Virus record (IMG/VR): IMGVR_UViG_3300050120_000246
Location: 1-27,733 of that record
Origin: a virus
Strand: one strand, 5' to 3'
DNA length: 27,733 bases
Positions within the stretch are counted from its first letter, which is position 1, and each line of letters begins with the position of its first letter. The position numbers were made by a program, and so were the translations under genes. This document shows, one piece after another, positions 1 to 27,733 of the stretch. The notes beneath the pieces were generated by a model that was not told the DNA's origin, searched no databases, and was given only the letters and a program-made list of their open reading frames with translations.

Positions 1-44
1 CCCCACCCCCGCAGAATCTGCACCCCACCCCCGCAGATCTCGCA
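1..44. repeat. Two tandem 22-bp repeats (iteron-like)
   Basis: The 15-base block CCCCACCCCCGCAGA occurs at 1-15 and again at 23-37, and the seven bases after each copy are similar. The period is 22 bp, which is two helical turns but not a multiple of three. More copies may lie to the left. They fall inside the replication-type gene, where lambdoid phages often place origin iterons. Confidence 0.5.
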
Positions 45-584
45 CCCAGAACCGTAAAGGAACCAAAAGCTAAACCCAAAAAGAAACGTAAGGTGGCACG
101 CGGTGCCCGCCTGCCCTCAGATTGGGTCTTGATGGGTAAGCATGCAAAAGCCGCGTTGGAGATTGAGCCGATCTGGACTCCGGACGAAATCCGGTTGATT
201 GGCGACAAGTTCCGCGATCACTGGATTGCCATTTCGGGCCAGCGCGGGCTCAAGAGCGATTGGGACGCCACCTGGCGCAACTGGTGCCGAAACGAAAAGA
301 AATTCGGGTCTGCGAAATCCGGCGCCCGTGGTGCATTCTGGGGATCGGATGAAAAGGCAATCGCCACAGGCGCGCAAATGGGTTTGGAAACCATTCCGGG
401 CGAATCGATGTACGCGTTCAAAGCGCGCATTCAGGCCGCTGTCGACAACGGCGGAAAAGCGCCGGCGCCGGCCGCAGCAAAACCAATCCTGGCAGTTGCC
501 ACGCGACCCAAGGTGAAGAACAAGCCCGAGGGGATGGGTGCGCTCAAGAACCTGATAAAAATTAAAGACACGGAGATCGCATGA
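1..584 (+). CDS. Phage replication-type protein, C-terminal part (5' end outside window)
   Basis: The frame is open from position 3 to the stop at 582-584, so the GTG at 93 is an internal codon and the gene begins left of the window. The visible 193 residues start with a Pro-rich linker, then a Lys/Arg-rich stretch (codons 75-95 read PKKKRKV), then a helical domain with the pattern LPSDW, a KFRDHWIA-like segment and a DWDATWRNW-like segment. This domain ends many prophage DUF1376 or O-like replication proteins, which bind the phage origin or recruit the helicase loader. That family link comes from memory of the motif, so the exact subfamily is uncertain. The stop overlaps the next start (ATGA). 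Two 22-bp tandem repeats lie in the first 44 bases and could be origin iterons or a coding repeat. Confidence 0.65.
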   Translation, partial: PPPQNLHPTPADLAPRTVKEPKAKPKKKRKVARGARLPSDWVLMGKHAKAALEIEPIWTPDEIRLIGDKFRDHWIAISGQRGLKSDWDATWRNWCRNEKKFGSAKSGARGAFWGSDEKAIATGAQMGLETIPGESMYAFKARIQAAVDNGGKAPAPAAAKPILAVATRPKVKNKPEGMGALKNLIKIKDTEIA

Positions 585-853
585 GGTGCATTGAATGCCT
601 TGCAGCCGATCTGCAAGCACAACCAGCAATGGCGCGACACGGCGCATGTGTGTGCAAATTCGAAAATGTTGCTGGTCATTATCAAAGTCTCACGTTTATT
701 CGGGTTTGCGAAAAATTCGACCCGGCGCCGGCTGATTCCGTAGAAAAACGAACTGTGTGGCTAAAAGCGCAAGTTGCCGTCGCTAGAACGGAGATATTCA
801 AAATATTCTCGGCGGCACAACGCCAGCGAATGCGCTTGGTGCGCAGTGCGTAA
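581..853 (+). CDS. Small Cys-rich phage protein, probable zinc binder
   Basis: This 90-residue protein starts at an ATG that overlaps the previous stop (ATGA), a sign of translational coupling. Its N-terminal half has Cys at residues 3, 6, 23, 25 and 43 (CxxC, then CxC, then a single Cys in VCEKF), consistent with a small zinc-binding fold. The second half is basic and helical without recognisable motifs. Similar Cys-rich small proteins are common between replication and late-regulator genes in proteobacterial prophages, but I know no function for them. The coding call rests on the coupling, the cysteine pattern and the lack of a competing frame. The role is unknown. Confidence 0.6.
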   Translation: MRCIECLAADLQAQPAMARHGACVCKFENVAGHYQSLTFIRVCEKFDPAPADSVEKRTVWLKAQVAVARTEIFKIFSAAQRQRMRLVRSA

Positions 854-893
854 AACATCCAAAAATCCATCGATCAAAAAGGGGAGTAAAGCA

Positions 894-1241
894 ATGAAGA
901 AAATATACCTGGCTGGCCCGATGACCGGCTACGACGAACTGAATTTCCCGTTGTTTCACGCTGAGACAGCGCGGCTGCGCGCATTGGGCTATGAGGTGGT
1001 CAATCCAGCGGAAATCAACCCGGAAGTTCCCGATCGGCCAGATGTATTTTGGAGTGAGGCTCAGTGGATGGCGTATTGGGTAGCGTGTATGCGAGCGGAT
1101 ATCAAGCAGTTGGTGGATTGTGATGCTGTTGCACTCCTGCCGGGGTGGCAGCAATCGCGCGGCGCCAAGCTGGAACACATGATTGCAACGTCCCTCGGGT
1201 TTGTTTGCACTAGCGCTGCGGACATCAGTGAGCCGGCTTAA
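894..1241 (+). CDS. DUF4406 protein (nucleoside 2-deoxyribosyltransferase-like fold)
   Basis: The 115-residue product starts at the ATG at 894, which follows a strong GGGGAG ribosome site at 881-886; the same frame is open further upstream but has no such site. It begins with a Rossmann-like strand and the motif LAGPMTG (residues 6-12), then NP at 37-38, a helix with D69, and LLPGWQQSRGAKLEH near residues 81-95, which contains the Glu (E94) that sits at the catalytic position in nucleoside 2-deoxyribosyltransferases. This is the DUF4406 pattern found in many phages. The family resembles nucleoside-salvage enzymes, but no reaction is established for most phage members, so activity here is inference. 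Confidence 0.8.
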   Translation: MKKIYLAGPMTGYDELNFPLFHAETARLRALGYEVVNPAEINPEVPDRPDVFWSEAQWMAYWVACMRADIKQLVDCDAVALLPGWQQSRGAKLEHMIATSLGFVCTSAADISEPA

Positions 1242-1249
1242 CGTCAATC

Positions 1250-1651
1250 ATGGGAAACATTGTCCGCTGGACCCCGCAACAACTCGCCGACCACACGGCG
1301 AAATCCAAGACCAAGACGCCGACCGAGCGCATGCAGGCCTTAGGTCGCCTTCCCGCTGGCGTCATGAACAAAACTGAATCCGCCTATGCGATGCAACTCA
1401 CTGTAGACAAACATGTGGGTTCGATTCTGTGGTTTGAATTCGAATCCATGAAGTTTCGCTTGGCCGATAAGACGTTCTACACGCCCGATTTCGCTGTGAT
1501 GACCGCTGACGGAAACATGCAGTTGCACGAAGTGAAGGGGCGTTGGACGGATGATGCGCGGGTCAAGATCAAGGTCGCTGCAGCAAAATTCCCGTTCCAA
1601 TTTATTGCAATCAAGAAATGCGGCGCAAGCTGGGATCGAGAGTTTTTCTAA
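1250..1651 (+). CDS. DUF1064-type PD-(D/E)XK endonuclease
   Basis: This 133-residue protein carries the signature of a small PD-(D/E)XK nuclease: E43 in a helix, PD at residues 79-80 within FYTPDFAV, and E94-V-K96 in HEVKGRW. The region after it (KIKVAAAKFPFQF) fits the DUF1064 family, which has been compared with Holliday-junction resolvases and sits in the recombination or replication part of many prophages. The likely role is cutting branched DNA intermediates before packaging, by family position rather than any direct evidence. The start is an ATG with only a weak ribosome site. The stop TAA overlaps the next ATG (TAATG), so the two genes are probably coupled. Confidence 0.7.
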   Translation: MGNIVRWTPQQLADHTAKSKTKTPTERMQALGRLPAGVMNKTESAYAMQLTVDKHVGSILWFEFESMKFRLADKTFYTPDFAVMTADGNMQLHEVKGRWTDDARVKIKVAAAKFPFQFIAIKKCGASWDREFF

Positions 1652-2127
1652 TGACGACGACGAAACAACGCAAAAAGCCTTATCGGTCGCACGACCCCGA
1701 TTCAGTCAAATTGAAGATGCAGCCTTGGAAGGTCGCAGCGGTTATGAATCCTTTGCTCGCGATCGTTGACCAATTGGAGCATCAGGGCGTGATTGATGTG
1801 ACGCGTTCCGGTCGGGCTGTATTCAAAGACCCGAGCGATGGATATTGGTACGACACACCCGTCGCAATTATCGGCGTCGTCGATGCATACGAGATTCACG
1901 TGCGACGTACCGGCATCGACTTACGTCTGGATGCATTGCGCCGGCTGGCGAACAAGATCGAATACCACATGCCCGTCATGGCCGAGGACACCAATGCCGC
2001 GCGCGACTGCCTCGACCGCATCCGCGTTGCGACATTGGAGATGACCGCTGGCTATGCAAAGCAGTTGGTCAAGGATTTTCAAATTAAAGAAGCAATCGAG
2101 GAAACGTTAGGGGAGTCGCCATGTTGA
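1651..2127 (+). CDS. Conserved-looking phage protein of unknown function
   Basis: I do not recognise a defined function. The 158-residue reading starts at the ATG fused to the previous stop (TAATG); an upstream in-frame start at 1618 would overlap the nuclease gene and is less likely. The N-terminus is basic (TTTKQRKKPYRSHD). The centre has alternating strands (YDTPVAIIGVVDAYEIHV) and the C-terminal half is helical with regularly spaced Leu and Arg. There are no membrane segments, signal peptide or metal-binding cluster. It lies between the nuclease and the proposed late regulator and overlaps the latter by 7 bases, so it is probably expressed with both. Confidence 0.6.
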   Translation: MTTTKQRKKPYRSHDPDSVKLKMQPWKVAAVMNPLLAIVDQLEHQGVIDVTRSGRAVFKDPSDGYWYDTPVAIIGVVDAYEIHVRRTGIDLRLDALRRLANKIEYHMPVMAEDTNAARDCLDRIRVATLEMTAGYAKQLVKDFQIKEAIEETLGESPC

Positions 2128-2516
2128 AACGAGTGAGAAAAGAAGATGTGTTGGTGGATAGCTGGATAAAGCCAGACGGTTTGCTTTATTGCCTAGATTG
2201 TTGGAAAGAGTGGATGCACGGTGATCCGGATCGCGATCTAGGCGCCAAGCCAATGGGCGGTTTGGCCGGTGATGCTGATGGCTACGGAGTCAGTTCGTCC
2301 GAGCAACAGCAGGCTCGCAACACGCGTATAGCAATAGCCACGGATGCCATGATCGACAGCCTCAAGAGAATTCATATTTGGGCGATCTATACCTCATGCA
2401 GCGTCGGCAAGGTATGGAATTACCCGAATGCTGACTTGGTTTCCACGGCGGAGGAGGCGCGTGTTGCATTAACTGAAAAACTTAAAAAAAATGTTTGCAC
2501 TGGCGTTCTGTTCTGA
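2121..2516 (+). CDS. Candidate late-gene regulator (Q-like by position)
   Basis: The 131-residue product starts at the ATG at 2121 with GGGGAG nine bases upstream. The N-terminal half has C24 and C27 (YCLDCW) and a Gly-rich linker. The C-terminal half (IATDAMIDSLKRIHIWAIY, later EEARVALTEKLKKNV) has the helical pattern seen in short regulators that precede the packaging genes of betaproteobacterial prophages. Its stop is directly followed by a sigma70-like promoter (2495-2522, overlapping its last codons) and two terminators, the same order as Q, pR' and tR' in lambda. The antitermination role rests on that context. No homology to a characterised Q was demonstrated. Confidence 0.45.
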   Translation: MLKRVRKEDVLVDSWIKPDGLLYCLDCWKEWMHGDPDRDLGAKPMGGLAGDADGYGVSSSEQQQARNTRIAIATDAMIDSLKRIHIWAIYTSCSVGKVWNYPNADLVSTAEEARVALTEKLKKNVCTGVLF

Positions 2517-2522
2517 TATGCT
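2495..2522 (+). promoter_or_regulatory. Candidate late promoter (pR'-like)
   Basis: A -35 element TTGCAC (2495-2500) and a -10 element TATGCT (2517-2522) are 16 bases apart. The spacer holds a tandem GTTCT repeat (2505-2514), and CTGAT occurs at 2513-2517 and again 11 bases later at 2524-2528. Transcription would begin near 2529 and run into the terminators at 2592 and 2656 before reaching the packaging genes. Confidence 0.55.
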
Positions 2523-2572
2523 CCTGATCCATAGGCGGTCTCTGTTCGCCTAGAGATTTGCAACATATCAGA
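2512..2572. repeat. Nested inverted repeats at the late promoter start
   Basis: Outer arms TCTGATATG (2512-2520) and CATATCAGA (2564-2572) match perfectly. Inner arms TAGGCG (2532-2537) and CGCCTA (2547-2552) also match. The outer left arm overlaps the -10 element, so the pair could form a cruciform or leader RNA structure. A 9-bp pair at this distance is expected a few times by chance in a window of this size, so the location is the main argument. Confidence 0.4.
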
Positions 2573-2591
2573 TAGATTCGTGTAAGTCGTA

Positions 2592-2621
2592 AGCCTGCCA
2601 CCATCCCGTCGCGGGCTTTTT
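2592..2621 (+). terminator. Intrinsic terminator 1 in the late leader
   Basis: AGCCTGC (2592-2598) pairs with GCGGGCT (2611-2617), with one G-T wobble, and a T run follows to 2621. A start near 2529 would give a transcript of about 90 bases ending here. Confidence 0.6.
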
Positions 2622-2655
2622 GCATTTCAGAATGTCTCCTCCATGAAAGTGGATT

Positions 2656-2679
2656 GCCGCCGTGATGGGCGGCTTTTTT
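2656..2679 (+). terminator. Intrinsic terminator 2 in the late leader
   Basis: GCCGCC (2656-2661) pairs with GGCGGC (2668-2673) around a six-base loop, followed by six T. It lies only 13 bases before the HNH start codon. Confidence 0.8.
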
Positions 2680-2692
2680 ATTTGTGAGTCAC

Positions 2693-3118
2693 ATGCCAGC
2701 CCGTCCACGCAAGCCATGCCGCCAAGCAGGATGCCGTGAGCTGATTGCTGGCGGTGAGCATTACTGCGCAGCACACACAAAGGCCAAGCAAACCAATGAC
2801 ACGGCGAGGCGCGGTACTGCCGCCCAACGCGGCTACGACAGTGCTTGGACAAAGGCACGCGGGCATTACCTGCGTGTTCATCCATTGTGCGTTCATTGCA
2901 AACGTGATGGCCGAGTGGTTGCTGCAACGGTGGTTGATCACATCATCGCGCATCGGCTAAAGGATGCGCTCGATAGTGGTGATGATGCGACAATCGCAAA
3001 GGCGCGCAGCTTGTTTTGGGATAGCGCGAACAACTGGCAGTCATTGTGCAAAACGCACCATGACATCAAGACAGCCACCAAGGACGGTGGATTCGGTAGG
3101 GCGCGTAAAGGTTCGTGA
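2693..3118 (+). CDS. HNH endonuclease of the packaging module
   Basis: The protein has 141 residues from the ATG at 2693; a GTG at 2684 is possible but would start inside the terminator spacer. An N-terminal cluster C9, C14, C25 and H28 looks like a small zinc-binding knot. The HNH domain follows: CVHC (C66, C69), VDHIIAHR (D82, H83), NNW (N113-N114), then C119 and THHDIKT (H122, H123), where H123 is the expected last catalytic His. HNH proteins next to TerS and TerL stimulate specific cos cleavage in HK97-like phages and are essential for packaging there. Immediate proximity to TerS and TerL supports that role here. The ribosome site is weak (GTGAG). Confidence 0.85.
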   Translation: MPARPRKPCRQAGCRELIAGGEHYCAAHTKAKQTNDTARRGTAAQRGYDSAWTKARGHYLRVHPLCVHCKRDGRVVAATVVDHIIAHRLKDALDSGDDATIAKARSLFWDSANNWQSLCKTHHDIKTATKDGGFGRARKGS

Positions 3119-3121
3119 GCG

Positions 3122-3310
3122 ATGGGGCGTTGGCATAGACCAGAGTGGTGGCCCGATCGACCAACAGCGGAGCAGGTAGAAGAGGCCAGGCAATGGCGCA
3201 GGCCTTGTGCGCTATGCCATAGCCACGGACATCAGGCCGATGACTGCGCATCGTCATATCCTGGTGATCCACAGCGCATAGATGATGAGGACGGGGCGGC
3301 TGGTGCATGA
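3122..3310 (+). CDS. CCHC zinc-knuckle miniprotein
   Basis: This 62-residue ORF begins four bases after the HNH stop. The N-terminal part is rich in Trp, Arg and Pro (GRWHRPEWWPDRPT). Residues 29-42 (CALCHSHGHQADDC) match the CCHC zinc knuckle C-x2-C-x4-H-x4-C exactly, including the Gly just before the His. The C-terminus is acidic. Zinc knuckles bind single-stranded nucleic acid in retroviral nucleocapsid and other proteins. Lying between HNH and TerS beside the probable cos region, the protein could be a small nucleic-acid-binding packaging factor, but that is inference. The start has only a weak ribosome site, so expression could depend on coupling to HNH. Confidence 0.6.
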   Translation: MGRWHRPEWWPDRPTAEQVEEARQWRRPCALCHSHGHQADDCASSYPGDPQRIDDEDGAAGA

Positions 3311-3474
3311 CCGGCGAGGAGGGGGCGGGTCAAATCTCTGGGGCAATGCCTTTCGAGACCGTCCGCTTAGTCAAATTTCTACACCCGCGAAAAATGAAAT
3401 TTAAAGTTTGCCCATCGGTAAGGTGATGTGCACGGTATTGGTGCGTGCGCCTGGCGCCACAAATAGGAACTGAT
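3311..3474 (+). other. Non-coding gap, probable cos/packaging region
   Basis: This 164-base gap between the HNH module and TerS holds no convincing ORF. It starts with a purine/G-rich block (3316-3329) and passes through TCAAATCTCTGGGG (3330-3343) into an AT-rich stretch near 3390-3410. In HK97-type phages the cos site and terminase-binding sites lie just upstream of terS. The cut position cannot be read from sequence alone. Confidence 0.4.
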
Positions 3475-3951
3475 ATGCCTGGAGTCGCAGGCCGCTCCGG
3501 ACGCAAGCCAAAGCCCTCGGCGAAGAAAGAACTGGCCGGCAACCCGGGCAAGCGGCAAATCAACAAATTAGAGCCGGACTTCGGACGCGTCACGAATATC
3601 GACCCGCCAGAATGGTTGGCGCAGGATGCGCGGGACATGTGGGAGCGCGTCGCACCGCTGCTGTGTTCACAAAATGTGTTGCAGCTCACCGATCTGCATA
3701 ATCTTGAAATATTTTGCTCTGCGTATGGCAACTGGCGAATCGCGCAGTTCGAGCTGACCGCAAACGGCCCTGTAGTGATGGGCGCCCAAGGCGGCCCGGT
3801 CAAAAATCCAGCAGCCACCGTCGTCAAAGAGGCTGCAGGGCAAATGGCGACGTTTGGCGCAATGCTCGGGCTTGATCCGTCCAGCCGGCAGCGCCTCATG
3901 GCACCAAAAAAGAAAGGGCAGGGCAATCCGTTTGCGGCATTGCTGGGCTAA
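3475..3951 (+). CDS. terS: Terminase small subunit, P27 family
   Basis: The 158-residue product starts at the ATG at 3475 with AGGAA six bases upstream; an upstream GTG at 3445 lacks a ribosome site. The N-terminus GRSGRKPKPSAKKELAGN and the following NPGKRQIN are typical of the P27 family of small terminase subunits, with a basic DNA-binding arm, a helical core (WLAQDARDMWERVAPLL, LHNLEIFCSAYGNW) and a Lys-rich tail (PKKKGQGNPFAALLG). It recognises phage DNA at cos and loads TerL for headful or cos cleavage. TerL begins three bases after the stop. Confidence 0.9.
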   Translation: MPGVAGRSGRKPKPSAKKELAGNPGKRQINKLEPDFGRVTNIDPPEWLAQDARDMWERVAPLLCSQNVLQLTDLHNLEIFCSAYGNWRIAQFELTANGPVVMGAQGGPVKNPAATVVKEAAGQMATFGAMLGLDPSSRQRLMAPKKKGQGNPFAALLG

Positions 3952-3954
3952 TCG

Positions 3955-5658
3955 ATGGCAAAAGAGAAATTCCCGCTGGTTGCCAAGGCAAACCAGTTTG
4001 CGCGAGACATCGTGCGCGGGAAAAAACCGGCCTGCCGGTATGTAATTCTGGCTTGTCAGCGGCATTTGGACGACCTTGCGGCCAGCAAATCGGCGCGCTT
4101 TAAGTACAAATTCGACCCGTTGAAGGCAGAAAAGAAGCTGCGTTTAATCCAGCTATTACCGCATACCAAGGGTGAGTGGGCGTACAAGCGGCAGCTGGTG
4201 ACATTGGAGCCGTGGCAGTTGTTTGGCATAGCCTGCACATTTGGCTGGGTCAAGAAAAAAAGCGGGCTGCGTCGTTTCCGTGAGTCGTATTGGGAGGTGC
4301 CGCGCAAGAATGGCAAATCCGTCATCGCGGCAGGCGTCGGTCTCGGCATGTTTGTCGCCGACGATGAATTCGGCGCCGAGGTTTATTCGGGCGCCACCAC
4401 GGAAAAGCAGGCTTGGGAAATTTTCCGGCCGGCGCGCCTGATGGTGCTGCGTTCGCCAATGCTGATTGAGCACCTTGGCATCGAAGTCAATGCCGAAAAT
4501 CTGTGTCGCCCGGAAGACGGAAGTCGTTTTGAGCTGTTGACCGGCAATCCTGGCGATGGCGCATCGCCGTCGTGTGCGCTGGTCGACGAGTTCCACGAGC
4601 ACGATACATCCGCTCTGTACGAAACGATGGTTACTGGTATGGGCGCGCGGCGCCAAGCGCTGATGTTCATTATTACGACCGCCGGCGCGAATATCGAAGG
4701 CCCGTGTTACGACAAGCGGCGCCAGGTCATTGAAATGCTCGAAGGCACGGTGCCGGACGACGAGCTTTTCGGTTGGATATGGACGATCGATGAGGGCGAC
4801 GATTGGACCAACCCGAAAATTTTGGCGAAAGCCAATCCGAATTTCGACATTTCGGTCTACGCCGATTACCTGATCAGCCAACAGCAAAAGGCGATCAAAA
4901 CGGCGCGCTTTACCAACACATTTAAGACCAAGCATTTGAATGTTTGGACTTCGGCCAAGGAGGGGTTTTTCAACCTGGAAGCTTGGCGCGCCTGTGAAGA
5001 CAAGACTTTGTCATTGGAGCAGTTCGAGGGACAGCAGTGCGTTCTAGGGTTTGACCTTGCGCGCAAATTGGACTTGAACAGCCTGGCACGCTTGTACTGG
5101 CGCGATATCGACGGCCGCCGGCACTATTACAGTGTGGCGCCGCGGTTCTATGTTCCGGAAGATACGGTAACTAATATCGAAAGCCGCCGCACTGCCGAGC
5201 GGTATTCGAAGTGGGTGACGCTGGGCGTGCTGACTGCGACCGACGGCGCCGAGGTGGATTACCGCGAAATTCTGGAGGATGCCAAGGAGGCAAACAAGAT
5301 ATCGCCCGTGCTATGGAGCCCAATGGATCCGCACGGCGCCACCAATTTGTCGCATCACTTGGACGACGAAGGGCTCAATCCGATCACGATTACCCAGAAT
5401 TACACGAATCTGAGCGACCCAATGAAGGAGCTTGAGGCGGCGATTTTAGCCGGCAGATTCCACCATGACGGTAATCCGATCATGACGTGGTGCGTAAGCA
5501 ATGTTATTGGCAAGAATATTCCGGGTAACGATGACGTGGTGAGGCCAATTAAGCAGGGCGATGAAAACAAGATCGATGGTGCGGTCGCGTTGATTATGGC
5601 GATCGGACGGGTTCTCTCAAATGAAGATCCGGGTAAATCCTTTTGGGAGACAGCGTAG
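3955..5658 (+). CDS. terL: Terminase large subunit (packaging ATPase and nuclease)
   Basis: This 567-residue protein pumps DNA into the prohead and cuts it. The ATPase part has a Walker A-like motif VPRKNGKS (residues 115-122), Walker B ALVDE (208-212) and the coupling motif TTAG (241-244). The nuclease part shows GFDLA with D367, MDPHG further on, and a late Asp in NKIDGAVAL near the C-terminus, as expected for an RNase H-like nuclease. The order and length fit the Terminase_1 (P27/HK97-type) family. The ribosome site is weak, and translation probably depends on TerS three bases upstream. The TAG stop overlaps the GTG start of the portal gene. Confidence 0.95.
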
Positions 5659-6893
5659 TGTCATTTTTCGATCAAATCCTACCGTGGCGCAAGAAAAGCG
5701 TATCCACGCTGGATCTCTTCCGGGAAATTTACGGCGGCCGCATGACCGCCACCGGAAAATCGATCAATGCCAAGAAGGCGCTGGAAGTTTCGGCTGTATT
5801 CGCATGCCTGCGTGTCATTGGCGAGGGTGTGGCCCAGGTGCCTTTTAAGCTGTACCGAAAGAATGGACGCACTCGCCTAGAGGCAGTAGATCATCCGCTG
5901 TATGACGTGATCGAAGCGCAGCCGAATCCGTGGCAGACCTCGTTTGAGCTCCGCGAAATGCTCGTATGGCATGTCGGCTTGACCGGCAATTTCTTCGCTT
6001 TCAAGAATATTGTGTTTGGGAAGATTCTTGAGTTAATCCCCTTGCACACTGGCGTCACAGTGTTGCGCGCGGACGATGGCACGCTGTCGTATGAGGCCAC
6101 GATGCTCAACGGCACGCGAATGCTTTTTACTGCAGATCAGATATGGCACGTACGCGGACCCACGTGGGATAGCTGGATGGGTTTGGATGCGGTCAAATAT
6201 GCTCGCGAGGCGATCGGCCTTTCGCTGTCGACCGAGGAACAACATGCTCGCATGCACAAAAATGGCGTGCAGAATTCCGGTGTCTATTCAGTGGAAGGAA
6301 ACTTGAGTCCGCAGCAGCATAAAGAAATTACAGGCTGGATCGAAAAGGAAGTCGGCGGCTTAGAAAACACCGGCAAGGCACTGGTCTTGGACCGCGCCGC
6401 AAAGTGGCTCAATACCGGCATGACCGGCGTCGATTCTCAGCACCTAGAGACCAGGCGGTATCAGGTCGAAGAAGTCTGCCGGTTCTTCCGCGTCATGCCG
6501 ATCATGGTGGGGCATTCGGATAAGTCGGCGACCTACGCCAGCGCTGAGCAAATGTTTTTGGCGCATCTGGTGCACACCTTGGCGCCGTGGTACCGGCGCA
6601 TTGAGCAGTCTGCTAACGTCAGTTTGCTGACGAAAAAAGAGCGTGCGACAGGTTTTTACACGAAATTTATTGCCGAAGGAATGTTGCGCGGATCCGCCAA
6701 AGACACCAAGGATTCCATTCTCGGCTATGTCAATGGCGGCCTCATGACCGCCAACGAAGGCCGGGAAAAACTTGATATGAACCCTGACGCCGATCCGGTT
6801 AGCGATCAACTTCGGATTCCAGTGAATGTCGTCAACGAGGCGCAAGCTGAAACCGATTCAACAGGAGTACCAAATGCAAATCAAGACGCGTGA
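5658..6893 (+). CDS. Portal protein, HK97 family
   Basis: I take the GTG at 5658 as the start: it overlaps the TerL stop (TAGTG) and has GGGAG at 5645-5649, eight bases upstream. This gives 411 residues; the TTG at 5643 is inside TerL and lacks a ribosome site. The sequence fits the phage_portal family: an early ALEVSAVFACLRVIGEGVAQVPFKLYR segment, the wing region with GNFFAFKN, an EQHARMHKNG segment, and the clip/stem region FRVMPIMVGH near the end. The portal forms the 12-mer ring at the capsid vertex through which TerL pumps DNA. The gene overlaps the protease gene by 20 bases. Confidence 0.93.
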   Translation: MSFFDQILPWRKKSVSTLDLFREIYGGRMTATGKSINAKKALEVSAVFACLRVIGEGVAQVPFKLYRKNGRTRLEAVDHPLYDVIEAQPNPWQTSFELREMLVWHVGLTGNFFAFKNIVFGKILELIPLHTGVTVLRADDGTLSYEATMLNGTRMLFTADQIWHVRGPTWDSWMGLDAVKYAREAIGLSLSTEEQHARMHKNGVQNSGVYSVEGNLSPQQHKEITGWIEKEVGGLENTGKALVLDRAAKWLNTGMTGVDSQHLETRRYQVEEVCRFFRVMPIMVGHSDKSATYASAEQMFLAHLVHTLAPWYRRIEQSANVSLLTKKERATGFYTKFIAEGMLRGSAKDTKDSILGYVNGGLMTANEGREKLDMNPDADPVSDQLRIPVNVVNEAQAETDSTGVPNANQDA

Positions 6894-7536
6894 CTTCGGG
6901 TTTGAGGTCAAAGAAGTTACGGCTGCCGGGAATTTTACTGGCTACGGCTCTGTGTATAACGTCGTGGATCAGGGTGACGATGTGGTCACACCCGGCGCTT
7001 TCGCCGACTCGCTCACAGAGTTGTCTGCAAAAAAACGGCTTCCCGCAATGCTATTTGGCCATAAGGCCGGCGAATTGCCAGTCGGCGCGTATCAAAAAAT
7101 AACAGAGGACGCCACGGGCCTGTGGTTGGATGGCAATCTTGCGATCGACACGCAAAAAGGCGGCGACATCCATAAATTAATGATGATGAAGCCGTTCCCT
7201 GGTATTTCTGGTTTGTCGATCGGCTTTATCACGCGCGATGATTCTTATGATCGCGTCAGTAATGTTCGCACCATCAAGAAAGCCGACCTTTGGGAGGTTT
7301 CCATCGTGAACTTTCCGATGAATGACGGCGCCCGTATGCAGACGGTCAAAAGCATCGAAATTATTGAAAATTTACGCGACGCGGAACGCCACCTGAGAGA
7401 TTCAGGCATGTCCCGCGCCGAAGCCGTTGCGTTTATCGCGCGGGTAAAGAGCCTCGGACAGAGTGATTCTGATGGGGGCGAAATGCAGCAGATTGTCCAG
7501 GCCATTAAAAGCCGTGACAGATACCTGACGGTATAA
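6874..7536 (+). CDS. HK97-family prohead protease
   Basis: The start is the ATG at 6874 with CAGGAG at 6861-6866 or just after, giving 220 residues. An earlier in-frame start at 6826 lies within the portal gene and has no ribosome site. The catalytic pattern of the U35/HK97 protease is visible: H63 in AMLFGHK, S115 in ISGLSIGF, and E141 in LWEVSIV. It removes the delta scaffold domain of the capsid protein during prohead maturation and then digests itself. The C-terminal 40 residues are charged and variable. A strong terminator separates it from the capsid gene it acts on. Confidence 0.93.
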   Translation: MQIKTRDFGFEVKEVTAAGNFTGYGSVYNVVDQGDDVVTPGAFADSLTELSAKKRLPAMLFGHKAGELPVGAYQKITEDATGLWLDGNLAIDTQKGGDIHKLMMMKPFPGISGLSIGFITRDDSYDRVSNVRTIKKADLWEVSIVNFPMNDGARMQTVKSIEIIENLRDAERHLRDSGMSRAEAVAFIARVKSLGQSDSDGGEMQQIVQAIKSRDRYLTV

Positions 7537-7555
7537 GCCGATCATCACTAAATAC

Positions 7556-7577
7556 AGCCGCTTCCGCGGCTTTTTTT
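7556..7577 (+). terminator. Intrinsic terminator between protease and capsid genes
   Basis: AGCCGC (7556-7561) pairs with GCGGCT (7566-7571) around a TTCC loop and runs into seven T. The capsid ribosome site begins only eight bases after the T run. Confidence 0.85.
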
Positions 7578-7598
7578 CGTCCAAAGGGAAATGTAAAA

Positions 7599-9056
7599 AT
7601 GAAAATCGAATTGAAATACCTCAAATTCGCGCTGCTCGCCATCCTGATTGCTATGGCGATTGCAGCTGCGCTTGGTCATCCGATGGTTTCGCACGAGGTG
7701 CTCGCCTCGCTCGGCTCAGGCGGAGGCCTGATGTTTGTCGGCGACACCAATCTGCTCGAAATCAAGGGCATCATCGAAAAGCAGGGGCAGGCGTGGGAAG
7801 AGCACAAAAAAATCAACGATGAGCTGATTAAGGCCAAGGCCGACGGCAAGGTCGTTGCCGATATCGAGGCAAAACTGGTCGAAGTCAACAAAACCCTCGA
7901 CACTTACACCGACTTGAAGGCGCAGTTCGACGAAGTTGTGAAAAAAATGCAGCGTCCTGGCGCCGGTACCAAGGAAGAAGAACAGATTGCTGTTGAGCTT
8001 AAAGGGTTCAACAGCATGATGCGCGCCGATTTCCAATCGAAGGGCAAATCATCGCCGGGCGATTTGGATGTCGAGCAATACCGACACTACAAAAGCGCCT
8101 TCTTCAAGGTTGCTTCCGGCGTCACATTCGATTCGCTGACATCCGACGAGCGCAAGTCTTTGTCCGCCGGCAGCGATCCGGACGGCGGCTATATGTTGCC
8201 GCACTCCACAATCGGCCGCATGGTATCGAGAATTTTCGAGCAATCAACTATGCGCCAATTGGCGAACGTGCAGAGTATCAGCACGGACAAGCTGGAAGGC
8301 ATTATCGATAACGATGAGGCTGATGCTGGTTGGGTCAGCGAGTTGGGCGCCCGCAGCGACACAAAGACGCCTCAGGTTGGCAAATATGAAATCCAGGCGC
8401 ATGAGTTGTATGCCATGCCTAAAATTTCGCAGAAGCTGATCGACGATGCCGCTACCGATGTTGAGGGCTGGTTGTCAGCTAAGGTTGGCGACAAATTCGC
8501 CCGTGTTGAGGGCGCTGGATTCACTACAGGGAATGGTGTTGGAAAGCCTCACGGCCTTTTTGCCTACCCAACTGCTGCGGTCTCGGACGATACCCGCCCT
8601 TGGGGCACGTTCGAACACATCAAGTCTGCCGCAAATGGCACGCTTGGTGCCGGTAAGGCAGATCCGCTTCAAGACATGATCGGCGCTTTCAAGGATCAAT
8701 ACCTGCAAAACGCACAGTGGTTGATGCGCCGTGAAATGCGTACCTCGATCCGCAAACTGAAAGAAGCGAACACCGACCGGTATCTGTGGGAGCCAAGCCT
8801 GCAGATCGGCCAACCAGATCGTTTGCTCGGCTACCCAGCTCGCGTTGATCAATACGTGCCGGCGATGGCGCAAGACTCTCTGTCCCTGGCATTCGGCGAC
8901 TTTAAGGAAGCCTATATGATTGTCGACCGGATCGGCGTGCGCACTTTGCGCGATCCGTTCACCGCCAAGCCGTATATCGTGTTTTACAGCACGAAGCGTA
9001 CGGGCGGTGGTGCCGTCAATTTCGAAGCGGTCAAGTTCCTGAAACTGTCAGCCTAA
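7599..9056 (+). CDS. Major capsid protein, HK97 fold, with N-terminal hydrophobic segment
   Basis: The 485-residue product starts at 7599, ten bases after GGGA. Residues 10-25 (FALLAILIAMAIAAAL) form a hydrophobic helix after a KIELKYLK start, like a membrane anchor or signal. Residues 50-120 are a charged coiled coil, the expected delta scaffold domain. The conserved SAGSDPDGGYMLP (189-201) marks the start of the mature capsid, and K186-S187 is a likely protease cut by analogy with HK97. The rest fits the phage_capsid family: WVSELGARSDTKTP, KISQKLIDDAATDVEGWL, MRREMRTSIRKLK, LLGYPARV and a C-terminal KRTGGGAVNFEAVKFLKL. A second in-frame ATG at 7731 (M45) has GGAGG at 7722-7726 and would skip the hydrophobic segment. 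Confidence 0.93.
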   Translation: MKIELKYLKFALLAILIAMAIAAALGHPMVSHEVLASLGSGGGLMFVGDTNLLEIKGIIEKQGQAWEEHKKINDELIKAKADGKVVADIEAKLVEVNKTLDTYTDLKAQFDEVVKKMQRPGAGTKEEEQIAVELKGFNSMMRADFQSKGKSSPGDLDVEQYRHYKSAFFKVASGVTFDSLTSDERKSLSAGSDPDGGYMLPHSTIGRMVSRIFEQSTMRQLANVQSISTDKLEGIIDNDEADAGWVSELGARSDTKTPQVGKYEIQAHELYAMPKISQKLIDDAATDVEGWLSAKVGDKFARVEGAGFTTGNGVGKPHGLFAYPTAAVSDDTRPWGTFEHIKSAANGTLGAGKADPLQDMIGAFKDQYLQNAQWLMRREMRTSIRKLKEANTDRYLWEPSLQIGQPDRLLGYPARVDQYVPAMAQDSLSLAFGDFKEAYMIVDRIGVRTLRDPFTAKPYIVFYSTKRTGGGAVNFEAVKFLKLSA

Positions 9057-9087
9057 CTGGCGTTGGCGAAGGATAGTCACTGAATCC

Positions 9088-9106
9088 GGCCCGCCAAGAG
9101 CGGGCC
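9088..9106 (+). terminator. GC hairpin after the capsid gene (weak terminator or mRNA stabiliser)
   Basis: GGCCCGC (9088-9094) pairs perfectly with GCGGGCC (9100-9106) around CAAGA. Only ATTT follows, so termination would be weak. It may instead protect the abundant capsid mRNA. Confidence 0.45.
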
Positions 9107-9125
9107 ATTTCCCGAAAGGTACAAG

Positions 9126-9551
9126 ATGAACAACGATCTACACAATAACCTCCATCCGCGGCGCGCAATCAGCCCGGTTTCCGTAGCTGACAATACAGCC
9201 CAAGTCTCCCAGATCATCGATATGCAGGGCTACGGTTCGATGGAATTCTATATTGTCATCGGTTCGATCGCGGATGCCGATGCGACATTCGCGGTTCTTG
9301 TCGAGGAAAGCGACGTTTCCGACCTTTCCGGCGGCAACGCCGTCGCCGATGCCGATTTGCTTGGTACTGAATTACTCGCCGGCTTCGCATTTTCCGACGA
9401 CGACAAGGTGCGCAAGATTGGTTACGTAGGCAATAAGCGCTATGTGCGCCTGACCATCACGCCCGCTGGCAATGCGAGCGCGGCAGTGCTGGCAGCCATC
9501 GCGGTCATGGGTAGTCCGTCCGTTCTCCCGACAGCAAATCCACCAGCTTAA
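9126..9551 (+). CDS. Probable head decoration protein
   Basis: The 141-residue product begins at an ATG with GAAAGG upstream. It starts MNNDLHNNLHPRRAISP, has an all-beta pattern with repeated DADATFAVLVEESD- and DADLLGT-like acidic turns, then VGNKRYVRLTITPAGNASAA and a short Pro-rich tail. Proteins of this type and size follow the capsid gene in many betaproteobacterial siphophages; I recall the family but not a characterised member. A small beta-rich protein directly after the capsid gene is most often a decoration or cement protein, so that is the working assignment, inferred from position and fold pattern. Confidence 0.6.
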   Translation: MNNDLHNNLHPRRAISPVSVADNTAQVSQIIDMQGYGSMEFYIVIGSIADADATFAVLVEESDVSDLSGGNAVADADLLGTELLAGFAFSDDDKVRKIGYVGNKRYVRLTITPAGNASAAVLAAIAVMGSPSVLPTANPPA

Positions 9552-9603
9552 TTGTTGAAAAAGCGGGGCGTCGATGCTGGCACCCCATTAATTTGAGGAT
9601 GTC

Positions 9604-10176
9604 ATGCCGCTAAAACTCATCACGCCGCCGGTATTGGAGCCCATTGCGCTCACCGAGGCGAAGATGCAATTGAAAGTGGATACGGATGAGACGGAGGAGG
9701 ATGATTTAATTGCGCGTTTGATCGTCACTGCGCGCGAGGAGGCCGAGCACTTAACCGGCCGATCGTTCCTGCCGCAGACTTGGGAGCTGGCGCTTGATGA
9801 ATTTTGCGAAGATATCTTGTTGCCGCGGCCCAGACTGATTTCCATATCGGCATTTTCTTATGTTGATCTGGAAGGCGTCACACGGCAGATTTCGAGTGAT
9901 CAATACATCCTCGATGATTTTAGTGAGCCGGCCAGGATAACCCCTTTGTATCGGTGCTGCTGGCCCCGAGCGCGCAGGCAAGCAAATTCAATACGCGTTC
10001 GATATCAAGCGGGATTCGATGATGTCGAATCCGTGCCTTCCGCTATTAAAGATTGGATGCACCTACGGATAGCGACCCTCTTTGATTTTCGCGAGACAGT
10101 TGTAGTTGGCTCGCGAGCGGTCGAGTTGACTACGGCTAGTGGGTTGCTCGATAAGTACAAGGTTTGGGGTGCTTGA
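9604..10176 (+). CDS. Head-tail connector, HK97 gp6-like
   Basis: This 190-residue protein has a GAGGATGTC leader just before its ATG. It begins LKLITPPVLEPIALTEAKMQLKVD, a hallmark of the gp6-like/phage connector family (phiE125 gp8-type), followed by a helical block DDLIARLIVTAREEAEHLTGRSFLPQ and a beta domain ending in RVRYQAGFDD and a terminal helix. Such proteins form the ring below the portal that joins head and tail. The stop overlaps the next ATG (TGATG), so the two connector genes are coupled. Confidence 0.88.
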   Translation: MPLKLITPPVLEPIALTEAKMQLKVDTDETEEDDLIARLIVTAREEAEHLTGRSFLPQTWELALDEFCEDILLPRPRLISISAFSYVDLEGVTRQISSDQYILDDFSEPARITPLYRCCWPRARRQANSIRVRYQAGFDDVESVPSAIKDWMHLRIATLFDFRETVVVGSRAVELTTASGLLDKYKVWGA

Positions 10177-10502
10177 TGCGCATCGGCGAATATAACCGGC
10201 GGATAACCATTGAGACGCGGGTCGGCGGCAAGGATTCGAGCGGCGATCCGAATGATAGTTGGGTTCTCGTTGTTAAAACGTGGGCCAAAAAAGAAGATTT
10301 AAGCGGTCGTGAGTTCTTTGCGGCGCAGGCAGATCAAAACGAAATCACGACCCGGTTTTCGATTCGGTATCGCGAAGGCTTGCAGGAAAAGATGCGGATC
10401 GTATTGGGCGCGAAGGGTTACAACATTGAGGCCGTATTGGACCGCGATGGTGATCGCTGCGAACTGCAATTGATGTGTTCTTCCGGCTTGGTCGATGGCT
10501 AA
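10176..10502 (+). CDS. Head closure / head-tail joining protein
   Basis: Starting at the ATG fused to the previous stop, the product has 108 residues; the upstream in-frame start at 10164 is inside the previous gene. It reads MRIGEYNRRITIETRVGGKDSSGD, then VVKTWAKKEDLSGREFFAAQADQ, RFSIRYREGL and a C-terminal strand pair, the standard pattern of the phage head-tail adaptor family (SPP1 gp16 / HK97 gp7 type). It forms the stopper ring that closes the head after packaging. The gene overlaps the next by 8 bases. Confidence 0.88.
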   Translation: MRIGEYNRRITIETRVGGKDSSGDPNDSWVLVVKTWAKKEDLSGREFFAAQADQNEITTRFSIRYREGLQEKMRIVLGAKGYNIEAVLDRDGDRCELQLMCSSGLVDG

Positions 10503-10980
10503 GGCATTGTGGACCGGGTTGGATGATATCGAAAACGCGCTGCTAACACTCCCGAAGTTAATGTCGGATGACCTAAGGTCCGCAGCTAATACCGGCGCAA
10601 CGATCGTAAAGAATGAAGTGGTGCGACGGGCTCCGGAGGATAAAGGCATCCTCAAGTCGGCCATCTATCAGAAACACATTCCGGAGTTATCCAGTCCCGA
10701 CAGGCAGGTTTATTACGTCTCCTGGCGCAAGGGCAAGAATTCAGCCACCGATGCGTATTACGGCGTCTGGGTTGAATATGGCCATTGGTACGTGCCCGAA
10801 AAAGGGAGTGGCGTGCGTTGGAAGCCGCACAGGGAACAAAACAGGACGGTGTTCGTGCCGGCCCATCCGTATCTCAGGCCTGGATTCGAGGCATCAAAAA
10901 ATCCAGCGATCGTCGCAATGCGCGAAACGCTAGCAATCAACGTCCAAAAGACCATCGCGGAGTTCTATAAAAATGATTGA
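10495..10980 (+). CDS. HK97 gp10-family tail-joining protein
   Basis: The 161-residue protein has the gp10 layout: a helical start (DIENALLTLPKLMSDDLRSAANTGATIVKNEVVRRAPEDKGILKSAI), a YYVSWRKGKN strand, YYGVWVEYGHWY, then APAHPYLRPGFEAS-like VPAHPYLRPGFEAS and a final helix. The AP-x-x-x-G-x-L and HPYLRPGFE segments are typical. The family sits between the connectors and the tail terminator in HK97-like phages and is needed for tail assembly or joining. The gene overlaps its neighbours on both sides by 8 bases. Confidence 0.88.
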   Translation: MAKALWTGLDDIENALLTLPKLMSDDLRSAANTGATIVKNEVVRRAPEDKGILKSAIYQKHIPELSSPDRQVYYVSWRKGKNSATDAYYGVWVEYGHWYVPEKGSGVRWKPHREQNRTVFVPAHPYLRPGFEASKNPAIVAMRETLAINVQKTIAEFYKND

Positions 10981-11320
10981 GAAGGATTTAGAAGATGCGC
11001 TGGACGGCCACGCCGCCGGCGGCGCGCATTTCGGCGTTGCGCCGGACGACGCCGCAAAACCTTACATCGTTATTACCCAAGTTGGCGGCGCCGCGATTGA
11101 GTTTATCGAGGGGGCCGCCGACCAGGATCAGCCGCGGATACAGATTGATGTGTTCGCGAAAAAGTACACCGAGGCGGTTGTGATACAGAGTGCTATACGC
11201 GCGACGGTCTGCACCGCCCCATTTCATGGTTCTCCGGTCGGCTCGCCGGTAAGCACCTACGGCGCGGCTGTTAAGACGCACTGTCGCAGTTGCGATTACA
11301 CGTTTATTGCGCCAGCGTAA
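10973..11320 (+). CDS. Tail terminator / completion protein (DUF3168-like)
   Basis: This 115-residue product fits the DUF3168 tail-completion family: a helical start (MIEKDLEDALDGH), FGVAPDDAAKPYIVITQVGG, DQPRIQIDVFAKKYTEAVVIQSAIRATV, and a final strand HCRSCDYTFIA. These proteins form the hexameric ring that ends tail-tube growth and docks to the head, like lambda gpU. The gene overlaps the previous one by 8 bases. It is followed by a terminator rather than by the tube gene directly. Confidence 0.8.
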   Translation: MIEKDLEDALDGHAAGGAHFGVAPDDAAKPYIVITQVGGAAIEFIEGAADQDQPRIQIDVFAKKYTEAVVIQSAIRATVCTAPFHGSPVGSPVSTYGAAVKTHCRSCDYTFIAPA

Positions 11321-11345
11321 CAAATGAATTTTAACCACGACGACA

Positions 11346-11370
11346 GGCCCGCTTTGCGGGTCTTTTTTTT
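11346..11370 (+). terminator. Intrinsic terminator before the tail tube gene
   Basis: GGCCCGC (11346-11352) pairs with GCGGGTC (11356-11362), with one wobble, around TTT, followed by eight T. The tube ribosome site GAAAGG starts immediately after. Confidence 0.85.
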
Positions 11371-11384
11371 GAAAGGTATCAATC

Positions 11385-12038
11385 ATGTCCTCAGTGAAAT
11401 TGCCCAACGGCTCTGTCGTATCGATTGCATCAACTTACGGTGCCGTCAAGGCGATGTCTTCAATTACCAATGCATCGAGTGCAGTCGCCGATCTTGGCGC
11501 CAGCCATGGTGTTTTGGCCGATGACATTCTCGAAATTACATCCGGATGGACCAAGCTGAATGCACGCATCGCGCGTGTGTCAGTTGTGGTCACTGACGAC
11601 GTCACACTGGAAGGTATCGACACCACCAGCACCGCTCGCTATCCAGCCGGCAGCGGCATTGGCTCGGTACGTGTAATCAGCGACTGGGTACAGATTGCCC
11701 AGGTGACAGGCTTTGAATCTTCCGGCGGCGATCAGCAGTTCGCGACTTATTCCTTCTTGGAGGACGACGATGAGCACCAAATCCCGACGGTCAAGGGCGC
11801 AACCAGCATCGCAATCACCATCGCGGATGATCCTACCCTGCCGCACTACGCAATTCTGGAGGCTGCAGACGAAGATCGCGAGCCGCGCGCATTGAAGGTT
11901 GATCTGCCGAATGGCTCGGTGATCTATTACAACGGCTATATCTCGTTCAACAAGACGCCATCGATGACGAAAAACAACATCATGGAAGTCAAGGCTAATG
12001 CGTCGCTGGTTGCTCAACTGACTCGTTACGCTTCGTAA
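11385..12038 (+). CDS. Major tail tube protein
   Basis: The 217-residue product begins at an ATG with GAAAGG eight bases upstream. It is beta-rich: KLPNGSVVSIAS at the start, DDILEITSGWTKLNARIARVSVVVTDDVTLEGIDT, RYPAGSGIGSVRVISDW, and ALKVDLPNGSVIYYNGYISFNKTPSMTKNNIMEVKANASL near the end. The latter is typical of siphophage tube proteins of the lambda gpV/phage_tube class. It polymerises into hexameric rings around the tape measure. The position (after the tail terminator and before the frameshifted chaperones and tape measure) fits exactly. Confidence 0.87.
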   Translation: MSSVKLPNGSVVSIASTYGAVKAMSSITNASSAVADLGASHGVLADDILEITSGWTKLNARIARVSVVVTDDVTLEGIDTTSTARYPAGSGIGSVRVISDWVQIAQVTGFESSGGDQQFATYSFLEDDDEHQIPTVKGATSIAITIADDPTLPHYAILEAADEDREPRALKVDLPNGSVIYYNGYISFNKTPSMTKNNIMEVKANASLVAQLTRYAS

Positions 12039-12052
12039 GAAAGGACGCATCA

Positions 12053-12361
12053 ATGTTCAAACTGAATCCGGATCCGACATTCAAGGCCGATGTCGAGATT
12101 CCGGTGCCTGGTCAGGGTAAAGGCAAAATCACCATCACGTATCGCTATAAAAATGCGGAGCAGATGGCTGACTATATGGGGCGCTTGAAGGAGTTGGGCG
12201 ACATTGGCAGCATTATGGAAATCGTGGAAGGGTGGGATGGTCCGGATGCGCCATTCGACGAGACTGCCATCAAGCTATTGGCTAAGAACTATAACGGCTC
12301 TGTACTGCTGATTTACCAGCGCTATGTCGATGAATTGACTAAGGCGCGGCTGGGAAACTAA
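12053..12361 (+). CDS. Tail assembly chaperone (lambda gpG-like)
   Basis: The 102-residue product starts at an ATG after GAAAGGA. It is a short mixed alpha/beta protein (FKADVEIPVPGQGKGKITITYRYKNAEQMADYMGRL, EIVEGWDGPD, NYNGSVLLIYQRYVDEL) as expected for tail assembly chaperones. It ends with CTG GGA AAC TAA, and the last seven coding bases form the slippery heptamer GGGAAAC. A -1 shift there would fuse it to the following DUF1799-like ORF. Chaperones of this pair coat the tape measure before the tube polymerises and are absent from the virion. Confidence 0.85.
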   Translation: MFKLNPDPTFKADVEIPVPGQGKGKITITYRYKNAEQMADYMGRLKELGDIGSIMEIVEGWDGPDAPFDETAIKLLAKNYNGSVLLIYQRYVDELTKARLGN

Positions 12362-12672
12362 AAGGGGCAGCGCGATTCCTTTACGAGAAGCCCGTCGACG
12401 ATGCCTCCCTTGCAGCGCTAGGGCTTTCTCGGTCCGATTTTGAAACCGTTGATCACTTTGATGTCTGGCCTGAGAATTTCAAGGCAGTTCTGATATTTGA
12501 CGCGATGGGCACGCAATGGCGGGTTGGTGGTGCCGGCGCGGTAGGCTTGGATTACAACGCACTGCCATTCGCTTTGCGGATGTACGGTGCAGGCCGGTCG
12601 GATTGGCCGGAAATTTTTCAGTGTATTCGAATAATGGAAAGCGAAGCGCTTCAGGCGATGCGCGAAGATTGA
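12343..12672 (+). CDS. Tail chaperone frameshift extension (gpT-like, DUF1799)
   Basis: This frame opens after a TAA at 12340-12342, has no good start codon of its own near its beginning, and runs to TGA at 12670-12672. It encodes VDHFDVWPENFKAVLIF, AMGTQWRVGGAGAVGLDYNA, RMYGAGRSDWPEIFQ and EALQAMRED, clearly the DUF1799 pattern. After a -1 shift at 12352-12358 the fusion would be about 206 residues: 102 from G plus 104 from here. In lambda the equivalent G-T product is made at a few percent of G and its T domain contacts the tail tube protein. The region would otherwise look like a 350-base gap between genes. Confidence 0.88.
   Translation, partial: GAAGKLKGAARFLYEKPVDDASLAALGLSRSDFETVDHFDVWPENFKAVLIFDAMGTQWRVGGAGAVGLDYNALPFALRMYGAGRSDWPEIFQCIRIMESEALQAMRED
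12352..12358 (+). promoter_or_regulatory. Programmed -1 frameshift site GGGAAAC
   Basis: The heptamer reads G GGA AAC in the zero frame, the canonical X-XXY-YYZ form, and differs from lambda's GGGAAAG by the last base. The shift must happen between the -1 frame stop (12340-12342) and the zero-frame stop (12359-12361), and this is the only such heptamer there. Confidence 0.9.
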
Positions 12673-12677
12673 TGCAG

Positions 12678-12699
12678 GCCACCCTCGGGTGGCTTTTTT
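12678..12699 (+). terminator. Intrinsic terminator before the tape measure gene
   Basis: GCCACC (12678-12683) pairs with GGTGGC (12688-12693) around CTCG, followed by six T. The tape measure gene starts 13 bases later. Confidence 0.85.
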
Positions 12700-12712
12700 A
12701 TTTGGGTGAGTG

Positions 12713-15700
12713 ATGAGCGATGTAATCGGCAGGGCTACGATCCAGATTGACGCTGAGTTAGACAAGTTCAATTCGGATATGGTCACGGGCGCCAAAAACG
12801 TCAAGCAATTCAGCGATTCGACCATCCAATCGTCGGCCAAATCGGTCACAGCACTAAACACGATCGGGGATGCTGCCGCTGATTCAGCTCAGCGCCTTAG
12901 CAAAGCGCAGACAACTGCCATTCAAGCGTTGCAACGCCAGGTTGCCGCAATGCAGGGCGGCAAGATCGCCGCTGCTGAATTGAAGGCCGCGCAGCTTGGT
13001 ATTGCTGATTCTGCCGCGCCGCTGATTGCACAGTGGCGTGAGCTGGAAGTAGCTCAGCGAAATTCGACCGTTGCGACGTACGCAGCCTCTGCATCGACGA
13101 GTTCGCTTGCCGAATCCGACGCCGACGCAACCACGCGCATCAAGGCGATGGTCGCGGCATCGGTAGAGAAAACGATCGCACTGCAGGCCGAGGCATCCGC
13201 CTCCCTGGCTGCCGCAGCCGCGGCGCGTGATTTGGCAGCGTCGAATAAATCCGGCTTGGCGCCGACCATTGCCAATTCCGGCATGAGCAGTATGCAGCAG
13301 ACCGCAAACGAAGTGACCGAAGTCAATCAGCTGCTGGCATCCATCGGGCACGGCGCTGGATCAACCAAGGCGATCGAGGATCAAACCAATAAATTGCTGA
13401 CCCTTTGGGGGCAGGGCCGCATCACTGCCGAGCAATATGCCGCCGGCGTCAAGCAGATCGACGCATCCGAACTGAGTCTTATTAAGTCGAGCACGCAAGC
13501 GGCTGCGGCAGCCGATCAATTTATTGCTAAGTTGAAAGACCAAGCCGCTACAACCGGTCTCACTTCGAAGCAGTTATTGGAATATCGCGCCGCTCAGCTG
13601 GGCGTGACCGGCGCCGCAGCGCCACTGATCGCGCAAATCGATGCTGGCAGCAAGTCGGTGCACGCATTTAGCCTTGAAACCGGTGGCGCGCAGAGGGAGG
13701 TCGGCGTGCTTGCGCGCGAACTCGCCAACGGCAATTTTAGCCAGGCCGCATCTTCGTTCTCTGTATTGGCGCAACGTTCCGGCTTGATGAGTACCTTGAT
13801 GTCGCCGCTTGCGCTCAGTATCGCGGCGGTAGTCGCCGGCGTAGCAGCAGTGGGAGTGGCCGCATATCAGGCGGAGCAGCAGCAATCGAAATTCAATGAT
13901 GCGCTGGTGCTCACAGGGAATTTCTCGGGCACTACATCTGCCGGTCTGGATAAGATTGCGCAGGCTGCATCTTCCACGATGGGCAGCATTTTGGTGGCAA
14001 ACGATGCTGTCACGCAGTTGGCAAGCAGTGGAAAATTCACTTCCGACCAAATTTCGCTGATCTCGAAGGCGGCTGTTGAGATGCAAGCCACGACGAGGCA
14101 GGCTGTCTCTGACACTATACGCCAGTTCGAAGATTTGGCAAAAAGCCCGGTCGATGCCAGTATCAAATTGAACGAGCAATACCATTACTTGACGCTTGCG
14201 ATCTTCGATCAGATCGAGGCTCTGCAGAAGCAGGGCGATACCGAAGCCGCAGCCGCGCTCGCCGAGTCAGCATATGCCGCAGGCTTGGCAGATCGAGCCC
14301 GCGCCATCCATGACAGCCAGAATGTCATCGCGCGGGGTTGGGACGACGCATGGAATGCCTCCAAACGCTATTTTGAATCGGTCGGCAAGTTCTTTACCGA
14401 TAATTCGCTGGATCGCCAGATTTCGAATGTGCAGGCCAGGCTGACGCTGCCGAGCACCACACCGGCAGATCTGACGATTTATAACGCGCAACTGAAAGAT
14501 CTGCAGAAGCAAAAGGCTGCCCAGGATTCAGCCGCGGCGCTGGCTGGCAGCCAAAAGCAAATTGAAGCCGCGGCCATCGATGCGTCCCATGCAATCGACG
14601 TGCAAAGCGAGTCGCTCGACAAGAATATTGCGAAGACCGCCGCTTTGGCGAAGCTGCAGCAGCAGTTTGCAGATTTGTATAAGGGTGGTAATGGGCAATT
14701 CAATCCGAAACTGGATGGTGTTGTCTTCGGCGATAACGATCAACCGATTAGCGGCGGCCTGTATTCGAAATTACAAGCTGACATCGAGAGCAAGTACAAA
14801 CCGAAGGCCGCACCGCGCGGCAACGAGAATTCCCAGAACACACAGATCAAGGCGTTGCAGGGCCAATATCAGGAGCGTGAGCGCGCACTGAAACTATCTA
14901 ACGACAATATCAAATCGCTGTATGACCTTGGGTTGATGGATACCCAGCAATATCTGGACAACGAGTACGCCGCGAAAAAGGCTGCGCTGTCAGATGAAAT
15001 GAAGATCGCTGATCAACAGGAAGATATTGCGAAGCAAAAAAAGAGTGGCGTCGCCTTACAGGAGGCATTGAGCCTTCAAAAGAAAATCCGTGATGAGCAG
15101 TTGGCAACGGATCAAAAATACACCGCAGACTCAGCTGCACTGGCAAAAAAGAACGACGACGCAGTAAAGGCATTCACGCAATCACTGGTTGACTCATACA
15201 ACACGCGCCAGCAGGCAATCAACAATCTTGTTTCCGGTGTGGGTTTGGGTAATGCCGAGCGCGATCAGTTGTTGCGTCTTAATCAGGTGCAGCAAGAATA
15301 CGACAAGGCCGTCGACGCACTGAATAAATCCAAGGCGAAGGGTGAGGAAAACGGCGGCCCAAGCCAAGAGGTTTATGACCAAGAGTTGGCAGCGCTTCAG
15401 GATAATTTGCAGAAGCGTCTCGGGCAGGAAACGCAGTACAGCGCGGACCTTGAGAAAGTGCAGGGGAATGGCTGGAACGGTGCCACGCGATTTATGCAGA
15501 ATTATGCGGACAATGCGAAAAATACCGCTGCACAGGTTGAAAGTATTTTTTCAAGCGCCGCGTCCGGCATGGAGGATGCATTTGCTACTTTCGTGACCAC
15601 AGGCAAGCTGAGTTTCACAAGCCTTGCCACATCCGTAATTGCGGACATCGCTAAGATGCAAGCCAAAGCCGCGATATCAGGGCTATTTAATTTTGCGATA

Positions 15701-16207
15701 ACCGCTGCCGCTGCGTATTTTGGGTCGCCCAGCGGTCCGCAGGTCGGCGGCAGCGGTGCTGGTCCGACTTCCTACGGGGTGCAGCCTGGCAGCACATATG
15801 GCTCGCTTGGATCGGGATTTTTTGGAACCAAGAATGCTTTGGGCGGCATCTACAGATCGCCTAGTCTAAGCGAATATTCAAATTCCATTGTGGACAGGCC
15901 AACAACGTTCGCATTCGCGAAAGGCGCAGGCCTGATGGGGGAGGCGGGACCTGAGGCGATCATGCCGTTGACACGTACTGCAAATGGCTCGCTTGGCGTA
16001 AAGGCCGCGGGCGGAACAGATTCCGGTGGCATCGAGGTAAATGTTTATGTGCAATCGGACGGTTCAAGTTCCGTAGACGCGCCAGCTGGCTTTGAGCAGT
16101 TCGGTCGGGAACTCGGTGATTTTGTCGATGCGCGTATCAATAAGGCCGCGATAAAATCTACCAGGCAGGGCGGACAGATCTGGAAAATGCAGAATGCGAT
16201 GTCGTGA
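12713..16207 (+). CDS. Tail tape measure protein (lambda gpH-like)
   Basis: At 1164 residues this is the longest gene in the window. I use the ATG at 12713; a GTG three bases earlier is possible. The first 300 residues are Ala/Gln/Ser-rich helix, with a hydrophobic segment near residues 365-385 (LALSIAAVVAGVAAVGVAAY) that may cross the host membrane during DNA entry. The middle is coiled coil (KQLQKQKAAQ-like repeats). Residues about 920-1000 (MQNYADNAKNTAAQVESIF, then ATSVIADIAKMQAKAAISGLF) match the lambda-type tape measure C-terminal domain, followed by a Gly/Ser-rich region. At about 0.15 nm per residue the tail would be near 175 nm. The stop overlaps the next ATG (TGATG). Confidence 0.93.
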   Translation: MSDVIGRATIQIDAELDKFNSDMVTGAKNVKQFSDSTIQSSAKSVTALNTIGDAAADSAQRLSKAQTTAIQALQRQVAAMQGGKIAAAELKAAQLGIADSAAPLIAQWRELEVAQRNSTVATYAASASTSSLAESDADATTRIKAMVAASVEKTIALQAEASASLAAAAAARDLAASNKSGLAPTIANSGMSSMQQTANEVTEVNQLLASIGHGAGSTKAIEDQTNKLLTLWGQGRITAEQYAAGVKQIDASELSLIKSSTQAAAAADQFIAKLKDQAATTGLTSKQLLEYRAAQLGVTGAAAPLIAQIDAGSKSVHAFSLETGGAQREVGVLARELANGNFSQAASSFSVLAQRSGLMSTLMSPLALSIAAVVAGVAAVGVAAYQAEQQQSKFNDALVLTGNFSGTTSAGLDKIAQAASSTMGSILVANDAVTQLASSGKFTSDQISLISKAAVEMQATTRQAVSDTIRQFEDLAKSPVDASIKLNEQYHYLTLAIFDQIEALQKQGDTEAAAALAESAYAAGLADRARAIHDSQNVIARGWDDAWNASKRYFESVGKFFTDNSLDRQISNVQARLTLPSTTPADLTIYNAQLKDLQKQKAAQDSAAALAGSQKQIEAAAIDASHAIDVQSESLDKNIAKTAALAKLQQQFADLYKGGNGQFNPKLDGVVFGDNDQPISGGLYSKLQADIESKYKPKAAPRGNENSQNTQIKALQGQYQERERALKLSNDNIKSLYDLGLMDTQQYLDNEYAAKKAALSDEMKIADQQEDIAKQKKSGVALQEALSLQKKIRDEQLATDQKYTADSAALAKKNDDAVKAFTQSLVDSYNTRQQAINNLVSGVGLGNAERDQLLRLNQVQQEYDKAVDALNKSKAKGEENGGPSQEVYDQELAALQDNLQKRLGQETQYSADLEKVQGNGWNGATRFMQNYADNAKNTAAQVESIFSSAASGMEDAFATFVTTGKLSFTSLATSVIADIAKMQAKAAISGLFNFAITAAAAYFGSPSGPQVGGSGAGPTSYGVQPGSTYGSLGSGFFGTKNALGGIYRSPSLSEYSNSIVDRPTTFAFAKGAGLMGEAGPEAIMPLTRTANGSLGVKAAGGTDSGGIEVNVYVQSDGSSSVDAPAGFEQFGRELGDFVDARINKAAIKSTRQGGQIWKMQNAMS

Positions 16208-16548
16208 TGGCGATCGATACTTTCATTTGGACCCCTACCGGAACACCGGTCGGCGACGAGACTTATCGCAATTTGAAGGCTCAGTTCGGCGACGGATATG
16301 AGCAGTCTGCTGGTGACGGCCTGAATACGGTTTCAGAGTCGTGGCCTTTGACATTTACCGGTGTGAAGAACGGCTATATCACGCCGATACGGGCGTTTCT
16401 GCGGGCGAAGCGCGGCATTACTCCATTCTATTGGACGACACCATTCGGCGACACAATCTTATGTAAGGCTGACGGACTTTCCTCCAGTCCGGTGGGTGGT
16501 GGCGTCTTTACTGTAACGGTAACTTTTAGACAGGTATTTACACCATGA
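16207..16548 (+). CDS. Minor tail protein, lambda gpM-like
   Basis: The ATG at 16207 overlaps the tape measure stop; the product has 113 residues. It reads FIWTPTGTPVGDETYRNLKAQFGDGYEQS, ESWPLTFTGV, AFLRAKRGITPFYWTTPFGD and VFTVTVTFRQVF, the standard phage minor tail protein (gpM) pattern. In lambda it joins the tail-tip complex around the distal end of the tape measure. The gene overlaps the gpL-like gene by four bases (ATGA). Confidence 0.92.
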   Translation: MAIDTFIWTPTGTPVGDETYRNLKAQFGDGYEQSAGDGLNTVSESWPLTFTGVKNGYITPIRAFLRAKRGITPFYWTTPFGDTILCKADGLSSSPVGGGVFTVTVTFRQVFTP

Positions 16549-17303
16549 CAATCGCATCGGATATCCAGAAGCTGGAGCCGGGCGATGTGGTTGTGCTTTA
16601 CGAAATCGACATGACCATGATTGGCGCCAATGTCATGCGGCTGCACGGCTACCCGCTGAGTTCGTCAATTTGGTGGCAGGGAAATGAGTACATCGGCTGG
16701 GCCATTGACGCCGACGGGTTTGACATTACCAGCGACAGCCAGCAACCGGTGCCAACAGTGACGGTGGGAAATATCGGGGTAGATGTAGATGGCAATCCAA
16801 TACCTGGCGTAATTTCTGGGCTGTGCCTTGCCTTCGACGATCTAATCGATGCCAAGGTCATCCGGCATCAGACATTTAAGAAATATCTGGACGCGGTAAA
16901 TTTCGCTGATGGTAATTCCGACGCGGATCCGGAAGAGCATTTTCCGGACGATGTTTTTTTCATCGAGCAGCGGTTGCTGGAAGTGGCGGAATCAGTTCAA
17001 TTCGAATTGCGTGGCGCCCTTGACCTCAGTACAGAGCAGGTGCCCAACAAACAAATCATTGCGAACGTCTGTTGGTGGGCAAGAAATGGGAAGGCGGGCG
17101 ACGGAGCATCAGGTTCTACCGGCTACCGTGGCTCCTATTGCCAGTACACGGGTGACGCCATGTTCGACGAAGACGGAAATCCCACAACGGATCCGGCACT
17201 GGACCAATGCAGTGGTAGCGTTTCAGCGTGTAAGTTGCGATTCGGCGAATTCGGCATTTTAAATTTTGGATCTTACGCTGCTGCGGGATTGGTCAGGACA
17301 TGA
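16545..17303 (+). CDS. Tail tip protein, lambda gpL-like, with conserved Fe-S cysteines
   Basis: This 252-residue protein matches the gpL family: an N-terminal beta domain (IQKLEPGDVVVLYEIDM, WWQGNEYIGWAI) and a C-terminal domain with Cys at residues 176, 199, 222 and 229. In lambda gpL four C-terminal cysteines coordinate an iron-sulfur cluster, and the spacing here agrees (NVCWWAR, SYCQYTG, DQCSGSVSACKLRFG). A fifth Cys (C94) is in the N-terminal domain. The protein forms part of the tail-tip hub between the tape measure and gpJ. It overlaps both neighbours by four bases. Confidence 0.92.
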   Translation: MTIASDIQKLEPGDVVVLYEIDMTMIGANVMRLHGYPLSSSIWWQGNEYIGWAIDADGFDITSDSQQPVPTVTVGNIGVDVDGNPIPGVISGLCLAFDDLIDAKVIRHQTFKKYLDAVNFADGNSDADPEEHFPDDVFFIEQRLLEVAESVQFELRGALDLSTEQVPNKQIIANVCWWARNGKAGDGASGSTGYRGSYCQYTGDAMFDEDGNPTTDPALDQCSGSVSACKLRFGEFGILNFGSYAAAGLVRT

Positions 17304-18049
17304 ATCGGTCTACTGAAATTTCTATCAGGGCGCACGCAGTTGCCGAATATCCAAAGGAAAGTTGCGGGCTGATTATCGCGGCGGGCCGGCGCGAGCGATA
17401 TGTTCCTTGCACCAATACCGCCACGACGCCGACGCGTGATTGGCGCATCTCTAAGCAGGAAGAGAATGCTGCGCGCGACGATGGGGAAATTATCGCCGTC
17501 GTGCATAGTCATCCTGACGAACGCGCTCGACCGACAGATGCTGATAAGCAGGGATGCGAAGAATCGCAGCTGCCCTGGTCGATTGTGCATGTGAGCAAGA
17601 CCGATGTGGGTGATGTTGTAGCCGGCGAGATATTTACTTTTGAGCCATCTGGTTACGTGACGCCGATCCTTGGCGTTCCATTCACGCACGGCATTCATGA
17701 CTGTTATTCGCTGGGACAGCGTTGGTACAAACAAGAGCGCGGCATTGTCCTGCCTAATTTCGAGCGGGAGGACGGCTGGTGGAGTGACGGCAAGCAGAAT
17801 CTCTATTTAGAGCACTTTCAAGAGGCTGGGTTTGTAATCGTTCCAAATGGCATTAAGGATCTCCAAATAGGCGATGCGATCCTCATGCAGATTAGATCGA
17901 AGGAATGGCCGAATCACAGCGCTATATACATCGACGAAGGCAGACAACTGATGGTCCATCACATGTATGGACAGCTTTCCTCGCGGGCCGTATATGGCGG
18001 GCAATGGCTGGAAGCGACGCGCATGATTTTGCGCTACGCCGGGAAATGA
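17300..18049 (+). CDS. Tail tip peptidase, lambda gpK-like (JAMM plus NlpC/P60)
   Basis: The 249-residue protein has two domains. The N-terminal one has a JAMM metalloprotease pattern: E20 in PKESCGL, and HSH (69-71) followed at the right spacing by T79 and D82. T79 replaces the usual Ser. The C-terminal one is an NlpC/P60 fold with C135 in HDCYSLGQ, H206 in NHSAIYI and a third polar residue near HH 220-221. Lambda gpK has the same pair of domains and acts in tail-tip assembly and probably local peptidoglycan cutting during DNA entry. The start overlaps the gpL-like stop (ATGA). Two terminators follow the gene. Confidence 0.9.
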   Translation: MNRSTEISIRAHAVAEYPKESCGLIIAAGRRERYVPCTNTATTPTRDWRISKQEENAARDDGEIIAVVHSHPDERARPTDADKQGCEESQLPWSIVHVSKTDVGDVVAGEIFTFEPSGYVTPILGVPFTHGIHDCYSLGQRWYKQERGIVLPNFEREDGWWSDGKQNLYLEHFQEAGFVIVPNGIKDLQIGDAILMQIRSKEWPNHSAIYIDEGRQLMVHHMYGQLSSRAVYGGQWLEATRMILRYAGK

Positions 18050-18068
18050 AAATTTGTAGCGAACGAGC

Positions 18069-18095
18069 AAGCCCTCTTTTCGAGGGCTTTTTTTT
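18069..18095 (+). terminator. Tandem terminator, first hairpin, after the gpK-like gene
   Basis: AAGCCCTC (18069-18076) pairs with GAGGGCTT (18082-18089) and runs into eight T. This is the strongest hairpin in the late operon. Confidence 0.9.
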
Positions 18096-18100
18096 GACCA

Positions 18101-18128
18101 AAGCCGCCTTATTGCGCGGCTTTTTTTT
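18101..18128 (+). terminator. Tandem terminator, second hairpin, before the gpI-like gene
   Basis: AAGCCGC (18101-18107) pairs with GCGGCTT (18116-18122) around an eight-base loop, in a T run to 18128. The gpI start codon is 12 bases downstream. Confidence 0.8.
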
Positions 18129-18140
18129 CGTCCAAATCAA

Positions 18141-18716
18141 ATGAGTCAAATGCGAACCATCCGGCTCTACGGAAAACTTGGTGCTAAATTCGGTCGCGTG
18201 CACAGGTTTGCCGTCAGCAGTCTGCGTGAGGCAATTAGCGCGATGTGCGTGATGATTCCAGGATTCGAGCATGAACTGATGAATAGTAGGGATCGCGGCA
18301 TTGCCTATGCAGTCTTTCTGGGCAAGCGGAACCTGGCGCAAAACGAACTGCATTTCCCGGTCGGTAAAGAAGATATTCGAATTGCTCCGGTTCTTCAAGG
18401 GTCAAAGCAGGCCGGCCTGCTGCAAACTGTTTTGGGGGTTGTGCTGGTTGTTGTTGGGGCCTTTATTTCAGAATACGACGGCGGAACAACGCTCGGATTG
18501 GGGATAACGATGCTCGCCGGCGGCGTGTTGCAGATGCTTGCGCCGCAACAGCAAGGGCTGTCTTCAAAAGACAGCCCGCAAAACGGCGCTAGTTACAACT
18601 TCAACGGCCCTGTAAACGTAGAGGCGCAAGGCAACCCAGAGCCGCTTCTATACGGCGAAATGATTGTCGGGTCTGTCGTTATATCCGGCGGCATATACTC
18701 CGAAGATCAAGCCTGA
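18141..18716 (+). CDS. Tail assembly protein, lambda gpI-like
   Basis: The 191-residue product starts RTIRLYGKLGAKFGRVHRFAV and has a beta-grasp-like first 80 residues, then a strongly hydrophobic Gly-rich segment (GLLQTVLGVVLVVVGAFISEY, GLGITMLAGGVLQML), and a C-terminal strand region PLLYGEMIVGSVVISGGIY. This is the lambda gpI pattern. gpI is needed to assemble the tail tip but is not clearly part of the virion. No ribosome site is visible before the ATG at 18141, or before the next ATG at 18150. The stop overlaps the gpJ-like start (TGATG). Confidence 0.88.
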   Translation: MSQMRTIRLYGKLGAKFGRVHRFAVSSLREAISAMCVMIPGFEHELMNSRDRGIAYAVFLGKRNLAQNELHFPVGKEDIRIAPVLQGSKQAGLLQTVLGVVLVVVGAFISEYDGGTTLGLGITMLAGGVLQMLAPQQQGLSSKDSPQNGASYNFNGPVNVEAQGNPEPLLYGEMIVGSVVISGGIYSEDQA

Positions 18717-21700
18717 TGGGCGCACCAGATTTCATCCGATATTGCTTACGCGGATCTGGCGGTGGTGGCGGTAAAGACGGTGGCGACTCGAATTCTGCGA
18801 CGGAAGTGCCGGATAGTCTGCACAGCATTTCCCTTGCAAAAATTGTTGATCTGATTTCGACCGGCCCTATTGTCGGGCCTGTCAATGGTTTGCAATCCGT
18901 TATCGTCGACGGCACACCACTGCAAAATCCTGACGGCACGATGAACGCGCAGTTCACGTCGATCGATTTCCGGTCCGGAACGCAAACGCAGGATTACATT
19001 CCCGGCTTCCCAAGCGTTGAAAATGAATCTGGAGTCGGTATTGAGTTGCGCACTGACACCCCTTGGGTGCAGTCATTTACCAATACCGATCTATCTGCTG
19101 TACGAATCCGCTTGAGCGTTTCGGGTTTGAGCAAGGCTGATACATCGACCGGTGACATTAATGGGTATCGAGTCGAATACGCGGTAGATGTGGCGACCGA
19201 TGGAGGCAGCTTTCAACAGGTGCTTAGCTCGGCGTTCGACGGCAAGACTACGTCAACCTATGAGCGCAGCATCCGAATTAATCTGGCCCCGGCTACGACA
19301 GGCTGGTCGGTGCGCGTTCGCAGGATCACATTTAATGCAGACAGCGCCTCGGTTGCTGATCGCACGAATGTTGTTTCATACACAGAGGTCATTGACGCAA
19401 AGTTCCGCTATCCGATGGCCGCCGTGGTGGGTATTCAGGTTGATGCATCGCAATATCAGAGTATCCCAACCCGGTCATACCACATGCAGGGCCGCATCAT
19501 CCGCGTGCCGGATAACTATGATCCGGTGGCTCGGACCTATATCGGAATTTGGACTGGTAATTTCAAAGTTGCCTATACCAATAATCCCGCGTGGTGCATT
19601 TACGATCTAATGCTGCATGACATTTATGGCCTCGGCAAGCGCATCACTGAGGCGCAGGTCGATAAGTACCAGCTGTACAAAATTGCCATGTACTGCGATG
19701 AAATGGTTCCGGATGGCCAGGGCGGTCTGCAGCCACGCTACACCTGCAACGTATATGTCCAAGCTCAGGTCGCCGCCTATAAGTTGTTGCAGGATCTGGC
19801 GTCCATTTTTAACGGCTTAGCATATTGGGCGGGCGGTCAGATTATTGTCGCCGCCGACATGCCAGCGGATCCGGACTATACCTATACGGCGGCCAACGTC
19901 ATCGGCGGCAAGTTTTCCCGGGTGGGCAGCCCAAAAAGCACGCGCTATACGGTTGCCTTGGTGAGCTGGAACGATCTGACCGACAGCGGCCGGCAAAAAG
20001 TCGAGCCGGTATTTGATCGGGCTGGCATCAAGCGTTACGGCGTCGTACAGATATCGATTTCTGCCTTTGGCTGCACGTCGCAGGCAGAGGCGCAGCGTAA
20101 GGGGCGTCGTGCGCTGTTAATGTCCCGGCTGCTGCAGGATTCGATCACATTTTCTGTTTCGCTGGATTATCTACGGACGAAGCCAGGCGGTGTAATTCGG
20201 ATTTCAGACCCAGCACGTATGGGGCGCCGCCTTTCCGGCCGCGTCACAACCGCGGATATTCGCACCGTGGTGCTCGACAAGGCGCCCATCATCGCTGTGG
20301 GCGACGAATTGACATGCCATATGCCGAGCGGGTTGCCGGAAGTGCGGCAGGTTGAGTCGATTTCGGGAAATGCTGTGACGGTCGATGCTGACTGGTCGGA
20401 TATTCCGCAGCCGGAATCGATCTGGGCGGTTGCGAACAGCGACTTATCGGCTCCATTGGCGAAGGTCGTATCGATCACGCCAAAGGGCAGGCTGGAATAC
20501 GAAATTCTGGCACTTTCGCATGAGCCAGGTATTTATGCGGCAATCGATCAGGGAACGAAGATTGAGCCTTTGCCGCAGTCTGTGGTGCCGCTGCGGTATC
20601 AGGCTCCGCCACCAAACGTTCGGCTCAGCACTGAGGTAACCGTCGATCAAGGGCAATCGGCGACGACGATGGTTATCGCTTGGGATGCCGCCGATCGAGC
20701 CGTTTCGTATATGGTCCAGTGGCGCCGCAATAATGGTGAGTGGGTAGATGCGGGTAGCACTAGCTCATTGAGCGTGGAGGTGCGTGGTACTTATGCGGGC
20801 TCATATGTTGTGCGTGTTCGTGCAGTCAATTCGATCGGCATTCAATCGGCAGTGGTTGAGACGCCGCCTACCGATCTGGCGGGAAACAGTGGGCCACCAC
20901 CAAATGTTCCTTGGTTTACCGTCGATGGAGACGTGTTGGCGTGGGGTCCGGTGGTAGATGCGGAACTAGCCGGCTACGAACTTCGATTCCAGCACGGCTT
21001 AAATCGCAGTTGGGGCGACGCGAATCTACTGGTGAGTGGCATCGTGGTTGGGAGCCCATATCAACTGCTGTCCAAGCCGCAAGGCCAGATCACCTTAATG
21101 ATCAAGGCAATTAATAAGGCTGGCATTGATTCAAATGGCCCAACCTACATACAGACCGAGCTTGGCGACGCGCTGGTAGCCAATGTCGTCGAGACATTTA
21201 ATTTCCAGGCACTTGGATTTCCAGGCGCAATCGCAAACGCTTCAGTTGTTGCGGACAAGCTCGTAGCGGATGGTTCATCGGTGTTTTATGGTAATGACCT
21301 GGCGGATTTCTATGCTAGCGATGTCGATGCACCGTTCTATACAGACAACTTCATGGAAATGGTTTATGAGACACCTGAATTAAGGCCATCGATCGTTGTT
21401 GCGGGCGTGCAAATGACGCTCAACACCGACTTTCAAGGGGGGGGTCGATTAATAGAGTATCGAATTACTGGCACGGATCCTTTTTATTCGGCTGATGACA
21501 CAACGTCATTTTATGGGGCAGACACGGATCAATTCTTTGAATTGTCAGGCCCGTATCAATTGTGGCCCGGCTCTGTTTCTGCGCAGGTTGTCGACTATCA
21601 ATTTAAATTCACAGTTGGCCCCGGCTCGGTCCAAGGCGCTATTGACACTTGTGCTGCAATTATCGACGTCCCAGATATTAACGAAAGCTTCAACGACGTG

Positions 21701-21910
21701 CCGATTTTACTAGGAGGCACGCGCCTTCCTATTGCCAATTCGTATCTGGCTATCGCAAATGTTCAACTGACTTTGGAATCGAATGGATCGACCGCAGTGG
21801 TCGCTAAATATCTGGACAAGAACAACACGCTCGGGCCGCTCATCAAATGTTTCGACAGCGCTGGATCGGCGGTGGCCGGTGTTGTTGACGCCCGAATTCA
21901 AGGTTATTAA
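18716..21910 (+). CDS. Tail tip attachment / host specificity protein, lambda gpJ-like
   Basis: This 1064-residue protein is the central tail fibre and receptor-binding hub. The N-terminal 600 residues fit gpJ: a Gly-rich start (RGSGGGGGKDGGDS), PDSLHSISLAKIVDLISTGP, YPMAAVVGIQVDA, and NPAWCIYDLMLHDIYGLG, then the phage tail_3-like hub. Two FN3-like domains follow near residues 630-715 and 725-808. The C-terminal 200 residues carry repeated FYxxD units (near 855-878 and 920-943) and end in a beta-rich, probably receptor-contacting tip. Lambda gpJ is 1132 residues, so length agrees. The C-terminus differs from the rest in composition and is the likely specificity determinant. Confidence 0.93.
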   Translation: MGAPDFIRYCLRGSGGGGGKDGGDSNSATEVPDSLHSISLAKIVDLISTGPIVGPVNGLQSVIVDGTPLQNPDGTMNAQFTSIDFRSGTQTQDYIPGFPSVENESGVGIELRTDTPWVQSFTNTDLSAVRIRLSVSGLSKADTSTGDINGYRVEYAVDVATDGGSFQQVLSSAFDGKTTSTYERSIRINLAPATTGWSVRVRRITFNADSASVADRTNVVSYTEVIDAKFRYPMAAVVGIQVDASQYQSIPTRSYHMQGRIIRVPDNYDPVARTYIGIWTGNFKVAYTNNPAWCIYDLMLHDIYGLGKRITEAQVDKYQLYKIAMYCDEMVPDGQGGLQPRYTCNVYVQAQVAAYKLLQDLASIFNGLAYWAGGQIIVAADMPADPDYTYTAANVIGGKFSRVGSPKSTRYTVALVSWNDLTDSGRQKVEPVFDRAGIKRYGVVQISISAFGCTSQAEAQRKGRRALLMSRLLQDSITFSVSLDYLRTKPGGVIRISDPARMGRRLSGRVTTADIRTVVLDKAPIIAVGDELTCHMPSGLPEVRQVESISGNAVTVDADWSDIPQPESIWAVANSDLSAPLAKVVSITPKGRLEYEILALSHEPGIYAAIDQGTKIEPLPQSVVPLRYQAPPPNVRLSTEVTVDQGQSATTMVIAWDAADRAVSYMVQWRRNNGEWVDAGSTSSLSVEVRGTYAGSYVVRVRAVNSIGIQSAVVETPPTDLAGNSGPPPNVPWFTVDGDVLAWGPVVDAELAGYELRFQHGLNRSWGDANLLVSGIVVGSPYQLLSKPQGQITLMIKAINKAGIDSNGPTYIQTELGDALVANVVETFNFQALGFPGAIANASVVADKLVADGSSVFYGNDLADFYASDVDAPFYTDNFMEMVYETPELRPSIVVAGVQMTLNTDFQGGGRLIEYRITGTDPFYSADDTTSFYGADTDQFFELSGPYQLWPGSVSAQVVDYQFKFTVGPGSVQGAIDTCAAIIDVPDINESFNDVPILLGGTRLPIANSYLAIANVQLTLESNGSTAVVAKYLDKNNTLGPLIKCFDSAGSAVAGVVDARIQGY

Positions 21911-21921
21911 CAGGAGAAACA

Positions 21922-22767
21922 ATGGCATTGCTTCCAGCAAAAAATATTTTCGACGGATCTAAAAGTCCGGCGACAACAACTGGCGAAATGAAGTCAGCGC
22001 TCGGCACGGTGCGCGATTGGCTTGCCGATCTGTTCGGCGTCGACAGCTCGGACAAGGCGGGGGTTAGAGCACTCCTCGGTGCGGCGCCAATTCAGCCGAA
22101 CATCTTAAGTAAGAGCGTCGCTGGCGGCGCAACGGTGGCGCTCACCGCCGATGAAGCTTTAAACGACGTGATGATTTTCACAGGTTTACTGACTGCAAAT
22201 ATCGAGGTCGATGTGCCGGCCACTGCAAAGGACTGGGCCTCCGTCAAGAATCTGACGACTGGTTTATTTACTTTGACGCTGAAGACGGCCGCCGGTACCG
22301 GCGTCCCGGTCACCCAGGGAAAAGCATTACCGCTTTATTGTGATGGTATCAACGTACTGGCTGCACTAACCGATTTTCCGAGTACAACTGTCCCAACCGC
22401 CGCTTCCGCGACAGAGATTCGTACGGGCACTGACAACACAAAGTTTGTAACGGCCGCTGGCCTTGCCGCTACCGTTTCCGGCCTTGGCGGCCAGACATGG
22501 ATTGACGAGACAGCCAGCCGCGCTCTTGGTGCGACATATACAAATAACAGCGGCAAGGATCTGGAAATATCGGGTTACGTGACACAAACTGGTGGCGCTG
22601 GAACACTTTTAGTGACCAGGGTAAATGGCATAAATCTAAGTGTAGCCTCAGGCAGCTCAAGTCTTATAACGGTTCCGTTTTATATACGGGTTCCGAGCGG
22701 CGCTACATATTCCATTGTTTTGAATAGTGGCTCTGCAACTTTAACGGTTTGGGGTGAATATCGATGA
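21922..22767 (+). CDS. Tail fibre-like protein
   Basis: The ATG at 21922 has CAGGAG five to ten bases upstream. The 281 residues start with a short helical region (EMKSALGTVRDWLADLFG), then a beta-rich body. The segment TAASATEIRTGTDNTKFVT followed by AAGLAATV is the repeat unit of phage tail fibres (phage_fiber_2-type), present here once rather than in the many copies of long fibres. The last 90 residues are beta-rich (DLEISGYVTQTGGAGTLLV, NSGSATLTVWGEY), like a trimeric knob. It probably forms a short side fibre or tip on the gpJ hub. It overlaps the next gene by four bases (ATGA). Confidence 0.75.
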   Translation: MALLPAKNIFDGSKSPATTTGEMKSALGTVRDWLADLFGVDSSDKAGVRALLGAAPIQPNILSKSVAGGATVALTADEALNDVMIFTGLLTANIEVDVPATAKDWASVKNLTTGLFTLTLKTAAGTGVPVTQGKALPLYCDGINVLAALTDFPSTTVPTAASATEIRTGTDNTKFVTAAGLAATVSGLGGQTWIDETASRALGATYTNNSGKDLEISGYVTQTGGAGTLLVTRVNGINLSVASGSSSLITVPFYIRVPSGATYSIVLNSGSATLTVWGEYR

Positions 22768-23222
22768 ATCATTATAGAAAAAATGATGGCTCAGTATGGG
22801 GTTTTGAAGATGATCAGGCCGATCTGATCACGGATGAATTCACGCTGATGACGGACGCCGAGTTCGAAGCTTTCAGAAATCCGCCTTTGTCGCCTGCTGA
22901 ACAAGTATCGGCAGCAACGGAAAAAATTCAATCCACGATGGACATCAAGGTTCAGGAACGCACCTATGACACCATCTTGTCGTGCGCTGGGTACGCCTCT
23001 GATACGCCATTCACTGCCGCGCCTGACGCGACACCAGAAGAAATCGCCATCGTCGCTTTGCAAGAGAAATCCCGCATCGAGGGTAATTACGCCAAGGATT
23101 ACATGTCACGAACATGGGCAACAGCGAACGTGTATTTGGGGTTGGTCGAAGCCGGACAGAAGCCCATGCCGACACCTGACGAGGCCGTGGCGATGATGCC
23201 TGAATTCACTTGGCCAGATTGA
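22764..23222 (+). CDS. Tail fibre assembly-like protein
   Basis: This 152-residue product starts at an ATG overlapping the fibre stop. The N-terminal 45 residues (NHYRKNDGSVWGFEDDQ, FTLMTDAEFEAFRNPP) resemble the N-terminus of Tfa-like and DUF4376 proteins encoded after tail fibre genes. The C-terminal part (RTWATANVYLGLVEAGQKPMP, MMPEFTW) recurs in phage genes at this location. Such proteins help fibres fold or trimerise, or cap them. The assignment is from position and N-terminal pattern; the C-terminal domain has no known function that I can name. Confidence 0.6.
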   Translation: MNHYRKNDGSVWGFEDDQADLITDEFTLMTDAEFEAFRNPPLSPAEQVSAATEKIQSTMDIKVQERTYDTILSCAGYASDTPFTAAPDATPEEIAIVALQEKSRIEGNYAKDYMSRTWATANVYLGLVEAGQKPMPTPDEAVAMMPEFTWPD

Positions 23223-23230
23223 AGGCGACT

Positions 23231-23593
23231 ATGTCAGTACAACAACAGGAGTCCGCGAGCGATCGCCGTAATTCGGATCCACTTGTAGCTGAGATGCGGA
23301 TGCTTCGGCAAAGCCTAGATCGGAAGCATCCGGAGAATGTCGGTCACATGAAAAAAATGGAAGACAAAATCGACCTCATGGATAGCAAGGTCGATCAGGT
23401 GCTGGCTGGATTCCCTGAGGGCGATCCGGAAGGCCATCGCCGGGCACACGACGCCATGATTAAAAAAGCCGAAGAAAGCACGAAATTCTGGCGCGAATTG
23501 CGTGTGAAGCTGGCAGAAAAAGGAGTATGGGCCGTGTTGATGTTTATCAGCGGCGCGCTGTATTGGTATCTCATGGATAGGATGAAACGATGA
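23231..23593 (+). CDS. Membrane-anchored lysis accessory protein (hypothetical)
   Basis: The start is the ATG at 23231 with GAAGGCG at 23221-23227; an in-frame ATG-type start at 23210 lies inside the previous gene. The 120 residues form a long charged coiled coil (DPLVAEMRMLRQSLDRK, VGHMKKMEDKIDLMDSKVDQ), then FPEGDPEGHRRAHDAMIKKAEE, and one C-terminal membrane segment near residues 98-114. Proteins of this type stand just before the holin in many proteobacterial siphophages. A role as a holin regulator or antiholin is plausible but unproven. The stop overlaps the holin start (ATGA). Confidence 0.65.
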   Translation: MSVQQQESASDRRNSDPLVAEMRMLRQSLDRKHPENVGHMKKMEDKIDLMDSKVDQVLAGFPEGDPEGHRRAHDAMIKKAEESTKFWRELRVKLAEKGVWAVLMFISGALYWYLMDRMKR

Positions 23594-23826
23594 AGATTGG
23601 TGCCATCAGGCTCGAATTGATCGACGATTGGAAGCGCGTGGCACCCAAGCTATGGAGTGTGCGCTGGGCGCTAGTCTCAGCCGTCATCAGTTCCGGCCAG
23701 GCTGGTTTTGAGTTTTATGTGACCGGCCAGGCGCCATGGGTGTCCATCACCGCCGCCGTCCTTTCCTTCGCATCGGCCATCTCCCGCATCATCGCTCAGC
23801 CGAAGGTATTCGATGGAAGTCAATAG
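23590..23826 (+). CDS. Small two-segment holin (DUF7940-like)
   Basis: The 78-residue product begins with an amphipathic LELIDDWKRVAPKLWSVR region and has two hydrophobic segments, near residues 25-44 and 49-70, joined by a short turn with a Gln-Ala-Pro. This fits the small holins before SAR endolysins in proteobacterial phages, in the DUF7940 group as I recall it. Paired with a SAR endolysin it could be a pinholin that depolarises the membrane rather than forming large holes. It overlaps the endolysin gene by 14 bases. Confidence 0.75.
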   Translation: MKIGAIRLELIDDWKRVAPKLWSVRWALVSAVISSGQAGFEFYVTGQAPWVSITAAVLSFASAISRIIAQPKVFDGSQ

Positions 23827-24352
23827 CAAGCCAGGATCTCGCCGGCCGCTGACCGTCATTGTCGGCACCATAGCGGCCGCTGCGCTGCTTTCTACAACGC
23901 CGAAGTGGGAAGGCACCCGATACACGACGTATCGTGATAGCGGTGGCATGTTGACCTATTGCGATGGCGCCACGGAAAATGCCCAATGGGGCAAGACCTA
24001 TACGCCGGCGCAATGCAGCGCCCAGCTGGATCGGGATCTGGCCAGGCACGCCGAGGGCGTCATGTCCTGTGTGCATGTGCCGCTCACCGATGGCCAGAAG
24101 ATCGCCTTTGTCGATACGGCCTACAACATCGGGGTGACGGCATTCTGCACATCTGGTATGGCGCGCAAGGCCAACGCCGGCGATATGGCCGGCAGCTGCG
24201 CCACACTATCCGAATACGATGGATTCAATACCCTGGAACGGAAAAAGCAAAAGGACGGCTCTATAAAAACAGTCAAGGTGCATCACGTCCTGGCCGGCCT
24301 GGTCAAACGCCGGGCATACGCCCGCCAACTCTGTGAAGGATCTCCTGCATGA
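23813..24352 (+). CDS. SAR endolysin, GH24 lysozyme
   Basis: The ATG at 23813 follows GAAGG at 23802-23806. The 179-residue product has a weakly hydrophobic Ala/Thr/Ser-rich segment near residues 13-29, the hallmark of a signal-anchor-release domain, then a GH24 domain with E33, D42 and T48. Their spacing of 9 and 6 is that of the T4 and P21 lysozyme triad (E11-D20-T26 in T4). There is no Cys within the SAR segment, as in the P21 enzyme and unlike P1 Lyz, so activation would come from release out of the membrane rather than disulfide exchange. It cuts the glycan strands of peptidoglycan. It overlaps the Rz gene by four bases. Confidence 0.93.
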   Translation: MEVNSKPGSRRPLTVIVGTIAAAALLSTTPKWEGTRYTTYRDSGGMLTYCDGATENAQWGKTYTPAQCSAQLDRDLARHAEGVMSCVHVPLTDGQKIAFVDTAYNIGVTAFCTSGMARKANAGDMAGSCATLSEYDGFNTLERKKQKDGSIKTVKVHHVLAGLVKRRAYARQLCEGSPA

Positions 24353-24858
24353 ATCCCTATTTTTGGCTGGGCGCGCTGATCGCCTGTTTGCTGTCCTTCG
24401 GCGCCGGCGATTGGCATGGCCATAGCGCGGCCTCAGCAGCCGACACGACGCGCAATGCAAAGGCGGATACCGGCGTAGCCAATGCCAAAGCCGAAGTGAC
24501 CCAGGACGTTGCAGACGCCGAGAAGCACGTTGCCCGGCTGCTCGATAACCGTGATGCTCAACACCAAAAGGAGAATGATGATGCTCAAAGGAAAATTACT
24601 GCTCTGCATGCTGATGTTGCCGCTGGCCGCCTGCAGCTCTCTATCGCCACCCGCAAGGCTAGTCAAAACACCCATCCCGGAGATCCCGCCGCTGGCAATC
24701 AAGAAGCGCGAACCGACCTCCTGCCTGAAACAGCTGACGCTTTTATCGATGCCGCTACCGAAAGCGCAAGCGACGTGCGGGATCTTAATTCCTGCGTCGA
24801 CAGCTATAACGACGTTCGGGATGCCTATAACGCCCTGAGACTGCAACTTTTAAAGTAG
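24349..24858 (+). CDS. Inner-membrane spanin subunit (Rz-like)
   Basis: The ATG at 24349 overlaps the endolysin stop. The 169-residue product has one N-terminal membrane segment near residues 4-21 (YFWLGALIACLLSFGAG), then a long charged, helical periplasmic part (VTQDVADAEKHVARLLDN, QHQKENDDAQRKITALHAD) and ends with DLNSCVDSYNDVRDAY. This is the i-spanin layout. It pairs with the Rz1 lipoprotein, which is nested within it in another frame, to fuse the two membranes in the last step of lysis. Confidence 0.88.
   Translation: MNPYFWLGALIACLLSFGAGDWHGHSAASAADTTRNAKADTGVANAKAEVTQDVADAEKHVARLLDNRDAQHQKENDDAQRKITALHADVAAGRLQLSIATRKASQNTHPGDPAAGNQEARTDLLPETADAFIDAATESASDVRDLNSCVDSYNDVRDAYNALRLQLLK
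24581..24838 (+). CDS. Outer-membrane spanin lipoprotein (Rz1-like), nested in the Rz gene
   Basis: This 85-residue ORF lies wholly within Rz in another frame. Three ATGs in a row (24575, 24578, 24581) follow AAAAGGAG at 24566-24573; the third has the best spacing. The N-terminus is a lipoprotein signal with lipobox LAAC (LLLCMLMLPLAACSSLS), and the mature part is Pro-rich (PPARLVKTPIPEIPPLA), as in Rz1. The strong ribosome site inside Rz and the intact lipobox make this a genuine nested gene. It anchors in the outer membrane and contacts the Rz C-terminus. Confidence 0.88.
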   Translation: MLKGKLLLCMLMLPLAACSSLSPPARLVKTPIPEIPPLAIKKREPTSCLKQLTLLSMPLPKAQATCGILIPASTAITTFGMPITP

Positions 24859-24867
24859 CGCTGGCGG

Positions 24868-24895
24868 TTTACGATATGCTGTGTATCCATACAGT
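24868..24895 (+). promoter_or_regulatory. Candidate SOS-controlled promoter
   Basis: A -35-like TTTACG (24868-24873) and a -10-like TACAGT (24890-24895) are 16 bases apart, with a second -10 candidate TATAGT at 24895-24900. The LexA box covers the spacer and the -10, so LexA would block polymerase. The mRNA would have only a very short leader. Confidence 0.55.
24879..24894. promoter_or_regulatory. LexA (SOS) box
   Basis: CTGTGTATCCATACAG fits the CTGT-N8-ACAG consensus used by gammaproteobacterial and many betaproteobacterial LexA proteins. Five of the eight central bases match the alternating TA core, and TA follows the right half. It ends 15 bases before the start codon at 24910. Confidence 0.8.
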
Positions 24896-24909
24896 ATAGT
24901 GTTGCCGTC

Positions 24910-25167
24910 ATGAAAGAGCGCGAACCCATTCAAATTACCCGGCTGCGAGAACTGGCGCGGAACGATCCGACGCCGGAGGTGCTGGAATTGCTTTGGGAAG
25001 TTCGCCGACTACAATTGAACATGCGCGACTATTTGAAGTTTGTCGAATTCGTGCGCAAGGCATGGCAAGAAGATGTCGGAGGCACGCTAGCCGGCATTGA
25101 ATCGAAGCGCTTCGAATTATTGAAAGAGCCGTGCACGTCAGAGATTTATTGGAATCGTAAGTCGTAA
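24910..25167 (+). CDS. Small SOS-regulated prophage protein of unknown function
   Basis: I do not recognise this 85-residue protein. It is mostly helical and charged (TRLRELARNDPTPEVLELLWEVRR, RDYLKFVEFVRKAWQEDVGG), with one Cys near residue 77 and no membrane segment or signal. It is the last gene before the attachment tRNA, stands alone after the lysis genes, and has its own promoter covered by a LexA box, so it should be made after DNA damage independently of the late operon. No ribosome site is visible, and the start lies within a few bases of the predicted transcription start, suggesting leaderless translation. By analogy with LexA-controlled Tum of phage 186 it could be an antirepressor, but a toxin-like or cell-cycle role is equally open. 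Confidence 0.65.
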   Translation: MKEREPIQITRLRELARNDPTPEVLELLWEVRRLQLNMRDYLKFVEFVRKAWQEDVGGTLAGIESKRFELLKEPCTSEIYWNRKS

Positions 25168-25207
25168 AAAAAGCACAGAAATTAGACAACGTCTAATATA
25201 CAGTGCT
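25166..25207 (-). terminator. Intrinsic terminator of the tRNA-Pro transcript
   Basis: Read on the minus strand, AGCAC (25207 side) pairs with GTGCT (25172-25176 side), and inside it ATTAGAC and GTCTAAT form a perfect 7-bp arm around three bases. Seven T follow on the minus strand (25166-25172 complement). On the plus strand there is no T run after the hairpin, so it should act mainly on transcripts coming from the tRNA. Its far edge abuts the stop codon of the SOS gene. Confidence 0.7.
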
Positions 25208-25247
25208 GTTCGTATGTACAGGCCTAAGCCTAAGTAATTGATTTCAT

Positions 25248-25275
25248 TGGTCGGGACGGAGTGATTCGAACACTC
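25248..25275. other. Candidate attachment site (attR), 3' end of tRNA-Pro
   Basis: The 3' part of the tRNA gene (T-arm, acceptor and CCA) faces the prophage, the usual arrangement when a tyrosine integrase uses a tRNA 3' end. The matching partial copy would be at the left end, outside the window, so the exact core cannot be defined here. Confidence 0.4.
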
Positions 25276-25324
25276 GACCCCTTGCACCCCATGCAAGTAC
25301 GCTACCAGGCTGCGCTACGCCCCG
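25248..25324 (-). tRNA. tRNA-Pro (anticodon GGG)
   Basis: On the minus strand the 77 bases fold as a full cloverleaf. The acceptor 5' strand CGGGGCG (from 25324) pairs with CGTCCCG near the 3' end, with one G-T pair, then discriminator A and an encoded CCA at 25248-25250. The anticodon stem is CTTGC/GCAAG with a seven-base loop containing GGG, and the T-loop is TTCGAAT. It decodes CCC (and possibly CCU). It is intact, lies 36 bases after ppc, and has its own promoter. It is the likely integration target of the prophage. Confidence 0.95.
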
Positions 25325-25335
25325 ACTAGCCCGCG

Positions 25336-25364
25336 ATTATAGCAGGCAGCCCGGGCCTTCTCAA
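25336..25364 (-). promoter_or_regulatory. Strong promoter of tRNA-Pro
   Basis: On the minus strand, TTGAGA (25364-25359) and a perfect TATAAT (25341-25336) are 17 bases apart. A GC-rich CGCGGG discriminator follows, typical of stable-RNA promoters under stringent control. The -35 element contains the TGA stop codon of ppc. Confidence 0.8.
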
Positions 25365-27733
25365 CCGGTATTGCGCAAGCCGGCGGCAACCCCGTTGATC
25401 GTCAAATGGATTCCGCGCTGCACCCGTTCTTCCAGCGGGCGGCCGGCGTTGGCATTGGCGCGATGCCGCTTGATCAGCTCCACCTGCAAGTGGTTCAGCG
25501 GATCCAGATATGCAAAGCGATTCTTGATCGAGCGTGCCAATAAAGGATTGCCGGCCAGCCGTTCTTTGGTGCCGGTAATGGCATTCAAATAAGCAATCGT
25601 GCGGTCGTGCTCGCCCAGCATGCGCTGGAAGATCGTCTTGCGCAATTTCTTGTCGGCGACCAGATCGGCATAACGCGACGCCACCGCCATATCGGTTTTC
25701 GACAACACCATATCCATGTTCGACAACAGCGCCGCAAAGAATGGCCACTCCTTGAACATGGCGCGCAAGGTCGCCAGCTTTTTGGAAACGGCTGCCTTGT
25801 TGGCATTGTCTTCTTCCAGCCATTCGCCGACGGCGCTGCCGAAGCCGTACCAGCCCGGCAGCAGCAAACGGCATTGCCCCCACGAAAAGCCCCACGGGAT
25901 GGCTCGCAGATCTTCAATGCGGCGGGTCGATTTGCGCGAGGCCGGACGCGAGCCGATATTCAATTCCGCAATTTCAGCGATCGGCGTGGCGGCGAAGAAA
26001 TAGTCGGTGAAGCCCGGGGTTTCATAAACCAGATTGCGATACGCGGCATAAGCGCGGCCCGACAGATCGGCCATCACCTTTTCGTATTCGGCCAACTCGC
26101 GCATGCGCTTGGTCTCCAGCACCGGCGGCGTCAGGCTGGCTTCCAGCGTGGCCGCCACCAGCGTTTCCAGATTGCGCCGGCCGATTTCCGGATTGGCGAA
26201 TTTGGAGGCAATGGTTTCACCTTGTTCGGTCAGCCGAATCTGGCCTTGCACGGTGCCCGGCGGTTGCGCCAGGATCGCCTGATAGCTCGGACCGCCGCCG
26301 CGGCCAACCGTGCCGCCCCGGCCGTGGAACAGACGCAGCTTGACGCCGGCCTGATCGAATACTTTCACCAGCAGCGTTTCCGCTTTGTAGAGTTCCCAGG
26401 TCGAGGTCAGGAAACCGCCGTCCTTGTTCGAATCCGAATAGCCCAGCATCACTTCTTGGAGGCTGCCTTGCTGCCTGATCAGTTGCGCCACCTGCGGCAA
26501 GGCCATCCATTGCGCCATGATCTCGGCGGCCACGCGCAGATCGGGAATGGTTTCGAACAGGGGCACCACCATCAATTCCATTTTTGCAGGATTGGCGGTG
26601 TCGTTGGCGTCGGCGCCGGGATGCAACAAGCCCATTTCCTTCTGCAGCAAAATCACTTCCAGCAAATCGGAAACGGCCTCCGTATGCGAAATGATGTAAT
26701 TGCGAATTGCCCGGTCGCCGTAGCGCGCGCGAATTTCTCCCGCGGCGCGCAGCACCGTCAGTTCGGAATAGGTCTCGGGCGAGTATTCGTTATAAGGTGA
26801 AAACAGCAAGCGCGGCTGATCGATCTCGGCCAACAGCAATGCCACCTTTTTTTCTTCGCTCAAACCGGCGTAGTCGGATTCGACTTTCGCATGCGCAAAC
26901 AATTCGCTCAACACGCGTTCATGCACATCCGAGCTTTGACGCAGATCCAGCGAGGCCAGATGGAAGCCGAAAATCTGCACGGCGCGTTTCAATACCGCCA
27001 GCCGCGGCTTGATCAAGGCGCTGCCGTGATTGGCGGTCAGCGAATCGACCAGCACCTGCAGGTCCGCAATAAACGCGCCCGATGCCGCATAGTGCGGCGC
27101 GGTACCGATCTCATGCCGCAGAATATTGATGGCGCCCAATTTACGCGCCGTCGCGGCGAGGCGGGCATAGGTGCCGATCAGCGCGCGCCGGTACGGTTCA
27201 TCCGAGCGATGCGCAGACTGGTCCGGCGACATTTCGGCCAATGCCTTGAGCTCGGGGCTGACGTCGACCATCAATGTCGAGATCGATAATTCCGCTCCCA
27301 GCGCATGCACTTCTTCCAGATAGAAATCGAAAATGGTGGTGGATTGGCGGACCAGCGCGTGCTGCATGGTCGCGGCGTTGACGTTCGGATTGCCGTCGCG
27401 GTCGCCGCCGATCCAACTGCCCATCTGCAGATAGCATGCGGCATTATTGTCTGCGGCAGCGCCGTCGCTGCGGCGGCCGCGCAGCGGAAATTGCGCGGCG
27501 ATTTCCTCCTCGATATCGTCGTACAGCGCCGGCAATTCGCGCAGGAAGGTAATGCGGTAATACGACAGCGCGTTTTCGATTTCATCGGCCACGGTCAGCT
27601 TGCTGTAACGCAGCATGCGGGTTTGCCAGAGCGTTGCGATGCGGGCGCGAATCAGCGCCGTATTGTGCGTGCGTTCCTTGTGCGTCAGCGGACTGTCGCG
27701 CAGCGCCAGCAACCGTGCAATTTCACCTTCGGC
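25361..27733 (-). CDS. ppc: Phosphoenolpyruvate carboxylase, C-terminal ~790 residues (N-terminus outside window)
   Basis: The frame is open to the right edge of the window, so the N-terminal 100-150 residues are missing, including the VLTAHPTE-type motif. Visible family signatures include [39 protein letters not shown] (split here by description), [26 protein letters not shown] and the C-terminal AAGLRNTG that ends almost all these enzymes. It carboxylates PEP to oxaloacetate to refill the TCA cycle. The usual RAIPWVFSWTQ is here [15 protein letters not shown] is also known in this family. The gene is host DNA and shows no damage. Its stop codon lies inside the tRNA-Pro promoter. Confidence 0.96.

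Follow-up and report, generated by a model that had tools for sequence, protein, structure and literature searches.

Gene order and the candidate late regulator

The analyzed DNA (the window), a virus record from IMG/VR, is 27,733 bases long and represents a prophage fragment. Its left side carries replication-type genes, structural genes reach to about 25 kb, and a tRNA gene and a host-type gene are located at the right. In the order of the strand, a resolvase-like gene is followed by a candidate regulator gene, a putative promoter, two predicted terminators (T1 and T2), an HNH gene and the genes for the small and large terminase subunits (Table 1). The large terminase subunit shows 70-74% identity to annotated phage terminases. 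The host is probably a betaproteobacterium. At the right end, a tRNA-Pro(GGG) (25248-25324, minus strand) adjoins a host-type gene, which from its sequence we take to encode PEP carboxylase; this end is a possible prophage attachment site.

Table 1. Features of the late control region and the adjoining packaging genes (window coordinates).
Feature	Position	Strand	Description	Basis
Candidate late regulator	2121-2516	+	131 aa, in Q position	CxxC at residues 24-27; helical C-terminal half
Putative late promoter	2494-2522	+	TTTGCA (2494-2499), 17 bases, TATGCT (2517-2522)	aligned in 36 sequences; profile built without the window
5' leader hairpin	2532-2552	+	UAGGCGG-UCUCUGU-UCGCCUA, at the expected RNA 5' end	conserved; moves with the promoter
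Predicted second leader hairpin	2555-2588	+	GAUUUGCA/UGUAAGUC	RNA fold only
Predicted terminator T1 (tR'1-like)	2591-2621	+	stem 2591-2598/2611-2618, U-run to 2621	fold
RF02278-like module	2633-2680	+	UGUCUCCUCC (2633-2642), hairpin UCCAU-GAAA-GUGGA (2640-2653), T2 (2656-2679; stem 2656-2661/2668-2673, U-run 2674-2679)	Rfam, profiles
HNH endonuclease gene, first late gene	2693-3118	+		PHROGs HNH families, E 1.6e-31
Terminase subunit genes, HK97/SfI type	3475-5658	+	small (3475-3951) and large (3955-5658) subunit	Pfam Terminase_4, E 2.4e-25

Relatives of the candidate regulator were found in about 45 viral contigs (39-62% identity) by three scans of viral contigs together with an HMM check. The motif CLxCWKxWM close to the N-terminus is shared by the family, as is the C-terminal half with KLKxNVCTxxLF at its end. 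The first-pass annotation could name no Q protein that resembles the regulator, and this was borne out: for the regulator and its relatives (15 members) no match was obtained in Pfam, PHROGs, NCBIfam or the PDB sequences. No credible relative was found among annotated or named phages, plasmids and representative genomes. The AlphaFold2 model is helical with a mean pLDDT of 76, and searches with this model using Foldseek and VIA-align returned no useful match to a Q-like or any other fold. Judged by its sequence, the regulator is not a member of any named Q family.

Promoter and conserved layout in related phages

The stop codon of the regulator gene (TGA, 2514-2516) lies inside the span of the promoter, which therefore overlaps the gene end; the C-terminus KKNVCTxxLF is encoded over the −35 region. 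This overlap had been described in the first-pass annotation, as had the hexamers TTGCAC (2495-2500) and TATGCT (2517-2522) with 16 bases between them and the two terminators directly downstream, and these positions were found to be right. The alternative reading with TTTGCA and 17 bases fits the relatives better.

In a plain consensus scan of the window, the promoter (matching at 8 of 12 positions) and T1 were both missed, and the number of terminators found (8) showed no excess over shuffled sequences (7.3). Taken alone, the promoter and the terminators are therefore unconvincing. When a profile of promoter plus leader was derived from 23 other phages, leaving the window out, its best match was 2494-2556 with an E-value of 3.8e-8, the next match having 0.28. 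At the level of sequence, promoter and leader are thus above chance by conservation, not by the consensus scan.

For the comparison of the layout, the sequences downstream of the regulator stop codon in the relatives were aligned on the −10 hexamer. Almost all relatives whose sequence is readable show the order TTGCA or TTGTA, about 17 bases, TAnnnT, 5-8 bases, a hairpin and a terminator at the place of T1. The hairpin is of the type AGGCGG-loop-UCGCCU, with UUCG often found in the loop, and downstream of it AGAGAAAAGCC often leads into T1. In seven relatives the promoter is located 3' of the stop codon; here the spacer is unrelated and the hairpin keeps an unchanged distance from the −10 hexamer. 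Because the hairpin travels with the promoter in these seven relatives, the conservation of both is not a by-product of coding. The promoter-hairpin unit is not shown by a few relatives (e.g., L007, L259 and L263). In the leaders of L012, L016, L020 and L294, the UUCG type is replaced by a second class of 5' hairpin, whose apical stem is UCUCC-UAUG-GGAGA or CGC-UAUG-GCG.

The order of regulator, promoter and two terminators ahead of the HNH and terminase genes had been likened before to the Q, pR', tR' order of lambdoid phages, and the relatives keep this layout. The regulator might instead be an activator or another kind of late regulator, the terminators then serving only to insulate the late operon. 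The −35 (TTGCA) is poor compared to the consensus, as in activated promoters, and antitermination at this locus is itself something that we infer. However, that almost every relative has a terminator immediately after the promoter is understandable mainly if readthrough is regulated, and Q-regulated phages have the identical order, so that an activator is considered very unlikely.

Leader RNA and the candidate loading site

The RNA from 2531 to 2680 is predicted to form a row of hairpins and folds better than all of 200 shuffled sequences (z −3.2). The distance from about 2531 to the end of T1 at 2621 amounts to about 90 nt, in agreement with the earlier prediction of an RNA of approximately 90 bases ending near 2621. 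A profile of the transcribed part only, again built without the window, found the window leader with an E-value of 3.8e-4. Covariation in the 5' hairpin is modest: 86 of 102 cells are paired compared to 80 in shuffles, with 7 and 3 double changes, respectively (p ~0.01), in an alignment whose arms were placed by hand, which favors pairing.

The Q proteins of lambda and phage 21 depend on a binding site between −35 and −10 and on a −10-like pause motif within the first bases of the transcript (PMC6606751). The window contains the repeats GTTCT (2505 and 2510) and CTGAT (2513 and 2524, 11 bases apart), which the first-pass annotation had suggested as the loading site. Of the two elements whose conservation it had proposed to check by aligning related sequences, the promoter was found to be conserved and the repeats were not; in the seven relatives with a non-coding spacer, the spacer sequence is unrelated. 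Where promoter and gene overlap, the similarity of the spacer is what the coding end predicts. The pause motif of the lambda and phage 21 type (TANNNT) was found in 0 of 32 leaders, and NANNNT in the first transcribed bases of five of the 32, the window not being among them. The likeliest cis-signal would be the conserved 5' RNA hairpin or its DNA, a better candidate for the loading site than the spacer repeats. The earlier interpretation thus holds with respect to the layout and the unnamed regulator, fails for the loading site, and had missed both the conserved 5' hairpin and the sRNA-like module at T2 described below.

These results bear on the possibility that the regulator is a true Q-type DNA-binding antiterminator, which would bind the promoter DNA and load on sigma-paused RNA polymerase, the RNA elements of the leader being only terminators. 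Position and size of the protein fit Q proteins, and the helical C-terminal half of the model could hold a helix-turn-helix. The Q proteins of phage 21 and lambda are unrelated in sequence (PMC6606751), so that missing homology is no bar. The unconserved repeats and the counts for the pause motif speak against it, as does the fact that the conservation sits in the 5' hairpin, and we regard this possibility as somewhat unlikely. By its layout the region looks like a Q system; membership in the Q families is not supported by the protein sequence, the repeats or the pause motif.

Related late leaders contain a further conserved RNA hairpin with a covarying stem, a 5' bulge ACUUUG and an inner stem-loop CAGA-UAGC-xCUG (e.g., L017:534-567, L162:2264-2297, L196:1304-1337, L273:3966-3999 and L318 near 5674). 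It was matched 36 times with at least four stem pairs, and its covariation score was 0.43 compared to 0.18 in shuffled and at most 0.125 in slid alignments. One locus was compared with Rfam and gave no clear match. This hairpin accompanies different genes in the Q position. It was ruled out as a part of the window leader, although the 7-mer CAGATAG is present at 2569-2575; the predicted second leader hairpin (2555-2588) scores 0.2 bits and does not belong to this element. In the late leader of L294, a tRNA-Ser(UGA) directly follows the 5' hairpin, in addition to a tRNA-Gly and an overlapping permuted-tmRNA prediction (3873-3954, 4844-4915 and 4890-5236).

An RF02278-like module at the second terminator

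The Rfam model RF02278 matched the region 2633-2680 over its whole length with 28.2 bits and an E-value of 1.4e-5 for the record, which is below the gathering cutoff of 50 bits. The order of the match in the window is UGUCUCCUCCA, a small hairpin, UGGAUU and a terminator. The anti-Shine-Dalgarno stretch is present at the 5' end of the module, and the fold of 2621-2682 contains two hairpins, the second being a terminator. Hairpin 1 of the window has the loop GAAA and lacks the second CU-rich stretch, which is present in this loop in L008, L015, L156 and L295.

RF02278 also matched 14 further virus records, mostly regulator-bearing, with 25-40 bits, whereas other matches there reached at most 24 bits. 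The best phage copy scores 40 bits, and all phage copies are thus under the gathering score. Of 14 control genomes, only one gave a match to RF02278 at E ≤ 0.01. Applied to 81 loci, a model built from 12 phage modules including that of the window (R1) gave 35 full-length matches above 27 bits, each of them on the late strand; L257 had been fetched in reverse, its minus-strand match corresponding to the late strand. With a module profile built without the window, the module of the window was the best match (E 3.8e-4).

Of 27 modules, 25 carry TCTCC at their 5' end. The sequence of hairpin 1 changes in a compensatory manner, with 76 of 80 cells paired compared to 44 in shuffles and with 35 and 9 double changes, respectively, the arms having been chosen and aligned by hand, which favors pairing. 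The motif order GUCUCC, hairpin, CUUCGCC, terminator is found 5' of packaging genes in dozens of phages. In some of these phages the gene in the Q position is an unrelated one (e.g., L196, L197 and L199), and there, too, the module precedes HNH or terminase genes. L012 and L144 are relatives without the module. In L008, L015 and L257, genes separate T1 from the module, and in loci such as L008 and L015 T2 is therefore not simply a second terminator of the leader.

Directly 3' of the T2 module in the late leader of L162, a tRNA-Gly(UCC) was observed (2694-2766), and L336 and L388 have a similar tRNA-like stretch. Further Rfam matches around the region (mir-7910, suhB, sR35 and CRISPR-DR54) were judged to be due to chance, and a search of the viral contigs with the pattern TCTCCTCCAN{3,30}TGGATT was too unspecific.

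The pairing of the module with ribosome-binding sites inside the phage does not exceed the level of chance after 33 tests. The best match is GGGAGACA (5646-5653) near the start of the gene in portal position, which is complementary to UGUCUCC of the module (−14.4 kcal/mol, 2.3 sd from the background), yet within chance for 33 genes. That no trans target stands out among the phage ribosome-binding sites would fit an ordinary terminator at T2, whose UCUCC has an effect in cis, such as base pairing to the ribosome-binding site of the first late gene, and does not act as part of an sRNA. The module is often located just 5' of a GAGG-type Shine-Dalgarno sequence. However, pairing with the first late gene is poor in the window (−9.3 kcal/mol compared to a background of −8.1), different genes follow the module in other phages, and the module matches free-standing host RF02278 sRNAs in order and sequence. 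A role in cis is considered unlikely. The second terminator may, as judged from its sequence, also be an sRNA module resembling RF02278.

Proposed late-gene switch

From sequence, conservation, gene order, fold prediction and Rfam similarity, we infer promoter activity, antitermination, a loading site and the release and action of an sRNA. In this reading, to which we assign a probability of roughly 0.6, the region would be the late-gene control of a temperate siphophage-type prophage, with a Q/pR'/tR'-like switch whose second terminator doubles as an sRNA module. By default, the sigma-70-type promoter that overlaps the regulator gene end would fire; most transcripts would be about 90 nt long and end at T1, and those leaking through would reach about 150 nt and end at T2. 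Once accumulated, the protein encoded at 2121-2516 would modify RNA polymerase near the promoter, so that T1 and T2 are passed as by Q, and on induction this readthrough would lead to transcription of the HNH, terminase and structural genes. The missing similarity of the regulator to any known antiterminator speaks against this model, as do the RF02278 scores below the gathering cutoff, the lack of the second CU-rich loop in the window, and the relatives that have genes between T1 and the module or have no module.

In the RNA ending at T2, the double-hairpin module would leave the anti-Shine-Dalgarno stretch (UGUCUCC) free. Either whole or cleaved by an RNase upstream of the module, as for S17 of Bordetella, this RNA may act as a trans base-pairing sRNA on ribosome-binding sites. 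By analogy with StxS, S17 and RF02278, such an anti-Shine-Dalgarno RNA would be made in the lysogen.

Comparison with known systems

The Q/pR'/tR' systems of lambda, phage 21 and the Stx phages likewise consist of a regulator gene, a promoter at its end, a short leader, one or more terminators and the late genes, and default termination would be expected here as well. In contrast to these, the protein has neither sequence similarity nor detected structural similarity to Q, and conserved binding repeats and a −10-like pause motif are missing. The leader has a conserved 5' RNA hairpin, and HNH and terminase genes follow instead of lysis genes.

A leader RNA structure as a possible antitermination signal is shared, by description, with the HK022 put RNA, N/boxB and LoaP, its role here being that of a candidate. 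The put RNA of HK022 needs no protein and is located in early operons.

RF02278 RNAs are described from Burkholderia and Herbaspirillum as 'toxic' or double-hairpin sRNAs, with CU-rich stretches directed at ribosome-binding sites (PMC4603805, PMC7011215, PMC5688073); those of B. cenocepacia are a precedent (PMC5688073). For the similar S17 of Bordetella, RNase E was described to release a 67-nt 3' part from a transcript of 190 nt, and this part represses translation at ribosome-binding sites (PMC11722255). The Burkholderia RNAs and the related S17 share with the module the 5' UGUCUCC(UCC), hairpin 1, the linker UGGAUU/GGACUU and a terminator hairpin with U-run within about 50-70 nt. The module of the window differs in its score (28 bits compared to the 50-bit cutoff), in its location in a phage late leader and not in an intergenic host gene, and in a shorter hairpin 1 lacking the CU-rich loop.

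The sRNA StxS of Stx phages comes from the PR'-tR' transcript and shows that the terminated late leader of a lambdoid phage can be processed into an sRNA (PMC7873438). The Stx phages have, in principle, the same arrangement of an sRNA from a terminated late leader that acts at a ribosome-binding site. Here, however, the resemblance to an sRNA lies in the second terminator, and the likeness is one of principle, not of sequence.

Under a more far-reaching reading, which we regard as quite unlikely, the region would represent a new class of late antitermination, in which a small non-Q protein is loaded via the nascent RNA hairpin at the extreme 5' end of the late transcript and the default-terminated leader releases a phage anti-Shine-Dalgarno sRNA of the RF02278 type. 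One leader would then couple the late-gene decision to translation control in the cell.

If the proposed switch is correct, it would provide a phage context for a growth-inhibiting betaproteobacterial sRNA family of poorly understood origin and role, and would extend the StxS principle to phages of another bacterial class. A further gain would be a candidate family of antiterminators that may be loaded through an RNA signal instead of a DNA signal. The RNA model makes late-operon boundaries findable in uncharacterized prophages.
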